Shown: positions 1 through 56,318 of the stretch, one piece after another
How the letters are laid out: each line of letters begins with the position of its first letter
Numbering within the stretch: position 1 is the first letter of the stretch
Virus record (IMG/VR): IMGVR_UViG_3300036857_000036
Span: 1 to 56,318 of that record
Direction: 5' to 3' (one strand)
DNA from: a virus
Length of the DNA: 56,318 bases
Notes under the pieces: generated by a model
The model's database searches: none
Told to the model about the DNA's origin: nothing
Seen by the model: only the letters and a program-made list of their open reading frames with translations
Position numbers and translations under genes: made by a program

Positions 1-110
1 GTACTTCTCCATCACCTGGTCCAACACTGCGGAGAATGGATCATCAGGATCTGACGGGAGTGCCATGCTCCTCGTGTGCTGCGAACCAGCCATCCACACG
101 CTCCTTGATC
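1..110. repeat. Terminal direct repeat, left copy
   Basis: Bases 1-110 are identical to 56209-56318. The HAD nucleotidase ends inside this copy, and the gene that begins in the right copy is cut here. Joining the copies restores continuous genes, so the molecule is circular or circularly permuted with a unit of 56208 bases. The short length and the reading frames crossing it fit an assembly overlap better than a packaging terminal repeat, though a real short repeat cannot be excluded. Confidence 0.95.
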
Positions 111-742
111 TTGTTGTATGCGGAGATACCCTCGTGAACGTCCTCGAAGGGCAAGTCCATGTCAATTGCCTTGACGTTGTGACTCGCTCGGATCAGTATG
201 CACACCATCCTTCCGTAGATGTTACCAGCCTCGATCAGATCCTCTGGCAGATCATCAAGGACGGCACAGACGCGCTCTGGATCGACTCGCCGCGCGAGTT
301 CCACGTACTTGTGCTCGTCGTAGAGAAGATGATCGTAGACGATCCCGTTGTGCGCCAACCAAAAGCGAGTGTCTGGATCAATGCCGTCGAGCCGGAGGTA
401 TGGCCGTGTCGTGCAAAGCCAGAGCTCAGCCCCAAGCTCTCGCACTCGATGAGTCAGTCCAGCCGCCCATGGCTTTACCGGCATGCTCCGTTTCTGTGCT
501 CCTTGACGGTAGGCGAGCTTGATGTCGTACCAGACGTCAGCAGGCTGCTCCGTCCGATCGAGGAACCAGTCCTTGAAGCCACGGACGCCGTTGTACTCCT
601 CGGGCTGAATCCAGTCGGCTTTCTTCAGGCCCATGTACGCAGAGGCGAAGTTGAGGAAGTGCCGATGATAGTCACCGAGTGTCCCGTCAATGTCGATTGA
701 GACGATCGGTTGAATCGGCTCACTACAGTTGGTGCATCGCAA
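44..742 (-). CDS. HAD-family 5'-nucleotidase-like phosphatase
   Basis: 232 residues. The HAD motifs are in order: motif I SIDIDGTLGDY (residues 15-25, two aspartates), motif II CTTRPY (about 110-115), and motif IV VLDDLPEDL (about 160-168). A CTNC pair at the N terminus could bind zinc. The best start is the TTG at 742, because AGGAGG lies six bases upstream. The start overlaps the end of the oxidoreductase gene. The length and motifs resemble 5'(3')-deoxynucleotidases, which dephosphorylate deoxynucleoside monophosphates, so a role in nucleotide pool control with ThyX and MazG is inferred. The exact substrate is unknown, and a polynucleotide phosphatase is a possible alternative. Confidence 0.8.
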   Translation of the reverse strand: MRCTNCSEPIQPIVSIDIDGTLGDYHRHFLNFASAYMGLKKADWIQPEEYNGVRGFKDWFLDRTEQPADVWYDIKLAYRQGAQKRSMPVKPWAAGLTHRVRELGAELWLCTTRPYLRLDGIDPDTRFWLAHNGIVYDHLLYDEHKYVELARRVDPERVCAVLDDLPEDLIEAGNIYGRMVCILIRASHNVKAIDMDLPFEDVHEGISAYNKIKERVDGWFAAHEEHGTPVRS

Positions 743-1502
743 TGGTGACCTCCTGGTACGCGCTGTGTGCTAGGACTCCTGGCTGCCACTTGCCGAACCG
801 TCCGATACGCATCCACTCCGGATGGCAGTCGCAGGTGTGCGATATGGGTTTGTGCCCCGTCCGCAACATGCTCTCGGGGAAGTCGCGTCTGCCCTCAGCC
901 CCGAACTCCAGATACTCGTGGAGCCAGAGGCATGAGGATCGGTACCACGGATACTCGGGGTCACCGTTGTAGACAACGACGTTGGGAGTGCCCTCATCAG
1001 CCAACACTCCGCCGGAGTCAGCCATTACCCACATTGGCGCCGACTCGAAGATATGCTCGTTCTTCTCGCACAGTACCGGCGCAGGGATCGAAGACACGAG
1101 TAGGTCGATACCCGAGCGCTCGAAGTAGCGCAGGACGAGAGGCGTGACGTCGCAGTCAATGATCTTGTCCTCGAAGATTTCCCACAACTCATCGTAGGCA
1201 TCCTGCATGTTCCAGGCGTCGTGAACGCCGGGCTCGAACTTGGCCCAGCTTGTCGCATGCATCGGATCGCCGTACACCTTCTTGGCGTAGCCGTCGGCGC
1301 TGCCGTACTTCCTGTACTCGACCGGCGCATACCTCGGGCTGAGACCAGGGATTGGCTTGTGGAGGTACTGCGCCCCGTGAATGACCGACTTCTCCCTGCG
1401 ACTGAAGATATGTACGTCGGTGAATGGGATCGCGTCTGCTGCGTAGGCCGCCATGAGCCCGGCAGGACCACATCCCAGAACAACAACTTTCTTATGCTTC
1501 AT
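723..1502 (-). CDS. FAD/NAD-binding oxidoreductase-like protein
   Basis: 259 residues. The N terminus VVVLGCGPAGLMAAYAA is a classic Rossmann dinucleotide-binding loop (GxGxxG) followed by a helix and an acidic/aromatic strand end. The rest holds many Cys, His and Trp residues (such as HTCDCHPEW near the C terminus) and no second domain I can name. The start at 1502 overlaps the primase stop as ATGA; a longer start at 1532 is less likely. The protein is short for a full FAD oxidoreductase, so a reduced or divergent member is likely. It sits between primase and nucleotidase, so a nucleotide- or base-modifying role is possible but not shown. Confidence 0.65.
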   Translation of the reverse strand: MKHKKVVVLGCGPAGLMAAYAADAIPFTDVHIFSRREKSVIHGAQYLHKPIPGLSPRYAPVEYRKYGSADGYAKKVYGDPMHATSWAKFEPGVHDAWNMQDAYDELWEIFEDKIIDCDVTPLVLRYFERSGIDLLVSSIPAPVLCEKNEHIFESAPMWVMADSGGVLADEGTPNVVVYNGDPEYPWYRSSCLWLHEYLEFGAEGRRDFPESMLRTGHKPISHTCDCHPEWMRIGRFGKWQPGVLAHSAYQEVTIAMHQL

Positions 1503-4213
1503 GTAATGCTCCGCGCTATCTCGACGGCCCAAGGGGCCACCTCATATTTGCCACCACTTGCAGTCACCGCATGCATGCCGCTAAGTTTGTTGATGTAGAT
1601 ACCCCCGGCATCTACGGCCCCGAGACCAAAACCCGCCAACTCTCCATTCATCAGTTGCTGACGAACATTGATCGGTGCCGTCTGCAAGAACTCCCGCAGT
1701 TCACCTCCATAGTTCTCGCCGGCATGCTCGACGAGTTCCTCATGCTTCTTGATTTCAACGAGACCAAGCTCGCGCGCTCCCAGGAACCGCTCGTACAGTC
1801 GCCGGGCAGCCTCGATGTGCTCGGACTTGACGATCAGACGATGCCCGTCTTTCGTAGAAAACAGGCGAGCAGCAAGAGCCACAGCCATCCTAGCAAGCCT
1901 GACCCCCGCTTCATTCGGCTGGAAGATTGGGACGGTTGTTGTGAAATCACTACTAAGAGCCTTGCTGTGCTTCCAGATAGCTGTCCTTGCCGGCCGCGTC
2001 CACCGCACGTCATCTGCCTTGCGAGACCAGGCCCACAAGACGAGCCACCGCAGGACTTCCTGCGATTCGTCATCCAGTCCTCCATATGTCTTCTGGGCTT
2101 TGTCGAGTTCCTTGCCGACGTTGCCCTTGATGTATAGCGGGATGTCCACTCGCGCCAGATCTTCGGCCTGTCCCATCTGATCGCGAAGTGCGTCGATCCC
2201 ATTTGCGTACCGCGCCCGCCTACCATTAGCGAGCCACAACAGTCTGACCTGCGCTTGAACCTCAGCCGCGCGAATCTTGCTGACTTGGACCACGCCGCGC
2301 GAGCGCATGTCAGACATCTGCGCTATTTGCTCAGTACGTAGACCCTGCGCCTCATCCAGCGCGACGAGCCCACGATTGTTTAGAGGCAAAACCCCAACCG
2401 ATCCTCCCCAAGTTTCCCGGCCAGAGCCGAGGCGCTTGTCTACTCCGAACAGGAGTCCGGCGACGGAGGCATTTTCAGAGGATTGGTAGTGACCTCGTTG
2501 ATACAGATCGAGCAGTTTGGAGGCAGTCGTAGACTTACCACTACGCGTTTCACCGACGGCGAGTAGCTCCATCCAGCCACGAGTGACGACACTTCCCCCA
2601 AACCGGAAATGTAGCACTGAGTGATAGACCAGATCTGTTGCCATGTGTAGTAGTCGTTGTCCATAGATCTCAGTCACGTGGTACTCTAGTTGTTCCGAAA
2701 TCTGCTCAAGACGTTCATCCGGTGTTCCCGCGAAGCGCGCGACCCATTGCTGTGCCCGCTCCACATCGTCGGCTCCTGGGCTGAAGGAGTCAAGGTCTTG
2801 GACCGCAGGCTCACACTCGGTCGCCATGAAGATGGCCCGCTGTCCCCGTGGAGCCACCCGCAGCTTACCACGAAACCGATACGCCTGATTGAGACCAGGA
2901 GGCTTACCTTCGTGACGTAGGACAACTGGGTAGGCTTCCTCGGCAAGATTGGAGCCATTCCGAATCTCGCAGTCCCACGCGGAGTGGTACGTCGCTCGGA
3001 CATCGACCTTGGGGCAGTTGTGCGGAGCCCCTGAAGCACGGCGGAAAAGCTGGTTCCGCTTCTCAACGCTGCCGCTTGCTCCAAGAAGCTCCAGGTGGAG
3101 TTCGTGACTCTCCCCAATTGGAGTCTTGAGATCACCGCCGCGTTGGCCCACCGGGCATACCGCGCATCTCTTAGGGTCCCAATCATAGTTACAGCGTGCC
3201 TCCAAACTTCTAGGTAGCAGTATCTGTGTTGAGAAGATCGAGGCCAGAGTACCAACCACCTCGACCGACTTGCCCTCCATATTGCCCGACCGGAGTTCCT
3301 CATAATCGGCCGGAGTGTAAAGAAGCTCATCCTTGACTTCGCTGATGGGTTTTGCTAGCTTCTTCAGCTTGCTGATCGTCCCGCCGTCAATGAAGAAGTC
3401 CGTCAGATCCTTCCGCGAACCCATCGGATACGGCAGGTCGATAACGAGCAGTTTGCCGGCGATGTTTGAAAGTTTGTCTACGATCCTACGTGTTGCGCGC
3501 CGCCCATCCGCGTCGCGATCGAAACACACGTAAACGGTCAAGCCTTTGAACCAATCGGACCAGTTCTCCCGCCAGCGTCCGGTGCTCTTAGCGCCCGATG
3601 TACCAGTTACTGCTGGGAGCCCTTGCTGGTTGCAAATCAGCGCATCAAGTTCACCTTCGCAGATCATCACCTCCTTTGGATCGTCAAGGAAGATGTTGAT
3701 TGGATACAATCTCGGTGGACTCCCCCAACCGGGCCAATTCTTCATCTTGGGATCGAGAGTGTGCGAGTACTGCCTGATGTTGACGAGCTTACCTGCGTCA
3801 TCGTAGACAGGTATTGTGAAGCGTTGCCCGTTCCAGCCAATGCCGTATCGCTGGAGCGTATCTGGGTTCAGCCCACGGCGGATTTCGAGCCACTCCAGTA
3901 GATCACTGTTCCCCAACAACGCCGACTGCCAACCGTCCAGACGGGCTGAATCAGGGAACGGCCGCTTGTCGCCATTCGAGCTTGTGGTTCCAGGTTCACG
4001 ATTTGCAGGCAGCCATTCCGCACGCTGCTTGAGGAGCAGATCGAGTGTTCCACCGCCGCAGCTAGCAAAGCAGTTCCACTCGCGCGTCTTGAAGTTCACC
4101 ACGGCCGAACGCCGAGCATCGTCATGGAGAGGACAGATCATGTCGATATCCCCATTTGGACGCTCGGCGCCCGCCAGGTAGGGTTCCAACAGTTGCCTGG
4201 CGCTAGCGGCCAT
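1499..4213 (-). CDS. Primase-helicase with MCM-like AAA+ domain
   Basis: 904 residues. Domains in order: a CHC2-like zinc site (CPLHDD at about 26-31, then CFASCGG); a TOPRIM fold (ICEGELDAL about 184-192 and FDRDADG about 230-236); a middle region with a Cys cluster (CNYDWDPKRCAVC, about 335-350) before beta-rich sequence; and an AAA+ motor with Walker A GETRSGKST (about 554), Walker B LVALDEAQG (about 616), sensor-like LLWLANG (about 658) and an arginine-finger-like ARVDIPLYI (about 686). The order of motor motifs follows MCM helicases, not DnaB. It would synthesise primers and unwind at the fork. A GGGGG run lies eight bases before the ATG. The stop overlaps the next gene as ATGA. Confidence 0.85.
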   Translation of the reverse strand: MAASARQLLEPYLAGAERPNGDIDMICPLHDDARRSAVVNFKTREWNCFASCGGGTLDLLLKQRAEWLPANREPGTTSSNGDKRPFPDSARLDGWQSALLGNSDLLEWLEIRRGLNPDTLQRYGIGWNGQRFTIPVYDDAGKLVNIRQYSHTLDPKMKNWPGWGSPPRLYPINIFLDDPKEVMICEGELDALICNQQGLPAVTGTSGAKSTGRWRENWSDWFKGLTVYVCFDRDADGRRATRRIVDKLSNIAGKLLVIDLPYPMGSRKDLTDFFIDGGTISKLKKLAKPISEVKDELLYTPADYEELRSGNMEGKSVEVVGTLASIFSTQILLPRSLEARCNYDWDPKRCAVCPVGQRGGDLKTPIGESHELHLELLGASGSVEKRNQLFRRASGAPHNCPKVDVRATYHSAWDCEIRNGSNLAEEAYPVVLRHEGKPPGLNQAYRFRGKLRVAPRGQRAIFMATECEPAVQDLDSFSPGADDVERAQQWVARFAGTPDERLEQISEQLEYHVTEIYGQRLLHMATDLVYHSVLHFRFGGSVVTRGWMELLAVGETRSGKSTTASKLLDLYQRGHYQSSENASVAGLLFGVDKRLGSGRETWGGSVGVLPLNNRGLVALDEAQGLRTEQIAQMSDMRSRGVVQVSKIRAAEVQAQVRLLWLANGRRARYANGIDALRDQMGQAEDLARVDIPLYIKGNVGKELDKAQKTYGGLDDESQEVLRWLVLWAWSRKADDVRWTRPARTAIWKHSKALSSDFTTTVPIFQPNEAGVRLARMAVALAARLFSTKDGHRLIVKSEHIEAARRLYERFLGARELGLVEIKKHEELVEHAGENYGGELREFLQTAPINVRQQLMNGELAGFGLGAVDAGGIYINKLSGMHAVTASGGKYEVAPWAVEIARSIT

Positions 4214-4334
4214 GATGCTTGCCCCCGCAAGTGGTCTCGGAGAGGTTGGTCAAGGATTCCCGGGTGCTGGGACCGGCGTAGTACCGGCCAAGCCCACCCC
4301 ACGAGCGGTCCAGCGTTACGCTCCGCTCACTCAT
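4203..4334 (-). CDS. Possible small protein upstream of primase
   Basis: 43 residues from ATG 4334, with a longer form possible from 4412. The stop lies inside the primase start region, which is the usual overlap style here, but neither start has a good ribosome site and the composition is Gly/Arg/Ser rich. The surrounding stretch 4214-4468 otherwise holds only short inverted repeats. Treat it as a weak candidate. Confidence 0.3.
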   Translation of the reverse strand: MSERSVTLDRSWGGLGRYYAGPSTRESLTNLSETTCGGKHHGR

Positions 4335-4468
4335 TTCGCCATGCCTATGGCTGCCGCTCGGGCCATTTACCAGGCTGCGTGCTACGTCTAGCCTTCGTCC
4401 TGGCACCAACATGGTTTATCGCCTAACTGTCCTTGGCCTGCGCCGTCCCTCTCCAAGTTGTTGTGGCC

Positions 4469-5599
4469 CTAGAAGGGCTTGTCCTCCTTGGCGTCGTCCT
4501 TGCGGAGTCGGCTGACGAGAGCGCGCTTGGTGCCCTTGGTGGCGAGGGAGCGTTGCTCCAACTCCTCCTTCAGATCGTCGAGCGACCACTCCTCGTAGTC
4601 GTCGGCGTCATCGTCGGCCTCCGCATCCTCGGAGGGCACCTCGATTTCCAGCGCCTCGGCCACCTTGCCGCGCAGGTCGTCCAGGTCGGTCTTGGGCGTG
4701 ACGCGGATGCCGAGTTCCTCGTCCTTGATCAGCTGTCGCAGGTCCGGCTTCGACATGCCCGAGATGTCCTCCCAGGTGTAGTCGTCCTCGCCAGCTTCGT
4801 CCTCGGGCTCCTCAGGCTCGTCCTCGGGGATGTCCTCGATTTCCAGAGCCTCCGCGACTTCCATGCGCAGGTCTTCCACGTCGGTCGTCCTGGTGACCTT
4901 GATGTCCAGTTCTTCGTCCTTGATGAGCTGGCGCAGTTCGGCCTTGTCGAGCGACTCCACGTCCTCCCACGTGTACTCGTCGCCCTCACCGTCCTGGTCC
5001 TCGTCCTCCTGCTCCTCGGCGTCGCTCTCGCGCAGCCGCTCGATCAGGGCCTTCTTGGACCCGCGCGTCGGCAGGTCCCGCTCAGACAGCTCTGCCTTGA
5101 GCTTCGACAGCGCCATGCTGTCGTAGTCGTCCTCAGTGGTCGCAGCCACTTCCTTCTCCTCATCGTCGAATGACTCGCCTGCCCCGGCGCCATCTTCTGC
5201 CGGGAACATGCGACGGATACGGGCCTGCTCGTCGAACCCCCGCGCGTCATCGGCCGGACGGATGAACGTCTTGATGCCGATGATCTTGCCGACCAGGTCC
5301 TTGTCGGTGTCGAGTGTTCCCGACTCCGATGTCTTGCGATCGGTCACGACCGCCGCCGCCTCCAGAAGCTCCCGCAGCTTCCATGCGGCTGAATCCGACT
5401 CCATGTTGACGTACTCGTACAGCTTCGCGCCGTTGAAGTCAGAGTCGTTGACGATTTCGACCACCAGCTCGATCCGCTCATCCTTGCCCTCGGGCTTGGT
5501 GATGTCCGCGCTCGTGATCTTCGCCTGGTAGACGTTGGGCGACGGGACCTTGCGCTGACCGGCCTCGACACCGCGAACGTCGTACTTCACACGCGCCAT
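4469..5599 (-). CDS. DUF669-like ssDNA-binding protein with SAP/HeH repeats
   Basis: 376 residues. Residues 1-130 resemble the DUF669 phage family (usually next to recombinase ATPases and thought to bind single-stranded DNA). After an acidic linker come four small helical modules. Two are SAP-like (SKLKAELSERDLPTRGSKK at about 164 and DDLKEELEQRSLATKGTKR near the C terminus). Two are near-identical repeats that start with YTWED and contain LRQLIKDEEL (about 208-255 and 273-320). Linkers are very rich in Asp and Glu. AGGAGG precedes ATG 5599 and contains the stop of the gene before. It probably acts with the Sak4-like ATPase in strand annealing or exchange; that role is inferred from context. 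Confidence 0.75.
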   Translation of the reverse strand: MARVKYDVRGVEAGQRKVPSPNVYQAKITSADITKPEGKDERIELVVEIVNDSDFNGAKLYEYVNMESDSAAWKLRELLEAAAVVTDRKTSESGTLDTDKDLVGKIIGIKTFIRPADDARGFDEQARIRRMFPAEDGAGAGESFDDEEKEVAATTEDDYDSMALSKLKAELSERDLPTRGSKKALIERLRESDAEEQEDEDQDGEGDEYTWEDVESLDKAELRQLIKDEELDIKVTRTTDVEDLRMEVAEALEIEDIPEDEPEEPEDEAGEDDYTWEDISGMSKPDLRQLIKDEELGIRVTPKTDLDDLRGKVAEALEIEVPSEDAEADDDADDYEEWSLDDLKEELEQRSLATKGTKRALVSRLRKDDAKEDKPF

Positions 5600-5605
5600 T
5601 GCGCG

Positions 5606-6409
5606 TTACCTCCTTGATGTTGTGCGCTGAACTCGCCGTCGTCGAGCTGTTCCGCGCCTTGGTGGACTACCGTTGCGTCTGCTTGCTTGGGCGGCCTTGA
5701 TTGCCTCCTCAATCTTCGGCATTGTTGGATCGACAAGTCGGCCATCCTCGCCGAACGCATCGAACTGGTCTTTGGCCTCGTAGCGCTCAGTCCCGTGCGT
5801 ACGAAGCACGCGGCGGTTCTTGCCCTTGTCGTCCGTAACGACTTCCAGATAGCCGACGATGTTCATGTAACCCTGGATCTTCGTCGACATGTTCTTCCCT
5901 TGAACCCAGGGCTGAAGCTTGGTCTCGTTGGTAACGGGATTCAACAACTCCGCAGGATGAGCCGTAATCCCGAGGTTGAAGCCGGGGAATGATACCATGT
6001 CCCGGACCCACTGCTGGAGTCGCCACATGTTGATGCCGTACTCCAACTTGTCGAGCGTGTACTCAGCCCGGTGCGGGTAGCGAGCAATTGTACCGTCCCA
6101 GATGTCGTCAAGGCCCGTGTCCTGGAACAGACTGATCGAGTCAAGCCAAATCCAGCTGTAGTGCTTGGCGCCTTCATGCTTGGCGAACTCGCGGACGTTG
6201 TACATCTCGGACCAGTCATATACCTCCCACTTCTCCGCGCCTATGACACGGATCGACTCGGTGTGATCCGTTGGCGGTTTGACGATCAAGGTCTTTGGTC
6301 CAGACGAACCGATCAGCCTGGTCTTGCCGTTGCCCGGCGGACCATACAGCATGAAGCAGATCTTGTTTGTCGGCGTCATGACCGGTTGAATCTCTTTCGG
6401 CTTAGCCAT
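5606..6409 (-). CDS. Sak4-like RecA-fold ATPase
   Basis: 267 residues. The Walker A motif GPPGNGKT is at 24-31 and a Walker B-like WIWLDSIS near 87-94, in the arrangement of phage Sak4/AAA_24 proteins, single-domain RecA relatives that promote annealing or strand exchange. The C-terminal 25 residues are very basic (repeated Arg/Ser), suitable for DNA contact. AGGAGG is seven bases before the ATG. It overlaps the membrane protein gene before it by eight bases and is followed six bases later by the DUF669-like gene, the usual partner. Confidence 0.8.
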   Translation of the reverse strand: MAKPKEIQPVMTPTNKICFMLYGPPGNGKTRLIGSSGPKTLIVKPPTDHTESIRVIGAEKWEVYDWSEMYNVREFAKHEGAKHYSWIWLDSISLFQDTGLDDIWDGTIARYPHRAEYTLDKLEYGINMWRLQQWVRDMVSFPGFNLGITAHPAELLNPVTNETKLQPWVQGKNMSTKIQGYMNIVGYLEVVTDDKGKNRRVLRTHGTERYEAKDQFDAFGEDGRLVDPTMPKIEEAIKAAQASRRNGSPPRRGTARRRRVQRTTSRR

Positions 6410-6632
6410 TTAGCCGCCTCCTTTCACTTGCTTGCTTACTCTCGTCTGCGGCTCGCCTCCAGCTATCGATGGAGGAATGTCCATTCAGAAATGGACGCAG
6501 GGACTGTCTGTGTGATAGCTCGTCCGTCTGGCGAGCCTTCTTCAGTGCCCGCTTTCCAAGCAGGAATCCGCTCATGCCTAGAAGCAGTCCCGCGAGCGCT
6601 ATCACCATTAGGACGATGTTTGTCAAAGTCAT
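6402..6632 (-). CDS. Small single-pass membrane protein
   Basis: 76 residues. Residues 5-27 form a hydrophobic helix (IVLMVIALAGLLLGMSGFLLG) and the rest is basic and polar, so a short anchor with a cytoplasmic tail is likely. It is coupled by ATGA to the nuclease gene in front and overlaps the ATPase gene behind. The function is unknown; its place inside a recombination operon is unusual and might link replication proteins to the membrane. Confidence 0.7.
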   Translation of the reverse strand: MTLTNIVLMVIALAGLLLGMSGFLLGKRALKKARQTDELSHRQSLRPFLNGHSSIDSWRRAADESKQASERRRLNG

Positions 6633-7648
6633 CTCTTTTCGTCAAACTCAATTTCGTGTTGGGAGTAGGGGTCCCATGCTTCCGTGGTTGCGGATAGCAT
6701 CGGCTTCCAGTCATTGCCCGTTTCGTGAAGCTCACAAACATCGAGCCAGGCACATCCCTTACAGTGCCACATGCTGGGACTCTTGTTTGACGGTAGCTCC
6801 CCACGCCGGACCATTTGCATCTCACGATAGTCATTCATCGCGCGACGCCGCACTTCTTCCTTGTCGTGCTCCGATCTGTATGTCGGCTCACGGTGAAAAA
6901 TCTCGCTAGGCTGCCGCTTGCTAACCGAGCCGTCCTTGTTGAGATAGTGACCGTCGGCGTTCTGCAGACGATCATCGCGCTTCGCGCGCCGGAGCAAGTT
7001 GACGAGCAAGCCGCTGAGATCCTTGAATTGGCTCTGGCGCAGAATGCCCTCAGTCCTCAGCCAGTCACTCCCGAACGTCCAGTACGAACCAAACTGATCA
7101 TTCATCGGCATCGCGTAGAGGACGTCAGTGAAAGCTCGGCAAGTCTTGTGATCCCAGATCCAGATTCGCTTCGTGCTGATCTCCTTCATGATGAGATCGA
7201 GAATGCCGGTATACGTGAACATATACCGGCCCGTCCGCGGGTTCAGGACCGGAACCTGGAATGGCTGCTCTGTGGCGATTACCTCCCAACCTCGATCACC
7301 ACGGTAGCGCTCGACGTACATCTCCAGCAAGTCGATCCCAAGTTGGCGAGCGTCCACCCATTCCTCGCCTTCAAGAATATCCCCAGTCTCCGCAAAGACA
7401 GCGAACTCACCGGCCACCTTGATGTCCGCGTCGTAGACCTTCCTGAACGCCTTGGCAGGATGAAGCCCGCGCTTCTTGCCTTTGACGTAATACATCGCCA
7501 GCGCCTCGTGAACGAGAGTCCCGAATCGCAACACCGGCGCATCCCTGCGCTGTCTGAGCCTCTCCTCAAAAGAGAGGTTCCAGGCCCATCTACACCTTTT
7601 GAACGCAGATCGCTCGGATGTTCTCACAAGAGTGGTTTCGTTGCCCAT
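6629..7648 (-). CDS. Cas4/RecB-like PD-(D/E)XK nuclease with Fe-S cysteines
   Basis: 339 residues from ATG 7648. Nuclease motifs: RFGTLVHEAL with the conserved His, GILDLI with the motif II Asp, and IWDHKT with the D-x-K pair. One cysteine near the N terminus (KRCRWAW) and three near the C terminus (CKGCAWLDVC) match the four cysteines that hold an iron-sulfur cluster in Cas4 and AddB nucleases. It probably resects DNA ends for the recombination proteins behind it. A longer reading from 7711 would run through the leader hairpin and is rejected. It is the first gene behind the 7764-7796 promoter motif, and it ends in an ATGA coupling. Confidence 0.85.
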   Translation of the reverse strand: MGNETTLVRTSERSAFKRCRWAWNLSFEERLRQRRDAPVLRFGTLVHEALAMYYVKGKKRGLHPAKAFRKVYDADIKVAGEFAVFAETGDILEGEEWVDARQLGIDLLEMYVERYRGDRGWEVIATEQPFQVPVLNPRTGRYMFTYTGILDLIMKEISTKRIWIWDHKTCRAFTDVLYAMPMNDQFGSYWTFGSDWLRTEGILRQSQFKDLSGLLVNLLRRAKRDDRLQNADGHYLNKDGSVSKRQPSEIFHREPTYRSEHDKEEVRRRAMNDYREMQMVRRGELPSNKSPSMWHCKGCAWLDVCELHETGNDWKPMLSATTEAWDPYSQHEIEFDEKR

Positions 7649-7674
7649 TGCTCCAGACCTTTGGCAGTTAGGTG

Positions 7675-7733
7675 GCGGTCCCGCTGACTGGGCGGCGGAC
7701 TGGAGATACACCGTATCCAGTCAGCGGAACCGC
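7675..7733 (-). promoter_or_regulatory. 17-bp leader stem-loop before nuclease gene
   Basis: Bases 7675-7691 and 7717-7733 pair over 17 positions with one G-U wobble, around a 25-base loop that itself contains ATAC/GTAT. It lies in the predicted untranslated leader, 25 bases downstream of the likely start of transcription and 27 bases before the nuclease ATG. It could stabilise or regulate the message. Confidence 0.6.
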
Positions 7734-7763
7734 GATGACGCGCTCGGCCTAGCGCGAGCCCCT

Positions 7764-7796
7764 AGTCTACCTTTGCTTCATAAAGCGAACCTAAAG
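7764..7796 (-). promoter_or_regulatory. 33-bp promoter-like motif, copy A
   Basis: Reads CTTTAG, five bases, CTTTAT, ten bases, TAGACT on the minus strand. The same three boxes with identical spacing occur at 14206-14238 and 48347-48379, each in a gap before an operon. TAGACT would be the -10 box. This copy would drive the replication operon beginning with the Cas4-like nuclease, with a leader of about 110 bases. Confidence 0.7.
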
Positions 7797-7799
7797 GCT

Positions 7800-7979
7800 T
7801 CATTCTGGGACTTCTGGGGCCTCAACGACGCTGAGGACTTCCTGGATCGTCCCATCGTGATCTTCGACCTTCGTGAAGACTCCCTCCTGAAGTGTATCAA
7901 CTGCCTCGCCAGGAGAAGTCGCATACACGATGTACTTCCGCTCCACGAGTTCCTTGACGTTGATTTCCCACCGCTGCAT
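7800..7979 (-). CDS. Small hypothetical protein
   Basis: 59 residues from ATG 7979, chosen because AGGAGGGG lies four bases in front. It reads like a compact alpha/beta domain with a strongly acidic C terminus (EVLSVVEAPEVPE). It follows the secreted collagen-like gene by eight bases and is the last gene of its unit; the next promoter motif lies beyond its stop. Function unknown. Confidence 0.7.
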   Translation of the reverse strand: MQRWEINVKELVERKYIVYATSPGEAVDTLQEGVFTKVEDHDGTIQEVLSVVEAPEVPE

Positions 7980-7987
7980 GTCCCCTC

Positions 7988-8380
<393 letters not shown>

Positions 8381-8389
8381 TTAGGTGAA

Positions 8390-8431
8390 GGCTCCGGCGT
8401 CGGCCCCCACTTTAGAAACCACGCCGGAGCC
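8390..8431 (-). other. Intergenic stem-loop, 11-bp arms
   Basis: GGCTCCGGCGT at 8390-8400 pairs perfectly with 8421-8431 around a 20-base loop, between two secreted-protein genes. No T-run follows on the minus strand, so it looks more like a processing or stability element than an intrinsic terminator. Confidence 0.5.
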
Positions 8432-8441
8432 CTCAGTTGGA

Positions 8442-8942
8442 TCAGGCCGTCGCCGTCGGAGTCACGTCATCCGACGGGCCACTGTCGAACGTGCTACGCC
8501 CCTGGATGCAGTCCTTCGCAACCAGGTTCACGCTCGGCCGGAAGAAGCCGGCACGCACCTGAACCACGCCGACGCAGTGGAAGTGCCGCACGCGGAACCG
8601 CCTCACGATCTTTGTGTGATGCGGAGGCTGCGGGCCGCCACGGACGCTGCTGATGTGGACGCGCGTGAACCCGAGGAACACGCGGTCGCTGATGTCCGCC
8701 GAGAACAGGCAGTAGAACCTGGGGAAGCGGGCAGAGGTCTGCTGAACGCACGCCGGCACGTCAGCCGGTGCGTCGAGTGTCGCCCTGCCTCGCGCATCCA
8801 CCAGGCTCCGGGCGTTGCGCTGGACGAAGTTGCCGGTAGCGGTCTGCGCTCCCGACTGGTCCAGGGTGGGAGCCTGGGCGGACGCCCCGGCGGGGATCAG
8901 CAGCATGGCCGAGAGTCCGGCCAGGCACAGCAAGCGACGCAT
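8442..8942 (-). CDS. Secreted protein of unknown function
   Basis: 166 residues from ATG 8942, supported by AAAGGAG five bases upstream; a longer start at 8993 would hide the signal peptide. Residues 1-23 (RRLLCLAGLSAMLLIPAGASA) form a clear signal peptide with an Ala-x-Ala site. The mature part has four cysteines, a His-rich strand (RHFHCVGVVQV) and no family I recognise. Paired cysteines suggest a folded extracytoplasmic domain. Neighbours are two collagen-like exported proteins. Confidence 0.75.
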   Translation of the reverse strand: MRRLLCLAGLSAMLLIPAGASAQAPTLDQSGAQTATGNFVQRNARSLVDARGRATLDAPADVPACVQQTSARFPRFYCLFSADISDRVFLGFTRVHISSVRGGPQPPHHTKIVRRFRVRHFHCVGVVQVRAGFFRPSVNLVAKDCIQGRSTFDSGPSDDVTPTATA

Positions 8943-8992
8943 GTCGCTCCTTTCTTGGCGCCTAGTGGCGCCGGTTGTGTTGGGGTACGTCA

Positions 8993-9751
8993 CTATGAGA
9001 CCGGCACGTTGATGCCAGTCAAGTCTCCCTCATTGCAGACAGCGTACTGCCTGGTGAAGTGAAGCTTGCCCTTCTTGATCCGAACGGCGGCGCTGCCCTC
9101 GCGGATGCCCTTGAAGCTGACCTTCACCTTGCCGTTCGTGACCTTGATCGTCTTGACCTTGCTACCGATCGTCACCTTGACGGACTTTGCGCCCTTGAAT
9201 GACTTCGGCAGCGTGATCGTCACCGACCGCTTGGACTTGCAACGGTGGACGCTTTGACCCTGCGCTCCGGGCTGACCTGATGTCCCGCCCGTCCCTGCGG
9301 CTCCAGCCGGTCCGGTAGGACCAGGAGGACCGGGAGTGCCGGCAGGCGGCAGCGGGATGCATGTCGTCGGGTACTCGAAGATGGTCTCCTCGTCAGTGAG
9401 TTCACCATCTTGGAACGTCTGCTCGATGACTGTGAACCCGGGGACACCAATCTCGTTGGAGTCGCATGCAGCAGCGACCAGCGAGAAGTCCAGCTTGCCC
9501 GTAAACACGGGCGTCGGCGGCTCCTCAGGCTTGCCGCAGTGCTTGTGTCCGTCGCCATCCTCGAACGGTAGGTGATCCTTGCCGTCCTGTTCGTGCTTCG
9601 TCCAGTGCGCCGAGTTGGTGGGTGCGTCGATCAGAGCGAACGACCCATCCTGCTGACCATGACAGATCCAGCCCTTGTCCTGATCTGCTCCCGCCGAGCC
9701 GACGGCAAGAACCACAAATGCTGTAGCCAACGCCACAGTATAGCCCCTCAT
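8993..9751 (-). CDS. Secreted protein with collagen-like middle segment
   Basis: 252 residues. A signal peptide occupies residues 1-22 (VALATAFVVLAVGSAGA). A Cys/His-rich domain (ICHGQQDG, HKHCGKP) follows, then a second region with cysteines, about ten Gly-X-Y triplets (residues 136-165), and a Lys-rich beta-repeat tail (SVKVTIGSKVKTIKVTNGKVKVSF). The first domain recalls actinobacterial exported proteins that begin with a Lys-Trp-x-Cys-His motif. It is coupled by ATGA to the gene before it. It probably sits in the cell envelope; function unknown. Confidence 0.75.
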   Translation of the reverse strand: MRGYTVALATAFVVLAVGSAGADQDKGWICHGQQDGSFALIDAPTNSAHWTKHEQDGKDHLPFEDGDGHKHCGKPEEPPTPVFTGKLDFSLVAAACDSNEIGVPGFTVIEQTFQDGELTDEETIFEYPTTCIPLPPAGTPGPPGPTGPAGAAGTGGTSGQPGAQGQSVHRCKSKRSVTITLPKSFKGAKSVKVTIGSKVKTIKVTNGKVKVSFKGIREGSAAVRIKKGKLHFTRQYAVCNEGDLTGINVPVS

Positions 9752-9939
9752 GAACCCTCCCTGTTTCGTTCCTCTTCAAATTGCTCGATCACGATGTCCA
9801 GTGCTTCTGCTGCTCTCTCCACGAGATAGGTCAGAGCGTGGCACAATCGTGTGATCTCACGATCCCGCTGCTCGATAAAGTTCGGCGGCAATCCAGTTGG
9901 CCGAGGCGGCGGTTGAGTTGGCCTTCGACCCCTAGCCAC
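9748..9939 (-). CDS. Small coiled-coil protein
   Basis: 63 residues from GTG 9939 with AAGGAG upstream. A Pro/Arg-rich head (RGRRPTQPPPRPTGLPP) is followed by one long amphipathic helix ending in EEERNREGS. It overlaps the helicase gene by eight bases and couples by ATGA to the secreted protein gene behind. Function unknown. Confidence 0.65.
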   Translation of the reverse strand: MARGRRPTQPPPRPTGLPPNFIEQRDREITRLCHALTYLVERAAEALDIVIEQFEEERNREGS

Positions 9940-11800
9940 CCTTGCGCTCCTTCATCATCTGCCTCCGAACGTCGAGAATGTTCTTAGTAGTGATGCGCTT
10001 ATCCTTAGCTACCTTGTAGATGTCCTCCTCAATGGTCCCAATCGACCTGTAGTAGTACGCCGTAACATGGTGGATGCGACTGATGCGATGAATCCGATCT
10101 TCCAACTGCTCCTGGTCGTCGGGATTCCATGTCTCGTCCAAGATGTGAACGGTATCAGCCCGGTCGAGCGTGATGGCAACTCCGCCAGCCGTTGTGGTTA
10201 CGCAGAGTACGCGTGGACTGTCCTTGCCGCTCTGGAACCGTCGCACCAGATCGTTGCGCTTCCGCTCACTGATCTTGCCCGTGATCTTCTCGGACTTGAT
10301 CCCCATCTTGTTGAGCATATAGCAGACCCAGTCCACCATCTCGCGCGACTGGCTCGCGACGACTGCGACATCATCTCCTTCCTCATCGTTCTTGCGAATG
10401 CCAAGCTCATCCAGTCTCTCGACCAAATAGTCCAGTTTGCCCGAGTTGACCGGATAGACTCTGATCTCCTCCTCACCGTCAGCTTTCAGCCGCGTCGCAA
10501 CTGAGCACTCTGCGTTCGAGAACTGCTTCAAGCGCGTGTACTCCGCGAGCACACCGACAGCGCTGAGCCGATGCTCGTTGATCCGGATTTCCGCATCACG
10601 CTCCATCTTGGCGTACTGGTTGGACTGCCGCTTCGACATATCGCACCAGACATCGACTCGCTGAATCGGCGGTAGCTCGGGCACAACTTCTGACTTGAGC
10701 CGTCGCACGATGTAGCGAGCGTGGTCCGAGAAGAACTCATCCTCGCGACCGGGCTGAATGCCGCCGATCTTCTTGTGACCGTCGTATCCAGCCTCGATGT
10801 TGAGCCAAGTTTCAGCCCATCGCCACTTTGACGAGAACTTCGACTGATCGATGTGGTGAAGCGCGCCCCAGAGCTTGATCGGCTTTCCGCCCATTGGCGT
10901 ACCCGAGACCAGAAACAGACGCTCACGCTTGATGTTGCGAACGAGCTTGCCGAACTGTGTGCCCTTGCTCAAGTCACCTGAGACGTTGACGAGGCCCGTG
11001 GTGTGGTACTCGTCGATGATGACGGTCTTCCATTTCAGCTTCGCAAGCAGTGCCGGCAGCCCCTTGCGACACTGGGCTGCAGTCGTCACAAACCAGAATG
11101 GTTCCTTTCGCTTCTGGTGTGCTAGGACCTTACCCAAAATGGTGTCCAGTTCCCCAGGCGTGGTATCGCCGGAGAGAATGTAGACCGGATCGCCAACCCA
11201 CTCGTCAAGTTCGTACTGCCAGACGGTCCCAAGACTGGTCTTGGGCGCAACAACGAGTTGTGGCCCATTGTCTAGCTTCGCCTCGAACACGGCCGCAATG
11301 GTCTCGACCGTCTTGCCGAGGCCCGGCTCATTGGCGTTGATGATGTTGTTCTGCGCCATGAACTTGACGTCCGCACGTTGGTACGGTCGCAAGAACTCAG
11401 CCAAGTCTGGCAGGACTTCCGGGAGCACCTCCAGCTTCCCGTCGTCGGCCAGCGCCATCTTCCGCAGATTGCGTTCGATCTTGCGCTGCTCCCAGGCCCA
11501 TGCCTCAACCTGGGGTCCTGTATCGAGCGCCTCGCCAAAGATGTCTCGTAGCCGCCGCGCGACGGCCAGATCAAGCGGGACCGTCCAGTACGGCCCGCCA
11601 TCCTCCTTGGGCGTAAAGCGTCCGGGCAGCGCCTTGACTGCATCCTTGATCTCAGGCGCGTATGGGAACCAGACTTGGATTCTGGTTCGATCCTCCGTCA
11701 GTTCACAATATGGTCCAATCACCGCCCATACCTGTCTTGTTTCAGGAGTTCTGAACCTCAGTTTGACTTTGCGTTGCGACGCTGTCGTCTTTGGCGACAT
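9932..11800 (-). CDS. SNF2-type DEAD-like helicase/translocase
   Basis: 622 residues from ATG 11800 (a TTG at 11809 is possible). An N-terminal region resembling HARP-type domains precedes the motor: motif I NEPGLGKTVETI (about 155-166), motif II IIDEYH (about 259-264, Tyr where Ala is usual), SGTPM (motif III), and motif VI EDRIHRISR (about 570-578). This is the layout of SNF2 translocases that remodel forks or strip proteins from duplex DNA. Phages often carry one to support replication or recombination. The gene overlaps both neighbours. Confidence 0.85.
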   Translation of the reverse strand: MSPKTTASQRKVKLRFRTPETRQVWAVIGPYCELTEDRTRIQVWFPYAPEIKDAVKALPGRFTPKEDGGPYWTVPLDLAVARRLRDIFGEALDTGPQVEAWAWEQRKIERNLRKMALADDGKLEVLPEVLPDLAEFLRPYQRADVKFMAQNNIINANEPGLGKTVETIAAVFEAKLDNGPQLVVAPKTSLGTVWQYELDEWVGDPVYILSGDTTPGELDTILGKVLAHQKRKEPFWFVTTAAQCRKGLPALLAKLKWKTVIIDEYHTTGLVNVSGDLSKGTQFGKLVRNIKRERLFLVSGTPMGGKPIKLWGALHHIDQSKFSSKWRWAETWLNIEAGYDGHKKIGGIQPGREDEFFSDHARYIVRRLKSEVVPELPPIQRVDVWCDMSKRQSNQYAKMERDAEIRINEHRLSAVGVLAEYTRLKQFSNAECSVATRLKADGEEEIRVYPVNSGKLDYLVERLDELGIRKNDEEGDDVAVVASQSREMVDWVCYMLNKMGIKSEKITGKISERKRNDLVRRFQSGKDSPRVLCVTTTAGGVAITLDRADTVHILDETWNPDDQEQLEDRIHRISRIHHVTAYYYRSIGTIEEDIYKVAKDKRITTKNILDVRRQMMKERKGG

Positions 11801-12144
11801 TGATTGCAATCGCAGAGTTGCGTGACGCGGTAGAGCTGATATGCCGCCTCGACCGCTGCCGCAAGCGCAGCAGTTGCTGCTTCCGCCGCCTTTCGCGCAG
11901 CAGCGTCGAGTTCCAGATGCATCGGCGGCATCTCCTTCATCTCTTGCGCATGTTGCTCACGAAACCAATTGGACTTGTCGACCATGTCGTCGCCCGAAAT
12001 CTTCAACATGCCGGCCTGCTCCAGATGTTGCAACGGAGCCCAGTCAGAGGTTCCCAACACCAACCGCTTGATGGGATTATCCGTGAGCGCGAGTCGCTCC
12101 AATTCCTCGCGAGTGTACTCTAATCTCTTGTCGTGTGCTGCCAT
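11758..12144 (-). CDS. Hypothetical alanine-rich protein
   Basis: 128 residues. GAAGGAG lies four bases before the ATG. The middle part contains an Ala-rich helix (residues 83-105) and the end carries CDCNQC followed by a basic tail, so a small metal or nucleic-acid site is possible. It overlaps the helicase by 43 bases, an unusually long overlap here. Function unknown. Confidence 0.65.
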   Translation of the reverse strand: MAAHDKRLEYTREELERLALTDNPIKRLVLGTSDWAPLQHLEQAGMLKISGDDMVDKSNWFREQHAQEMKEMPPMHLELDAAARKAAEAATAALAAAVEAAYQLYRVTQLCDCNQCRQRRQRRNAKSN

Positions 12145-12231
12145 AATTCTCCTTCAGGCGGGCTGAGCGACCAGATGGGGGGATCTTGGGGTCTAGCCGC
12201 CCAGCCCACGTTGGTCTATGCGCTCAAGGAA

Positions 12232-12663
12232 TCATCCGCAAACAGGCCAACCTCCTGGCGAGTGCGGGTTGCCAATCATGTTACGCCAAACAACTGCGCG
12301 GTAGTCCTGCTCCAGCGGCTCGGCGAGATGCGGCATCCCGTGCCCTCCGGCAGCATACCAGGTCGAGAGCACGAACTGGTACGCGCCGTAAAAGCCATTG
12401 CCCGTATTGATGCGGTAGTTACCTCCTGATTCGCACATCCTTGTTGAGAACAGCCATGCCCGGAAGGGCTTGGTCGCCTTCCACCATTTGTGGAGGGTCT
12501 TCATGTGGGACTTCTTGTCCATCCTCTTGTCACATGCCCTGGACTGGCATCCCTCGTGACGGTAGTGCGCATGTCCCTTGCGCGTCTGATGCTCTGCCAC
12601 CTGGGCGGACGCGACTGCCGGAACGGCGAACATCAGGATCGAAACGACAGAAATGAACTTCAT
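12232..12663 (-). CDS. Secreted Rpf-like transglycosylase
   Basis: 143 residues. A signal peptide (ISVVSILMFAVPAVASA) leads into a basic Cys/His region, then a resuscitation-promoting-factor core: CESGGNYRINTGNGFYG with the catalytic Glu, AYQFVLSTWYAAGG, and the closing GGWPVC. Rpf domains cut actinobacterial peptidoglycan between sugar units. Being exported by its own signal and far from the CHAP endolysin, it may loosen the wall during infection, aid lysis or change the growth state of the host. This family is nearly restricted to high-GC Gram-positive bacteria and their phages, so it is a strong host clue. Confidence 0.85.
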   Translation of the reverse strand: MKFISVVSILMFAVPAVASAQVAEHQTRKGHAHYRHEGCQSRACDKRMDKKSHMKTLHKWWKATKPFRAWLFSTRMCESGGNYRINTGNGFYGAYQFVLSTWYAAGGHGMPHLAEPLEQDYRAVVWRNMIGNPHSPGGWPVCG

Positions 12664-12761
12664 AACTTCCTTTGGTAGCTTCCTTGTCTAGCCGGGACCA
12701 CCTACGTGACTTCGGTATCGGTCCCATTGGTTAGCCAGGTGTGCTGCTCCTTTCTCCCTGC

Positions 12762-12968
12762 CTACAGAATCCTACTGACCTTGAAGCAGTACGTACAGCT
12801 ACGAGCTACGAGATGTCTATTACGCATTGAGTGAAGCCAAGGTCCGCGTCTAACCCAAGCGACGCCCCCACACCGAGGACATTCTATGCGCATCCAGCCC
12901 GCGCCGGTGTACTCCATTTTGAACATTGGCAGCTGCTTGTGGAACTCTCCTTGTGGTCGTTTTTTCAT
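12762..12968 (-). CDS. Small zinc-ribbon protein
   Basis: 68 residues. CPRCG and CTYC are about 28 residues apart (positions 30-34 and 58-61), a typical four-cysteine zinc ribbon, with basic residues around it. It may bind nucleic acid. It is coupled by ATGA to the gene before it. The 98 bases after its stop hold only a weak GGGACC/GGTCCC inverted repeat. Confidence 0.7.
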   Translation of the reverse strand: MKKRPQGEFHKQLPMFKMEYTGAGWMRIECPRCGGVAWVRRGPWLHSMRNRHLVARSCTYCFKVSRIL

Positions 12969-13204
12969 ACTCCGTGCCTCGCTGCGACACGGATCGCCGC
13001 ATTGACTTCCTCACGATTGAGAAGGTCAGCGAACGCTTGGGCGCGATCATACCGCCTTTTGGGGTAGCGTCGCATCACGTCACCATACGTGTTGCTACGA
13101 ACCGCGTAAAGTCCATCCTCATCAAGGTGCGGCGCCCACCGTGAATAGTACATCCACGGAGCCTGCTCCCGGCGCTTATGTCGCTTCTTCCGGGCCACGG
13201 CCAT
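12965..13204 (-). CDS. Small basic hypothetical protein
   Basis: 79 residues. A basic start (RKKRHKRREQ) is followed by a short beta segment and a helix with EEVNAAIRVAARHGV. Position and charge suggest a DNA- or RNA-contacting accessory protein. The stop overlaps the zinc-ribbon start. Function unknown. Confidence 0.6.
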   Translation of the reverse strand: MAVARKKRHKRREQAPWMYYSRWAPHLDEDGLYAVRSNTYGDVMRRYPKRRYDRAQAFADLLNREEVNAAIRVAARHGV

Positions 13205-13298
13205 CCCCTATTCGGCCTGGAACGTCGAGGGTCGGCCTCGGAGGCCCGGAGAAGATGAGTACGGCATGTTAGCGGATGAATCCGTGAGGCGGCCGGAC

Positions 13299-13511
13299 CT
13301 AGGCGGCGGCGCGCTCCTCAATCACACCGTTCCCCGCAGACACCCGCATCTCCATGCGGGGCCTGGGCGTAATCTTGCCCTCCGGGATGTGAAGCTCGCG
13401 AAGCGCTGCGTTGATCCTGCCGACGCGCTCCAGATGCTCCGCCTCCAGCTGCTTCCGGTGAGAGAGCAGGTCCGCGCTGAGCTGCTTCTCGAAGTCACTC
13501 ATATGCTTCAT
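13299..13511 (-). CDS. Small helical hypothetical protein
   Basis: 70 residues. Mostly one long charged helix (residues 5-40) and a short basic end. AAGGA lies six bases before the ATG. The 94 bases after it contain a GC-rich hairpin (GGCCTCGGAGGCC) and no gene. Function unknown. Confidence 0.6.
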   Translation of the reverse strand: MKHMSDFEKQLSADLLSHRKQLEAEHLERVGRINAALRELHIPEGKITPRPRMEMRVSAGNGVIEERAAA

Positions 13512-13520
13512 TTTCAGTCC

Positions 13521-13712
13521 TTACAACAGTTTATAGTTCACAGCGCGCTTGATTGCCCGCTTGTTGTCGTTGCCATCCACTTCCTTGAGACTGCCAGTCT
13601 CACGGTAGATGTATAGCAATCGCCTCAGCTGCTCGTGAGTATAGGTCCGGTACAGGCGTGCCATCGCCTGCGCGTTCAGCCTACGCTCCCGGGCTGAGAC
13701 TTCGTCAGTCAA
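13521..13712 (-). CDS. Small HTH-like hypothetical protein
   Basis: 63 residues from a TTG start with AGGAGG seven bases in front. The central part (THEQLRRLLYIYRETGSLKEV) could be a helix-turn-helix, and both ends are basic. It overlaps the preceding gene by eight bases. A DNA-binding role is only inferred. Confidence 0.55.
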   Translation of the reverse strand: MTDEVSARERRLNAQAMARLYRTYTHEQLRRLLYIYRETGSLKEVDGNDNKRAIKRAVNYKLL

Positions 13713-13929
13713 CCTTCACCTCCTCGATCACGTTGTTCGCGTCAAGTCCTTCCCATCCGAACCTGCCGCCGTAGTCGGCGTGGTCCTCGTCCGTACCGTC
13801 CCACTCGACGTACCAGTTCCCGACCTTGTCGGGACCGTCGATCACAGTGCCCCGGAACATCGTCGGGCTGCCGTATGGCGCGCTACCTCCGGACACCTCG
13901 ACTCGGCATCCGATCCGCACTTCAATCAC
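13705..13929 (-). CDS. Small beta-barrel-like hypothetical protein
   Basis: 74 residues. The start is probably the GTG at 13929, five bases after GGAGG; a GTG at 13935 is too close to it. The alternating hydrophobic strands and turns (CRVEVSGG, FRGTVIDG, WYVEWDGTD) suggest an SH3- or Tudor-like fold. It overlaps both neighbours. Function unknown. Confidence 0.6.
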   Translation of the reverse strand: MIEVRIGCRVEVSGGSAPYGSPTMFRGTVIDGPDKVGNWYVEWDGTDEDHADYGGRFGWEGLDANNVIEEVKVD

Positions 13930-14116
13930 ACTCACTCACCTCCTCATCCTCATCGTAATCTCCATGCCCCCAGGGAATGAAATCGTCGTCCAGTTCTCTG
14001 GACGTCGCTTCCTTGATCTCCTCATCGGAACGCGGATCGCCACCCCAACGAACCTCATTCCAATAGTCCATGTTGTCGACCAAATCCTCTTGGTCGAAAT
14101 TGTCCCATCCAGACAT
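13922..14116 (-). CDS. Small acidic hypothetical protein
   Basis: 64 residues from ATG 14116, chosen for the GGAGG five bases upstream. More than a third of the residues are acidic, ending in a Asp/Glu cluster (YDEDEEVSECD). Acidic phage proteins of this size often mimic DNA or bind host proteins, but nothing here proves it. It is the first gene behind promoter motif B and its leader hairpin. Confidence 0.6.
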   Translation of the reverse strand: MSGWDNFDQEDLVDNMDYWNEVRWGGDPRSDEEIKEATSRELDDDFIPWGHGDYDEDEEVSECD

Positions 14117-14145
14117 TGGGCCTCCAGTCCTTAGTCCAGTCAATT

Positions 14146-14199
14146 GACGCGGGAGGCCTCATTGCCTCCCAAGCTCTGAGAACCCCCGCCTCCCGCGTC
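14146..14199 (-). promoter_or_regulatory. Leader with two competing hairpins
   Basis: In the predicted leader, GACGCGGGAGGC (14199-14188) can pair perfectly over 12 bases with 14157-14146. The 3' part of that arm can instead pair with a second GGGAGGC at 14170-14164 to make a tight seven-base hairpin. The two structures exclude each other, and the stem begins at the expected start of transcription. This resembles an attenuator or stability device. Confidence 0.5.
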
Positions 14200-14205
14200 G
14201 AGCCG

Positions 14206-14238
14206 AGTCTACTATAACTCCATAAAGCGGAGCTAAAG
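14206..14238 (-). promoter_or_regulatory. 33-bp promoter-like motif, copy B
   Basis: CTTTAG, five bases, CTTTAT, ten bases, TAGACT, with the same spacing as copies at 7764 and 48347. It lies in a gap between the end of the late operon and the small acidic protein gene, so it would start the helicase/secreted-protein unit. Confidence 0.7.
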
Positions 14239-14242
14239 CGAT

Positions 14243-14353
14243 TCATCGCCGCATCTTATCATATACAACAACAAGAACGGCGATGATAGCTATCCAGACT
14301 ACAACAGCAAGGACGATGAGGCCATCAGCCCCATCAAGTAGTCGGCTGAGCAT
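14243..14353 (-). CDS. 36-residue single-pass membrane peptide
   Basis: After a short charged head (MLSRLLDGADG) there is a helix of about 20 very hydrophobic residues (LIVLAVVVWIAIIAVLVVV) and a basic end (YDKMRR), the charge layout of an inner-membrane peptide with its C terminus inside. It overlaps the previous gene by 20 bases and closes the late operon. A GGGGG run directly precedes the ATG, which is too close for an ideal ribosome site. It could be a holin or antiholin accessory, but this is a guess. Confidence 0.5.
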   Translation of the reverse strand: MLSRLLDGADGLIVLAVVVWIAIIAVLVVVYDKMRR

Positions 14354-14594
14354 CCCCCGGAGTGTCGGGCTGCACGATCTGCTCGCCCTGTGGAGTGACT
14401 TCCTCGATGCCAGGATCGTACGTCGGCTGAACGATGGTCCCATCCTGCTGAACCGTGCCCGTGTGATCCTCAAGGATCTCACTTGTGACGGTATTGACAA
14501 CCGCCCCAACCGGCAGCCCGAGCGCCTTGATGAGAGCGTCGGCGTGACCCTTGTCCTCGGCCGCGAAGTTGATTGACATGTGAACGTTGATCAT
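14334..14594 (-). CDS. Hypothetical protein after tail collar gene
   Basis: 86 residues, ATG 14594 with GGAAGG five bases before it. Residues 1-45 form an alpha/beta segment (MSINFAAEDKGHADALIKALGL); the rest is acidic, Pro/Gln rich and probably disordered. Such small proteins often close the fibre region of tail operons. Function unknown. Confidence 0.6.
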   Translation of the reverse strand: MINVHMSINFAAEDKGHADALIKALGLPVGAVVNTVTSEILEDHTGTVQQDGTIVQPTYDPGIEEVTPQGEQIVQPDTPGDAQPTT

Positions 14595-14596
14595 GA

Positions 14597-15319
14597 CTAC
14601 CTTCCCGCGTAGATGTAGACAGGCACAGCGAGTGACGGCTGCGTGTTATCGTGGTTCTGTGTGCTACCAACCGCATCGATGTAAACGCCCGTCCCTGCCG
14701 CATAGAGGCTGATTCCAGTCCCAGCAAACGCAACGGAGATTGGAGCATTGTAACGCCACGGTGCGCCAGCATTATCGGAGAGCATTCCGACGCCGCCACC
14801 GCCAATGCTCATTGAGAAGTCAGGGATCGATGACGACACGCCATGGTTGTGACTCGGATCGTACACACTGTGAGCATGTCCCGGATCGTGTAGCGGGTGG
14901 TTATGCGACGGCAATTGTGCGACAGACAACGCCACGGCCTCAACGCCCCAACGTGTCGCAACCGGCCGTGCGGTCACTCCCGTCTGCGCCGGTCCAGCCC
15001 CGACCAAGGCGCGACCGTTAGTTGTTGGTAGCCTGAACTGTGCAGCAGTCTCGCCGCCGGTGTTCCAAGTTGTGTCAAGCTTGGCGGCCAACTCAGGATA
15101 GTCGGCACGGTTGAGGATCTGTCCGAGAACCTGAAGCCACTTCGCATCCGGCGGCCCGCCTGCAAAGATCCGCATCTCACCGATCACGAAGATGCGAGTG
15201 AGCATCATGCTCTCGATAGCTTCCATCATGGCCTGCTCTTCCTGCGCTACATCAACGTCATCATCCGGCGTCGAGTACGGCAGGCCAAGAACAGGAGTCC
15301 TACCACTGAGGTAGGTCAT
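14597..15319 (-). CDS. Tail collar-domain fibre protein
   Basis: 240 residues from ATG 15319 (ATGA overlap with the gene before). It contains the phage tail collar pattern: GEMRIFAGG, KWLQVLGQ, NRADYPELAAKL, FRLPTTNGRALVGAG. A Gly/His-rich distal part follows (SHNHPLHDPGHAHSVYDPSHNH), where spaced His-x-His pairs often bind metal in trimeric fibre tips. It probably forms a short fibre or receptor-contact tip attached to the baseplate. Confidence 0.8.
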   Translation of the reverse strand: MTYLSGRTPVLGLPYSTPDDDVDVAQEEQAMMEAIESMMLTRIFVIGEMRIFAGGPPDAKWLQVLGQILNRADYPELAAKLDTTWNTGGETAAQFRLPTTNGRALVGAGPAQTGVTARPVATRWGVEAVALSVAQLPSHNHPLHDPGHAHSVYDPSHNHGVSSSIPDFSMSIGGGGVGMLSDNAGAPWRYNAPISVAFAGTGISLYAAGTGVYIDAVGSTQNHDNTQPSLAVPVYIYAGR

Positions 15320-15933
15320 GCAACCGGCCCCCTCTTCAGATCGCGATGTGTTGGATACAAGGTGTGAAGCTCGCTGTGGAGATAGTGATACGAAGCAAGC
15401 TGCTCGTGATCCCACGTATCCACAGTCCGATAGTTCAGAACGATGCCGCCCGGCTTCTGCGTTAGGATCGCGCGTCGCACCGCCGATGGATCAGGAGTCT
15501 CGTTGTTGAGAGAAACAATCTCCAGAACGTAGGCATCCCCGCCATCACGCTCGCGGAAGAACATGCTCTTGCTTCCAGTCAAGAACAGACCCGCAACTGT
15601 TCTGATAGCGGCTGGTCCTCCCCGCGCCATGTTCGAGAGCGCCTTGATAACAGTTCGTGCATCTGATGGGCTGATGCTTGACGGCAGAATGATTCCAACG
15701 ATTTGCGCCAGCCACGGCAGCGCCCAGTCCGGGCAAATATCGACATTGAAGATTGGCGACCATGGTGGCCATGGATCAGGCGGATCAACAACCTCAGCCA
15801 CCTGCGCCCAAGGTCGCATCATGCCCTCGCACATATAGGCATGCGCATAACCGTAGTCAGCGTCGTGTTGCGCCATGGGCTGAGTACGCACTCTCAACCT
15901 CAGCCCGAGAGGGGTGTGGACGGGTGGATCCAT
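15316..15933 (-). CDS. Baseplate protein, P2 gpI-like
   Basis: 205 residues. Lies directly after the baseplate J gene and has the features of the tail protein I family: PDWALPWLAQIVG, RTVIKALSNMARGGPAAIRTVAG and a C-terminal EIVSLNNETPDPSAVRRAILTQKPGGIVL, where the last part is typical. It connects the baseplate wedge to tail fibres. The start shares a base with the previous stop (TGATG). Confidence 0.75.
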   Translation of the reverse strand: MDPPVHTPLGLRLRVRTQPMAQHDADYGYAHAYMCEGMMRPWAQVAEVVDPPDPWPPWSPIFNVDICPDWALPWLAQIVGIILPSSISPSDARTVIKALSNMARGGPAAIRTVAGLFLTGSKSMFFRERDGGDAYVLEIVSLNNETPDPSAVRRAILTQKPGGIVLNYRTVDTWDHEQLASYHYLHSELHTLYPTHRDLKRGPVA

Positions 15934-17156
15934 CAGGACTCAGCTGCCGTGATCGTAATTGTTCCTGCTTGCGGTAGCGGCGCGATCCCAGGCAGCGCTA
16001 TGTCTGCTGCGGCAAAGGCGTTTGGCGGAATCCGCATCTGGACGGACTTGACGCGATAGACACCGCCGCCACGGTTGAGCCAGTCCACGGCCTCGTACAA
16101 CCAGACGGTGTTGTCGTTCGCCCATTCGACGCCTTCGCCAGAACCAGCACCTGGCGGCGCTCCCCAGTTGGCCGGATCGAGCCAAGTCTGCACCATGCCG
16201 GTTGCGCCGTCGATTGCGTCCTGATCGCTGAATCCCGGGTAGGACACGACGACGGCCTGCACATCGATGGTGGTGTACGTCGGACCGATGACGTAGTTGA
16301 GGAAGTTGACCTCACGGTTCGCATCTAGATCCGCGTACACATCCTGCTTCAGATCGGCAGATGGCTCCTCAAAGTTCACATCCGTGATGGCGACCGTCGT
16401 GCAGCGCGGCACATCGATTGCGCCGTCGGGATCGTACTCAGGAGCGTCGATGTCCCCAACCGGCTCGGCTGTTGCCGGAGGCATGTAGAGGTCAATGGCC
16501 GTAGCCCGCCCAACGCCCGGAATGTGACGGGCGCGCTTCGCGTGATCAGACGGCAGAATCGGGTGCGTATTCAAGAGTGTAAGTGTATCGGTCAGCCGGT
16601 CAAGGTACTGCTGCGGTGTTTCCGGATCTGTCCCATTGACGGCGGTATCCGCAACGATGCTTTCGACACCATCGACGGGCTCGACCAGATCGCAGTCGCC
16701 AAATGCCCCATTGCCATTGAGGCCTGCGTCCAGCGCCACGAGTTGGAAGGGAATGTTGCCACCGCCCGACGGTGCAACCAGATCACGATCAGTCAAAAAG
16801 ATGAGCGGCGTACCCGAGGGATGCGGCACTCCGACTTGTGATTGCGCCTGGACCACGACCGGACCTGTGTCGTCTGCGAAGGTGATGACAGCCTGCGCGA
16901 CTGCCGGCGTGCCCTGCTGGATCGGAATGCCGTAGATCGTCGTGCCGATATAGATCATCGCCTCAGGCGGCACCTGCGCTGCCTGATCGATGACTTCAGA
17001 GCCGATCTGCGACGATCCCTCGATCAACACCGAGTCTGGGCTAGAGGCGTTGTACTCCCACCCAGGGATGACGTCTTCCATGTAACCAACGCCAATGTCG
17101 GTCAGCGAGTCGAAGTCGCCAATCAGATCAAGTTGAACGTATCCCTGGTCGGACAT
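15933..17156 (-). CDS. Baseplate J-like protein
   Basis: 407 residues. Characteristic parts of the J family are visible: an early ASSPDSVLIEGSSQIGSEVIDQAA helix, FLTDRDLVAPSGG, the conserved GTDPETPQQYLDRLTDTL and the RHIPGVGRATAIDLY segment that follows. It forms the baseplate wedge around the tube. AGGAG is six bases upstream of the ATG, and the order W-J-I is the standard one for P2/Mu-type contractile tails. Confidence 0.9.
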   Translation of the reverse strand: MSDQGYVQLDLIGDFDSLTDIGVGYMEDVIPGWEYNASSPDSVLIEGSSQIGSEVIDQAAQVPPEAMIYIGTTIYGIPIQQGTPAVAQAVITFADDTGPVVVQAQSQVGVPHPSGTPLIFLTDRDLVAPSGGGNIPFQLVALDAGLNGNGAFGDCDLVEPVDGVESIVADTAVNGTDPETPQQYLDRLTDTLTLLNTHPILPSDHAKRARHIPGVGRATAIDLYMPPATAEPVGDIDAPEYDPDGAIDVPRCTTVAITDVNFEEPSADLKQDVYADLDANREVNFLNYVIGPTYTTIDVQAVVVSYPGFSDQDAIDGATGMVQTWLDPANWGAPPGAGSGEGVEWANDNTVWLYEAVDWLNRGGGVYRVKSVQMRIPPNAFAAADIALPGIAPLPQAGTITITAAES

Positions 17157-17159
17157 CTG

Positions 17160-17498
17160 CTACTCCTGCGGAAGTTCATCAGAGGTGGGAACGGTGACTC
17201 TCAGCCGGACGGTTGTCTTGCCGCGATCAGTCGGGTCATCGTATTCTTCCAGATCGACGTCAGCGCGCGGCTCAAAGATCGCGCAAGCCTTGCCGATGTC
17301 GGAAGTGTCGATGGGCTGGTTATTGAAGGTGGGATCGAAGATGCCGAAGTCCGGGCGCTCAATGCGAAATCCGCGCAGATAGGAAACGAGCACTCCGACA
17401 CACTGAGCAACCTCATCATCCGTGTCCTGCTGCACAGTCACGTACTGGCCCGTATCTGTGAGCCGAATCGGCCAAGCAAGATGCGGAATACTATCCAC
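17160..17498 (-). CDS. Baseplate wedge protein, gpW/gp25-like
   Basis: 112 residues from a GTG at 17498, chosen because GGAGG is six bases in front and it overlaps the previous stop. It has the gp25/gpW pattern: an N-terminal loop with LAWPIRL, a helix DEVAQCVGVLVSYLRGFR, then ERPDFGIFDPTFNN and later ADVDLEEYDDPTDRGKTTVRLRVTV. In contractile tails this wedge protein starts sheath attachment. Confidence 0.8.
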   Translation of the reverse strand: MDSIPHLAWPIRLTDTGQYVTVQQDTDDEVAQCVGVLVSYLRGFRIERPDFGIFDPTFNNQPIDTSDIGKACAIFEPRADVDLEEYDDPTDRGKTTVRLRVTVPTSDELPQE

Positions 17499-17697
17499 CA
17501 GCAACCTCCACTTCCGGCGGATTGACTCTGGCCTCATGCGCCTCGGGATCGGCGAGGTTGGTGAGAGCTTCCTCGTCATCGTCACGTACGTACGTGGACA
17601 TTCCGTAGCCGCCGATGTGCCAGATCGGCACGCCCTCAACCTCCTGGCTTTGGTTGACCTCGTAGCCCCACGCACGTAGTTGATCTAGTGATTCCAT
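17491..17697 (-). CDS. Small hypothetical baseplate-region protein
   Basis: 68 residues. It sits between the first fibre gene and the gp25-like gene, coupled to both (TAATG before, overlap after). Acidic C-terminal half and a short beta-rich start (VPIWHIGGYGMSTYV). Not recognised. Confidence 0.6.
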   Translation of the reverse strand: MESLDQLRAWGYEVNQSQEVEGVPIWHIGGYGMSTYVRDDDEEALTNLADPEAHEARVNPPEVEVAGG

Positions 17698-18737
17698 TAG
17701 CTGACCCTCACTGGCTTGATCGCAATTCGGCGCCAGCGAACATGCCCATTTGTCGTACCACCGCCGTTGTTGTAGTAACGAACGCGCAAGTTGTCTCCCG
17801 CAACCACACCAGTGACCTTCCCGGCATGCGGCAGATTGAAGGCATTACCGCCAGCTACGACAAACATCATCGCAATATGCGGACCGCCGCCCGCATTAGC
17901 ATTAGTTCCACGCAGGGCAAGCAGCGTCTGCAACGCAGACTGCGCGCTACCCGCGTGGTAATGATTAGCGTCAATATCGTAGTTGTACTCACCACTCAGC
18001 GGAGCGATGATTTGGGGGCCCACAGTTGTCGCGTCATGTTCGAGGCCATCGGCAGCAAAAGACTCGTCGGTGGCAATGACGGCCTCAAGCGGCGCACCAC
18101 CGACAAATTCCCACTTGAAGGTTGAGGCCGAACCCGCGTTGTACTTCAAGTGCCACAATATGCCATTCGCTGCGTCGGCGACGTAGTGAACCTCCATGCC
18201 GTCCGTGATTGCAGCCGGCATATTACCAGTCCCTGGCGTCAATGACGTGACTCGCGGCGGTGAGCCGACAGGCCCCTGCGGCCCAGCCGGATACGCTGTA
18301 ACGAGTTGCGTATCAAACTCGACAACCGACAGATCCAGCCACCCGCCGGCAGCACCCGTGTACGGCGGGCCAATGTTGAAGAACTGGACGGAGCCATCCG
18401 CCATCACCTGGATCAAAGCAAAGCCTGCAATGTGCGCACAAACGAAGCGTTCCGTCTTGGCAGGTCTGTAGCCAACCGGGAGCGTCCAGGCAATTGAAGT
18501 TGGTGCAGGAGCTGTCACGAGCCCCTTGAGGTTTACATGTCCGAACGGGTCCTTGCGGAATCCGGCAGTCTCCTCAGTTGCCGCGTTATAGTTGCTCCAT
18601 CCGGAAGTGAATGCCGTCCCCAGCCCGGTCGATGCGTCACCGACGAGATGCCATCCATCCATCGCGACGGGATTAGCGATCGACAAATTGGCGCGCTTGG
18701 CGCGGCCCTGCGAGTCATAGATCGTTAGCGGGCTCAT
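17697..18737 (-). CDS. Tail fibre-like protein, paralogue 2
   Basis: 346 residues. It shares a common plan with the adjacent upstream gene: WHLVGDASTGLGTAFTSGW near the N terminus, WTLPVGYRP, VEFDTQLV, DGMEVHYVADAANGILWHL, KWEFVGGAPLEA and PLSGEYNYD. One short Gly-x-x stretch (AGPQGPVGSPP) interrupts it. The last 130 residues are different from the paralogue and are probably the receptor-specific tip. It is likely a trimeric fibre or adhesin built from beta repeats. ATGA overlap with the gene before. Confidence 0.75.
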   Translation of the reverse strand: MSPLTIYDSQGRAKRANLSIANPVAMDGWHLVGDASTGLGTAFTSGWSNYNAATEETAGFRKDPFGHVNLKGLVTAPAPTSIAWTLPVGYRPAKTERFVCAHIAGFALIQVMADGSVQFFNIGPPYTGAAGGWLDLSVVEFDTQLVTAYPAGPQGPVGSPPRVTSLTPGTGNMPAAITDGMEVHYVADAANGILWHLKYNAGSASTFKWEFVGGAPLEAVIATDESFAADGLEHDATTVGPQIIAPLSGEYNYDIDANHYHAGSAQSALQTLLALRGTNANAGGGPHIAMMFVVAGGNAFNLPHAGKVTGVVAGDNLRVRYYNNGGGTTNGHVRWRRIAIKPVRVS

Positions 18738-19714
18738 CCGACCCTCACAGGCATCGCTCGAAGACAGGCCGCTTGGTTCGACACGCTGATCGATGATCCA
18801 GCATTATGCTGAGTTCGTGGTCGCAATGTTGATCCGGCATTCAACTGTGACTTCCGTCGGACAGCAAATGAGTGAGTTCCGCCGGCAGTAGAAATCACAC
18901 CAAGTTGGGATGTAGTAGTAGATGGCTCAGTACCATTGATTTGAAATCCAATGAACACCGTCGACACAACTGAAACTCCAATTGAGCAAGTATAGTCGAC
19001 ATTATACTCACCTACCAGTGGCGGCACAATTGCGGGATCTGAGTTGAATGTCCCCCATGTCCCAGTCGAAAATGGATTGAAGACTTGCTGGGGAAGATAC
19101 TCAGCCACGAGTGGGGCGCCACCGATGACTTCCCACTTGTATGTTCCGCCGCCGGTGCGATAGCGCAGGTGCCAAATGACGCCGTTGGTCGCATCCGCGA
19201 GGTAGTAAACCTCCATGCCGTCGTACAGCCCAGTCGTCGGCAGCGAGGTGACGAGAGGCGGCGGCGTGTAGACGCCGACGGGAACCGCCCATGGGCCGAC
19301 TGACTCCGTGTCGAACTCGATGGAGTTGAGATCAACGCTAGTCGAAACACTCGCGCCCGTCAGGTTGAACGGGATGAGATTGCCGGAGGACGCAGAAATC
19401 GTGACATAAGCCATTCCACCAGCCGCCATCACCGGCAGAGTAAGGTCCTGCGTCGGACGGTATCCAAGCGGCAAGACAAACATGCCATTACCGCTAGCGC
19501 CAGTCTTGGCACTCCCGGCAATACGCACACGTCCATCAGGGTACTTGCGGAACCGAGGACCCGGCGCAGAAAGGGCGACCCATCCACCTGTGAAGGCGGT
19601 GCCCAGCCCGGTCGCCGAATCGCCAACGATGTGCCAGATGTCGAGATTGGAGATCTGTTGGACATAGTCCGAGCCCTTGAGGAGCCCGTCCTTGGTGTAA
19701 ATCCTGAGAGTCAC
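18734..19714 (-). CDS. Tail fibre-like protein, paralogue 1
   Basis: 326 residues from a GTG at 19714, which overlaps the previous stop (GTGA) and has GGAG eight bases upstream. It shares WHIVGDSATGLGTAFTGGW, LPLGYRPTQDL, IEFDTESV, DGMEVYYLADATNGVIWHL and KWEVIGGAPLVAEY with the gene behind it. The C-terminal end differs (VSVVSTVFIGFQINGTEPSTTT). A duplication followed by divergence of the tip is the simplest reading, with the two fibres giving different receptor specificities. Confidence 0.75.
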   Translation of the reverse strand: MTLRIYTKDGLLKGSDYVQQISNLDIWHIVGDSATGLGTAFTGGWVALSAPGPRFRKYPDGRVRIAGSAKTGASGNGMFVLPLGYRPTQDLTLPVMAAGGMAYVTISASSGNLIPFNLTGASVSTSVDLNSIEFDTESVGPWAVPVGVYTPPPLVTSLPTTGLYDGMEVYYLADATNGVIWHLRYRTGGGTYKWEVIGGAPLVAEYLPQQVFNPFSTGTWGTFNSDPAIVPPLVGEYNVDYTCSIGVSVVSTVFIGFQINGTEPSTTTSQLGVISTAGGTHSFAVRRKSQLNAGSTLRPRTQHNAGSSISVSNQAACLRAMPVRVG

Positions 19715-20022
19715 GGAGTGATCTCCACGCCTGAGACGATGTAGTCGAATCCACCGGTTGGATTGACGATATTCGAGATATACAACATCATCCCATCGCC
19801 AATCGCCAGACTCCCCTCCCACTCAGCCCACTCGCCCGCACCGAGAGCGATCTGGGGGATCAACGGCTTGCCTGCGGCGTTGAGCCGAAATGTTCCGCCG
19901 GTGGTAACTGGTACGATGTTGATTTCCTTGATGATGGCATCAGCCCCTGCCGGGACGGTGTAAATGTTGCCGCTCGCGGCGTTGTTGCCTTGGGCCATGA
20001 TCTTATAGTCTTCAGGCATCAA
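19711..20022 (-). CDS. Small beta-rich structural protein
   Basis: 103 residues. NIYTVPAGADAIIKEINIVPVTTGGTFRLNA and LGAGEWAEWEGSLAIGDGMMLYISN recall small phage structural beta-sandwiches located with fibres. It is coupled by ATGA before and GTGA after. It may cap or connect fibres. Confidence 0.65.
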   Translation of the reverse strand: MMPEDYKIMAQGNNAASGNIYTVPAGADAIIKEINIVPVTTGGTFRLNAAGKPLIPQIALGAGEWAEWEGSLAIGDGMMLYISNIVNPTGGFDYIVSGVEITP

Positions 20023-20657
20023 TCACTATCTCCCATGAAGAATGCGAACGACTTCGATCCACCAGTGCCGACGCCGACCTGCTTCCAGGTTGTCCCGTCG
20101 AAGAACCAGGGATTGCCATTGTAGAGAACCATCTGCCCAGGCACCGAGCTTGCGGGATCAGGCAGTGATGAGACGACAACGAGTGGCGTACCGGGCGGCC
20201 CTTGAGTGCCAGTGTCGCCCTTGTCGCCCTTGACACCTTGGATGCCCTGGATGCCCTGGATGCCTTGATCACCCTTGTCACCCTTGGGGCCTTGATTGCC
20301 TGTCGCGCCCTTCTCGGCAACAACCTGCCACGGAGCGTTGGGTGGCAGCGTGCCGGCAGTTGTTGCTGCTGTAGCCAGATAGCTCGATCCATTGTACGAA
20401 ACGCCATCGTTCTTGGCGTACGCTGTCGTGGCTGAAAATGCACCCCGCCAGTTCAGCGCCGGTCCTGGTGAACCAGGATCGCCCTTGTCGCCCTTCGCGC
20501 CGGTGACGTACGGGAGCAGATGCCAGACCTTGAGCCCATCGCCAACCTTCCACTTGAAGGTATCCTTCTCAACTCCAATCTCACCCTCAGCCAGCAACGG
20601 ATCGGCGGCAGTCCATTCGGCGGCGGTCCCACGGCGCATCTGAATGATCTGTGCCAT
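20019..20657 (-). CDS. Collagen-like tail fibre protein
   Basis: 212 residues. The N terminus (IIQMRRGTAAEWTAADP followed by LLAEGEIGVEKDTFKWKVGDG) is the peptide seen at the start of many phage fibre proteins and of Mtd-type trimers, where it anchors to the tail. After that come two Gly-X-Y tracts (residues 52-66 and about 115-157, such as GIQGIQGIQG) separated by a globular part with YAKNDGVSYNGSSYLA, a carbohydrate-binding-like repeat. It ends with a short globular tip. A trimeric receptor fibre is likely. Confidence 0.8.
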   Translation of the reverse strand: MAQIIQMRRGTAAEWTAADPLLAEGEIGVEKDTFKWKVGDGLKVWHLLPYVTGAKGDKGDPGSPGPALNWRGAFSATTAYAKNDGVSYNGSSYLATAATTAGTLPPNAPWQVVAEKGATGNQGPKGDKGDQGIQGIQGIQGVKGDKGDTGTQGPPGTPLVVVSSLPDPASSVPGQMVLYNGNPWFFDGTTWKQVGVGTGGSKSFAFFMGDSD

Positions 20658-20992
20658 CAGTCCCTCACCACGCCGTTACCGTCAACATTGCACATGCCGC
20701 CATAGAGGGTGTCGGGCTTGCCTCCGTCGATGTTCTGACAACAGTCGCCCTGTCCGGCGCCCGAGCCGGGATAGATCACATAGATCGTTCCATCTTGTGC
20801 AACTGCAACACAGACCTGCGAATCTTCATCCAGCCCGGTGCCGCCGACGACGGGACCCCAAAGTGCTTGACTATCATCGACCTTGACGTACATGCCGTCC
20901 GATCGCTCGCAGATCTTTCCATCCACGATCTGCTGATCGACTGCCAGACCCAGCGACTGCTTCACGAACAATTTGGCTAGCTCAGGCATCAT
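20657..20992 (-). CDS. Hypothetical tail-associated protein
   Basis: 111 residues, ATG at 20992 or 20989. N-terminal helix (ELAKLFVKQSLGLAVDQQIVDG) and a Cys-containing beta region (CVAVAQDGTIYVIYPGSG, then CCQN and MCN). It lies between the tail lysin and the collagen-like fibre, so it may be a baseplate or fibre-attachment protein. No family recognised. Confidence 0.55.
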   Translation of the reverse strand: MMPELAKLFVKQSLGLAVDQQIVDGKICERSDGMYVKVDDSQALWGPVVGGTGLDEDSQVCVAVAQDGTIYVIYPGSGAGQGDCCQNIDGGKPDTLYGGMCNVDGNGVVRD

Positions 20993-23043
20993 GCACCCGG
21001 CCAGTGTCGTGCAGTGAAACGGCCTTGGTCATTCCGCGGCGTGCTGCGGAGATGCGGACCATCGCCGGACTTACCATCACCATGCGCAGATGTATCGAAG
21101 CGCTTGGCCTCGCCGATCCCATGGAACTCGATCCAGACGTGTCCGCTATTCGCCCAGACTGTGAAGTGCTTGCCCTTACCCGGCTGACCCCAGGAACTTG
21201 CGAACTCGCCCGACACAATCGCAGTCTGCCCATGAAACATCCCAGCACGATACAGGGCCAGCGAGCAGGACGATGAGCAGTCCATGTGGTCGTTGGACGC
21301 GATCTGGCTGAGTGGCTTCCCGTGCGAGCCGCCATACACGTAGCTCGTCGCATTGTCGGAGATGCGCTGACATTCAAGGTACAGTTTGCCCGACTTCGAG
21401 TCAGCATCAACATCGAGCCAAGGATCAACCTGCGACTGATTGCGCGTCTCAAGAGTGGTCGCAGGCTCCTTCTTGGACGGACCCGGCGTCTTGATTGTGA
21501 TATCGCAGACCGGGCTGAACCAGTCACGATCAACCTGCGAAACAATCCAGCGCCCGTCGGGGATCACAAATCCATCTAGCTCAATGACGGCACCGGGCGG
21601 CGCACCCCATTGATTCAGATCAACGGTCAACGTCGCTTCGCTGACCGGCTTGCCCCAGTCTACGTCATACGACATGTCGAGCAAGTAGGAGCTATCAGGA
21701 CGGATGACGTAACGCACACGCTGCCGATACAGATCCTCCTCGCTGATGTAGTACATTGCGTTACCTACCATAAAGCAACGCCATGCAACCTCATCGGCAA
21801 GACGTTGGATGCAAGTCCAGCTATCCTCGTCCTTGTCGCGCGTGTACTGGAAGCTCTTGCGGTAAGTACCACCGCCGCTATCCGGCAGCGACCCACCTTG
21901 CCAGGCTGAGACAAATGCCTCGGCTTCGTCCAGATACTTGTCGTAGGCGCCAGGATTGCCTGAGCCTTGGACCTGCTGCGCGATCCAGCCAATTGTCTCA
22001 TTAGGGTGCTTCTTGGCAACTTCAACCGCGCCGCCCTTGCCCCAGAAGCCCTTGGTCATGAACTGGTCAACGCACCAGTCAATGTCAAGGCTCTTCTGCG
22101 AGCTACCCGATGTTGAGACCCGCACCTGTAGAATGCCCAATGAGTCGCGGTCGCCCTTTCGCAGATTGCGAACCTGACTCTCGACGATGACCGCTGCCAT
22201 ACAGGCAGTTACGCTGCGCTTATCAGCCCCGTCTGCCTGACTGGCTTGCGTCAATACCTCGTCGGCATTACGGATCTGATCGGCTTGCGCCGTCTTGCCC
22301 TTGATCTTGAGATCATGACCCGAAAAGCCTGCCCGTCCAGTCCCGGACTGAAGCGTGACCTTATTGTCCGGCTCCTGCGTCTTTGCGATGGGCTGCTTGA
22401 CGTGAAGTTCGGGGCAGACAAACGGAACGGTCCAAGACTTGATCTCCCGAACAAGCGCAAGAATGAACTCAGCCCGTGTCGCGTCACTCCTGCTTGAGCG
22501 GCGCTCAACGCCCTTCTTGCGCCTGAGCCAATAGATCGTCCTGTCCTCAAAAGTCAGAACTGACTCGGAAGTTGCGTACTGGTACTTGACCCCGACGAGT
22601 CGGAACACCACCGTGTCAATCTCAACCTCAGCCGCGCGTCCTAGCATCGTTGGAGGCAGGATCGGCTCCCATGCCTCATCGATGTCGATCACGCCCTCCA
22701 TTGTCTTCTTGTTGATTCCACCTGGAGGGATCTTCTTGGCGCGGACGCGCTTGGCCGCAACGCTGAAGATGCGCTGGTTGGGATCGCGGACTGTGATCTC
22801 GAAGGTCGAGGCTTGATCCATCGAGCGTGTGAAGTGAACTCCTGTGATGGCGGCCTTGATGTTGAGATCCGTGACGCGCTTGTCGACCCAATTCAGGATT
22901 AGATCATCAACCGTGTAGTCCGGCTTCATACCGACAAGTTCCCACTTCTTCCACTCGGCCTTATTGCGCCAAACGGAAGCCTCCCATCCAACGGGGTCCC
23001 ATGAGGGCGACTTTGTTGCCCGAGCTACGGCTGTGGCTGCCAT
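20989..23043 (-). CDS. Baseplate hub with lytic transglycosylase and NlpC/P60-like domains
   Basis: 684 residues. Residues 1-200 and about 370-520 resemble tail hub proteins (gpD/gp44 type; ELDGFVIPDGRWIVSQVDRDW). A lysozyme-like module is inserted at about 260-370, with VIVESQVRNL (possible catalytic Glu near 286) and LGILQVR, which is the usual Glu...Gly-x-x-Gln order. The C terminus (about 565-665) has YVYGGSHGKPL, MDCSSSCSLAL (Cys near 588) and GHVWIEF (His near 634), the Cys/His arrangement of NlpC/P60 peptidases. It would cut both wall sugars and peptides when the tail contracts. Confidence 0.75.
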   Translation of the reverse strand: MAATAVARATKSPSWDPVGWEASVWRNKAEWKKWELVGMKPDYTVDDLILNWVDKRVTDLNIKAAITGVHFTRSMDQASTFEITVRDPNQRIFSVAAKRVRAKKIPPGGINKKTMEGVIDIDEAWEPILPPTMLGRAAEVEIDTVVFRLVGVKYQYATSESVLTFEDRTIYWLRRKKGVERRSSRSDATRAEFILALVREIKSWTVPFVCPELHVKQPIAKTQEPDNKVTLQSGTGRAGFSGHDLKIKGKTAQADQIRNADEVLTQASQADGADKRSVTACMAAVIVESQVRNLRKGDRDSLGILQVRVSTSGSSQKSLDIDWCVDQFMTKGFWGKGGAVEVAKKHPNETIGWIAQQVQGSGNPGAYDKYLDEAEAFVSAWQGGSLPDSGGGTYRKSFQYTRDKDEDSWTCIQRLADEVAWRCFMVGNAMYYISEEDLYRQRVRYVIRPDSSYLLDMSYDVDWGKPVSEATLTVDLNQWGAPPGAVIELDGFVIPDGRWIVSQVDRDWFSPVCDITIKTPGPSKKEPATTLETRNQSQVDPWLDVDADSKSGKLYLECQRISDNATSYVYGGSHGKPLSQIASNDHMDCSSSCSLALYRAGMFHGQTAIVSGEFASSWGQPGKGKHFTVWANSGHVWIEFHGIGEAKRFDTSAHGDGKSGDGPHLRSTPRNDQGRFTARHWPGA

Positions 23044-23750
23044 TACTTCGTTCTGCTCGATTGACTCGCGTTGCTGTCCTTCTTGGCCGGTACTCTGATC
23101 TTCGATCCGTCAAGCAAGTTCTGATTGGCTTTGTAGATCACGCCTGGGTTCAACTCACGGAGTGTCGTCCATTTCACGCCGCGCCGTCGCGCAATTGTCG
23201 CTGGCGTATCTCCGCGCTTGACCTTGAGCGTCACGACGGTTGCCTTCTTGGCTCCCATCAGTGCACCCTTGGCCATTGGCAGGTACTGCGGACTGATGTA
23301 CTCGATGAAATGAATCGTCAGATCCTGCCGAATGCGGTGCATGTCGTTACGCCGCAGATAGTCACCCTGGTCGATTGTGTCGATCACCCATTCCATGCTC
23401 GGATCGACTTCAGGTAGACCGGCAACATGTAGAATGCCGGGCGGCGACTTCTTGGTGCCGCGCCAACAGTCGTACAGCTTGCCAATCTTGATCTCTTGCC
23501 CCTTCTGTTCCCTGAGCCCGTCGATCAAGATGTTGAGATCAAGACGCCAAGGGCCCATGCCCTTAGGAATCGTCATCGAGACCTGATTGGCACGCGGAAC
23601 AACATCCCACGGCCCTTCATCAGTAGTGATCTTTGGAAGCTCTGCGCCAAAGCGCTCCTGGATCGCCAGGTCCGGCTCGTCGCACCAGATCCGCACGAAG
23701 CCAGCAGGGACTTGACCGTCAGGGAAGGGATTCAATCTCCGACTCGGCAT
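23043..23750 (-). CDS. LysM-containing baseplate protein, gp53-like
   Basis: 235 residues. The C-terminal part carries a LysM fold (TLKVKRGDTPATIARRRGV, LRELNP, LLDGSKIRVP). The N-terminal part has the beta/alpha arrangement of tail proteins that bridge tape measure and hub. LysM would hold the tail lysin against peptidoglycan. It has the typical place between tape measure and hub genes and is coupled by TAATG to the hub. Confidence 0.8.
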   Translation of the reverse strand: MPSRRLNPFPDGQVPAGFVRIWCDEPDLAIQERFGAELPKITTDEGPWDVVPRANQVSMTIPKGMGPWRLDLNILIDGLREQKGQEIKIGKLYDCWRGTKKSPPGILHVAGLPEVDPSMEWVIDTIDQGDYLRRNDMHRIRQDLTIHFIEYISPQYLPMAKGALMGAKKATVVTLKVKRGDTPATIARRRGVKWTTLRELNPGVIYKANQNLLDGSKIRVPAKKDSNASQSSRTK

Positions 23751-25504
23751 CAGGTCCTCGCCATCACATCAGCCGTATCGTCCGCAACTGCGCGAGCAAC
23801 TTCGCGGCCGCGAATGATCACAGGCACCGTTGTGCGAATTCCGATTGACGGCATTGACACCGGTGGCATCGTGCCCGTCGGATACACATACGAGCGGTTC
23901 GGCATCTTCACGAGTTCAGGACCGCGCTCGCCGACTATGTTCCAGCCCGAGGCCCAACCGCCACTCTGCTGGTGTCCAACAACGCTCGGCAATCCCCTGT
24001 ACGCCTTGGGCTTCGTCGTCTGATGAATGCCGCCCATTCCCGCAACCTTGCTACCACTCGGTCCACTCCCAACAAAGTCCTTCAATTGCGAACCACGATG
24101 CTTGAGATCGCGCCACAGTTCGCCCCACCCCTTCTTGCCCGAGTACTGGTTCAGAGCAGGAATGCTCTTGGCGATCTCAAGCGCCATATATCCAGCCGCG
24201 ACAATACCAATCGTCCGACCAAGCCACATACCAAAGTTTGTAGCACCAACCTTGATCTTACCCTTCCAACCGGCAGTCTCGGCAACGGTGGTCTTTGTAT
24301 ACGATGAACTAAACTTTTCAGCTGCACTCCGGCCGAGCACATTGAAGAGACCAAGCTTTGAAGCCAGTCCGAGCGCGATGAAGAGTTTTGCCCAGACGCC
24401 CGCGTGCCACCATGCCGTTGCAAATGCAAGTGCCGCCTTGGGTGCTGCGTTGGCAATGTGGTCCATGATGATTGGGAGCGCATAGTCGATTGCATCGGTC
24501 AGACGCTTACCGAGATTTGCCTCCTTGATCTTCTGTCCAATCTGCGCCGCAAGTGGTCCCATGTACGTGCGGATAGACTGAATCGAAAACTGAATCTTCT
24601 GCTTTGTCGTAAGTGCATTGTCAGACCAAAAACTCTGGATTTGCCCCATCGTTGTATTCAGCGCCGGGAACACATCCTTCTTGAGCGCTGTGAACAACGG
24701 CTTGAACATGATGCCCAGAGTATACTTCGCACCCTCCTTCAAGTTGGCCAGCATACCATTGAACGTCTGAGACTGCTTCTGAGTTGCTCCGCCGTACTCC
24801 TTGTTCATCTCCGCAAGCAGAATTGGAAGTGCCTTGGCGCTCTTGATTGCGCCCTTCTTCATCTGCTTGTTGAGATCCTTCATAGAGATACCCATGCCCC
24901 GCGCGAGCAGCTTGGTGGCCGGGAAAATTTCACCTAGCTGCCCGCGCAGTTCCTCGGCGCTGATCTGACCCTTGGCGGACATCTGCATGAATGCGTAGGT
25001 CATACGCTGCAGATCTTCTGGATTACGACCGAGAGCAGACAGCGTATCCGAGAATGACGTCAGAGTTGGAACAATCTTCTTGGCATCGAACCCGGTACCA
25101 ATCAATTGCTGCGCTGACTTGACCATCTCTTGAACGCCAAACAGCGGCGCCCGCAAAGCGAAGTCACGAACATCCTTGACGACCTTCCGTGCTTCATCTC
25201 CGTTGCGGAGGAGGGTCTTCATGCCGATCTGCGCCTGCTCCATTCCGGCATCAAACTTCAGACCCGTGACTGCTGCCATTGTACCGAGTGTTGCCAACCC
25301 TGCCGTCAACGGCTTAGCAGCAGCCCATGCGATATTGAAAGGTGTCGCCAGTCCTGCGATTGACGCCCCGAGAACTCTGGATCCACGACTTGCCTTTGCG
25401 CTTGCGACATCCAGCTTTCCGAGTTCAACCGCCCCCGCACGGACGCCTGAAACGTAGGACCGCTGGCCCATTAGCTTCAGTACGGTGACGATTGTATCTG
25501 CCAT
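23750..25504 (-). CDS. Tail tape measure protein
   Basis: 584 residues. Signs are the tape-measure N-terminal domain (GVQEMVKSAQQLIGTGFDAKKI, LRGQLGEIFPATKLLARGMG), hydrophobic stretches in the middle, and the common C-terminal motif VGERGPELVKMPNRSYVYP. The family rule of about 1.5 angstrom per residue gives a tail near 85-90 nm, short for a myovirus. The start overlaps the frameshifted chaperone stop (TAATG). Confidence 0.9.
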   Translation of the reverse strand: MADTIVTVLKLMGQRSYVSGVRAGAVELGKLDVASAKASRGSRVLGASIAGLATPFNIAWAAAKPLTAGLATLGTMAAVTGLKFDAGMEQAQIGMKTLLRNGDEARKVVKDVRDFALRAPLFGVQEMVKSAQQLIGTGFDAKKIVPTLTSFSDTLSALGRNPEDLQRMTYAFMQMSAKGQISAEELRGQLGEIFPATKLLARGMGISMKDLNKQMKKGAIKSAKALPILLAEMNKEYGGATQKQSQTFNGMLANLKEGAKYTLGIMFKPLFTALKKDVFPALNTTMGQIQSFWSDNALTTKQKIQFSIQSIRTYMGPLAAQIGQKIKEANLGKRLTDAIDYALPIIMDHIANAAPKAALAFATAWWHAGVWAKLFIALGLASKLGLFNVLGRSAAEKFSSSYTKTTVAETAGWKGKIKVGATNFGMWLGRTIGIVAAGYMALEIAKSIPALNQYSGKKGWGELWRDLKHRGSQLKDFVGSGPSGSKVAGMGGIHQTTKPKAYRGLPSVVGHQQSGGWASGWNIVGERGPELVKMPNRSYVYPTGTMPPVSMPSIGIRTTVPVIIRGREVARAVADDTADVMART

Positions 25505-26246
25505 TATCGCTGTCTCTTGCGTCCTCGTTTCACAGCCTCAGCCAACTCGTAGATTACCATGTTGGCGAGATTGTGATCCCATTGCTCCTTGATTCTCTGA
25601 GCCTCCAAGATAGTTGCGATTAGAATGCCCCGTTCAATGGGCTCGGCTCGAAGCAGATGCGCTGGACTTATCCCGATCAGTCCACCAACTGCCAGAACCT
25701 CAATCCACTGACCGGCTAGCCTTCCCCCAAGTCATCTTCATCCTGAGGATTCTTCATCCATTCGGAGACTTGATCCCCATGGGAACCGATGGCGATGCCG
25801 TTGCGGCCAAACAACATCGAGATGACCTCACGCGCCGTCAGTTGTGCGCCGCTCGGAATGGGCAGGCTGAGGAGCACCGCAAGTCGGTGCTCAAGAAGAA
25901 CAGGGCCGCGCTCGTCTTGCAGAATCTCCTTTGATCCAGTATTGGGGTCGTGGCCGACGACAGCAACGCACGCACGCGCCATCATGTCCATGTTGAGTTG
26001 AATCGCCGGTGAGTCATCCTTTTGCTGAAGCAGGAACTGATCCATGACTTCCGGCGCCAGTGGCTTGTACCGAATCATCAACCACTCTCCAAAGGCTCCC
26101 CCAACGGGAAAGTCCTTGGTGGTCTCCTTCTGCTGACGTGCCGCAGCCTTGCGAATTCGCGACATAAGCGAGCCGGGAGCAGCATCCGTGCTGCTTCCCT
26201 CGGGCTCGGGCTGGGGCACGTTCTCACCCGTGACGATCTCAACCAT
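25504..26246 (-). CDS. Tail assembly chaperone GT fusion by -1 frameshift
   Basis: After residue 174 of the G protein, a run of five G (25728-25724, followed by AAGG) would let the ribosome slip back one base. The -1 frame then stays open for 73 more residues to TAA 25506-25504, which overlaps the tape measure ATG. The extension (AGQWIEVLAVGG, ILEAQRIKEQW, LANMVIYELAEAVKRGRKRQR) has no start codon of its own. The placement is that of lambda G/GT proteins and similar chaperones that coat the tape measure before tail assembly. The slip heptamer is not a perfect X XXY YYZ, so efficiency is uncertain. Confidence 0.75.
25716..26246 (-). CDS. Tail assembly chaperone, G-like
   Basis: 176 residues in the zero frame. 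Helical and acidic, beginning with a disordered region, then MSRIRKAAARQQKET and a globular part with VVGHDPNTGSKEILQDERGP. It sits between tube and tape measure, where chaperones normally lie. It ends just after the G-run that permits the frameshift. The start is coupled to the tube gene (TGATG). Confidence 0.8.
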   Translation of the reverse strand: MVEIVTGENVPQPEPEGSSTDAAPGSLMSRIRKAAARQQKETTKDFPVGGAFGEWLMIRYKPLAPEVMDQFLLQQKDDSPAIQLNMDMMARACVAVVGHDPNTGSKEILQDERGPVLLEHRLAVLLSLPIPSGAQLTAREVISMLFGRNGIAIGSHGDQVSEWMKNPQDEDDLGEG

Positions 26247-26665
26247 CAGGGCGAGTAGGTGTCGAGGGTGAAGGCCAGTTCCACGAGCGCGGCATCGCCG
26301 GACTCGTTGTCCACCTCGGGCGGCGTGTACGTCTTGAGCGTGCCGCCAGCGACGATGGGTGCCCCGGTCGGATTGCCATGGAAGTCAAGCGGCGTCATGC
26401 CGATGGCTCCGCGACCTGCTCCGACCTGGGAATGGAACCAGCCAAAGATCGGGTGATCTCGCTGGGTGTCGTAGTAGCGGCTCATCGTGAGCTCACCATA
26501 CGTCTTGTGTCCTCCGAGGCTGATCTCGGCCTGCAGGCCGCCTGGCGGGTACTTGTTCTCGTCCGAGTCGATCTCACCACCGGACTTCTTGTCCCAGATG
26601 CCCAGGTCGCGACCCTCCAAAACGAGAGTCACTAGCCAGGTGTCTTGACGTGTTGGGTCAGGCAC
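26246..26665 (-). CDS. Tail tube protein
   Basis: 139 residues. A beta-rich protein with the opening DTWLVTLVLEGRDLGIWDKKSGG and the later GELTMSRYYD, matching the tube subunits that follow sheath genes in contractile tails. It forms the inner rigid tube. It follows the sheath gene by 13 bases. Confidence 0.8.
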   Translation of the reverse strand: MPDPTRQDTWLVTLVLEGRDLGIWDKKSGGEIDSDENKYPPGGLQAEISLGGHKTYGELTMSRYYDTQRDHPIFGWFHSQVGAGRGAIGMTPLDFHGNPTGAPIVAGGTLKTYTPPEVDNESGDAALVELAFTLDTYSP

Positions 26666-26678
26666 TCATATCACCTCC

Positions 26679-28136
26679 TCAGAAGGCGGACTCGATGGGC
26701 TTCTTGATCAGGTTGATGACGATCCACTCCGCCTGGCGGCTCGTCTTGACCAGGACTTGGGCGAGGACCCAGCCCTTCTTGATCGTGTCGATCGTGTTGA
26801 TGCCGGGACCGGTATCGACCTTGAACGCCTCGCCCGGCGTGTCGCCGTAGAGCGCGTTCGCCAGGTAATACTTCTGGCAGACACCCGTACAGGCGGTGTT
26901 GACCTTCGCGAACAGATGGTTGTGTCCGTCGATGGTCTTGAGGACGTACTCCTCCATGATCGCGTCGCACTCGTGGGCGATCATCATGACCACCCTCGAC
27001 TCCTGGAAGAACATCCAGTTCTTCTCATCAGGTCCGGCACCCGTCCTGTAACCGTACGTCCGGACCTGGCCGAATATCTCCTTGCCGAGACAGACACCCA
27101 GATCGTTGAGCTCCTCACGGTCAGCGTCCGTGAACTGATCCGTGAGCCCGAGGGCATATCGGCTGATGCCGTCAGCCCCGGCCGCTGCGATGGACGGGTC
27201 GTTGGCCGAATCGGCCAGAGCGATGAGGCCTGACTGCATGCCCGAATACGGAATCACGACCGTTGCCGGATTCGTGTCGTACGGGTAGTTCAGCCACGAG
27301 CCGCAGGGGAGCATCTGACGCGCGCCGGGGATCGTCCAGATCGTGCCGACTTCCGATGCGAGCACCGTCGGATCGTTGGTCTTTGACAGATCGGGAATCC
27401 CCACCCGATGCATCGCCAGGAGATGCGCTCCGATTGCCGTCCAGGTATCGACATCTGCGCGACCCGGCGCAGAGACCTGACCGGGACCGAGGTTGTACGG
27501 AAACGCATCCAGCGCAGCAGCGGCGATGTCTCCACTCCATTGCTGGTCGTCAGCCCCGGCGGTGAGCGCGATGCTCTCATCGGCGTCAGGCAGCACCGGT
27601 GAAGGATCATCCGGATCGGTGATCTCGATGTTGATGTAGCCACTGTCCATTGACCAGGCAACAGCATCATCGACCGTCTTGCAGATCGTAGAACGCTCCA
27701 CAACCACATCGTCGTCCTCGACCTGGAAGACGCGATAGTCGCTGGTCGCACCAGCGGCCACATCGCTGAGCGAGCCGCCCGGCACAGTTGCCGTAACGAC
27801 CAACTTGTTGCCCCAGACGCCAGGCCCCTTGGCGGTGATCGTCAGATCGCCAAGGACACCAGTGGCGGACACGGCTGCTGGGCCGATGCCTCTGGAGATG
27901 TACAGGGTTGACCCACCCTCGTTGAAGAATGCGTGACCACTGTCCATCAGCTCAGCCGAGTCGGCCGTTCTTGCGCCGTACATCTTGTCGAGCTGTTGTG
28001 ACGAGTGGAGCGTTCCTGCGACGCCCACTGGCCCGCGTTCCGTCAACCCGATCATGAACGACTGACCGGGATCGAGAATGGCCTGACCCGGAATGAATTC
28101 GTCAACGATGTTGACGTCAACGCCAGGTCGCGGCAT
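26679..28136 (-). CDS. Contractile tail sheath protein
   Basis: 485 residues. Typical sheath features: start GVDVNIVDEFIPGQ, GLTERGPVG, a variable insertion, and the conserved C-terminal part RSRVVMMIAHECDAIMEEYVLK (here ESRVVMMIAHECDAI), TACTGVCQKYYLANALYGDTP and a final KKGWVLAQVLVKTSRQAEWIVINLI. The C-terminal strand swaps between subunits in the assembled sheath. It identifies the phage as a myovirus. Confidence 0.9.
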   Translation of the reverse strand: MPRPGVDVNIVDEFIPGQAILDPGQSFMIGLTERGPVGVAGTLHSSQQLDKMYGARTADSAELMDSGHAFFNEGGSTLYISRGIGPAAVSATGVLGDLTITAKGPGVWGNKLVVTATVPGGSLSDVAAGATSDYRVFQVEDDDVVVERSTICKTVDDAVAWSMDSGYINIEITDPDDPSPVLPDADESIALTAGADDQQWSGDIAAAALDAFPYNLGPGQVSAPGRADVDTWTAIGAHLLAMHRVGIPDLSKTNDPTVLASEVGTIWTIPGARQMLPCGSWLNYPYDTNPATVVIPYSGMQSGLIALADSANDPSIAAAGADGISRYALGLTDQFTDADREELNDLGVCLGKEIFGQVRTYGYRTGAGPDEKNWMFFQESRVVMMIAHECDAIMEEYVLKTIDGHNHLFAKVNTACTGVCQKYYLANALYGDTPGEAFKVDTGPGINTIDTIKKGWVLAQVLVKTSRQAEWIVINLIKKPIESAF

Positions 28137-28858
28137 TACTCACTCCCTTCTTCTGGTAGTGGCTCCTCAATGGGAACCTTTACAACATCTGCATCAGCCA
28201 ACTCGGACACGGGCCAGGTTGGCTCTTCTGGATCATCAGGATCAGGACGCCACATTGGCTCAATCGGACCTGTCCCCCAAGTTGTGACGTCAAGTAATTC
28301 GACATAGAACGAGGCTATGTACAAACACGTGGTTCGATCCGCGTCAGATTCGAGTCCATTCGGCTTCTCATCGAACCAGTCGATCATCCCGAGGATGCCC
28401 TTGCCATCTGGCGGAACGTCGCGCTGCTGGATCATAATTCCGCGCACAGCAGTTGCGTACAAGGAAGCCAGTCGAATGGCTCGAGGACTGGCGACTTCCT
28501 TGCGACCCTTTGCGACAACGTGAATGCCGAGGTCATATTGCCAGACGCCCTTGTACGCCTTACCAGTTCGACCGTCAAGTGCCATCTTGGCGGGCGGATC
28601 GACAAGCCCCGGAGTTGTGATGATGAGCCCAGGATGTTGATCTTCCGGCATGTTCTCCATATCCGTTGCAACACGGAATGATCTAAAAGGAACAAGCCGG
28701 TCAAAACTCTCACCGCTCTGTCGAGCAACCTCGTGGAGATAATCATACTGCCACTTCTTGATCATTCCAACGATTGCGTCGTCAACAGAATGCTGCCCAA
28801 GTAGCGCGCCATAAAGCAGCTCAGGGAATTCTGTCCGAGTAGGATACACGTCAGGCAT
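28136..28858 (-). CDS. Tail terminator or neck protein
   Basis: 240 residues. Lies directly before the sheath and after the gpG-like gene, where terminator proteins normally sit. It has an alpha/beta core (HPGLIITTPGLVDPPAKMALDGRTGKAYKGVWQYDLGIHVVAKG) typical of gpU/terminator folds, and an acidic Pro-rich tail. It would stop tube growth and join the tail to the head. The family assignment rests mainly on position. Confidence 0.6.
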   Translation of the reverse strand: MPDVYPTRTEFPELLYGALLGQHSVDDAIVGMIKKWQYDYLHEVARQSGESFDRLVPFRSFRVATDMENMPEDQHPGLIITTPGLVDPPAKMALDGRTGKAYKGVWQYDLGIHVVAKGRKEVASPRAIRLASLYATAVRGIMIQQRDVPPDGKGILGMIDWFDEKPNGLESDADRTTCLYIASFYVELLDVTTWGTGPIEPMWRPDPDDPEEPTWPVSELADADVVKVPIEEPLPEEGSE

Positions 28859-29297
28859 AAGCTGCCTTCATCCGGTCGCGGATCACGCGTGACATCAACT
28901 TCTGATAGTACAGCGAAATGCGAATGGGACGAGCCGGCATTGTGCTCGTCCCGGTCATGTGGTACCGGCCATATTCGACGTCAGTCAGGATCTCAAGTGA
29001 CGACGGTGTACCGGTGAATGCAGGATGGATAGTCAGACTATCGCGCAGCTTGCGAGACTTGGTGAGAATCGGACCAGGTGGGTAACCCTCGGCAATACGG
29101 CTGCGGATCGTCTTGTCCCGTAGGGGCGCCCATCCAGGCCCTTGCCGCTTGAATGAGTTGTCAATCCCCTTTGCCGCCACCTCAGTGACGGCTGGCCACG
29201 CAGGTCGCATATCCTCCGTAACATTCGCAAGATTCAGCAACTTGCGCTCCACGATACGGGCGCCATACGTCTTGACTTGGAAGCGCGTACCGGCCAT
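28851..29297 (-). CDS. Mu gpG/virion morphogenesis-like protein
   Basis: 148 residues from ATG 29297 (TGATG overlap). The patterns VERKLLNLANV, KGIDNSFKRQGPGWAPL, LTKSRKLRDSLTIHP and VEYGRYHMTGTSTMPARPI are diagnostic of phage virion morphogenesis proteins such as P2 gpS and Mu gpG. These take part in head-tail joining or tail completion. Confidence 0.8.
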   Translation of the reverse strand: MAGTRFQVKTYGARIVERKLLNLANVTEDMRPAWPAVTEVAAKGIDNSFKRQGPGWAPLRDKTIRSRIAEGYPPGPILTKSRKLRDSLTIHPAFTGTPSSLEILTDVEYGRYHMTGTSTMPARPIRISLYYQKLMSRVIRDRMKAAYA

Positions 29298-29812
29298 CAC
29301 CAAGAAGTCTGCCAGCCGACCATGCCGCCGACGTCGATGGGGAATGCGAAGTGTGGAAATGCGGCAGTAGCGCCACCCTCGGGATCTGTCCCGGAACCGC
29401 CACATGCAATTGCCGCCTCACGGAAGACATTGAAGCCAACCGTATCGTCATCCCACAAGTCCTTGTAGCCTTGAAATGCCGAACGATCCGAGCGCACTTG
29501 CTCGGGGAAGTACGACAGCTCAATCAACATGCAGACCAGCAGAATGATCCAATGCTGCGCCTCCTCAGCCAGATCCGGGGCTGAAGAGCACAACCAGTCC
29601 TCGGGGCTGCCGACCGTCCCGTATACCACGCCGGCAGCCCTATCAATCAGCTTCTGAACTTCGTCGCCAGTTGGACGAGTGTCCTCATTGAAGACACCAA
29701 CTTCCTGGTCATCGTTGTCCTGTGTCCGTGCCCGCAGGAAAGCGCCCACATCATCAACGGTGGGGTACCACTCGTCAGGATGTGGCCGAGTGCCGTCAGG
29801 CGGAGTAGACAC
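29297..29812 (-). CDS. Head-tail connector protein
   Basis: 171 residues. YPTVDDVGAFLRART, TRPTGDEVQKLIDRAAGVV and a helix that predicts a ring protein (WIILLVCMLIELSYFPEQV) fit gp6/gpW-type connectors below the portal. The position between decoration-like and gpG-like genes agrees with this. Final part acidic and Gly rich. Confidence 0.65.
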   Translation of the reverse strand: MSTPPDGTRPHPDEWYPTVDDVGAFLRARTQDNDDQEVGVFNEDTRPTGDEVQKLIDRAAGVVYGTVGSPEDWLCSSAPDLAEEAQHWIILLVCMLIELSYFPEQVRSDRSAFQGYKDLWDDDTVGFNVFREAAIACGGSGTDPEGGATAAFPHFAFPIDVGGMVGWQTSW

Positions 29813-30261
29813 TATTCCTCCGAATCCAGGATCTTCTGGAGTCCGTTCATGACCCCGGCGCGCGGCTGCCCGCCGGATGCGATCTCTTCAGCGTCCATGA
29901 GTGCCTCGGCCTTATCAGGATCATTGTCGGCAAGAGCCACCGTAGCGACCACCGTCGGCTTGTTGTCCTTGAGATAGGCCACCAGCTCATCCTGGTTGCT
30001 GAAGTCGAGTTCGCTGCTGTCGAGCGGCGGCTCGGAGGTGGCTTCTTCCTCAGCCACCTCCGCCGGTTCGTCAGCTGTGGTCATGAAAGCACCGACTGCC
30101 TCGCCGCGCTCGATGTCCTCGTCGCGCGGGATGTCGACCGACTGGTTCCGTAGAGCGATGTGTCGACTGAGCCGTGTCTTCTTCTCGCCTGTGGAGGGAT
30201 CGGTGTATTCACGTTCCGTATAGTACAGGAACTGTGCGTGCTTGATCGTGACCTGGGCCAT
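29812..30261 (-). CDS. Small head-associated protein
   Basis: 149 residues from ATG 30261. Begins with a beta-rich segment (TIKHAQFLYYTEREYTDPSTGEK is the characteristic start) and turns acidic; the end looks helical with LVAYLKDNKPTVVATVALADNDP, a helix-extension-helix-like repeat. It follows the capsid gene by two bases. Possibly a head-completion or decoration protein. Confidence 0.6.
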   Translation of the reverse strand: MAQVTIKHAQFLYYTEREYTDPSTGEKKTRLSRHIALRNQSVDIPRDEDIERGEAVGAFMTTADEPAEVAEEEATSEPPLDSSELDFSNQDELVAYLKDNKPTVVATVALADNDPDKAEALMDAEEIASGGQPRAGVMNGLQKILDSEE

Positions 30262-30263
30262 GG

Positions 30264-31337
30264 CTACGGAGTGCCGTCGAGGCCCTTGAAGTGCAGGATC
30301 GCGAACTTGTTGTCCACGAACCAGAGCGGGCGGACTGAGGACTGCGCCCATGTCCGCTCTGTCTTCTGCTCGCGCCATGTCTCGGTGCCGAGCGGCTTCT
30401 CCGTCCGCATCTGACCGACCTGACGCTCAGCCACGGCGTACGCCTCACCGGCGGCCACACGCGGGCTGCTGTAGAACGAAGGCATCCCGGGCGCGCCGAG
30501 GGCAGGCCCGTAGATGGCGGTGAGGGCGAGCGACTCCTGTGGGTTGATGAGCCACAGGTTGTACTCGATCCCCATCTCCTCGTTGTCCGCCTGCATGTTG
30601 GCGCGACCGAAGTCATACGCCGGACTCTCCTGCGGCGGGTCTGTTTCGGGGTTGTACGACGCCCAGTCGTTGCCGATGACGTCGCGGCTGCCATCGGCGA
30701 TGGCTCCGTTGAGCGTGTTCATCGCCCGCTGGTTGAGCTTGCGGACGATGGTGTTGGCCAGTTGCCGCATGAGGCGCGTGAAGTTGGCGGTGTCGTTCCG
30801 GTCACGGGCTTCGTCCGTGATGAACGTCTTGCCGCCCCACTTCTCCACCTCAGCGACGTTCGGCACGAGCTGCTCGGTAGTCACGAGCGGGAACTCGCCG
30901 GCAGGTGCCACCTGCTCGACATCCCTGTTCGTGTACAGCTCGTTCTCCTGCACCACGTCGTAGACGACGGCACCGCCGGTGACTCCGCCACCCGACGCGA
31001 AGATACGGTCAGCGATGAACCGCTCCTGCGTCAGATCCATGATCATCCGCGTGATGCGCGTCGGCTGGTTGAGCATCGTCGGCACCGTGATGGAGGTGCC
31101 CGCGACGCTCGGCGGACCCAGCGGGTGGGTCGTCGGCGCAGGGTACGTAGTGGCTGCCGTCATGCGACGGCGACCGCCCTGGTGAAGCTGAGCCTGACGG
31201 CGCCGTTCGAGCGCACCGCCCCTGTTGGCTGCGATTGCCGCAGCGGCCCAGGCCTGCATCTGTCGGTTGGACCCGCGAAGCAGACCCTCGTACGAGCAGA
31301 AGGCTTCCAGCTGTCGTTCTGTCACTCCTCTGTACAT
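30264..31337 (-). CDS. Major capsid protein, HK97-like
   Basis: 357 residues, with AGGAGG seven bases before the ATG. After a basic, helical first 58 residues (a possible scaffolding or processed segment) come HK97-fold features: LTQERFIADRIFASGG, the E-loop-like VVYDVVQENELYTNRDVEQVAPAGEFP, and the spine-helix part FITDEARDRNDTANFTRLMRQLANTIVRKLNQRAMNTL, then LWLINPQESLALTAIYG. It assembles the icosahedral head. The preceding decoration and protease genes support the call. Confidence 0.8.
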   Translation of the reverse strand: MYRGVTERQLEAFCSYEGLLRGSNRQMQAWAAAAIAANRGGALERRRQAQLHQGGRRRMTAATTYPAPTTHPLGPPSVAGTSITVPTMLNQPTRITRMIMDLTQERFIADRIFASGGGVTGGAVVYDVVQENELYTNRDVEQVAPAGEFPLVTTEQLVPNVAEVEKWGGKTFITDEARDRNDTANFTRLMRQLANTIVRKLNQRAMNTLNGAIADGSRDVIGNDWASYNPETDPPQESPAYDFGRANMQADNEEMGIEYNLWLINPQESLALTAIYGPALGAPGMPSFYSSPRVAAGEAYAVAERQVGQMRTEKPLGTETWREQKTERTWAQSSVRPLWFVDNKFAILHFKGLDGTP

Positions 31338-31352
31338 TCCCTCACCTCCTTC

Positions 31353-31784
31353 CTAGAGCCGCAGCAGGACGATGGCGTCCTGGCCGACTGCGGCGTCGGC
31401 CAGACACAGGCCGAATCCCGATGCGCGATCTGCGGCCTTGCCGGCCTGACCGCCCGCCACCGGAGTGACGTTGTCTCCTGCCGCGAGGGCGACAGAGGCA
31501 GTGATCGGGACCACGAAGCCGTCGGTGAAGACGGTAGTGGTATAGCCGATGTCAGCATCGTGCTCGGCCACGCCGAACACCTTGGTTGATGCCGCGCCTG
31601 CCGGCTTGATGCGAACGTTGCCGCCCGTGCCGCCAGGGTCAGGATCCAGACCGCGTGAGCCGGGGTCCTTGGTCGCAGCGATCTCCACGAACGTCTTGCC
31701 GATGACCTTGACGCCGGTGGCACGACCCGTGATGCGACTGCCGGGCTCGTAGTAGGGAACAGCAAGGTTGGCGGTGTTGGTCAT
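31353..31784 (-). CDS. Capsid decoration-like protein
   Basis: 143 residues. Beta-rich with small residues and repeats of hydrophobic strands (KVIGKTFVEIAATKDPGS, DGFVVPITASVALAAGDNV), similar in make-up to DUF2190/gpD-type head decoration proteins. It lies between protease and capsid genes, the normal place for gpD-like proteins. Start is coupled by TGATG. Confidence 0.7.
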   Translation of the reverse strand: MTNTANLAVPYYEPGSRITGRATGVKVIGKTFVEIAATKDPGSRGLDPDPGGTGGNVRIKPAGAASTKVFGVAEHDADIGYTTTVFTDGFVVPITASVALAAGDNVTPVAGGQAGKAADRASGFGLCLADAAVGQDAIVLLRL

Positions 31785-33373
31785 CAGCCCTGCCCTCCTC
31801 GGTGAACCTCAGGCAGCCACTCGGCCGGATATGCCTCGACGGTCAGATCCTCGGTCGGGTGCTCCGCTCCGATGGGGTCGCCGACCGGCAGCAATCCTGC
31901 TGCCAATCCGCCTTGCTCCACGGATGCCGTCAGTAGCGTCCGTGTGCCCTCGGGATCGCGCTCCCAGGCTTGCTCCCAGTGCTCAGCCCGACTCGGTGGG
32001 ATCTTGCCGTCGGCCACGGCATCGACGATGACGCGGTCACGATCCTCCTGATTTTGTCGGGCGAACGCCTGCGAGCCTTGCTGGGCGCCAAGCCGGAGGG
32101 CATGGTATGTGGCCGCATCGAGCCTGACGGTGCCGTCGGCTGCCGCCTGGACGGGCTCGGTGGGTGTCTGGGGAGGCGTCGTGGGCTGCGTGACCGCAGG
32201 GTCGTTCGGCCCAGACGGCGCGGTGTTGTCAGGAGCCACTGGCGGCGTTGCCGCTGTGCCTGACGCCGATGTGCCAGGCTGTTCGGCTGCCGGCGCTCGC
32301 GGCGCGGGCGCAGGTGCCGAGGGCACTTCCTGGCCAGGTGGTGCGACGAAGCCAGCAGCTTCCAGCGCCGTCTGCACCTCCTCATCAGTTGCGTCGTCCT
32401 CCAGACCCAAAGCGTTTCGCAACGCAAGCGGGTCAACTTCAGTGGTCGTCGCGCCCACTCGATTGAACTCCTCTCGTGACGCGTAGACTGCCCGGCGACG
32501 AGCCGTTGGATGTAGGCTCTCCCAGGCGGCAGTCGCGGCCAGCGCGGCTGTCTCCTTCTCCTTGGGCTTGGGCTTGTCTACGTACTTGATCTTGACGAGG
32601 ATGGGATCGGAGAACTCCACATTCTCGCCACTGACGGCGTAGGGGACTCGATACAGCTCACCGCTGTCCTCGTCCTCCACGATCAGTTCGTTGGGATCCA
32701 TGTACATCGAGCGGATCCACCACCAGTACTGATCGGGCGACTTCTGCTCGCGGTACGCGCGCATGATCTCGTCCACATCCACTTGACCACGAATGGCCCC
32801 AGATGCGGCGAGGCTTGCGCCAAACACTGCCTCTACCTCCCCTCGTGTTGACAAAACCTGTACGTTGTCCGGACCATCGACGGAGTACAGCGCCTTGATG
32901 TCGTCCAGCGTCGAAACGCCAGGCCATACGACACCTAGGAGCGCCAAATCCGTGAGGACCACTCGCCAGTGGTGGCCGGTTGGAGTCTCCACTTCAGTTG
33001 CGGCCTCGATTGAACGGGCCGGATACGCACTTGGCAGAACCCGAGCCAGCCATGCAGGGATCTGCGTGTAGTTTCCGCGAACAAGATGACCGTCTTGATC
33101 AAGATGGAGATTTTGGAGCGTCCCAATTGCAGGCTGTCCATCCTCCAGCAGCCCGATGTCTGCTTCGTGACCCAACTTCAGCCGCGGGGTCTTGACTGCC
33201 GGGTCATCCTGCGACGACACGATGTCGTTTAGGTCATCGACCGTGAAGGTGCGCGGACCTGATGCAAGCGGGTACTCGATGCCCGTCTGCACGACTTCGA
33301 CATCCTCGACATCGACCAACTCTGCCATCGAGATGGTGGCCGCTGCCGCCGCAAAGATGACCGGAGGCCTCAT
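31784..33373 (-). CDS. Mu gpI-like capsid protease/scaffold fusion
   Basis: 529 residues from ATG 33373 (ATGA overlap). Residues 1-170 resemble Mu-like prohead proteases (GIEYPLASGPRTFTVDDLNDIV, a His in KLGHEADIG, a Ser in YPARSIEAATEV, then LTDLALLGVVWPGV). A long middle part follows, and residues about 330-450 are Pro/Ala rich and disordered. The C-terminal helical segment (QAFARQNQEDRDRVIVDAVADG) would be the scaffold. It would process the head during maturation. Confidence 0.75.
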   Translation of the reverse strand: MRPPVIFAAAAATISMAELVDVEDVEVVQTGIEYPLASGPRTFTVDDLNDIVSSQDDPAVKTPRLKLGHEADIGLLEDGQPAIGTLQNLHLDQDGHLVRGNYTQIPAWLARVLPSAYPARSIEAATEVETPTGHHWRVVLTDLALLGVVWPGVSTLDDIKALYSVDGPDNVQVLSTRGEVEAVFGASLAASGAIRGQVDVDEIMRAYREQKSPDQYWWWIRSMYMDPNELIVEDEDSGELYRVPYAVSGENVEFSDPILVKIKYVDKPKPKEKETAALAATAAWESLHPTARRRAVYASREEFNRVGATTTEVDPLALRNALGLEDDATDEEVQTALEAAGFVAPPGQEVPSAPAPAPRAPAAEQPGTSASGTAATPPVAPDNTAPSGPNDPAVTQPTTPPQTPTEPVQAAADGTVRLDAATYHALRLGAQQGSQAFARQNQEDRDRVIVDAVADGKIPPSRAEHWEQAWERDPEGTRTLLTASVEQGGLAAGLLPVGDPIGAEHPTEDLTVEAYPAEWLPEVHRGGQG

Positions 33374-33522
33374 CGACGCCGCCTGCGCCGACGCTTCTTG
33401 GACTTCTTTCCCTTCACGTACTTGGGGAGCTTGCCCTTGTTGTCGAAGTGGTGCCTGCGCGCCCAGGCTGCACCCTTGACTCCGAATGCCCAAGCGCGCT
33501 GCTTCTGTGACCGAGCCGGCAT
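33370..33522 (-). CDS. Small very basic protein
   Basis: 50 residues, too short for most gene calls. It is coupled on both sides (starts five bases after the previous stop, ends in ATGA). The sequence has helical basic residues (AWAFGVKGAAWARRHHFDNK) and ends in a run of Lys/Arg including seven arginines. Such a tail would bind DNA or RNA inside the head or act in internal packaging. Function unknown. Confidence 0.6.
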   Translation of the reverse strand: MPARSQKQRAWAFGVKGAAWARRHHFDNKGKLPKYVKGKKSKKRRRRRRR

Positions 33523-33526
33523 CAGG

Positions 33527-33886
33527 TCACCCGATGTACCGCTTGGCGTAGCCCATCGCGGCGATCTGTCGGCGCTGCCGGGCCTGGCGCTCTGCCGGCG
33601 TTGGCTGAACCTTTTCGGGGTCCCAGACAGGGTACGGCTTAGTGCCGACCAGAACTTCCTGGTGCGTGCGCGTGTCACCGTTCATGTCTTGGACTTCGAT
33701 CACGTACGTGCCGTCAGCGGCATAGCTGCGACTGGCCTGAGCAGTTCCGGCCGCGTATGTGGTCACCGTACCGTCGCCCCAGTCAGCCCGCCACGGCTTG
33801 GCTGCTCCGTCCAGCGTCGGGTCGAACGACACGTTGAGCTGCACCGTCCTCGCCGCCTGGTCGGTGACGATTGCCGTCATGTTCAT
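33527..33886 (-). CDS. PKD-domain protein, probable head decoration
   Basis: 119 residues. The N-terminal 80 residues form a PKD-like immunoglobulin fold (WRADWGDGTVTTY, RSYAADGTYVIEVQD). A basic C-terminal helix follows (QARQRRQIAAMGYAKRYIG). Placed between portal and protease, it could sit on the capsid surface and bind sugars or cell surfaces, as other Ig-like phage domains do. ATGA overlap with the portal gene. Confidence 0.7.
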   Translation of the reverse strand: MNMTAIVTDQAARTVQLNVSFDPTLDGAAKPWRADWGDGTVTTYAAGTAQASRSYAADGTYVIEVQDMNGDTRTHQEVLVGTKPYPVWDPEKVQPTPAERQARQRRQIAAMGYAKRYIG

Positions 33887-36105
33887 GGAAAAACTCCTGT
33901 TGAGTAAGTCGCCACAACCGTACCGCGACAGCGATCTCGGCCAAGGCAGTTGATGTATCCGCCCGAGGCATAGAGCCTGGCGGCATCTTCGCGAGTCAGC
34001 TTGAGTCCGTCAACCTGGATGCAATTCCGGCAAGTGTTGCGATCCAGGATCTCACTCGCGAACAGTTCAGGCTGCTGCTCTGTGGAGTCGTAGACTGCCA
34101 ACCTCCCCGTGTTTACAGCAGCCTGAACCGTCCCGGCCAAGCGATCAGAGATGGACGATTCCGATGCCTGCGAAAGCTCATCAGTCACTTCATCTGCGAG
34201 CGTCTGCGACGTAATCACGTCCGACGTTCTCCTCAGCGCAGTCCTCCCGGCAGCATCGCCGAGTTCCGATGCCATCACATCTGCCATCGCGGTTGCTCTT
34301 GAACGCAAGTCTGTGTCGATTTCGTCCCAGTTGACGGTAGGAGGCGGCTGTCCTTGCGATACCACTTCACGAGTGGCTTCAGCCACCGCCTCCTGCGCCG
34401 CCACCTTCAGACGGGCAAACAACTCCTCAGCGCCCAGGGGTGAGGCGCTGACCCGCACCAGTCGTTCCAGATCCGTGGTCCGCACTTGGGACAGGTTGGC
34501 GTTGATCTCGGCCAGCTGAGCCGGTCTGACCGCCGTCATCCAGTAATGAACGACTTCGTCAATCGCAGTACCGAACAGTTCATCCAGTTGCTGCGGACTC
34601 ATCGATGCCTGCAGTTCATGCTCGTACAGCTGCCGCCGATACGGCCAGGCAGGCTGCTGCTCGATCCATGGAAATGCCGGAGCGGCGGGAGCCAGGGCAA
34701 CAAGACCAGGAGGTTCGAGGGTCTCATTCCCGTTGTTGCTACCCACCGCTCCGCCTACGGGCAGGGATGGCATGCCCGCTCGTGCGCCGGGACTGGACGA
34801 CGCACGCCTCGGCAGGCGAGCGCGGGACGCCTGCGTTTGAGGCTGAAGCTCTTGCGGCATGTCTGCCCCACGAAAGTCATTCATCCGCACTTGCGATGAG
34901 TCATCCTTATGATACGCAAGCAACGGGAAGTGATCGGTCTGGTCATCGACGTTCCACCGCCACCAGTCACCAATCAGATGTGGATTGTCCACTGAGACGA
35001 TCCAGTCAGCGATCATCTCTTGCTGGAGGGAGAACCAGTCTATGAAGCTCTCGCCGAGTGCGCGGCTACCAGTGTCGGTTTGCCCAAGCTGGAAGAACAT
35101 CATGAGAAGGGATCGCGCCATCTCCTCATTCTGGAAGCGCATACTGGCGATGGTGTCGGGGAGCGCCCCTTGCGTTCCTTGCAGCGTCAGCTTGGCGCCG
35201 TACGGCAAGGCACCCCCGCCACGCTCCCCAACCTTGTACTCCTGCGCCATGCGATCAAGCTCCTGGATCTGAGGGCCACTCGCTCCCTCAGGTGCCTCCA
35301 CAATCGGCATGCCCACACCGTTGCGTTCGTGCTTGATCGCATCCACGCGCAGAAGCCGGTCCTTGATCAGATAGTTCCGGTACATCGGGCGGAAGATGCT
35401 GCGTCCCACCCAGTTGCCCGGCTCCTGGTCCCACACATAGCAGACCATCCGATCAATCGGGATCTCAGGAGCCCCCACGGACATCCCGAGCATCCTCGCC
35501 TCCCGCGCCCCAAGTCCATAGCCTTGCTTCACGAACAAGAGGCCGCCATCTTCGCCCACCCATATCTCGGTGATTGTCCGGGGGTGCCGAGGAGCAAGCT
35601 TGCGAAGCTGCCAACGTTGACGACCACCAGGGCCGTCGAACACTATCTCCCCGCTCTGCTCGAAGTAGTAGTAGCCATAGTACATGGCTTTGAGCGCGTC
35701 GCGCAGATGGTTGTACCAACTGAAGCGATTGTCGGTCCGCAGCGCGCCACGCTTCTGTCCGGACTCATGAGCCTGCTTCGCGGCGTCCAGCCCAACGGGG
35801 AGGTTCAGGTCGGCGGCGAGCAGATTGACCCACTGCGTCGGACAGTCATTCGGGTCAAGGTACCAGATGTAGCGCTGGATCGCTGCCGTCGCCCCGAGGT
35901 ACAGTCCCTGACACTGACTGTCGTTCCGCATCTGATCGTAGATTTGGACGGACTTTGGCCACTGTAGGTCTGGCGCCTTCTCGACGTCATCCTGCCACTG
36001 GCCCCATGGGAGCAGGCCGGTGAACTCGTAGACAGACGAGACCCCACGACCGATTTCAGAAGTCGGCGCCTGGTCAAACGAGTCTGTTCCGATACCTGCT
36101 CCCAT
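33883..36105 (-). CDS. Portal protein fused to Mu F-like head protein
   Basis: 740 residues. Residues 1-440 match DUF935 (Mu gp29) portals: SVQIYDQMRNDSQCQGLYLG, LAPRHPRTITEIWV, MVCYVWDQEPGNWVGRSIFRP and KDRLLRVDAIKHERNGVGMPIV. After a disordered joint (about 440-500) comes a helical region and a C-terminal F-like part with DRNTCRNCIQVDGLKLT (about 690), a Cys pair followed by Asp-Gly, and CLGRDRCRG. The portal forms the DNA gate; the F-like part assists head assembly. The two are separate genes in Mu. Confidence 0.8.
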   Translation of the reverse strand: MGAGIGTDSFDQAPTSEIGRGVSSVYEFTGLLPWGQWQDDVEKAPDLQWPKSVQIYDQMRNDSQCQGLYLGATAAIQRYIWYLDPNDCPTQWVNLLAADLNLPVGLDAAKQAHESGQKRGALRTDNRFSWYNHLRDALKAMYYGYYYFEQSGEIVFDGPGGRQRWQLRKLAPRHPRTITEIWVGEDGGLLFVKQGYGLGAREARMLGMSVGAPEIPIDRMVCYVWDQEPGNWVGRSIFRPMYRNYLIKDRLLRVDAIKHERNGVGMPIVEAPEGASGPQIQELDRMAQEYKVGERGGGALPYGAKLTLQGTQGALPDTIASMRFQNEEMARSLLMMFFQLGQTDTGSRALGESFIDWFSLQQEMIADWIVSVDNPHLIGDWWRWNVDDQTDHFPLLAYHKDDSSQVRMNDFRGADMPQELQPQTQASRARLPRRASSSPGARAGMPSLPVGGAVGSNNGNETLEPPGLVALAPAAPAFPWIEQQPAWPYRRQLYEHELQASMSPQQLDELFGTAIDEVVHYWMTAVRPAQLAEINANLSQVRTTDLERLVRVSASPLGAEELFARLKVAAQEAVAEATREVVSQGQPPPTVNWDEIDTDLRSRATAMADVMASELGDAAGRTALRRTSDVITSQTLADEVTDELSQASESSISDRLAGTVQAAVNTGRLAVYDSTEQQPELFASEILDRNTCRNCIQVDGLKLTREDAARLYASGGYINCLGRDRCRGTVVATYSTGVFP

Positions 36106-36184
36106 GAGAATGCCCTATCTTTATCCCGATCAGAGTTGGGGGTTCACCTAACCAGCGCCCAGGGCTGGTGGCGTAGCCTGCCTC

Positions 36185-36391
36185 CTACTCGTCGTCGCTG
36201 TCCTCCTCTTCATCCTCGTCCTCGTCCGTGCCCTCGGCCTCCGGCTGAGGCGGAACGACTGGCGCCGGGTGGCCCGGCTCGCCGAACTTGGTGGGGTCTC
36301 CTGCGTCCTCGGCGGGCTGGTCCGCGCCGTGCCCGTCTGTCTCCTCGCCGTTGGTGGTCTCGGGCTCGGGCTCTGCGGTCTCGTCGGTCAT
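36185..36391 (-). CDS. Small acidic disordered protein
   Basis: 68 residues, more than 40 percent Asp and Glu, with Pro and Gly and a final EDEDEEEDSDDE. It is the last gene before the portal and coupled by ATGA to the gene before it. The 79-base gap that follows has a hairpin (ACCAGC/GCTGGT around seven bases). Function unknown; such proteins may bind basic partners. Confidence 0.65.
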   Translation of the reverse strand: MTDETAEPEPETTNGEETDGHGADQPAEDAGDPTKFGEPGHPAPVVPPQPEAEGTDEDEDEEEDSDDE

Positions 36392-36558
36392 TCCCGTGTC
36401 TCCGTGTCGTCTGGTGTTGGGGTTGTTGGTGCAGCTTCCGTGCGGCGTTCTTCCTCGACCATCTCTGCTTCTTCCAGATCGAGGCGATGCTGGATCTCGC
36501 TCATCCGCTCGGGACCCATCTGGTCGTCGTTGCCGGGTTCAGTCCGTTCCATTTTCAT
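36388..36558 (-). CDS. Small acidic hypothetical protein
   Basis: 56 residues from ATG 36558, picked for GAGG five bases upstream. Helical and acidic (SEIQHRLDLEEAEMVEEER) with a disordered Pro/Thr end. It overlaps the membrane protein gene and couples to the acidic gene behind. Function unknown. Confidence 0.55.
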   Translation of the reverse strand: MKMERTEPGNDDQMGPERMSEIQHRLDLEEAEMVEEERRTEAAPTTPTPDDTETRE

Positions 36559-36766
36559 ACTTCCCTCGCGCAATCCATCCGGCGAACCCACCGGCCAGAG
36601 TTGCGCCGATTGACGTCAGCCCGGTCGTAGCAACCTCGGTGACGCTGTCCGTATGCCAGCCCAGAGCGGTGATCCCAATGATGACTGCAAACAGACAAAC
36701 TCCACCGCCGATCACTGCGGCGAGAATGACCTTGTCGCGGCGCGGAGGCGGAGGCAGTTCGCTCAT
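36539..36766 (-). CDS. Two-helix membrane protein, holin candidate
   Basis: 75 residues. Two hydrophobic segments (VILAAVIGGGVCLFAVIIGITALGW at about 13-37 and TSIGATLAGGFAGWIA at about 50-65), with a charged end (RGKYENGTD). The gene directly follows the endolysin (TGATG). Size and topology fit a class II holin, but small membrane proteins are also encoded on the other side of the endolysin. Confidence 0.6.
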   Translation of the reverse strand: MSELPPPPRRDKVILAAVIGGGVCLFAVIIGITALGWHTDSVTEVATTGLTSIGATLAGGFAGWIARGKYENGTD

Positions 36767-37830
36767 CACTCATCGGGGAACCGCACCAGTCCGAATCCTG
36801 CCGTCCAAGCTCCCCAGCCACGCTGACGCTTTGCCACGCAACCACCGTTGTACTGGGAACCTTCGCTGCCAGGGCTCGTGTTGCCTTCTACGGTGATGCC
36901 CTTATCTCTGTCGTAAACCACCCCCGTATGATCGCTGCCAAGGAACGCATGATCCCCAGCATGGACCTTTGATGGATCACTCGTCCAGCCCTTGTAGATG
37001 CCCTTGCCCTGCTTGGCTAGGGACACGTTGTTGGCAACACCGGCAGTGCCTGAGCCAGAGACACCTTGATCCCAAGCTGAGCAGACAGCGAAGCATGCGC
37101 ACCACGGAACGCCATCGTCCCCGTACACGCGTTGCTGCCACTTGGACGGCTGCGGGGAACCCTTGTTGCTCCCGCTGGGATTCTCGGACACACCGAGATA
37201 ACTGTCGAGCCAGTCTTTGCAGGCAGAGCGGCCGGACTTGCCGGTGCTGCCCTTCGCTTCACCTGTTGTGGTGTTGTGGCTCTTGGCCCAGTCGTCATAC
37301 GGCGTGCCCGTCTTGGTTGCGATGCAGAGGTTGTTGTAGCGCGCCTTACGGTTGCTGCTGAAGTCGTCGGGCGTCGGATCGTACATCAGGTGCCAGACCT
37401 GTTTACGCCGGGACGTGAGCCAGTCGGCGTTGCGCTGACGCCATGACTTCGTGGCATCATCCACCGAACTGACGCGCCACCACATCTCGCGCTCGGAGAT
37501 GAAGCACTTCTCGCTGTCGGTCATCCCACCGTTGGTCGGCAGCTGACAGAGGCGCCGGCATGTCCCGTTGTTGAGTTTGTCATCCTTGAGCTGGTCGTAG
37601 CGCGCGGCGCGCTGGTTGATATCCCATCCGGCCTTGTACTGCGGCGTTTCCTTGCCCTCCGCGCACCGCCAGATGAACTTGCGTTGGTTGACGAGCCAGT
37701 CGCGAGACTGTTGGCGAGCCTGATCTTGACGGTCATCGAATCCAGCCCAGTCCGAGAGATCACGCAGGCGCGTGTAGATGTCCCAGTATGCCTTCTCGGT
37801 GTCCGTCAGTTGGTCGTAGTGATCAGCCAT
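36766..37830 (-). CDS. CHAP-domain endolysin with tandem N-terminal modules
   Basis: 354 residues from ATG 37830 (TAATG overlap). The C-terminal 145 residues are a CHAP amidase/peptidase: VPWCACFAVCSAW (catalytic Cys near 241), SDHTGVVYDRD (His near 303), then TVEGNTSPGS. The first 200 residues hold two related modules of about 65 residues, each with a Trp-x-x-x-x-Arg-Lys...Trp pattern (DWLVNQRKFIW and DWLTSRRKQVW) followed by a repeated x-Ala-Arg-Tyr segment. These could be new wall-binding units. It has no signal peptide, so it depends on a holin. Confidence 0.8.
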   Translation of the reverse strand: MADHYDQLTDTEKAYWDIYTRLRDLSDWAGFDDRQDQARQQSRDWLVNQRKFIWRCAEGKETPQYKAGWDINQRAARYDQLKDDKLNNGTCRRLCQLPTNGGMTDSEKCFISEREMWWRVSSVDDATKSWRQRNADWLTSRRKQVWHLMYDPTPDDFSSNRKARYNNLCIATKTGTPYDDWAKSHNTTTGEAKGSTGKSGRSACKDWLDSYLGVSENPSGSNKGSPQPSKWQQRVYGDDGVPWCACFAVCSAWDQGVSGSGTAGVANNVSLAKQGKGIYKGWTSDPSKVHAGDHAFLGSDHTGVVYDRDKGITVEGNTSPGSEGSQYNGGCVAKRQRGWGAWTAGFGLVRFPDE

Positions 37831-38387
37831 TAGTTCACCAGACAGATCGTGATTGTCGCTGTTGCCTCCGGGTTGCGTTGATGTACGTCGATAGTTGTCA
37901 GCGTTGTCCCGAGCGGACACGGCGGACCGGTGGGGCCTGGAATGCCCTGCGGTCCCGGAGCACCATCTGGACCCTCTGGTCCTGGAATGCCCTGTGCTCC
38001 TTCCGCTCCAGTTGCGCCAGTCGCGCCTCTTCCACCCGTTGCGCCGCGATTGCCGCTTGCTCCGCGAGCGCCTTGTGCTCCGCGAACTCCACTGGGACCA
38101 CGTAGCCCGGTGGCTCCTGGCTGTCCTGGCTGACCTGGCTCGCCAGGTTGTCCAGATGCTCCGGTCGCTCCTGTATCACCTTTTGCTCCCTTCGAGCCAG
38201 TGGCGCCCTTCGGCCCAGTTTCTCCCCGCAGCCCGCGCGGCCCAGGTTGTCCGGTTGCACCTTTGACCGTGACAACTTGGGTCGAAGGCTTCGTCAGTTC
38301 GTTGACGCCGACTGCGATGCCAATCGCACCAGAGAGTGCGCCAATTACGCCGACGTAGAGCACCAGGAGCCATTGCTTACGTCCCAC
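37830..38387 (-). CDS. Membrane-anchored collagen-like protein
   Basis: 185 residues from GTG. A transmembrane helix (WLLVLYVGVIGALSGAIGIAVG) is followed by about 38 Gly-X-Y triplets (residues 43-155; GPR, GAT, GEP types) and a short C-terminal Cys pair region (PPCPLGTTLTTID). It resembles the secreted collagen-like proteins at 8-9 kb but is anchored. It lies in the lysis region between the endolysin and a small membrane protein, so it could span the wall space like a spanin, although that is only a hypothesis. Confidence 0.75.
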   Translation of the reverse strand: MGRKQWLLVLYVGVIGALSGAIGIAVGVNELTKPSTQVVTVKGATGQPGPRGLRGETGPKGATGSKGAKGDTGATGASGQPGEPGQPGQPGATGLRGPSGVRGAQGARGASGNRGATGGRGATGATGAEGAQGIPGPEGPDGAPGPQGIPGPTGPPCPLGTTLTTIDVHQRNPEATATITICLVN

Positions 38388-38577
38388 CGCTCATGCTCTT
38401 TACCTTTTCACGACAGTCCTCAAGCTCGGTGCGCGTTTCCTGCCAGACACTATGCTGCACCTCAATGAGATCCGTCAGTTGTCCGCGGCTGAGCTTTGCG
38501 CCAGCCTTTACAGCGCCAGCCACGCCGACGAGAAATGTCAGTGCACCGAGCAAAGTGATGAACCAGTCAGAACTCAC
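38377..38577 (-). CDS. Small membrane protein with coiled coil
   Basis: 66 residues from GTG 38577, which overlaps the terminase stop (GTGA) and has GGAG six bases upstream. One N-terminal membrane helix (WFITLLGALTFLVGVAGAV) then a basic and coiled-coil part (DLIEVQHSVWQETRTELEDCREKV). It could be a holin partner or inner-membrane spanin component. It overlaps the collagen-like gene by 11 bases. Confidence 0.6.
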   Translation of the reverse strand: MSSDWFITLLGALTFLVGVAGAVKAGAKLSRGQLTDLIEVQHSVWQETRTELEDCREKVKSMSGGT

Positions 38578-40175
38578 CACTTGCTCCCCGCGAGCAAATC
38601 GCCGGTCAGAGATGCGAGGATGTCTTCGCTAGTCGTCGTTAGGAAGCCAGCGTTAGCGCTCATATGAGTGAGCTGCCATGCAGGATGCGGCGGCGGAATC
38701 GTGAACTCGCCTGCCTGCGGAAGCGGCCGGACGCACGCCATCATTGCGGCATCGCCACGGTCCGGGGATGGGAGGCCGCGCGCCTCCATGTCCTCCTTGG
38801 ACTCAACGAGAATGCGCCCGTCGCTGCGGATGAAATACTTGATGCTGCCAAGTTGGGCGATCAGTTTGTCGTCCTCGCCAGCTGGCGGTAGGTCAATCTC
38901 ACCACGCTCGAACTGCTTACGGAACGCCCACCATTGCTCAGCGCGCCGGTTCACAAACCGCTTCTTGGCCGTCGGAGTGGAGGGGCTCTCGCTGGCGACG
39001 AAGGGTATGACCGGGAAGTTCTGCTCGCGCATTCGATCGAATACCCCACCACCGACGCCGATGGTGTCGATCACCATGTAGATGTTTGCAAGGGACGCCT
39101 TGGTCTGATTCAGCACGCGGATGGCGCGACCGGCCGTCACCATCGTGTCCTGCTTATTGTAGCTGAATTCCTTGCGGAGATAACCGCCACGATTGCGGTA
39201 GCAGACAGTCTCGTTGCGCCCAAAGCGGGCCACGTCGAGGCCGAAACACCCGGGAATGTTGAGTGCGACGCCACTCAGATCGCGCAGTTGCGCCTCCATG
39301 ATAAGGCGCGGGTGAATCAGAGTCTCTTCACTGACTTCTGGGAACTCAGCCCCAACCTTGCTTGTGTACAGTGGGGAGTCCACGCCCCAGTCCTTGGCGC
39401 GCGCGTTGACCCAGTCCGGGGAGACAAGGTCGAGAAGCAGGCTCTCCGGCACATCCTCGCCCGTGTATGCGGGCGTGTCGAAGGCGCTGATCTTGATCTT
39501 GAACCAGTCGCTGTCTGGCTTGTGCGTCTTGGCGAAGGGCGTGTCTGGCACGTCGGGGTTGCCGATGGCTAGCACCCGTGCATACCTGTTCGTGGCGATG
39601 GTCTCGACGGCGTTCCAGAGCCATTCAGGGATGCCGCACGCCTCGTCCAAGATCACGAGGATGTAACGAGCGTGGATGCCCTGGAAGGCCTGAGACGCTT
39701 CGTCCTGGGACTTCAGGTCGGCGGGCTTGCGCCCATAGGCGATGATCTCGTCGCTGGCCGTCTTCCACTTCGGGATGTTGCCCGAGGTGATGCGACCCGG
39801 CAGGTTGGCGCGGTTCTTGACGCGCTGAATCTCCCTCCAGAGGATGACCTCGACCTGCGGCGCGGTGGGAGCCGTCGTGACCACGAAGGCAGAGCCGAGC
39901 GGGTGGACGTCCAACCACCACGCCGTCAGGTCAGCCGCGGACCATGACTTCCCAGTGTCGTGTGCGCTTCGCACACTGACCCGAGGATGGCGAACCACTG
40001 CATTCATGATCTCGCGCTGCTTGGAGTACGGGTGTGCTCGCGCCCGGTTGATAGTCCAGCCCACGGGGTTGCGGATCCACCGATGGGACGCGCGTCGCTC
40101 TTCCATGGAGCGACGGATGCTAGCTCCCAATCCACTGGGGGCTCTTGGGGCGCGGGGGAGGGTAGAGGAGGTCAT
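38574..40175 (-). CDS. terL: Terminase large subunit
   Basis: 533 residues from ATG 40175 (ATGA overlap). The ATPase part has a Walker A variant SVRSAHDTGKSW (about 65-76), and Walker B YILVILDEACG (about 169-179). The nuclease part has GLDVARFGRNE, VIDTIGVGGGV and RGDAAMM (about 311, 367 and 472), the acidic clusters of headful-type terminase nucleases. It cuts the concatemer and pumps DNA into the head. Confidence 0.9.
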   Translation of the reverse strand: MTSSTLPRAPRAPSGLGASIRRSMEERRASHRWIRNPVGWTINRARAHPYSKQREIMNAVVRHPRVSVRSAHDTGKSWSAADLTAWWLDVHPLGSAFVVTTAPTAPQVEVILWREIQRVKNRANLPGRITSGNIPKWKTASDEIIAYGRKPADLKSQDEASQAFQGIHARYILVILDEACGIPEWLWNAVETIATNRYARVLAIGNPDVPDTPFAKTHKPDSDWFKIKISAFDTPAYTGEDVPESLLLDLVSPDWVNARAKDWGVDSPLYTSKVGAEFPEVSEETLIHPRLIMEAQLRDLSGVALNIPGCFGLDVARFGRNETVCYRNRGGYLRKEFSYNKQDTMVTAGRAIRVLNQTKASLANIYMVIDTIGVGGGVFDRMREQNFPVIPFVASESPSTPTAKKRFVNRRAEQWWAFRKQFERGEIDLPPAGEDDKLIAQLGSIKYFIRSDGRILVESKEDMEARGLPSPDRGDAAMMACVRPLPQAGEFTIPPPHPAWQLTHMSANAGFLTTTSEDILASLTGDLLAGSKW

Positions 40176-40597
40176 GCGGCCTGCGGCTCCAGCACGGCGA
40201 GTGCGCGCTCTGCTGCGGCAGGGAGTTCCCTGCGCTGGCGACGCGTCAGGCGCAGGTTGGGGTCCTCCATCAGCGCAGTGAAGAGAGGCAGGAGCACATT
40301 TGACCAATCTTCGATCTGCTTGATCTGACGCTCCTCGATGCCGAGCGCGACGTAGGACTTGGCGATGCGGTGAAGCTGCTCGCGAAGTTGGGCCTGATAC
40401 TCAAAGAGAGAGCGGCCCGTTGGATGTGAGAAGAGCTGATCGGGGTCCCGTGGATCTGTGGGGATGTCAAAGTCTCTTGTGATCGCCTGGTCAAGCCGGT
40501 CCAGGGCTGCGCGCGTATGGAGGGTCGCGTAGAGCAGCTGTGTGATCGGGTCAGCTTGGGGATCTCGTTGGAGCCGCTCCAGGTCGCCCTTCGGCAT
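40172..40597 (-). CDS. Terminase small subunit candidate
   Basis: 141 residues, mostly helical (QAQLREQLHRIAKSYVALGIEERQI). It sits directly before the large terminase subunit with an ATGA overlap, and its size fits a small subunit that would recognise the packaging site. The sequence itself has no diagnostic motif. It is the first gene of the late operon, and the ATG lies only seven bases from the -10 box, so the message would be leaderless. Confidence 0.65.
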   Translation of the reverse strand: MPKGDLERLQRDPQADPITQLLYATLHTRAALDRLDQAITRDFDIPTDPRDPDQLFSHPTGRSLFEYQAQLREQLHRIAKSYVALGIEERQIKQIEDWSNVLLPLFTALMEDPNLRLTRRQRRELPAAAERALAVLEPQAA

Positions 40598-40603
40598 GCG
40601 CGG

Positions 40604-40632
40604 AGTCTACTCGCTTCGCTGTGATAAGTCAA
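40604..40632 (-). promoter_or_regulatory. Late-operon promoter with leaderless start
   Basis: On the minus strand TTGACT (40632-40627), 17 bases, then TAGACT (40609-40604). The expected transcription start is the A of the ATG at 40597, so no ribosome site is possible. AT-rich bases precede the -35 box. It differs from the CTTTAG promoter family in the other operons. Confidence 0.75.
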
Positions 40633-40663
40633 GTAACTTTATTTCAGTAAAATGCTTCTATAG

Positions 40664-40688
40664 ACGCGTGCGTACGTACGCGCGCGCG
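40664..40688. other. Alternating purine-pyrimidine tract
   Basis: 25 bases alternate without a break (ACGCGTGCGTACGTACGCGC continuing as CGCG). Such tracts form Z-DNA under negative supercoiling. It ends about 32 bases upstream of the late promoter -35 box. Shorter GCGC/CGTACG runs occur near 43475-43625. Confidence 0.8.
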
Positions 40689-40749
40689 AGGCGGGCGCGA
40701 CATGAGACTCGTGCTGAAAATCGGTCAGGATTTTTCTGGGCAAAACGAA

Positions 40750-40767
40750 AGGCCCCGTGAGGGGCCT
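40750..40767 (-). terminator. Intrinsic terminator
   Basis: AGGCCCC and GGGGCCT pair around a four-base loop, and on the minus strand the stem is followed by TTTCGTTTTG. It would stop transcripts of the basic-tail HTH gene before the late promoter. Confidence 0.75.
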
Positions 40768-40773
40768 CTCGCC

Positions 40774-40793
40774 GCCACCGGGGTGACGGTGGC
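40774..40793 (-). terminator. Hairpin in terminator cluster
   Basis: GCCACCG pairs with CGGTGGC around six bases. No T-run follows; it may support the neighbouring terminator. Confidence 0.5.
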
Positions 40794-40821
40794 TCTCTGG
40801 GGGTGATCCAGAGTTGTGGGA

Positions 40822-40847
40822 GCTAGGTCCCTTTGCAGGGACCTAGC
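40822..40847 (-). terminator. Perfect 10-bp hairpin behind HTH gene
   Basis: GCTAGGTCCC (40822-40831) pairs with GGGACCTAGC (40838-40847) around six bases, six bases after the stop codon of the gene before it. No T-run, but it is the first of three tandem hairpins. Confidence 0.6.
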
Positions 40848-40853
40848 ACGCTC

Positions 40854-41549
40854 TCACTTGGCTGCGGTGCGGCGCCTGGAGCGGCCCCGTGCGGGCGCGG
40901 GCTGCTCTTCCGTGGGCTGCGCCTGAGCGCGGCGGCCACGCCCGCGACGGGGTGCCGGAGCCTCCTGCTCCTCGCTGTCCTCCGGCGCGTCCTCGTCGGT
41001 GCCGTTCGTGTCCTCGCGCGTGGAGCCGAGCTTGTGGGTGACGTTGCCGGACTTGGCGTTGGAGTACACCCGCCCCTCAGCCATCTCGCCACCGGCCTCG
41101 GTGTACACCTCGATCAGCTCGGACTTGCTCAGCCCGGAGCGCGCTTGGAGCTCACCCCAGCCAGTGCCCGAGTCGCGCAGTTCGAGGATGGTGTCGGCGA
41201 AGTCGTCGGCATCCGGGTCGAGTGCGAAGTCCGGGTCGGTGCTCGCGAGGTACTCGTTCATCATCTGACGGGCGGGGACACCTCCCGAGAGGCCCAACTC
41301 CTCAGCGATTTCCAGCCAGGGCGTGCCGTCCTCGCGCAGCTCTGCGATCTGCTGGCCCATCTCCAGGCGCTGCTCGGGGGTGTACTTGGCGCGGGCAACC
41401 GGGGTTGCCTCGTCGGCGTCACCGCTGCCGTTTGTTGCCTCAGCCTCGGGCTCCTGGGGCTTGGCGGCACGTCCGCGTCCGCGCCTGGTCTTGGGGGCAT
41501 CTGCCGGCTCTGCTTGCTTGGCGCGACCGCGCCTTGGTGCGGGACTCAT
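40854..41549 (-). CDS. HTH protein with basic tail, paralogue 1
   Basis: 231 residues from ATG 41549 (GGAG four bases upstream). Residues 50-150 contain two helix-turn-helix-like units (TPEQRLEMGQQIAELREDG followed by WLEIAEELGLSGG, and TILELRDSGTGWGELQARSG). Both ends are disordered and rich in Arg, Gly, Pro and Ala, with repeated RRGRGR segments like AT-hooks. It is paralogous to the gene at 42280. It is likely a DNA-binding, nucleoid-type protein, possibly autoregulated by the palindrome upstream. Exact role unknown. Confidence 0.75.
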   Translation of the reverse strand: MSPAPRRGRAKQAEPADAPKTRRGRGRAAKPQEPEAEATNGSGDADEATPVARAKYTPEQRLEMGQQIAELREDGTPWLEIAEELGLSGGVPARQMMNEYLASTDPDFALDPDADDFADTILELRDSGTGWGELQARSGLSKSELIEVYTEAGGEMAEGRVYSNAKSGNVTHKLGSTREDTNGTDEDAPEDSEEQEAPAPRRGRGRRAQAQPTEEQPAPARGRSRRRTAAK

Positions 41550-41587
41550 ATGATCTCCTTCCCGCGTTGGATTGCATTGCACCTTGT

Positions 41588-41619
41588 ATTCTACTCCCAA
41601 ACCTAAATGCAGGCTAAAG
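41588..41619 (-). promoter_or_regulatory. Diverged 32-bp promoter-like motif, copy D
   Basis: CTTTAG, then ATTTAG in the second box position, then TAGAAT, with total spacing one base shorter than copies A-C. It lies right after the palindrome at 41627-41642 and before the HTH gene, giving a leader of about 32 bases. Confidence 0.55.
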
Positions 41620-41626
41620 ATTGCCA

Positions 41627-41642
41627 GGGTACATTCGTACCC
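41627..41642. promoter_or_regulatory. Palindromic operator candidate 1
   Basis: GGGTACATTCGTACCC, perfect six-base arms around four bases, followed by CAA. The same core is found at 42929-42942 in front of the paralogous gene. It is eight bases upstream of promoter motif D. Confidence 0.6.
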
Positions 41643-41753
41643 CAAGGTGATGTGCACCGGAAAGTAGAGTATTAGCAACGGTGGCTGGCGGTGCAAGATC
41701 ATGATGCAGAAACCACCCAAAAAACGGCCATAAAATGACCGCTTTTCGGTACA

Positions 41754-41933
41754 TCAGAAGCCGAACAGCACGAGCGCTGCCATCCACGCGAGCGCGCTCG
41801 TGAGACCAAGCGCGAGGCCGGGGCCCACAGCGCCCTTGGCCAGCGCGACGATAGCCAGCACGACGCCAAGGATCGGGAGCAGCACCGCGCCGACGTACCA
41901 CCGGACCGGGACCTTGAAGGGCTCAGCGGGCAT
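41754..41933 (-). CDS. Small two-helix membrane protein
   Basis: 59 residues from ATG 41933 with GGAGG four bases upstream. Two hydrophobic helices (WYVGAVLLPILGVVLAIVALAKG and ALGLTSALAWMAALVLFG) and few charges. It overlaps the secreted Cys protein. It could be a superinfection-immunity or holin-type protein; unknown. The 204-base stretch behind it (41550-41753) holds only the promoter and palindrome. Confidence 0.65.
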   Translation of the reverse strand: MPAEPFKVPVRWYVGAVLLPILGVVLAIVALAKGAVGPGLALGLTSALAWMAALVLFGF

Positions 41934-42204
41934 GGCGCCTCCCGCACGAGTAGTCGCCACGGAGCCACGGCGTCGCGGGCTCCAGGTCGCCCTGCCGGAT
42001 CAGGTCGCGCAGGTGGCGGCAGTCCACGACCTTAGGCGTACCCCACATCGTCACGACGCCACGGCGTCCGTCGCCGCACCGAGACCAGACCCACGAGGGG
42101 CTGTCCTCAGCCCCGCACGACGGCTTGGCGGCGGCCACCTCCGTGAACGCGAACGTCCACGTGGACGCGGCGAGCGCGGCGAGGGTCAGAGTCAACTTCA
42201 GCAT
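41923..42204 (-). CDS. Secreted small cysteine-containing protein
   Basis: 93 residues. Signal peptide of about 25 residues (LTLTLAALAASTWTFAF then AAA). The mature part has four cysteines (CGAED, CGDGRR, CRHL, CGRRH) and conserved Trp residues, which suggests two disulfides. It lies between the two HTH paralogues. An envelope-acting early protein, such as one blocking further phage entry, is possible but not supported by homology. Confidence 0.7.
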   Translation of the reverse strand: MLKLTLTLAALAASTWTFAFTEVAAAKPSCGAEDSPSWVWSRCGDGRRGVVTMWGTPKVVDCRHLRDLIRQGDLEPATPWLRGDYSCGRRHAR

Positions 42205-42238
42205 TTCTATACCTTTCAGGTAGGGATGGGAGGGATGG

Positions 42239-42267
42239 CCCTTCCCTACCTTGACGGTAGGGAAGGG
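42239..42267 (-). terminator. 12-bp perfect hairpin
   Basis: CCCTTCCCTACC (42239-42250) pairs with GGTAGGGAAGGG (42256-42267) around five bases, 12 bases after the stop of the HTH paralogue. There is no T-run; it could terminate or protect the message. Confidence 0.6.
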
Positions 42268-42279
42268 CGGGAACCCTGA

Positions 42280-42831
42280 CTACGCGGCCTTCCGGGTGCG
42301 GCGGGCGCGCGGCTTGGCGGCGGGCTTGCGCCGCGCGTCGGCGGCCTTGGCCACCTCCGGGCGACGGATGACCGTCGCCCGGCCCTGCTCGGCGCGCTCG
42401 GCGCCGTGGCCGTCCGCGCCGCGCGCGTCCAGGCCGTACGTCCGGGCGCTGAGGAACTCGCCCTTGTCGACGAGGCTCTGGTCGGCGTTGCGGACGATCG
42501 CCTTCAGGTCGCTGACCTTGAGGCCGGTACGGGCGGAGAGGACCGCCCACCCGGCATCGCCGCGCCGCGCCTTGACGATCGCCTCGTGGTCGGTCGGGTC
42601 GATCATCGTCATCAGGCCGTTCGCGGCCATGTAGGCGTACATCGCCTCGCGGGCGGGGATGCCGCCGTTGTCGCCGTACCCGAGGCGCTGGCCGATCGGG
42701 ACCCACTTCTCACCGGCCTCGCGCATCTCGTACGCGATCTGGCCGTCGGCGATCTTCTGCTCGGGGGTCCGGCGGGTGCGCGTCGCGACGGGCTGCTCGG
42801 CGACGGCGGGCTTGCGGTTACTACGGGCCAT
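42280..42831 (-). CDS. HTH protein with basic tail, paralogue 2
   Basis: 183 residues, GGAG seven bases before the ATG. It shares with the 40854 gene: R-x-TPEQ, a Gly-Gln pair, E-x-RE-x-G-x-x-W, LGY/LGL-x-x-GG-x-PAR, and later GW-x-x-LSARTGL (ARSGL in the other). The C terminus is rich in Arg, Lys and Ala (RRKPAAKPRARRTRKAA), like histone H1 or Hup tails. It borders the origin-like region. It probably binds DNA and may act on it; function unknown. Confidence 0.75.
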   Translation of the reverse strand: MARSNRKPAVAEQPVATRTRRTPEQKIADGQIAYEMREAGEKWVPIGQRLGYGDNGGIPAREAMYAYMAANGLMTMIDPTDHEAIVKARRGDAGWAVLSARTGLKVSDLKAIVRNADQSLVDKGEFLSARTYGLDARGADGHGAERAEQGRATVIRRPEVAKAADARRKPAAKPRARRTRKAA

Positions 42832-42928
42832 GGTAATTCTCCAGTCTGCCCCTTTAGGGGCTTGAGCGGGCGGAGGCTTGTCCTCGCCCTACGCCCTTAT
42901 TATCGGCCAAGACGGCCTGAGGCTCGAC

Positions 42929-42942
42929 GGTACATTTGTACC
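42929..42942. promoter_or_regulatory. Palindromic operator candidate 2
   Basis: GGTACATTTGTACC, five-base arms around four bases, followed by CCAA as at 41627-41642. It lies 98 bases upstream of the HTH paralogue 2 start and next to the direct repeats of the origin-like region. Confidence 0.6.
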
Positions 42943-42950
42943 CCAAAACG

Positions 42951-43054
42951 GCCGAACGGTAGCATATCAGCGCCGGGCGGTAGGAAACTCACGTTCAGCG
43001 GTAGTAAATTGTCGACGAACGGGCCAACGGCGTGAAAAGCACGCCGAACGGTCG
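42951..43054. repeat. Direct repeats, GCCGAACGGTAG type
   Basis: Copies at 42951 (GCCGAACGGTAG), 42972 (GCCGGGCGGTAG), about 42994 (TTCAGCGGTAG) and 43043 (GCCGAACGGTCG). The first three are 21-22 bases apart (two helical turns). They probably bind a protein of the replication system. Confidence 0.6.
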
Positions 43055-43113
43055 TCAACACTCTGAATCACGGTCAGATGTTCTACTAGATTGCTAGACG
43101 CGCGCGACATTTA

Positions 43114-43171
43114 CTGGATGTCGGTAAAACAGCTCACCCGAAAGCGCGTACGCTGTTTTACCGACATCCAG
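43114..43171. repeat. 20-bp perfect inverted repeat
   Basis: 43114-43133 (begins CTGGATGTCGGT) and 43152-43171 are exact reverse complements around an 18-base loop that contains the first GC-rich iteron. The outer half of the arm occurs a third time at 43275-43286. This could be a cruciform or a protein-binding site at the start of replication. Confidence 0.85.
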
Positions 43172-43270
43172 AGCGCTAGCCCACCGGATGAAGGCGCATC
43201 ACCACCCCGGATGGCGGTGCGACAACACACCCGGAAGGGGTGCGTCATACCACCCGAATGCGGTGTGTCG
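43135..43270. repeat. Five iteron-like repeats
   Basis: Copies of a CACCCGRAWGSGGTGYGTC-like unit start at 43135, 43182, 43203, 43228 and 43251. Spacing is 47, 21, 25 and 23 bases, roughly one or two multiples of two helical turns. Repeat units differ in the middle, as in plasmid and phage initiator sites. Confidence 0.65.
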
Positions 43271-43320
43271 ACACACCGACATCCAGTTAGTGCCAGTCAA
43301 TCAGTCAACCAAAACCACAG

Positions 43321-43420
43321 CCAGTCCTCCGTGAAAAAAATTTTTGAAAAATTTTTCAGAAATTTTGTCATGTCGATGGGTCTGTCACACAACCATCCAG
43401 TCCTCCGCTGAAAAAATTTT
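43321..43420. other. AT-rich block with direct repeat, possible unwinding element
   Basis: Two copies of CCAGTCCTCCG then (C)TGAAAAAA with TTTT (43321-43344 and 43397-43420) frame a stretch of A and T runs (43333-43370) in a GC-rich genome. Placed next to iterons, it is the expected feature of a DNA unwinding element. Confidence 0.65.
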
Positions 43421-43524
43421 GCCTCTTACGGCGTGGATTCCGGCCCGTTTTTTCCACCACCACCCACCCAATGTCTCGCGCGCGTACGGACGGACGGGAG
43501 AGCACCCCGAGTACCCCGAGAAAA

Positions 43525-43562
43525 AGAGAGCTGAACCCCTAGCTATAGTCTGATCGCTCTCT
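43525..43562 (-). terminator. Possible terminator behind the 43655 gene
   Basis: AGAGAGC (43525-43531) pairs with GCTCTCT (43556-43562) around 24 bases; on the minus strand the stem is followed by TTTT. The large loop makes it weaker than a standard terminator. Confidence 0.4.
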
Positions 43563-43654
43563 CTCATTTTCTCTCCCTCTGGACTCCTCTCTCCCCTCCG
43601 TCCGTGCGCGTAACGAGCGCGCGTACGGGAGAGGCGCCACATACCATTCGTGCT

Positions 43655-44554
43655 CTACCGGTCAAGAAAATCACCGGAAAAGCCCGTCATCGCCGCGACC
43701 GCCGGAACCATCTTCCGAAGGTATGTTTCTCGAAACGATTGGGCCTTAGTGTATATCCGGCCCGCGAGCTTGCGCCGAATCCGGTCATCTGGCAAATCAG
43801 ATTTCATCCCCTTGAAAAGTTGGGCATTTACCATGATGTGGTTGATTTCATCCCACCGAATCAGCCACTCAGTCCACGAGAACACATTGCCAGTCTCGAC
43901 AATTAGTCCATTCACGGGTCCGGACGCATAGTCCATTCTACCGATACCAGGTCGCCCGTTGGCGGCTGAGTCCCAACGGATCGCTGGCTTTTGGGTCAGA
44001 TACCAACGCTCAACTTCACTACAATTCGCCTTGAAGTTGCCAACTCCAGTCCCCTTGCCCTCGGACCACCTATCGCGCAATCCCGAGCGCTCCACTTGCC
44101 CCGCGCGGATCCAGGCGGCACATCGCAGCCATGGGTTGACAAAGTACCGCTCTAGCTCATATGGCGAACACCACGTATCGTAGACAAGCACGCCGACGCC
44201 CCGATCATCTTCGTGCTCTAGCTTCATTTGCCATGTGGGGTCGTACTCAGCCCAGATCTGCGGGTCGGGCTCCCACACGTCAATCCGCTCACGCAGCATG
44301 TGCCAGGCGTAGGCGGCCACTTTGACATCCCAGTCAGAGCCGTTGGGGTTCTGCGCTTCGAGCTGAGCGTGAAACAGCATCCGACTCATCTCGTCATCCA
44401 GCCGGATAGCGTCACCGGCGAGCGGCTTGGGAAGCCCAGCCAGTCCTCCGAGAAATCCACGCTCGACGGCATCGTGCTCCAACTCGGCGCGGTCGGCTGA
44501 GTTCAGCCGCATAACGTCGAGGAACAAGCGCCGGTTACAATGCATCTCAGGCAT
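43655..44554 (-). CDS. Hypothetical protein, unknown family
   Basis: 299 residues. Trp-rich, with a helical start (NRRLFLDVMRLNSADRAELEHD), an acidic middle (EPDPQIWAEYDPTWQMKLEHEDDRG) and a basic C-terminal helix. No motif I can assign. It is the last gene of the small-gene unit and borders the origin-like region. It overlaps its upstream neighbour by eight bases. Confidence 0.6.
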   Translation of the reverse strand: MPEMHCNRRLFLDVMRLNSADRAELEHDAVERGFLGGLAGLPKPLAGDAIRLDDEMSRMLFHAQLEAQNPNGSDWDVKVAAYAWHMLRERIDVWEPDPQIWAEYDPTWQMKLEHEDDRGVGVLVYDTWCSPYELERYFVNPWLRCAAWIRAGQVERSGLRDRWSEGKGTGVGNFKANCSEVERWYLTQKPAIRWDSAANGRPGIGRMDYASGPVNGLIVETGNVFSWTEWLIRWDEINHIMVNAQLFKGMKSDLPDDRIRRKLAGRIYTKAQSFRETYLRKMVPAVAAMTGFSGDFLDR

Positions 44555-44777
44555 AAAGCCAGACCCTTTCGGTGAACTCGGTCAGCGGGAGATACTGCGC
44601 ACGGTACTCAGGTTCCGCATCTGGATCTTCCTCATCGTACGAACCGGCGTCTGCCATCAGATTGAACCTTTCCGCAATCTCTACGGCATCGCCTGCATCC
44701 ATTGGTCCGTATGCCGACGCAGCATTCAACTCCGTGCCGGATTCGTAGATCACGACGATGCCTTGCGGGTCAGTCAT
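44547..44777 (-). CDS. Small acidic hypothetical protein
   Basis: 76 residues from ATG 44777, overlapping the zinc-ribbon gene before it by eight bases. Alternating strands and helices (GIVVIYESGTELNAASAYG, DAVEIAERFNLM) and an acidic middle, with a C-terminal VWLYA. Not recognised. Confidence 0.6.
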   Translation of the reverse strand: MTDPQGIVVIYESGTELNAASAYGPMDAGDAVEIAERFNLMADAGSYDEEDPDAEPEYRAQYLPLTEFTERVWLYA

Positions 44778-44949
44778 CGCCCTCCAGTCTGCGCCGCGTC
44801 CGCTCGCGCTGAGCGATGGCCTCGTCCGTCTGGTCGCGAGGCGGCTTGGGCTTGGGCGGGTTGACGGGCTCGCCGCAGTTGTTGCAATACAAACCACCCC
44901 CTGCCGCATTCGGCAAGGGGTGGCCACAGTTCTTACAGAGATCGCTCAT
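44770..44949 (-). CDS. 59-residue zinc-ribbon protein
   Basis: Starts MSDLCKNCGHPLP and continues to GLYCNNCGEPV, giving two CxxC pairs 15 residues apart, a complete zinc ribbon. A Pro/Lys linker and an acidic-basic helix follow (DEAIAQRERTRRRLEGDD). Both ends overlap neighbours (TGATG before, ATG-overlap after). It may bind nucleic acid or a host polymerase. Confidence 0.75.
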   Translation of the reverse strand: MSDLCKNCGHPLPNAAGGGLYCNNCGEPVNPPKPKPPRDQTDEAIAQRERTRRRLEGDD

Positions 44950-45155
44950 CAGCGTCCGTTCTTCACCTTGTTGATGAGTTCTGCGACCATCTTGTTGGCG
45001 TCGCCGAACTGGTTGCCGCCCCTGCGCTTGTACTCCTGGAACGCAGCCTCTGCGGGCGGCGTCGGGACGTTGGGCGGGTTCTTGGGATCGAGGCCGCGCT
45101 GACGCAGAGCGCCGCGCAGCTCGTCAGCCATTCCGTTGAGAACGTGATCGGTCAT
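44949..45155 (-). CDS. Small basic hypothetical protein
   Basis: 68 residues. Helix ELRGALRQRGLDP at the start and KMVAELINKVKNGR at the end around a Gly/Asn-rich loop. Coupled by ATGA to the gene before it. Function unknown. Confidence 0.6.
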   Translation of the reverse strand: MTDHVLNGMADELRGALRQRGLDPKNPPNVPTPPAEAAFQEYKRRGGNQFGDANKMVAELINKVKNGR

Positions 45156-45475
45156 GTCAGATCGATGGGCGTACGGCGGTAGCCCGAGTCAGGGTCCTTG
45201 GCGTGCGCCCGGATCAGGTCCATGACCTCGTCGGTCACGAGTGGCTTCAGATCGTCGGGCAACCTGTCGTGGAACTCGTCCAGCGGGATACCCGGCATGT
45301 AGCCGTCGAACCGCAGCATCTCCTCCCAGTCGTCCGGCCACTCAACGTGACCGTTGGCGTCAGGCTCAGGCTCCTTGTTGAACTCCTGGTAGTAGACGCC
45401 ACCGGCGGGGTGGTCCCATCCGACCACAACCCGATCCTGACCGTTAGGCCACTTGCTCAGAATGATCCTACTCAT
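45152..45475 (-). CDS. Small hypothetical protein
   Basis: 107 residues. The start (IILSKWPNGQDRVVVGWDHPAGGVYYQEF) reads like a beta sheet, followed by acidic helices. Overlaps on both sides. Not recognised. Confidence 0.6.
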   Translation of the reverse strand: MSRIILSKWPNGQDRVVVGWDHPAGGVYYQEFNKEPEPDANGHVEWPDDWEEMLRFDGYMPGIPLDEFHDRLPDDLKPLVTDEVMDLIRAHAKDPDSGYRRTPIDLT

Positions 45476-45669
45476 TCATCCTCCAATTTGACGGTGTTGA
45501 AAGAAAAGTCCCCATTCACGAGGGGCTGTCGTTTTGTCCACTCGGCGCGACCGCCTCCGGGCAGGGCCTGGCTGACGAAGATGTCCGCCCAGTCCGGCGG
45601 ATCAGAGCGGCTAACCCGCGTCACGGTTATCAGCAGATCGCCTGCCCAGAATTTGTCGCCCTTCTTCAT
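45472..45669 (-). CDS. Small hypothetical protein, beta-rich
   Basis: 65 residues. KGDKFWAGDLLITVTRVSRSD and WADIFVSQALPGG suggest a small barrel. Coupled on both sides. Function unknown. Confidence 0.55.
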   Translation of the reverse strand: MKKGDKFWAGDLLITVTRVSRSDPPDWADIFVSQALPGGGRAEWTKRQPLVNGDFSFNTVKLEDE

Positions 45670-45866
45670 CAGTCGTTCTCGACTTCGCCCATCTCAACTT
45701 TCCACTCCGAGCCCGCCGCAGTGATCATGTCGATCCCGATGTTGCTAGAGATGTGATCCCGAAGTGCGGCTTGAATGGCGGAGTCCTCGGCATATGTCGT
45801 ATCCTCGAACTCCTCACCATCCTTTTCGTACACATCGACGGTGACTGTGAAGCGGAACTCAATCAT
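45669..45866 (-). CDS. Small hypothetical protein
   Basis: 65 residues. IEFRFTVTVDVYEKDGEEFEDT gives a beta hairpin, followed by a helix (AIQAALRDHISSN) and an acidic end. Coupled on both sides. Function unknown. Confidence 0.55.
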   Translation of the reverse strand: MIEFRFTVTVDVYEKDGEEFEDTTYAEDSAIQAALRDHISSNIGIDMITAAGSEWKVEMGEVEND

Positions 45867-46051
45867 GTGTCGTGATTCCTTTCTGCCTCGGCTGCCCTAA
45901 CGGCATCGAGCGCAAGTTGGTCGAGTTCGTCCGGCGTGAAGTGCCCGGCGTACATAACCCCGCCCTTGGGGCCACGCGTCCAGAGGGTCAGGCGACCCTC
46001 TGGAGCGTTGTGGCTCCTGTCAAAGTGCGGCTGATAGTCTTGCCAGTTCAT
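45863..46051 (-). CDS. Small hypothetical protein
   Basis: 62 residues from ATG 46051 (AAGGA six bases upstream). RLTLWTRGPKGGVMYAGHFTPDELDQLALDAV looks like a small alpha/beta unit. Last residues are charged (AEAERNHDT). Function unknown. Confidence 0.55.
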   Translation of the reverse strand: MNWQDYQPHFDRSHNAPEGRLTLWTRGPKGGVMYAGHFTPDELDQLALDAVRAAEAERNHDT

Positions 46052-46062
46052 TGTACTTCCTT

Positions 46063-46506
46063 TCATATCTTGTAGATCGTTACGGGCATGCCTTCTTTGC
46101 GTGCTATGTTGATAGTCATCCATTCGCCGGATCTGTAGAACTCCGACTCCCGCACGTACGCAACCAGTTCCGTCGCGTTGTGGACCATCATCTCGTTGCG
46201 GCGCCGATATGCTGACGCCCTGTCTTCCCGCGCGGGACAGTCAATGACTTCGACTTTCCTGTTCGGGAGCGCGCCCGACGTCAGCCAGGCGAGCAGTTTG
46301 TCGTTGTGCGGCGCGGCGGGCCTAAACAGCGAGTGTTTGGTATCGTGGTACTCCCGATACATGCACTCAGCCACGACCGAATCGACGCCATAGGCCAGCC
46401 CCGTCCGCGCCACATCTGGCTGAGGCAGCGCGAGCGCGTGATCCCAGATCACGTCGATCTGCTCCTCAGTCAGAGTCGAAGGGCCGGTGAAAGCTCGAAC
46501 GATCAT
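46063..46506 (-). CDS. SLOG-like Rossmann protein
   Basis: 147 residues. It shows the usual layout of YspA/DprA-like SLOG domains: FTGPSTLTEEQ at the start, a Gly-Val-Asp-Ser-Val strand-helix, RNEMMVHNATELVAYV with the RN pair, and a final SGEWMTINIARKEGMPV like SGGTxxTxxxAxxxGxPV. SLOG domains bind nucleotides or nucleotide sugars and appear in several defence systems. A role in processing or sensing a nucleotide signal is possible; it is not proven. It is coupled to small neighbours. Confidence 0.65.
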   Translation of the reverse strand: MIVRAFTGPSTLTEEQIDVIWDHALALPQPDVARTGLAYGVDSVVAECMYREYHDTKHSLFRPAAPHNDKLLAWLTSGALPNRKVEVIDCPAREDRASAYRRRNEMMVHNATELVAYVRESEFYRSGEWMTINIARKEGMPVTIYKI

Positions 46507-46676
46507 TCGCCTTCCACCTGCTTTCGGTCATACAACTCGGTCGAGATGATCCAGGGCGCGCGGGGCAGCTTCTTGTGGATCATCTCGAAGAGCATGGTTG
46601 CGAGTTCGTCCTCGCCCATGTCGCGAGTCAGCTCGTCGTTCTTGGTCTCGATGTTTATCACGAACTCGAACCTCAT
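46503..46676 (-). CDS. 57-residue hypothetical protein
   Basis: Starts MRFEFVINIETKNDELTRDMG and ends in KQVEGE. Strongly charged alpha/beta pattern. Its stop overlaps the SLOG start (ATG-A), and its start overlaps the preceding stop (ATGA), so coupling on both sides supports it despite its size. Function unknown. Confidence 0.65.
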   Translation of the reverse strand: MRFEFVINIETKNDELTRDMGEDELATMLFEMIHKKLPRAPWIISTELYDRKQVEGE

Positions 46677-46828
46677 GACTTGAGCCTCCGGTAGTCGCCA
46701 TGCGGGACCTTCCCGGGAGGCCAGATCAAGTGGGTGACCGGCTGGACCGCAGGGTAGCGCTCGTCCAGCCAGTCGAGCCAGTAGTCGATTCGCTCCAGGA
46801 GCGCGTACACGAGGCGACGGAGGTTCAT
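46673..46828 (-). CDS. 51-residue hypothetical protein
   Basis: Starts MNLRRLVYALLERIDYWLDWLD, an amphipathic helix rich in Trp and Leu, then a Pro-rich segment. It may be membrane- or protein-binding. Both ends overlap neighbours. Confidence 0.6.
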   Translation of the reverse strand: MNLRRLVYALLERIDYWLDWLDERYPAVQPVTHLIWPPGKVPHGDYRRLKS

Positions 46829-47028
46829 GGCCGTCCTCCGCGCGTGTAGCCTCGGAAGGCGACCCATCTGATCTCGTTTCGGATCAGCATCTCGGACAGC
46901 TGCGACTGGATCTCATCCAGCGAGTAGCGGCGCAGCATACCTGCGTTCTGCTCGTTCCGGATCTGGGCTTCGGACACAATGTGCCCGTCGCCCATCATGT
47001 TCATTAGGATGTTGTAGAGGGCCGTCAT
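46825..47028 (-). CDS. Small helical hypothetical protein
   Basis: 67 residues from ATG 47028 (TGATG overlap); the longer reading is only a shadow frame. It has two or three helices (YNILMNMMGDGHIVS, LDEIQSQLSEMLIRNE) with winged-helix-like spacing and a basic C-terminal end. DNA binding is possible. Confidence 0.6.
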   Translation of the reverse strand: MTALYNILMNMMGDGHIVSEAQIRNEQNAGMLRRYSLDEIQSQLSEMLIRNEIRWVAFRGYTRGGRP

Positions 47029-47363
47029 CAGAACCCCCTCCAGACCTTGAGAACGTCCCCAGGCTCGAGCCTGAAGACTTCGCCGTCCGTCGTGTCGATG
47101 AACGCGTGGGCGTTCTTCAGCGTGTAGATGCCCTCGGGGAAGATGGCCCCGAGGACGCCGTAGTCCGCCAGCATGAAGCAGTCCGCCGGGGTCAGCGGCT
47201 GCGGTTCGAGCGGGTAGTTCTCCAGCTTCGGACTGGGGACTACTTCCGGCCATGCGGAGTTGTCCTCAAACATTACCGCCGTCGCCATCGCGGCAACGTG
47301 GAAGTGTCCCCAGGGAATCGACAGCAGATCGCCGTCGCGCTCAACTTGGCTGTTGAGTGGCAT
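47028..47363 (-). CDS. Small hypothetical protein
   Basis: 111 residues from ATG 47363 with a weak GGAGAG. Beta-rich with SIPWGHFHVAAMATAVMFEDN and FPEGIYTLKNAHAFIDT. Overlaps the gene before by 23 bases. Function unknown. Confidence 0.55.
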   Translation of the reverse strand: MPLNSQVERDGDLLSIPWGHFHVAAMATAVMFEDNSAWPEVVPSPKLENYPLEPQPLTPADCFMLADYGVLGAIFPEGIYTLKNAHAFIDTTDGEVFRLEPGDVLKVWRGF

Positions 47364-47640
47364 TGTTATCGCTCTCCAGTCGTACGAGCCCATATCGGGC
47401 CGTGGCGATTAGCTCGCCATTGTTGTTGTGCAGGGCCACGTCCTGGCCCCACTCCGAGATGTCGGCAAGGTTCCCAACGGCCGTCATCTGGGCGTCCTTG
47501 CCGTTCACGCCGCCGGTCCTGAAGCGGACGCCCGACTCAGGAGGCCAGCCCACCTTGGTGATGGTCCAGTCCTCCGCATCGGGCGCGTCCGGATTTAGCA
47601 GCAGGCGCGTCCAGTCGTAGTCGATGTTGCTACGCCGCAT
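47341..47640 (-). CDS. Small hypothetical protein
   Basis: 99 residues from ATG 47640. A possible beta-sandwich (WTITKVGWPPESGVRFRTGG, ELIATARYGLVRLE). Overlaps both neighbours. Function unknown. Confidence 0.55.
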   Translation of the reverse strand: MRRSNIDYDWTRLLLNPDAPDAEDWTITKVGWPPESGVRFRTGGVNGKDAQMTAVGNLADISEWGQDVALHNNNGELIATARYGLVRLESDNNATQQPS

Positions 47641-47893
47641 CCTCAGCTCCCTTGAAGCCTCGGCGGATCGCGAACTCCATCGAGCAGACACGCTGGCCGT
47701 TCAGGAAGGCGTTGCCGCCAGCCTGGACGAAGCGGAACCAGCCGTCCTCGTGAATCGCCTCGATCATGCCGGGCTTCATGTCGTAGTAGTTGTAGGCTCG
47801 GTCACCCTCCTTGAGAGCGACCCCGTCCTCCGTCGTGATTGTCTTGTTTTCGTCCATTCCGAGAATCCTCAGTATCTCCTGTGCGTGGTTCAT
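47630..47893 (-). CDS. Small hypothetical protein
   Basis: 87 residues from ATG 47893, which overlaps the stop of the 30-residue peptide (ATGA). It has a helix (HAQEILRILGMDE) and a beta segment (KPGMIEAIHEDGWFRFVQAGG), followed by a Cys. Function unknown. Confidence 0.6.
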   Translation of the reverse strand: MNHAQEILRILGMDENKTITTEDGVALKEGDRAYNYYDMKPGMIEAIHEDGWFRFVQAGGNAFLNGQRVCSMEFAIRRGFKGAEDAA

Positions 47894-47982
47894 CGAACCG
47901 ATGGCCAGATCGTGTCGCAGATAGCTTTCACGAAGCCGATGAATATCAGCTTCACGACCACATCGAACACAATTGCGCCCAT
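47890..47982 (-). CDS. 30-residue membrane peptide
   Basis: Starts MGAIVFDVVVKLIFIGFVKAI and ends with CDTIWPSVR. One hydrophobic helix with two lysines spaced along it. It is coupled by TAATG to the gene before it and by ATGA to the gene behind, which makes translation likely. Such a peptide could modulate a host membrane enzyme, but the role is unknown. Confidence 0.6.
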   Translation of the reverse strand: MGAIVFDVVVKLIFIGFVKAICDTIWPSVR

Positions 47983-48293
47983 TAGCGCCGCACCAGCGGA
48001 TCGTCCACCAGCTCGCCGCAGTCGAGGCAGAGGCGCTGGTCGAGGGGGATGTCGTTCTGGCAGCCGATGCGCGGATCGGTCGGCCTGTCCGAGAAGTACC
48101 CGCGCGTACGCATCTCCGCGATCTCATCGCCGGAGTAGTTCACGTTGTTGCCCGTACCCAGCATCCAGCTGTGGGAGCAGATCCCCCGCCGACGCATCTG
48201 CGCGAGCCGCGCGGAGTCGGCCATCATCTCGGCCATCTCCAGGTCGGCCTCCTGGTAACCTGCCGGCACTTCCGGGTCATATCCAAAGCTCAC
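47982..48293 (-). CDS. Cys/His-containing small protein
   Basis: 103 residues from GTG 48293 with GGAG six bases upstream; a longer reading would cross the promoter. Helical first part (EADLEMAEMMADSARLAQMRRRG) then ICSHSW with LCLDCG further on, a possible zinc site. First gene behind promoter motif C. Confidence 0.65.
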   Translation of the reverse strand: MSFGYDPEVPAGYQEADLEMAEMMADSARLAQMRRRGICSHSWMLGTGNNVNYSGDEIAEMRTRGYFSDRPTDPRIGCQNDIPLDQRLCLDCGELVDDPLVRR

Positions 48294-48346
48294 TTCGTTC
48301 TCCAGTCTGTTCGGTTTCCCCTCAGATGTCCTCGGGGCGTAGCCCG

Positions 48347-48379
48347 AGTATACTAGACAATCATAAAGACAAACTAAAG
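48347..48379 (-). promoter_or_regulatory. 33-bp promoter-like motif, copy C
   Basis: CTTTAG, five bases, CTTTAT, ten bases, TATACT, with the same spacing as copies A and B. The -10 box is closest to consensus here. It lies between the 48394 gene and the Cys/His gene and would start the small-gene unit. Confidence 0.7.
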
Positions 48380-48393
48380 AGGCCACTGTGAAT

Positions 48394-48555
48394 TCAGAGC
48401 GACCGAATCTGGCCGATTCCGCACTTGAAGCCTGAACGCTGGAAGATCCACCACGCTCGCCGCTTGTTATCAGCCCGGACGGTTGCGATGAGAGTGCGCC
48501 CGCGATAGAGACCCCACGCCGGTTTGATGAGCCGCTCATGGTAGCTAGGCGACAT
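48394..48555 (-). CDS. Small basic hypothetical protein
   Basis: 53 residues from ATG 48555, overlapping the resolvase gene. Basic and aromatic (GLYRGRTLIATVRADNKRRAWWIF), alternating strand and helix. It is the last gene of the replication unit. Function unknown. Confidence 0.55.
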   Translation of the reverse strand: MSPSYHERLIKPAWGLYRGRTLIATVRADNKRRAWWIFQRSGFKCGIGQIRSL

Positions 48556-49084
48556 TCTGGAAGCCAGTAGCAACGAGTCGCCATGCATCAGTGGCGTGGG
48601 GCTTGCCCGGTATCCAGCCCGCGCGCCGACGACCGCCCATGTAGTAGCCCCAGCGCTTCATGCGGTCGTCGTTCGCAAAGGACATAGTCATGCTCGCGTC
48701 GATCCAAGTCACGGCCCGGCCCCAGCCAGCGCCGGTCACGATCCCAGCAACCATCCCCGCTACGAAGACAGGCGCGAGCTTGTCCCTGCCGGTCCCGCCC
48801 ATCAAGTTCGAGCGCACGCGGAAGTCCTCAATCGCAATCACCACGTCGCGTGTGCCGTAGCCCTTCAGGTTCCAGTCCGCAACCTTGTCGAGAATCGCCC
48901 GGCATACCATCAGCCCGGTGTCGAGTGTGTCGCCGGATTCCGCAATGACCTCGACCCAACTGTACTGCCGCGCCTTCGCGAGCGCGTTCCAGATACCTGA
49001 GCGATCTCGTAGCTCAGGGCTGAAAATGCCGGCGGCTAGTCCAGTTGTCACTCCAGCGTCCACTCCGATGATCCCGACTGCCAT
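48545..49084 (-). CDS. RuvC-like Holliday junction resolvase
   Basis: 179 residues. An RNase H fold with IIGVDAGVTTGLA (first Asp at 8), VVIAIEDF (Glu near 86), and a C-terminal HATDAWRLV (Asp near 165), as in phage RuvC-like nucleases. It would cut branched DNA formed in replication or recombination. Overlap with the gene before it (TAATG). Confidence 0.75.
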   Translation of the reverse strand: MAVGIIGVDAGVTTGLAAGIFSPELRDRSGIWNALAKARQYSWVEVIAESGDTLDTGLMVCRAILDKVADWNLKGYGTRDVVIAIEDFRVRSNLMGGTGRDKLAPVFVAGMVAGIVTGAGWGRAVTWIDASMTMSFANDDRMKRWGYYMGGRRRAGWIPGKPHATDAWRLVATGFQNVA

Positions 49085-49359
49085 TACAACCGCCCCCAGT
49101 GAAGGGTCATCCGGCCAGAGTTATGCAGACGGTCTTGGATCTCACAGCGATAGATCCAGCCATCCTCTTGGATCGTCAGGTCGAAGATTCCATGTGCGTT
49201 GTTCGGGAATTCGGCTAGCAACTCAAGCAGTTTCTCCATCACTTGGAAGTAGGGACTGTCGCGTGCTGTCCGTTGACGCATCCGTGCTTCTGCAGCCTCT
49301 CTGGCGGCCTCGGCCTCGGCTTCAGTTCGGCGTCGCTTTGCTGACTTCCTCCTAGCCAC
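49084..49359 (-). CDS. Small hypothetical protein
   Basis: 91 residues from GTG 49359 (AGGAGG upstream). A basic helical first part (ARRKSAKRRRTEAEAEAAREA) precedes a beta part (GIFDLTIQEDGWIYRCEIQDR). Coupled on both sides. Function unknown. Confidence 0.6.
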   Translation of the reverse strand: MARRKSAKRRRTEAEAEAAREAAEARMRQRTARDSPYFQVMEKLLELLAEFPNNAHGIFDLTIQEDGWIYRCEIQDRLHNSGRMTLHWGRL

Positions 49360-49627
49360 TTGCCCATCCTCCTGGCCTACCGCGACTGATCTTTCGCTGA
49401 CCGCGAGGGTCAGTAGTCATAAAGCGCTTCTGGAATGCTTCCGCGATATAGAACGCAGCCTCTCTTGTGATAGCTAACTTACCAGTCCCGTCGAGATACA
49501 GTAGCTCGGCATCGAACAGTTTGTTCTGCCAACGCTTACTGAGGCGCCCCGGATGATTGCGGCCAAGATGCGAGAGAACCGGGTCTGGCAGCTCCGTGAT
49601 CATGTGTCTAGTTTCATAGTCTAACAT
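49352..49627 (-). CDS. Small DNA-associated hypothetical protein
   Basis: 91 residues, GGAGGG before the ATG. Helix-rich with RLSKRWQNKLFDAELLYLDG, resembling a winged helix, and a basic end (RGQRKISRGRP). The 127-base stretch in front (49628-49754) is GC rich and holds no clear gene. Function unknown. Confidence 0.6.
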   Translation of the reverse strand: MLDYETRHMITELPDPVLSHLGRNHPGRLSKRWQNKLFDAELLYLDGTGKLAITREAAFYIAEAFQKRFMTTDPRGQRKISRGRPGGWASG

Positions 49628-49754
49628 TTCAGTCCCTCCGCGCGGCCGACGCGCTCCGCGCCTCCCCTAGATCCATCCGTACTCATGCCAGAACCATCGC
49701 CTCCCGGCCTCCGAGGACCGACCGCACTTTCCCGGGCGGAATAGGGAACGGTCA

Positions 49755-50033
49755 CTAGGAGCGCGGTCGAGGCAGGTTATGCCCCGTATGGTCAACTACC
49801 TCCCAGAATGCCTTTGGAGGCTCACCGATATAGTACACGGTTAGCCCCATCACGCGCTTGCAACAGATCTCATTGTTCTTGAAGACCATGGCCGCGAGCG
49901 TCGATTTCATAACCGCCTCGGGCTGATACAACAACCGCGCCAGTGCCTTCTCGGTCAGTGCCTCATGCTGAAGAAGTTTCAGGATACTTTCCCGCAGAGT
50001 CTCCAGTGGCTCTGTATCAGCTTTCCTCGTCAT
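49755..50033 (-). CDS. Winged-helix-like small protein
   Basis: 92 residues. LRESILKLLQHEALTEKALARLLYQPEAVMKSTLAAMVFKN has the three-helix spacing of a winged helix, followed by a strand pair (MGLTVYYIGEPP). A possible DNA-binding regulator. Overlaps the gene before. Confidence 0.6.
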   Translation of the reverse strand: MTRKADTEPLETLRESILKLLQHEALTEKALARLLYQPEAVMKSTLAAMVFKNNEICCKRVMGLTVYYIGEPPKAFWEVVDHTGHNLPRPRS

Positions 50034-50196
50034 ACAAGACCCTTGGGTCGTCGCTCTTGACCGCTATGCATCTGAGTGCCATCCCATCATACATCTCGGC
50101 CAACTGCTCTGCCTGCTCCTGGCTGAGAGCCTTATCCACTACATTTGGTCGCCCCCAATCAACACATATCACCACCCAGTCAGAATGCCCGCCCAT
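50017..50196 (-). CDS. Small hypothetical protein
   Basis: 59 residues from ATG 50196. WVVICVDWGRPNVVDKALSQEQAEQLAEMY has a beta-helix arrangement with an acidic end. Overlaps MazG-like and winged-helix genes. Function unknown. Confidence 0.55.
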   Translation of the reverse strand: MGGHSDWVVICVDWGRPNVVDKALSQEQAEQLAEMYDGMALRCIAVKSDDPRVLYDEES

Positions 50197-50605
50197 GCTT
50201 GTACGGCCTCTCGCTGTTCTTGACGATCTTGTTGGCGAGGATCGCCGTTGTCGGGGCCTGGACCTGAGCCAGTAGATCGAGGTTGCGGATAATCGAGTCG
50301 ATGACTTCCTCGTTGAAATCGACGGGATTCTCGTCACGCAGTGCTTCGAGCGCCTCAGCGAGTTCGCTGACCGAGAGCATCAGCTTCGTCGCGAGCAGCA
50401 TCACACGGTGCTCCTTGGCGATCTTGAGAATGCGGTTATAGCTCGTCGTCGCCATCCCGACGGCTGAGTTCTTGGCGTGCACCGCGTACTCTTCCAACCA
50501 CTGCGCGTCATCCCATGGCTCCCAGAAGCCATGCGCCTCCGAGTTCCGGTGGACGACTTCCTGCAAGAAGGTGATTGCTGATGTGGGGTCGGCTTCCTCA
50601 GTCAC
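50180..50605 (-). CDS. MazG-like nucleotide pyrophosphohydrolase
   Basis: 141 residues from GTG 50605 (GGAG six bases upstream). The all-alpha NTP-pyrophosphatase pattern is clear: MLSVSELAEALEALRDE with E-x-x-E, then EEVIDSIIRNLDLL, and a final KIVKNSERPYKHGRAF. Phage MazG proteins remove non-canonical nucleotides or lower the host alarmone level. It lies close to ThyX. Confidence 0.75.
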   Translation of the reverse strand: MTEEADPTSAITFLQEVVHRNSEAHGFWEPWDDAQWLEEYAVHAKNSAVGMATTSYNRILKIAKEHRVMLLATKLMLSVSELAEALEALRDENPVDFNEEVIDSIIRNLDLLAQVQAPTTAILANKIVKNSERPYKHGRAF

Positions 50606-50648
50606 AACTAGCTCCAATCATCGTCAAAGTGAAAACCACGATGCGTCC

Positions 50649-50909
50649 TCAGTCGTCCCAATCCATCCTGGGGCGCGGGAACATTGGCTCATCTGGGTCA
50701 CTGTCGTCACGCTCAACATTGACCTTGAGGTTGATAGTGATGCGCTCAGCCCCGTCGCCGTCCTTGCTGAACCACCGGCGGTAGGGCTCCACCCACTCGG
50801 GGCCGACAAAGAGCGTCACCGTACCTTCCTCATCCGTGAGACGCCGAACTCCGGGCAGAGCAAGGAAGTCCTGGACCGTAATCAGTCGGTACGGTGACGG
50901 CCAGTTCAT
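50649..50909 (-). CDS. Small hypothetical protein
   Basis: 86 residues from ATG 50909 (ATGA with ThyX). YRLITVQDFLALPGVRRLTDEEGTVTLFVGPEWVEPYRRWF, then an acidic/Pro C-terminal part. Function unknown. Confidence 0.6.
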   Translation of the reverse strand: MNWPSPYRLITVQDFLALPGVRRLTDEEGTVTLFVGPEWVEPYRRWFSKDGDGAERITINLKVNVERDDSDPDEPMFPRPRMDWDD

Positions 50910-51793
50910 CGTGCTGCGGCCGGATCGAGCATCCACTCAGCCGCCTCGATCTCATCGAAGGCACCACGGCCCACACGCTCGCGGATCGAGCACTTGCGAT
51001 CGAACTCGGCCAGGAACGGACAGCGCTTGAGTCGGTAGCAGACGGGCCGGAACAGCTCCGAACCGGCAATCAGACGAAACTGCCAGTCGTTGTCGTGCGC
51101 TGCGTGGAACGCCGTCGCAGGGCCGGTCGGCACACGGTACTCGCGGATCGCCTTCACCATCGAGGCGAACAGAAAGCGCCAGTGGAACTGCGCCTGCGTA
51201 CAGAGCCGGTTGCCTGCGTGCTCCATCAGGTTGCGCAGATCGGTGCAGTAGTTCAGCCGCGTCAGCGTTGCGTGCGGGAGCAGGCCGCGTGCGTCCTCTG
51301 CCGGCATTCCGTTCGCGATGAGCCAGTTGTACGTCGCCTCGATGTAGTTGAGGGTATCGCCCCATACCTGGCTGAACTTCTTGTTTGCCTGCAGACTGGG
51401 CGGAACGCTGGTCTCCTCGCGGATGTTGTTCTTGACGGCGAAGCGCATCGACTCCTGCATGTACACCGCCGTCCGCTGTCGGACCATCTGATGGGTCAGC
51501 GCCCGGTCCACGCCCTCGATGAAAAAGTGGAACTTCACTAGCTCCAAGGGAGCTTGGAGATGCGTCTGCTGGACCTGTTCCCAGTAGTGCCTGCGCTCGT
51601 CGTCCGTGATATCGTGGAGGGAGTACGTCGGCTTGCCCTCATACATCCGGCAACCGGCTGCGATTGCTCCGAGCGGATCAGGTGTCATCCAGAGGAGGAA
51701 CGCAGTCGGCAGCTGAGTCTCCATAGGCGCCGCCTCGAACATTGCCTCATCTGCGTATTGCTGAATCTCTTGGCTTGACGATTCGTCCGCCAT
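50906..51793 (-). CDS. thyX: Flavin-dependent thymidylate synthase
   Basis: 295 residues, AGGAGG six bases upstream. The ThyX signature (R-H-R-x7-S) is present as RQRTAVYMQES (about 104-114), with Gln instead of His. Other features are FHFFIEGVDRALTHQMVRQR, GLLPHATLTRL and NLMEHAGNRL. It methylates dUMP to dTMP using folate and FAD. The C-terminal extension contains several Cys residues. It would supply dTMP during replication. Confidence 0.85.
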   Translation of the reverse strand: MADESSSQEIQQYADEAMFEAAPMETQLPTAFLLWMTPDPLGAIAAGCRMYEGKPTYSLHDITDDERRHYWEQVQQTHLQAPLELVKFHFFIEGVDRALTHQMVRQRTAVYMQESMRFAVKNNIREETSVPPSLQANKKFSQVWGDTLNYIEATYNWLIANGMPAEDARGLLPHATLTRLNYCTDLRNLMEHAGNRLCTQAQFHWRFLFASMVKAIREYRVPTGPATAFHAAHDNDWQFRLIAGSELFRPVCYRLKRCPFLAEFDRKCSIRERVGRGAFDEIEAAEWMLDPAAAR

Positions 51794-51947
51794 CTGGAAC
51801 CTCCTGTTGTTCGGCCCGCCGAGCAGTTGGCTCGTACGGGATGCCTATTGACAAATGCGCCGACTGCGCCAGTCCACAGTGTACGCATCTGTCCCACGCT
51901 CGCCCTTCTGGGGCAAGGAAGGTATGGTCGTCAGGGTCTTGACTCAT
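51747..51947 (-). CDS. Small zinc-ribbon-like protein
   Basis: 66 residues from ATG 51947 (ATGA). DHTFLAPEGRAWDRCVHCGLAQSAH gives His...CxxCG...His, a half zinc ribbon typical of small actinophage proteins. The end is basic. Overlaps the start of ThyX by 47 bases. Function unknown. Confidence 0.6.
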   Translation of the reverse strand: MSQDPDDHTFLAPEGRAWDRCVHCGLAQSAHLSIGIPYEPTARRAEQQEVPDGGRIVKPRDSAIRR

Positions 51948-52429
51948 TTGAGTGATTCGCGCCGCATGTTGGCTATCTCGACAAATCTCAACATGAGCCG
52001 CTTCTCGACCGTTCTGATCGGCACAATGTCGCACGCCCAGCTTTCCTCTCTGTAGCCACGCGCCAGGTCGAGGACTTCATCTGGCTCCAAACCCAATTCA
52101 TCAGCCAGTTCTCTGATCTTCCATCCATCATTGATCTTGATGATTAGCCAACGCCGGACCGGCCAGGCATCGACCTTGTCGCCGCCATTGCGACGGAGCC
52201 GAGCCTGACTCTCGATTTGGCGCAGATTCTTCTTGCGTTGCGGGCTGAGCTTGCGATACCACTCCTTGCGCCGATTTCGCGCACACACGCGACACTCCGA
52301 CCGCATGTAGTAGGTAGTGCCCCGTCTTTCATAGGTGAACTCGTAAGCATGTCGCCAGCGTCCGCAATTGGTGCAGTTCTTGCGACCGCAGATGACCGAG
52401 TTTTGGATTCTGATATCACGACTCTTCAT
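51944..52429 (-). CDS. Zinc-finger and HTH DNA-binding protein
   Basis: 161 residues from ATG 52429. The first half has four or five cysteines (CGRKNCTNCG and SECRVCARNR) with basic residues. The second half has an HTH-like segment (KIRELADELGLEPDEVLDLARGYR). It could be a transcription factor or a single-strand DNA protein. It overlaps the DnaE end by 14 bases. Confidence 0.65.
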   Translation of the reverse strand: MKSRDIRIQNSVICGRKNCTNCGRWRHAYEFTYERRGTTYYMRSECRVCARNRRKEWYRKLSPQRKKNLRQIESQARLRRNGGDKVDAWPVRRWLIIKINDGWKIRELADELGLEPDEVLDLARGYREESWACDIVPIRTVEKRLMLRFVEIANMRRESLK

Positions 52430-55400
52430 CTTCAGCCTCGTCGCGCCGGTCGCCCACCTCAATCACGACGAGTCGAGTCACGACGATCTCTCTGGCGCTA
52501 CGGTAGCTCGGCTTGAAGCCTTGGACCCAGACCACATCCTCGTCCAGCTCTAGATTCCAGAGTGCCTCCTTGAAGTTGGGATACTTGTAGCGGTCGATCC
52601 GCAGTCGCATCATGTCTTCCTCGTCCTCGCAGACGAGCAACATGAACTCACTCAAATCCGGGTCCTTGATCTTCTCGGGGTCAATCTCCTTGCCCATGCG
52701 AGCATTGACCTCAAACAGATCACGAAGGTTGCGCTGCCGTACGACTCCCATCCAAGTAACGGCCACTTGCTTGCCACGCTCGTACGGTACGTCAATGCTG
52801 CGATGAGTCGGACGCGGAATGTGGAACTTCCAGAGTGCCTCCTTCGCCTCTTCAATCCGGCGGTCGGCGTCGAACACGCCGAATGGATCATCCCGCTCCA
52901 CGAAGTCTGTGATCGCCTGGAGCTTGGCTGGACCGATGCCTGGAACTGTGATCATGTCGTGCCAGTTTACCCAGCCGTGCTCCTTGCCGCGCTCGCCCCG
53001 TACCTCCATAACTCTATCGGCCATCTTCTCACCGATGCCCGGTAGTTGTTGGAAACCCATCCGCACAGCAGGTCGTCCACCGTTAGAACGAACCATTGTC
53101 CATGTCCTGGTTGATCTGCGGACGGAAGGCGGCCGTACCTCAACCCCGTGCCGAATAGCATCTCGGATGAGAGTATTGCGCCGCCAATCGTCGTCGTGGG
53201 CCGCGAGATTGCAAGCAAAGAAAACCGCTTCATGATGCGCCTTCAACCACGCCGTGATGCAGCTGATCTTGCCGTATCCGCAGGCGTGCGCGAAGTTGAA
53301 GGCGTACGACCCTGACGTGATGCACGATCCCCAGACGCGCTCCGCAACACTGACTGGCAGCGGCGGCATGTCCGGATGACGCTCATGAATGGTTGCAGCG
53401 CCCTCCATGAATCGTGACTTCTGTCGGTTGAACTCTTGGTCTCCGAGTTTCTTGGAGATGATTTTGCGGATGTATGCCGCGGCCGTCCAATCAAAGTTGC
53501 CAATCTCCCTTACAATGCGCAGGATTTGCTCTTGGTAGATGATTTGATACTTCGTGTCTTGAACGATTCGGTCCACGGCCGGATGCCATAGTTCCGGTGA
53601 GCCGGTTCCGGCCTTGATGTTCATGTACGCCTCAGCCGCGCCGTTGTGAAGCGGTCCCGGTCGGGCCAGCGAGGTTACGTCGCAGATCTCATCGAAGTTG
53701 TCCGGTTTGATCTGCGAGTTCAGTAGGCGCACAGCCTGCCCCTCGAACTGGAAGATACCGATGACGTCACCCTTGCGGAAGATCTCAATCATCGGTTCGT
53801 CATCCAGCGGCAAGTTGTAAAGATCGTCCATGGTCAACCCAAGCTCCAGTCGGGCATTGTTGATCATGGTCATCGCTTTGAGGCCGAGGTAGTCCATCTT
53901 CAAGAGCCCTTGTCGTTCTGCGTCCCATTTGTCGATTGCTACGACTTCCACTTCCCGACCCTTGATGACTCGCTTGATTACTGGCGCGACGGTCCGGACA
54001 TGACCGACGACTAGGCCAGCCGCGTGAACACCAAACCCCTTGATATTGCCTTCCAGATCCTGGGCTCGTCGGAGATCTGGATACTTCTCGATGATCTTCT
54101 TGGACTCTGGGAACTGCTCAACCGTGTCCTCGATCGTGGCTGAGGACCGCAGGTCGCCAGATGATCTTTCGATCAATTGCCCCTTGATTACGTCAACTTC
54201 CCACTTTGGAACTCTAAACACGCGCGCCACATCGTCGAGTGCGTTCCTGGACTTGTAGTAGACAAATGTTCCAACGTTGAAACATTCGCCGTACTTTCCA
54301 GCGAGGTACTCACGTAGACGCCAGCGCGTGTCAGCGTCCAGATCGATGTCGATATCCGGCAGGTCCGGGCGACTCTCGTCAATGAACCGCTCAAAGACCA
54401 AGTTCGTGTGTACGAGTGGATTGACTTCCGTAATTCGTAGCAGGAACGCGACAAGGGAGGCAGCCGCACTTCCACGGGCAGGTCCCACGAAGACGCCATG
54501 CTCTTTACACCACACCACGCCGTCAGCAACAACGAGGAAGTAGTTCTCATAGTTCTTGCTCTCGATGATTGCCATTTCCTTGTCGAGTTGTTCCTGATAT
54601 GCTCGCCTCTTGCTCGGCGGTAGTCTGTGGATTCCGCGATAGACCCACCCATCGTTGACCCACTCCCGCATCAACTCACGCGCGCTGGTGTATCCCGGCG
54701 GCAGTGGGAACTCGATATCAGGCAGCTTGGGTAGCTCGACGTTACAGCGCTGTGCTAGTTCCTCGGCGTTGAGGATCGCTTGAACAGCGGCTCTATGGCT
54801 AAGCCCTGTCTGACGCAACCGTCGATATATGACACGATCAGAAAGAGGGAGACATAGGGGAGCTTCATATCCCCAGTCACGCTCCATGTCTTCGAGTGTG
54901 CGTTTCTCACCAGGACGAACGTTGTGGAGGATCTTCTGAATCTCACTTTCCGTTGGAGCAGTATAGTGGATGTCAAGAGTGGCGACAAGAGGTAGCCTCA
55001 GCTTCCGCGCGATCCGCTCAATCATCGGATTGAGGGCACAAGTTGATTCTAGCTCAGGGAACGCTTGCACCTCCAGGTAGTAGGCTCCAGGGAATGCCTG
55101 CGAGAACCGTTCTGCGATCTTCAGCCCGCGTCCGTACGAGGCATACTCGGGGTCAACGAGCTTCCCGCCCACGAGGCTGGTACATAGCAGGCTCCCTTGA
55201 CAACCCGATAGCACCACCAGACCTTCACGACGGTCATAGAGCATCTGTCCGTCGACTGTTGGCTCGTAGTAGAAGCCCTTGGAGTAGGACTCAGACACCA
55301 GAGTGAGGAGGTTTGCGTAGCCTCCTTCATCCTCAGCCAGAAGCGTGAGGTGGTTTTTCTTTTGTTCACGGTGCTCCTCATCGATTTCTCCACAATACGT

Positions 55401-55739
55401 CTCAACTCCAAAGATCGGCTTGATACCGGCCTTCTGAGCGGCAGCTTCCAGCTTGACGTGGCTGGACATGTTGCCGTGCTCCGTGAGCGTAATGGCGCTC
55501 ATGTTTAGCTCGACCGCGCGGCGCACGTGCGCCTCAGGCAGAGCGTAGCCATCCCCGTAGCTGAATGTAGAGTGATGATGCATACTCACCCAACGCTGCG
55601 GGTGCCTGTTCCCGTTTGCGGCCCGACGGACACCCTTCGGCTGCTTATGATGATGTCCGCCGGGCTCCAACTTGACGCGACCATGGACGTCAAGCTGCGC
55701 CTCCAAGCCCTTCTGAATTCCATGATCGCTACCGGGCAT
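52416..55739 (-). CDS. dnaE: DNA polymerase III alpha subunit (DnaE-like)
   Basis: 1107 residues. An N-terminal PHP domain (MHHHSTFSYGDG at about 53-64, LTEHGNMSSH and other His/Asp metal ligands) is followed by a C-family polymerase: ARGSAAASLVAFLL, the catalytic DIDIDLD (about 460-466), GFGVHAAGLVV and FNFAHACGYGKI. A helix-hairpin-helix pair (QQLPGIGEKMADRV and VPGIGPAKLQAITDF) lies near 890-930, then an OB-like end. The intact PHP site suggests proofreading in cis. It is the main replicative polymerase, coupled by TAATG. Confidence 0.9.
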   Translation of the reverse strand: MPGSDHGIQKGLEAQLDVHGRVKLEPGGHHHKQPKGVRRAANGNRHPQRWVSMHHHSTFSYGDGYALPEAHVRRAVELNMSAITLTEHGNMSSHVKLEAAAQKAGIKPIFGVETYCGEIDEEHREQKKNHLTLLAEDEGGYANLLTLVSESYSKGFYYEPTVDGQMLYDRREGLVVLSGCQGSLLCTSLVGGKLVDPEYASYGRGLKIAERFSQAFPGAYYLEVQAFPELESTCALNPMIERIARKLRLPLVATLDIHYTAPTESEIQKILHNVRPGEKRTLEDMERDWGYEAPLCLPLSDRVIYRRLRQTGLSHRAAVQAILNAEELAQRCNVELPKLPDIEFPLPPGYTSARELMREWVNDGWVYRGIHRLPPSKRRAYQEQLDKEMAIIESKNYENYFLVVADGVVWCKEHGVFVGPARGSAAASLVAFLLRITEVNPLVHTNLVFERFIDESRPDLPDIDIDLDADTRWRLREYLAGKYGECFNVGTFVYYKSRNALDDVARVFRVPKWEVDVIKGQLIERSSGDLRSSATIEDTVEQFPESKKIIEKYPDLRRAQDLEGNIKGFGVHAAGLVVGHVRTVAPVIKRVIKGREVEVVAIDKWDAERQGLLKMDYLGLKAMTMINNARLELGLTMDDLYNLPLDDEPMIEIFRKGDVIGIFQFEGQAVRLLNSQIKPDNFDEICDVTSLARPGPLHNGAAEAYMNIKAGTGSPELWHPAVDRIVQDTKYQIIYQEQILRIVREIGNFDWTAAAYIRKIISKKLGDQEFNRQKSRFMEGAATIHERHPDMPPLPVSVAERVWGSCITSGSYAFNFAHACGYGKISCITAWLKAHHEAVFFACNLAAHDDDWRRNTLIRDAIRHGVEVRPPSVRRSTRTWTMVRSNGGRPAVRMGFQQLPGIGEKMADRVMEVRGERGKEHGWVNWHDMITVPGIGPAKLQAITDFVERDDPFGVFDADRRIEEAKEALWKFHIPRPTHRSIDVPYERGKQVAVTWMGVVRQRNLRDLFEVNARMGKEIDPEKIKDPDLSEFMLLVCEDEEDMMRLRIDRYKYPNFKEALWNLELDEDVVWVQGFKPSYRSAREIVVTRLVVIEVGDRRDEAEDEES

Positions 55740-55981
55740 TACTTCCAGTCCCCCACCGGCTCTGCGCGCTTGCCTGCGTGCGGCCCCTCGATGCTTAGGT
55801 CGGGATCAATAATGATCTCCGCCCTTGTCCGACCGCCGCCGCCGACTACCAGTCCGCAGTCAGCGAAGCCGTTGTCGTGGACCCAGCAGATCTCATCCCA
55901 GAAGATCGGCTCGCCACAATGACGACACGGAACGCCGTCAGGAGTCTCATCCGCGAACCGGATCACATTGTCATCGGCCAA
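55739..55981 (-). CDS. Small zinc-binding protein
   Basis: 80 residues from TTG 55981 (GGGAG six bases upstream). PCRHCGEPIFWDEICWVHDNGFADC is a four-cysteine plus His metal site. The rest is Gly/Arg rich and acidic. It precedes DnaE by a TAATG overlap, suggesting an accessory role. Confidence 0.65.
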   Translation of the reverse strand: MADDNVIRFADETPDGVPCRHCGEPIFWDEICWVHDNGFADCGLVVGGGGRTRAEIIIDPDLSIEGPHAGKRAEPVGDWK

Positions 55982-56274
55982 GGCCAGCTCCCATCTCGGT
56001 CGCCTCGACGGAACAGGATCAAGAAGAACACGCAGTACGCAATCAAGTCGATCCCATCATCCTCTGGCTTCAGAGGGTGACCTGCGTCCGGGTCAGCGTT
56101 GAAGTAGACCCAGAGCCGATCCAGTTTCTTGCGCATCTCCACGAGCTGTGCCCGGTAGCCGCCGTTGCCCCAGGGATCGTCCTTGGGATATTCGGCAGAG
56201 CGATCCTGGTACTTCTCCATCACCTGGTCCAACACTGCGGAGAATGGATCATCAGGATCTGACGGGAGTGCCAT
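55963..56274 (-). CDS. MazG/Nmad1-like all-alpha protein
   Basis: 103 residues from ATG 56274, GAGGAG just upstream. MRKKLDRLWVYFNADPDAG then KPEDDGIDLIAYCVFFLIL has the K-x-x-RL...DD-x-DLI-x-Y pattern of the DUF1599/Nmad1 and MazG-like families, with Glu/Asp for metal. It would act on nucleotides or modified bases. It spans the joined ends and overlaps the HAD gene of the left end. Confidence 0.5.
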   Translation of the reverse strand: MALPSDPDDPFSAVLDQVMEKYQDRSAEYPKDDPWGNGGYRAQLVEMRKKLDRLWVYFNADPDAGHPLKPEDDGIDLIAYCVFFLILFRRGDRDGSWPWPMTM

Positions 56275-56318
56275 GCTCCTCGTGTGCTGCGAACCAGCCA
56301 TCCACACGCTCCTTGATC
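56209..56318. repeat. Terminal direct repeat, right copy
   Basis: Identical to bases 1-110. The MazG/Nmad-like gene begins inside it, and the HAD gene that ends at base 44 continues from the left end. Confidence 0.95.

Follow-up and report, generated by a model that had tools for sequence, protein, structure and literature searches.

What replicative helicase and primase serve a phage that encodes its own DNA polymerase and in which no DnaB is found? The question is raised by the IMG/VR record IMGVR_UViG_3300036857_000036, positions 1 to 56,318 (the whole stretch that was analysed, referred to below as the window). One ORF of the window (1499..4213, minus strand, 904 amino acids, ATG start), whose reading frame is open and exact, encodes in a single chain: a DnaG-type primase, an MCM N-tier, an MCM AAA+ motor and a winged-helix-like domain.

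Genome and replication cassette

The window starts and ends with an exact direct repeat of 110 bp (1-110 and 56209-56318) and the contig of a close relative (L001) spans the window ends; in all likelihood the record is therefore the complete genome, assembled as a circle, of a 56-kb myophage. It contains structural genes (tail sheath, portal, major head protein and terminase) together with genes encoding a DnaE-type DNA polymerase III alpha (52416..55739, minus strand; PHP, NTPase and finger domains), ThyX, Sak4, a PD-(D/E)XK exonuclease and a SNF2-family helicase. A domain search of the 56,318-nt window found no DnaB_C domain.

The cassette neighbours of the primase-MCM gene, all on the minus strand, encode: a SNF2-family helicase (9932..11809; Pfam SNF2-rel_dom, 3.6e-26), the PD-(D/E)XK exonuclease (6629..7711; phrog_1218, 1.6e-65), a RecA-like ATPase of the Sak4 kind (5606..6409; phrog_124, 4.7e-32) and a SAP-repeat protein (4469..5599; Pfam SAP, 1e-20). 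The gene order SNF2 or other helicase, exonuclease, Sak4/RecA-like protein, small protein and primase/MCM recurs in phages of Microbacterium, Arthrobacter, Bacillus and Weizmannia, and the conserved cassette was found in phages that encode their own polymerase. The replication cassette of the phage is self-contained and lacks DnaB. The SAP-repeat protein, which consists of an N-terminal domain followed by SAP motif repeats in an acidic tail, occupies the small-protein slot of the cassette and is possibly a DNA-binding replication partner of the phage. The gene adjoining primase-MCM on the other side (723-1532) encodes a dinucleotide-binding/oxidoreductase-like protein (phrog_8720, 7.6e-58; a family of unknown function), and Krampusvirus and Wollypog likewise have an annotated oxidoreductase close to their primase-MCM gene. 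Also beside the replication genes are two ORFs (7988-8371 and 8993-9751) for small proteins that contain collagen-like Gly-X-Y repeats and probably bear signal peptides.

Identity of the primase and motor halves

The preliminary description of this DNA had placed a zinc site, TOPRIM and an AAA+ motor in one protein, and Pfam and a family profile of 28 sequences bear out this domain content (all features below lie, like the gene, on the minus strand). By its sequence, the N-terminal half is a DnaG-type primase, with a CHC2 zinc domain ahead of TOPRIM. The CHC2-type zinc ribbon (4034..4156, residues 20-60; C27, H30, C48 and C52) is matched weakly in the window protein (Pfam, E=0.14) and exceeds the Pfam cut-off in several relatives; within the family C27 (25/26) and C48 (26/26) are retained nearly throughout, and H30 (18/26) and C51/52 are less conserved. 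The DnaG RNA-polymerase core with TOPRIM (3359..3952, residues 88-285; Pfam Toprim_2, E=5e-7) contains the TOPRIM Glu (E188) and DxD (D232, D234) in all 28 sequences, together with the equally invariant adjoining K156 and D269 (28/28). When compared with the PDB, the 28-member profile matched Aquifex DnaG (2au3) at 1e-26 over columns 5-298, which correspond to the zinc ribbon and the RNAP core, and the T7 gp4 primase (1nui) at 2.4e-11. PHROGs assigned primase families to residues 18-290, a DNA-helicase family to residues 516-682 and an unnamed family to residues 442-818; the AEP domain DNA_primase_S did not match the window protein.

TOPRIM is carried also by OLD nucleases and topoisomerases, the CHC2 ribbon is degenerate in some members (at H30) and MCM-only relatives exist, all of which would fit a primase part that is vestigial or a nuclease, the protein being a helicase alone. 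We hold this to be very improbable, since the five TOPRIM-region residues are invariant and the match spans the whole zinc and RNAP region of DnaG, beyond TOPRIM. Template-dependent RNA primer synthesis by the primase-MCM is predicted.

In the second half of the protein, the Pfam MCM domain (PF00493) was found with E=6e-9 (35.8 bits vs. a cut-off of 23.3), and the 28-sequence profile matched MCMs of the PDB at ~1e-11 over columns 492-831. All four motifs quoted in the preliminary description are present in the motor (2099..2686, residues 510-705): GETRSGKST (residues 554-562), of which GETRSGKS (554-561; 2531..2554) is the Walker A with K560 conserved in 81/81 sequences; LVALDEAQG, containing the Walker B (residues 616-621; 2351..2368) that ends in D620 (73/81) and E621 (81/81); LLWLANG, with the sensor 1 Asn663 (2225..2227; 81/81); and ARVDIPLYI, the counterpart of the MCM SRFD-type motif, with the arginine finger Arg688 (2150..2152) and D690 (both 81/81). 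The AlphaFold2 model shows two beta-hairpins: i) the helix-2 insert (2396..2464, residues 584-606), formed by a helix (584-587) and two strands (589-596 and 599-606) and aligned to the AGLTA...GALVLAD segment of MCM; and ii) the presensor-1 hairpin (2255..2293, residues 641-653; strands 641-644 and 650-653), which carries Lys646 (68/81). A lid with the sensor-2 Arg775 (1781..1909, residues 769-811; R or K in 81/81) is followed by a C-terminal domain (1505..1762, residues 818-903) that is modelled as helices, then a beta hairpin and a helix, a topology suggestive of a winged-helix-like domain.

Ahead of the motor, the AlphaFold2 secondary structure and Foldseek point to an MCM N-tier-like beta domain (2714..3316, residues 300-500). 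A Cys cluster had been reported at the place where MCM proteins carry the zinc finger, and indeed C341, C350 and C353 (3155..3193), with C400 further on, are found there; each Cys of the pattern C341-x8-C350-x2-C353 is near-invariant (27/28) and position 400 is Cys in 22 of 28 sequences. The spacing, Cx8CxxC...C, differs from the paired CxxC (CxxC...CxxC) of cellular MCM, and we consider the cluster a candidate zinc site.

PF00493 alone is not specific: it matched in 14/14 control genomes, E. coli included, and is found also in bacteria without a replicative MCM. The Pfam match by itself would therefore not discriminate between an MCM and another AAA+ clade (ComM/YifB, Mg-chelatase, MoxR/RavA) that has the same inserts and is merely MCM-like, and motor identity was tested further. 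All 60 PDB sequences listed for an 81-sequence profile that runs from the N-tier through the motor to the C-terminal domain were MCMs (best 2.7e-15), and with the motor profile cellular and archaeal-virus MCMs scored 33-55 bits vs. 5.9 bits for the ComM control, which was one protein, from an Actinomycetes MAG. AlphaFold2 modelled the full-length protein with a pLDDT of 83.6 and residues 285-904 with a pLDDT of 89.7 and a pTM of 0.86, the latter from an alignment of 73 sequences taken from the window and IMG/VR only. The best 50 Foldseek matches of both models were MCMs without exception, and for residues 285-904 the TM-score reached 0.62 (query) and 0.64 (target); sequence identity across the structurally matched part was ~15%, and the 620-residue query aligned with full-length MCM chains over 537-679 columns, N-tier included. 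To our knowledge, ComM has no N-tier of the MCM kind. Profiles, PDB searches and models together leave next to no probability for another clade, and non-MCM AAA+ clades were rejected. A RecA/DnaB-type motor like that of T7 gp4 was rejected as well: the motor matches MCM and the domain search of the genome returned no DnaB_C. As judged from profiles and models, the AAA+ part is an MCM with its N-tier ahead of the motor; the earlier assignment to MCM and not to the DnaB/gp4 RecA-type thus stands, and the check that had been proposed for it gave MCM AAA+ with both hairpins, and not SF3/D5 or RecA-type, as the best match.

A family with exchangeable primase modules

The preliminary description had called the arrangement rare, which is only partly right. 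Homologues that span 80% or more of the protein and are about 27-31% identical to it were found in 45 phage records (Microbacterium, Arthrobacter, Bacillus). Of the ORFs from IMG/VR and other retrieved loci, 102 match all three profiles (primase, N-tier and motor); some contigs entered this count twice, so that the distinct contigs are somewhat fewer, and the fused homologues in IMG/VR number about 100. A profile search of genome contigs recovered a single relative, in an Actinomycetes MAG. The homologues are mostly annotated as 'DNA primase(/helicase)'. The TOPRIM-MCM proteins of L003 (MW202657.1) and L007 (OM293949.1) bear the misleading labels 'DNA directed DNA polymerase' and 'DNA primase small subunit'. 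The 'DNA primase/helicase' proteins of Krampusvirus, Wollypogvirus and BSP7-like phages have the same end-to-end architecture (26-31% identity over about 90%) and a similar gene order; they are labelled primase, primase/helicase, 'primase small subunit' or DNA polymerase, and MCM is unnamed in the annotations examined.

The protein resembles, and differs from, several known systems. With T7 gp4/Twinkle-type proteins it shares a zinc ribbon and TOPRIM primase N-terminal to a ring helicase, but their motor is of the RecA type (DnaB superfamily, 5'-3') whereas that of the window protein is an AAA+ MCM. With archaeal and eukaryotic MCM it shares the N-tier, helix-2 insert, presensor-1 hairpin, Arg finger, sensor 2 and the C-terminal winged-helix-like domain, whereas those proteins have no primase domain, another N-tier Cys spacing and only ~15% identity to it. 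SCCmec Cch is likewise an MCM-like helicase, encoded by a mobile element of bacteria; it has other operon partners, and the part of its description available to us mentions no fused TOPRIM primase (PMC7581432). MCM in bacterial phages (PMC5862659) and AEP-MCM fusions (PMC4538821) have already been published. The latter comprise the BcMCM type (Bacillus cereus prophage; Bacillus phage vB_BboS-125), in which a primase likewise precedes MCM in one chain and which had been put forward as a precedent from Bacillus: such fusions do exist, but their primase is archaeo-eukaryotic (DNA_primase_S), with a fold unrelated to the TOPRIM/DnaG of the window protein (PMC4538821). A literature search, which did not reach the Kazlauskas 2016 survey, yielded no description of a TOPRIM/DnaG-MCM fusion; we rate it as a new form of the known primase-MCM fusion, which that survey could pre-empt.

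Besides the TOPRIM-MCM fusion, the family includes AEP-MCM, MCM-only and gene-split variants. At about ten loci (L094, L106, L107, L110, L121, L129, L159, L162, L037 and L091) the TOPRIM primase and N-tier are encoded by a first ORF and the MCM motor by the next, the genes being adjacent or, in the majority of cases, sharing between a few and ~75 bases. Since the linker between N-tier and motor is where the two ORFs part, a ring would have to assemble from two separate chains. The -1 frame is the usual one for the second ORF. A programmed -1 frameshift joining the two genes was rejected, an in-phase slippery heptamer being present in just one of eight loci; ordinary overlapping genes are more likely. 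In the MCM-only variants (L039:4599-6464 and L164:5383-7242) an N-tier, motor and C-terminal domain occupy the same slot in the SNF2-exonuclease-Sak4 cassette, and a primase domain was recognised neither in the MCM gene nor in the neighbouring genes tested. Since some relatives do without a primase domain, the cassette does not depend on the tether.

AEP replaces TOPRIM in vB_BboS-125, the N-tier and motor of which are homologous to those of the TOPRIM-MCM family, and in close IMG/VR relatives (L008:4426-7509; also L038, L040, L041 and L043). Among fused proteins, primase distances correlate with motor distances (Mantel r=0.78, 0/5000 permutations), so that the fusion has for the most part been passed on whole. 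In the motor tree, of which the AEP side does not include BcMCM, the AEP form clusters with three TOPRIM forms (L021/L024/L026) at 97/96, and the same cluster was obtained at 94/92 in a tree of N-tier and motor without outgroup. Despite this support, a topology with AEP-MCM outside all others was not rejected by the AU test (p=0.35), so that AEP-MCM is placed inside TOPRIM-MCM only tentatively. That the primase module was exchanged or lost on a shared N-tier and motor is well supported as far as exchange is concerned. Tentatively, and at somewhat less than even odds, the family may represent an old, large MCM lineage of bacterial phages in which a fused TOPRIM is usual and from which the Bacillus AEP-MCM derived by a primase swap on the same N-tier socket.

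Proposed role at the fork

The presence of an own DnaE polymerase in a complete genome without DnaB makes the protein a likely replicative helicase-primase, and the explanation as a whole, an MCM ring with a tethered primase that replicates the phage, is in our opinion probably correct. Six copies would form an MCM ring around the leading-strand template and track 3'-5'. The TOPRIM/DnaG primase domains would be tethered to the N-tier, a face that we infer from the domain order, the model holding no ring. At such a fork the tether may pass the extruded lagging strand to the primase domain, which would lay RNA primers for extension by the DnaE-type polymerase of the phage. In yeast and human replisomes the catalytic subunit of primase lies over the MCM N-tier, above the zinc-finger channel, and at eukaryotic forks the lagging-strand template exits between the zinc fingers of the N-tier, where primase docks non-covalently (PMC10501992); given this docking place, the tether would hand the lagging strand to the primase. 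For the AEP counterpart BcMCM, 3'-5' helicase, primase and polymerase activities have been reviewed (PMC4538821).

The protein could also be a dedicated origin-melting or restart enzyme, the MCM melting or loading, the primase starting once and the host DnaB unwinding in bulk. Origin binding would be conceivable for the C-terminal winged-helix-like domain, and the adjoining Sak4, exonuclease and SNF2 helicase suggest recombination-dependent replication; but the phage DnaE polymerase needs a fork helicase and all motor residues are strongly conserved, as fits a processive engine, and we consider a role confined to initiation or restart unlikely in comparison with that of a replicative helicase-primase.

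In bacteria, DnaG primase works with a RecA-type ring that moves 5'-3' on the lagging strand, and in archaea and eukaryotes an AEP primase is paired with MCM, a ring that moves 3'-5' on the leading strand. The family described here has a bacterial-type primase in covalent linkage with an MCM, and its N-tier and motor occur also with an AEP or with no primase. These variants allow a direct test, in culturable phages (Microbacterium, Arthrobacter and B. subtilis), of what a primase needs to work with a helicase of opposite polarity. MCM helicases appear to be commoner in bacterial phages than their 'DNA primase' labels suggest, and the fusion would represent a widespread phage replication enzyme.

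Follow-up and report, generated by a model that had tools for sequence, protein, structure and literature searches.

The best conserved half of a repeat-rich intergenic region in a myovirus genome resembles gene-control DNA more than an established replication origin

Genomic setting of the gap

The DNA analyzed here (the window, labelled G000) comprises 56,318 bases and comes from IMG/VR. Genes for a portal, a sheath, a major head protein and a tape measure were detected and mark the virus as a myovirus, which also codes for a primase-MCM protein, Pol III alpha and ThyX and carries nearly all of its long genes on the minus strand. The ends of the record share an identical 110-bp repeat, and its map is therefore circular. 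The 823-base noncoding stretch that an earlier note had picked out as origin-like was confirmed between two minus-strand ORFs (Table 1). No function could be assigned to the upstream neighbor, and past the gap the gene order is HTH-A, HTH-B, a 141-aa gene and the gene of the large terminase subunit (TerL). Coding-strand GC skew at fourfold sites is about −0.2 in the 38- to 43-kb region and rises abruptly at the gap, to a value near or above 0, both in the window and in its relative G004.

The TerL proteins of the closest named phages were less than 60% identical to that of the window (464 records), and a search of a genome collection found no TerL relative. The relatives used for comparison were L004/G001, L005/G002, L007/G004 (together with L006/G003), L012/G005 and L013/G006. 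The first of them was identical to the window across the 3.8 kb compared, DNA identity amounted to 76% for L005/G002 and 74% for L007/G004 (with L006/G003), and TerL identity was 65% for L012/G005 and 69% for L013/G006. G004 represents a near-full-length sister with the gene order of the window. An 85-aa ORF within the gap (43385–43642, minus strand) showed no clear coding signature in comparison with L007: substitutions fell 14/18/20 on the three codon positions, in a test that is weak in that a control gene gave 32/36/51, and the gaps were mostly not multiples of three. The search against Rfam returned a single match, to a miRNA family and far under the cut-off, which we took as chance, and a terminator scan gave one weak match, where shuffled sequences averaged 1.3.

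Table 1. Positions of the features in and downstream of the gap, in window coordinates
Feature	Position	Strand	Remarks
Gap	42832–43654		823 bp; between ORFs 43655–44554 (−) and 42280–42831 (−)
A+T-rich block	43334–43373		85% A+T; A/T tracts every ~11 bp
Array 1 dyad 1, GGTG-N8-CACC	43262–43277		pitch kept in L005, L007, L006 and L012
Array 1 dyad 2, GGTG-N8-CACC	43239–43254		
Array 1 dyad 3, GGTG-N8-CACC	43216–43231		
Degenerate fourth dyad	43193–43208		23-bp pitch too; TRF array 43184–43277
Perfect 20-bp inverted repeat	43114–43171		arms 43114–43133 and 43152–43171; 18-nt loop; hairpin/cruciform
Invariant block with TCTAGCAATCTAG	43081–43110	−	97% identical in window, L005 and L007
Array 2 unit 1, ACCGTTCGG	43044–43052	−	start 43052
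Array 2 unit 2, CCCGTTCGT	43015–43023	−	start 43023; 29 bp on
Array 2 unit 3, ACCGCTGAA	42994–43002	−	start 43002; 21 bp on
Array 2 unit 4, ACCGCCCGG	42973–42981	−	start 42981; 21 bp on
Array 2 unit 5, ACCGTTCGG	42952–42960	−	start 42960; 21 bp on
Operator-like palindrome GGGGTACAAATGTACC	42929–42944	−	24 bp before −10
Conserved CCGATAAT, putative −10	42899–42906	−	GATAAT at 42904–42899
Leader hairpin GCCCCTAAAGGGGC	42848–42861	−	before ribosome-binding site
HTH-A	42280–42831	−	183 aa; two tandem HTH units and basic tail
Second operator palindrome copy	41628–41643	−	1 mismatch; 34 bp before TAGAAT, upstream of HTH-B
HTH-B	40854–41549	−	paralogue of HTH-A
Promoter-like TTGACT-17-TAGACT	40604–40632	−	9/12; before 141-aa gene and TerL
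TerL	38574–40307	−	phrog_2, E value of 2e-29

Repeat arrays and promoter-like elements in the gap

The half of the gap distal to HTH-A contains array 1, three dyads with a pitch of exactly 23 bp that continue into a degenerate fourth, for which a tandem-repeat finder returned 4.0 copies of 23 bp. The earlier note had listed five GC-rich iterons; the repeats held up, but they are better described as GGTG-N8-CACC dyads at this pitch. The window genome contains no GGTG-N8-CACC other than these three. Their number is in itself ordinary, because shuffled genomes average 1.3 and reach a maximum of 6; regularly spaced triplets of dyads arose in 0 of 200 shuffles. The GGTG...CACC arms and the 23-bp pitch are conserved in the relatives, with varying middle eight bases: the dyads start at 2884, 2907 and 2930 in L005, at 7545, 7568 and 7591 in L007, and at 17 and 40 in L012, where a GGTG follows at 63 and a 19-bp palindrome is simply two of the dyads. 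Within IMG/VR the triplet was found in five contigs, four of the window lineage and L025, which was discarded as a relative, being an unrelated contig with a plain 23-bp tandem repeat and no protein match to the window. When dyads of any 4-mer were allowed, L059 was the only one of 21 fetched loci outside the lineage to carry such an array, in a test that L012 escapes with the two dyads of its contig. In L059 (3279–3370), ATTGACTT...AAGTCAAT dyads follow each other at the 23-bp pitch of array 1 within a gene-free gap, their letters being unrelated; the same contig carries a TerL relative at 28%.

The perfect 20-bp inverted repeat and a partial third copy of its arm (43275–43286), both noticed earlier, were recovered as well, as were a 27-nt CCAGTCCTCCG-TGAAAAAA pair at 43318/43394 and the run of A and T. 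The inverted repeat folds at a z score of −9.5. It was not found in L005, where the sole inverted repeat of the gap is one formed by two of the dyads, or in L007, and the gap of G004 contains no inverted repeat of at least 10 bp. A reading of the arms as a telomere-like palindrome was dropped, since the structure is imperfect inside and not found in these two relatives. No other 40-mer of the genome is as rich in A+T as the A+T-rich block (the next reaches 75%). The block is separated from the dyads by 57 bp and lies at the same place in L005 (88%); it is absent in G004/L007, with no 40-mer above 65% A+T in the G004 gap. G004 aligns round the whole map with its record break elsewhere, and thus both maps are circular, so that the missing block does not reflect a lost contig end. 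Amid the poorly conserved distal gap, GGGCCGGAATCCAC (43436–43455) is invariant in L005, L006 and L007.

In a three-way alignment, identity drops to 13–30% in 43111–43170 and 43351–43380. The half proximal to HTH-A is mostly 80–100% identical from 43110 to 42931, except for 63% in 43051–43080, and falls to 47% in 42901–42930 before it returns to about 90% up to 42841. This half carries array 2, composed of ACCGTTCGG/GCCGAACGGTAG-type direct repeats on the minus strand. Repeats had been reported here before, as four at steps of 21 to 22 bases; there are five units, at steps of 29, 21, 21 and 21 bp. A run of three [C/T]ACCG sites at 20- to 23-bp spacing occurs once in the genome and in none of 200 shuffles. 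The same steps are found in L005 and L007, and 21 and 21 in L012. Collectively, the pitch of both arrays is preserved in three groups of related contigs, of which the most distant is truncated at its end, and G006 (L013) has neither array.

Past array 2, the order is the operator-like palindrome, 24 bases, CCGATAAT, the leader hairpin, GGAG and ATG. The 24-base spacer is of equal length and differing letters in three phages, and CCGATAAT is kept in the window, L005, L007 and L012, with CCGATACT in L013. When up to three mismatches were allowed, the operator palindrome GGGGTACRAATGTACC matched two places in the genome, one before HTH-A and one before HTH-B, and five shuffles gave 0, 0, 1, 0 and 0 matches. 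L005 has copies before both HTH genes and a further one at 3044 (3044, 3249 and 4620), that of HTH-B lying 44 bp from TAGACT; no operator palindrome was found before HTH-B in L007. The distance from operator to putative −10 is thus 24 bp at HTH-A in all three phages and 34 and 44 bp at HTH-B, and these helical-turn steps suggest a protein bound on one face of the helix. A sigma-70 scan of 42700–43800 found no consensus promoter, and the best candidate for HTH-A scored 8 of 12 with a poor −35. The promoter-like sequence further downstream lies just before the 141-aa gene and TerL, and the packaging genes may therefore have a promoter of their own.

The same repeat in other phages and its likeness to AlgR and LytTR sites

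A search of IMG/VR with the 17-base pattern of array 2 (CTACCG-N5-CG-N4-TTTC-N-TACCG) yielded 10 contigs, five of the window lineage and five others. The match in L068 lies within an ORF and was discounted as fortuitous. The remaining four (L065, L067, L069 and L070) carry a fuller version, CTACCGTTCGTCG...TTTCCTACCG, in a stretch free of genes; their first unit has TTCGT at its free positions, and in three of the four the second TACCG is followed by TTCGTC. In L065, L067 and L070 the gene of a large terminase (phrog_2, E values of 6e-37 to 2e-48 and 6e-33) lies within 1.8 kb downstream; the contig of L069, which is related to L065, stops short of the terminase. A −35 hexamer, TTGACA, lies at +30 in L070, and no good sigma-70 promoter was found at the expected place in L065, L069 or L067. 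Past the repeat pair in L067 (1–70), we noted by eye a sequence, TTGGCACGCTTTTTGCC, which we take to be sigma-54-like.

Two named phages carry the repeat before promoters of sigma-70-like sequence. In Stenotrophomonas phage Sonora (41 of 64 kb covered), four ACCGTTCGTCG-type pairs at 21 bp are located in an early-type region, and every one of them precedes TTTACT-16/17-TATACT or TAGAGT, with the −35 at +19, +29, +29 and +39 from the second unit. Pseudomonas phage PCCM_PaP001 (36 kb) has five exact ACCGTTCGTCG copies, all intergenic; three of these precede a promoter scoring 9–10 of 12, with the −35 at +39, +39 and +40, and two have no good promoter. A score of 9 was reached at 26 of 2,000 random positions. 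L012 resembles the first pair of Sonora, with the hexamer TCGAGA at +19 and GATAAT at +42. The eight −35 distances (19, 29, 29, 30, 39, 39, 39 and 40) fall on whole helical turns, the copies within one phage not being independent of each other. Across 77 fetched loci, many of them overlapping and 854 kb in total, near-match pairs at 19–23 bp all had a pitch of exactly 21 bp. No copy of the strict pair turned up in the genomes of 84,980 bacterial and archaeal species, and a plasmid search gave 40 records, all weak. A lox site was considered and rejected: TACCGTTCGT also occurs in lox66/71 vectors, and the flanks here differ. No title or abstract reporting the element in phages was found in a literature search that left most subscription journals outside, and we do not claim novelty on the basis of that search.

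The repeat resembles binding sites of known bacterial regulators. In the published work, AlgR sites have the core CCGTTCGTC (PMC4064291), and the sites of LytTR-family regulators consist of two imperfect direct repeats separated by about 12 bp. In LytTR regulatory systems a separation of 12 bp is the most common, and the repeats tend to lie 10 bp upstream of the −35 (PMC6193735); the sites of AlgR itself often lack such pairing (see also PMC4440721 and PMC4227749). The core of the algD and algC sites of Pseudomonas aeruginosa lies within the exact repeat of Sonora, PCCM_PaP001, L065, L067 and L069, and the units of array 2 are degenerate variants of it. The AlgR sites of host genes are scattered single sites at variable distances, whereas the phage repeats are evenly spaced direct repeats. 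The pitch of array 2 (9 + 12 = 21 bp) matches the LytTR-family geometry as given in the same sources, in which the promoters of AgrA and of streptococcal LytTR regulatory systems have direct repeats spaced by about 12 bp upstream of the −35; unlike these promoters, array 2 consists of four in-phase units plus one and is carried by a phage.

Against an ACCGTTCGT-like LytTR consensus, the five window units score 8, 7, 6, 6 and 8 of 8, and the units of Sonora, L065, L067 and L069 match it exactly. The 12-bp gap is present in the window, L005 and L007 (21, 21, 21) and in L012 (21, 21). Sonora's +19 leaves 10 bp to the −35, as in LytTR regulatory systems, and L012 does likewise; the window, L005 and L007 depart from this spacing, with 56 bp from the last unit to the −10, a distance that does not keep step with the 42, 51, 54, 61, 62 and 63 bp found elsewhere. 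The ACCGTTCGTCG element upstream of a sigma-70-like promoter is common to PCCM_PaP001 and Sonora, where it comes in 21-bp pairs; both phages have several copies per genome with good −35 and −10 sequences, whereas the window has one array and a weak promoter. The LytTR domain (PF04397) was found in 0 of 10 phage records, while the control was positive in 7 of 14 genomes, and the regulator would therefore be the host's; a host LytTR regulator may serve as an activator. We propose tentatively that unrelated phages, namely the window myovirus lineage, the Stenotrophomonas phage, the Pseudomonas phages and several uncultured ones, could share a promoter-upstream element at whole-turn distances from the promoter, which would copy host AlgR/LytTR sites and let a host two-component regulator time expression.

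Possible roles in gene control, replication and packaging

Collectively, the best conserved half of the region resembles a gene-control region more than an established origin of replication. Judged from sequence, 43110–42832 is probably the promoter/enhancer region of the HTH-A gene and would head the HTH and packaging gene block. An AlgR-like LytTR regulator, most likely host-made, would bind the ACCGTTCGG-type repeats and, once bound, assist RNA polymerase there in using a weak promoter. The palindrome common to both HTH promoters would be bound by another protein, which may be HTH-A or HTH-B itself and would so couple the two paralogues. Observed directly are the sequences, with their pitch, conservation and single location, and the occurrence of the repeat before promoters of other phages; promoter activity, protein binding and the sense in which control acts are inferred. 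The dyads represent a second candidate dimer-binding site, which could serve in control as well or belong to an origin.

The HTH proteins might also do without a host regulator, with HTH-A (or HTH-B) binding array 2 and repressing or activating its own promoter. The AlphaFold model of HTH-A (8 sequences, mean pLDDT of 66.6) has three-helix units in tandem at residues 23–70 and 82–116 and a disordered basic tail, and two such DNA-binding-like units would fit direct repeats. The palindrome, the dyads and array 2 are all candidate sites for HTH-A. The model had no Foldseek match at an E value of 0.001, and the protein had no match among 50,697 phage records. The array and the HTH gene occur together in the window, L005, L007 and L012. 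However, the repeat is also found in phages in which no HTH-A relative was found, and L013 keeps a relative of HTH-A and lacks the array, which makes self-regulation through array 2 doubtful. HTH-A was rejected as the small terminase, as no terminase gene adjoins its relative in L030 and the Foldseek/VIA matches were weak and mixed (best Z score of 6.3), with the small terminase of phage G20c at a Z score of 5.4 among resolvases and sigma factors. A cos or pac site bound by the small terminase is very unlikely to underlie the gap. It does lie upstream of the terminase genes, TerL starting 2.5 kb downstream, and the array 2 pair precedes terminases in L065, L067 and L070; moreover, the L012 contig ends 16 bases before the first dyad and that of L067 starts 10 bases before its pair, as at a physical end. 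Nevertheless, three genes separate the gap from TerL, which has a promoter-like sequence of its own, and the 141-aa gene beside it is by position the likelier small terminase (its protein model is helical, with a mean pLDDT of 65 and no clear match, only common helical bundles). The Sonora pairs sit in the early-type region, with none in the 617 bp before the small terminase, and two contig ends are weak evidence, other contigs running through the site. The circular maps of G000 and G004 are closed at two different places. A shared packaging site is not expected, because the small terminases differ between these phages.

Replication was the function that the earlier note had favored. In iteron origins, such as lambda ori and those of iteron plasmids, dyads or direct repeats at about two helical turns lie near an A+T-rich block, and the gap shares with them a repeat array of about two-turn pitch close to such a block; its fixed-pitch dyads resemble the lambda ori iterons, which speaks for an origin. 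An initiator, perhaps HTH-A, would then bind the 23-bp dyads, the 21-bp repeats or both and melt the A+T block. Both arrays are confined to one place in the genome and, G006 apart, the relatives conserve them, the most A+T-rich 40-mer is nearby and kept in L005, and the phage codes for its own primase-MCM protein and Pol III alpha. On the other hand, the A+T block and the palindrome are missing from the near-full-length sister, and HTH-A, although a DNA-binding candidate next to the gap, matched no known initiator family. Array 2 is better paralleled in promoters, being common to those of other phages, and the fourfold-site GC skew, which shifts near 43 kb in both G000 and G004, is a local break with no clean two-arm pattern. 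What endures of the earlier reading is the order of features, the regular arrays and their conservation in close relatives, found by the comparison of related phages that the note had suggested. As the arrays are conserved, the note's refuting condition of repeats not kept in relatives does not tell against it. The two features most specific to an origin, the A+T block and the palindrome, are not conserved, and the origin reading is partly supported at best. We consider an origin in the distal half, with the dyads and the A+T block, unlikely. The origin, the packaging site and HTH-A binding do not exclude one another.

If the shared element is what we propose, quite different phages would read a host signaling regulator to switch genes on, and phage growth would be tied to the state of the host. 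The gap also carries a warning for the annotation of such regions, namely that a combination of iterons, a palindrome and an A+T-rich run can mark a promoter region instead of an origin.
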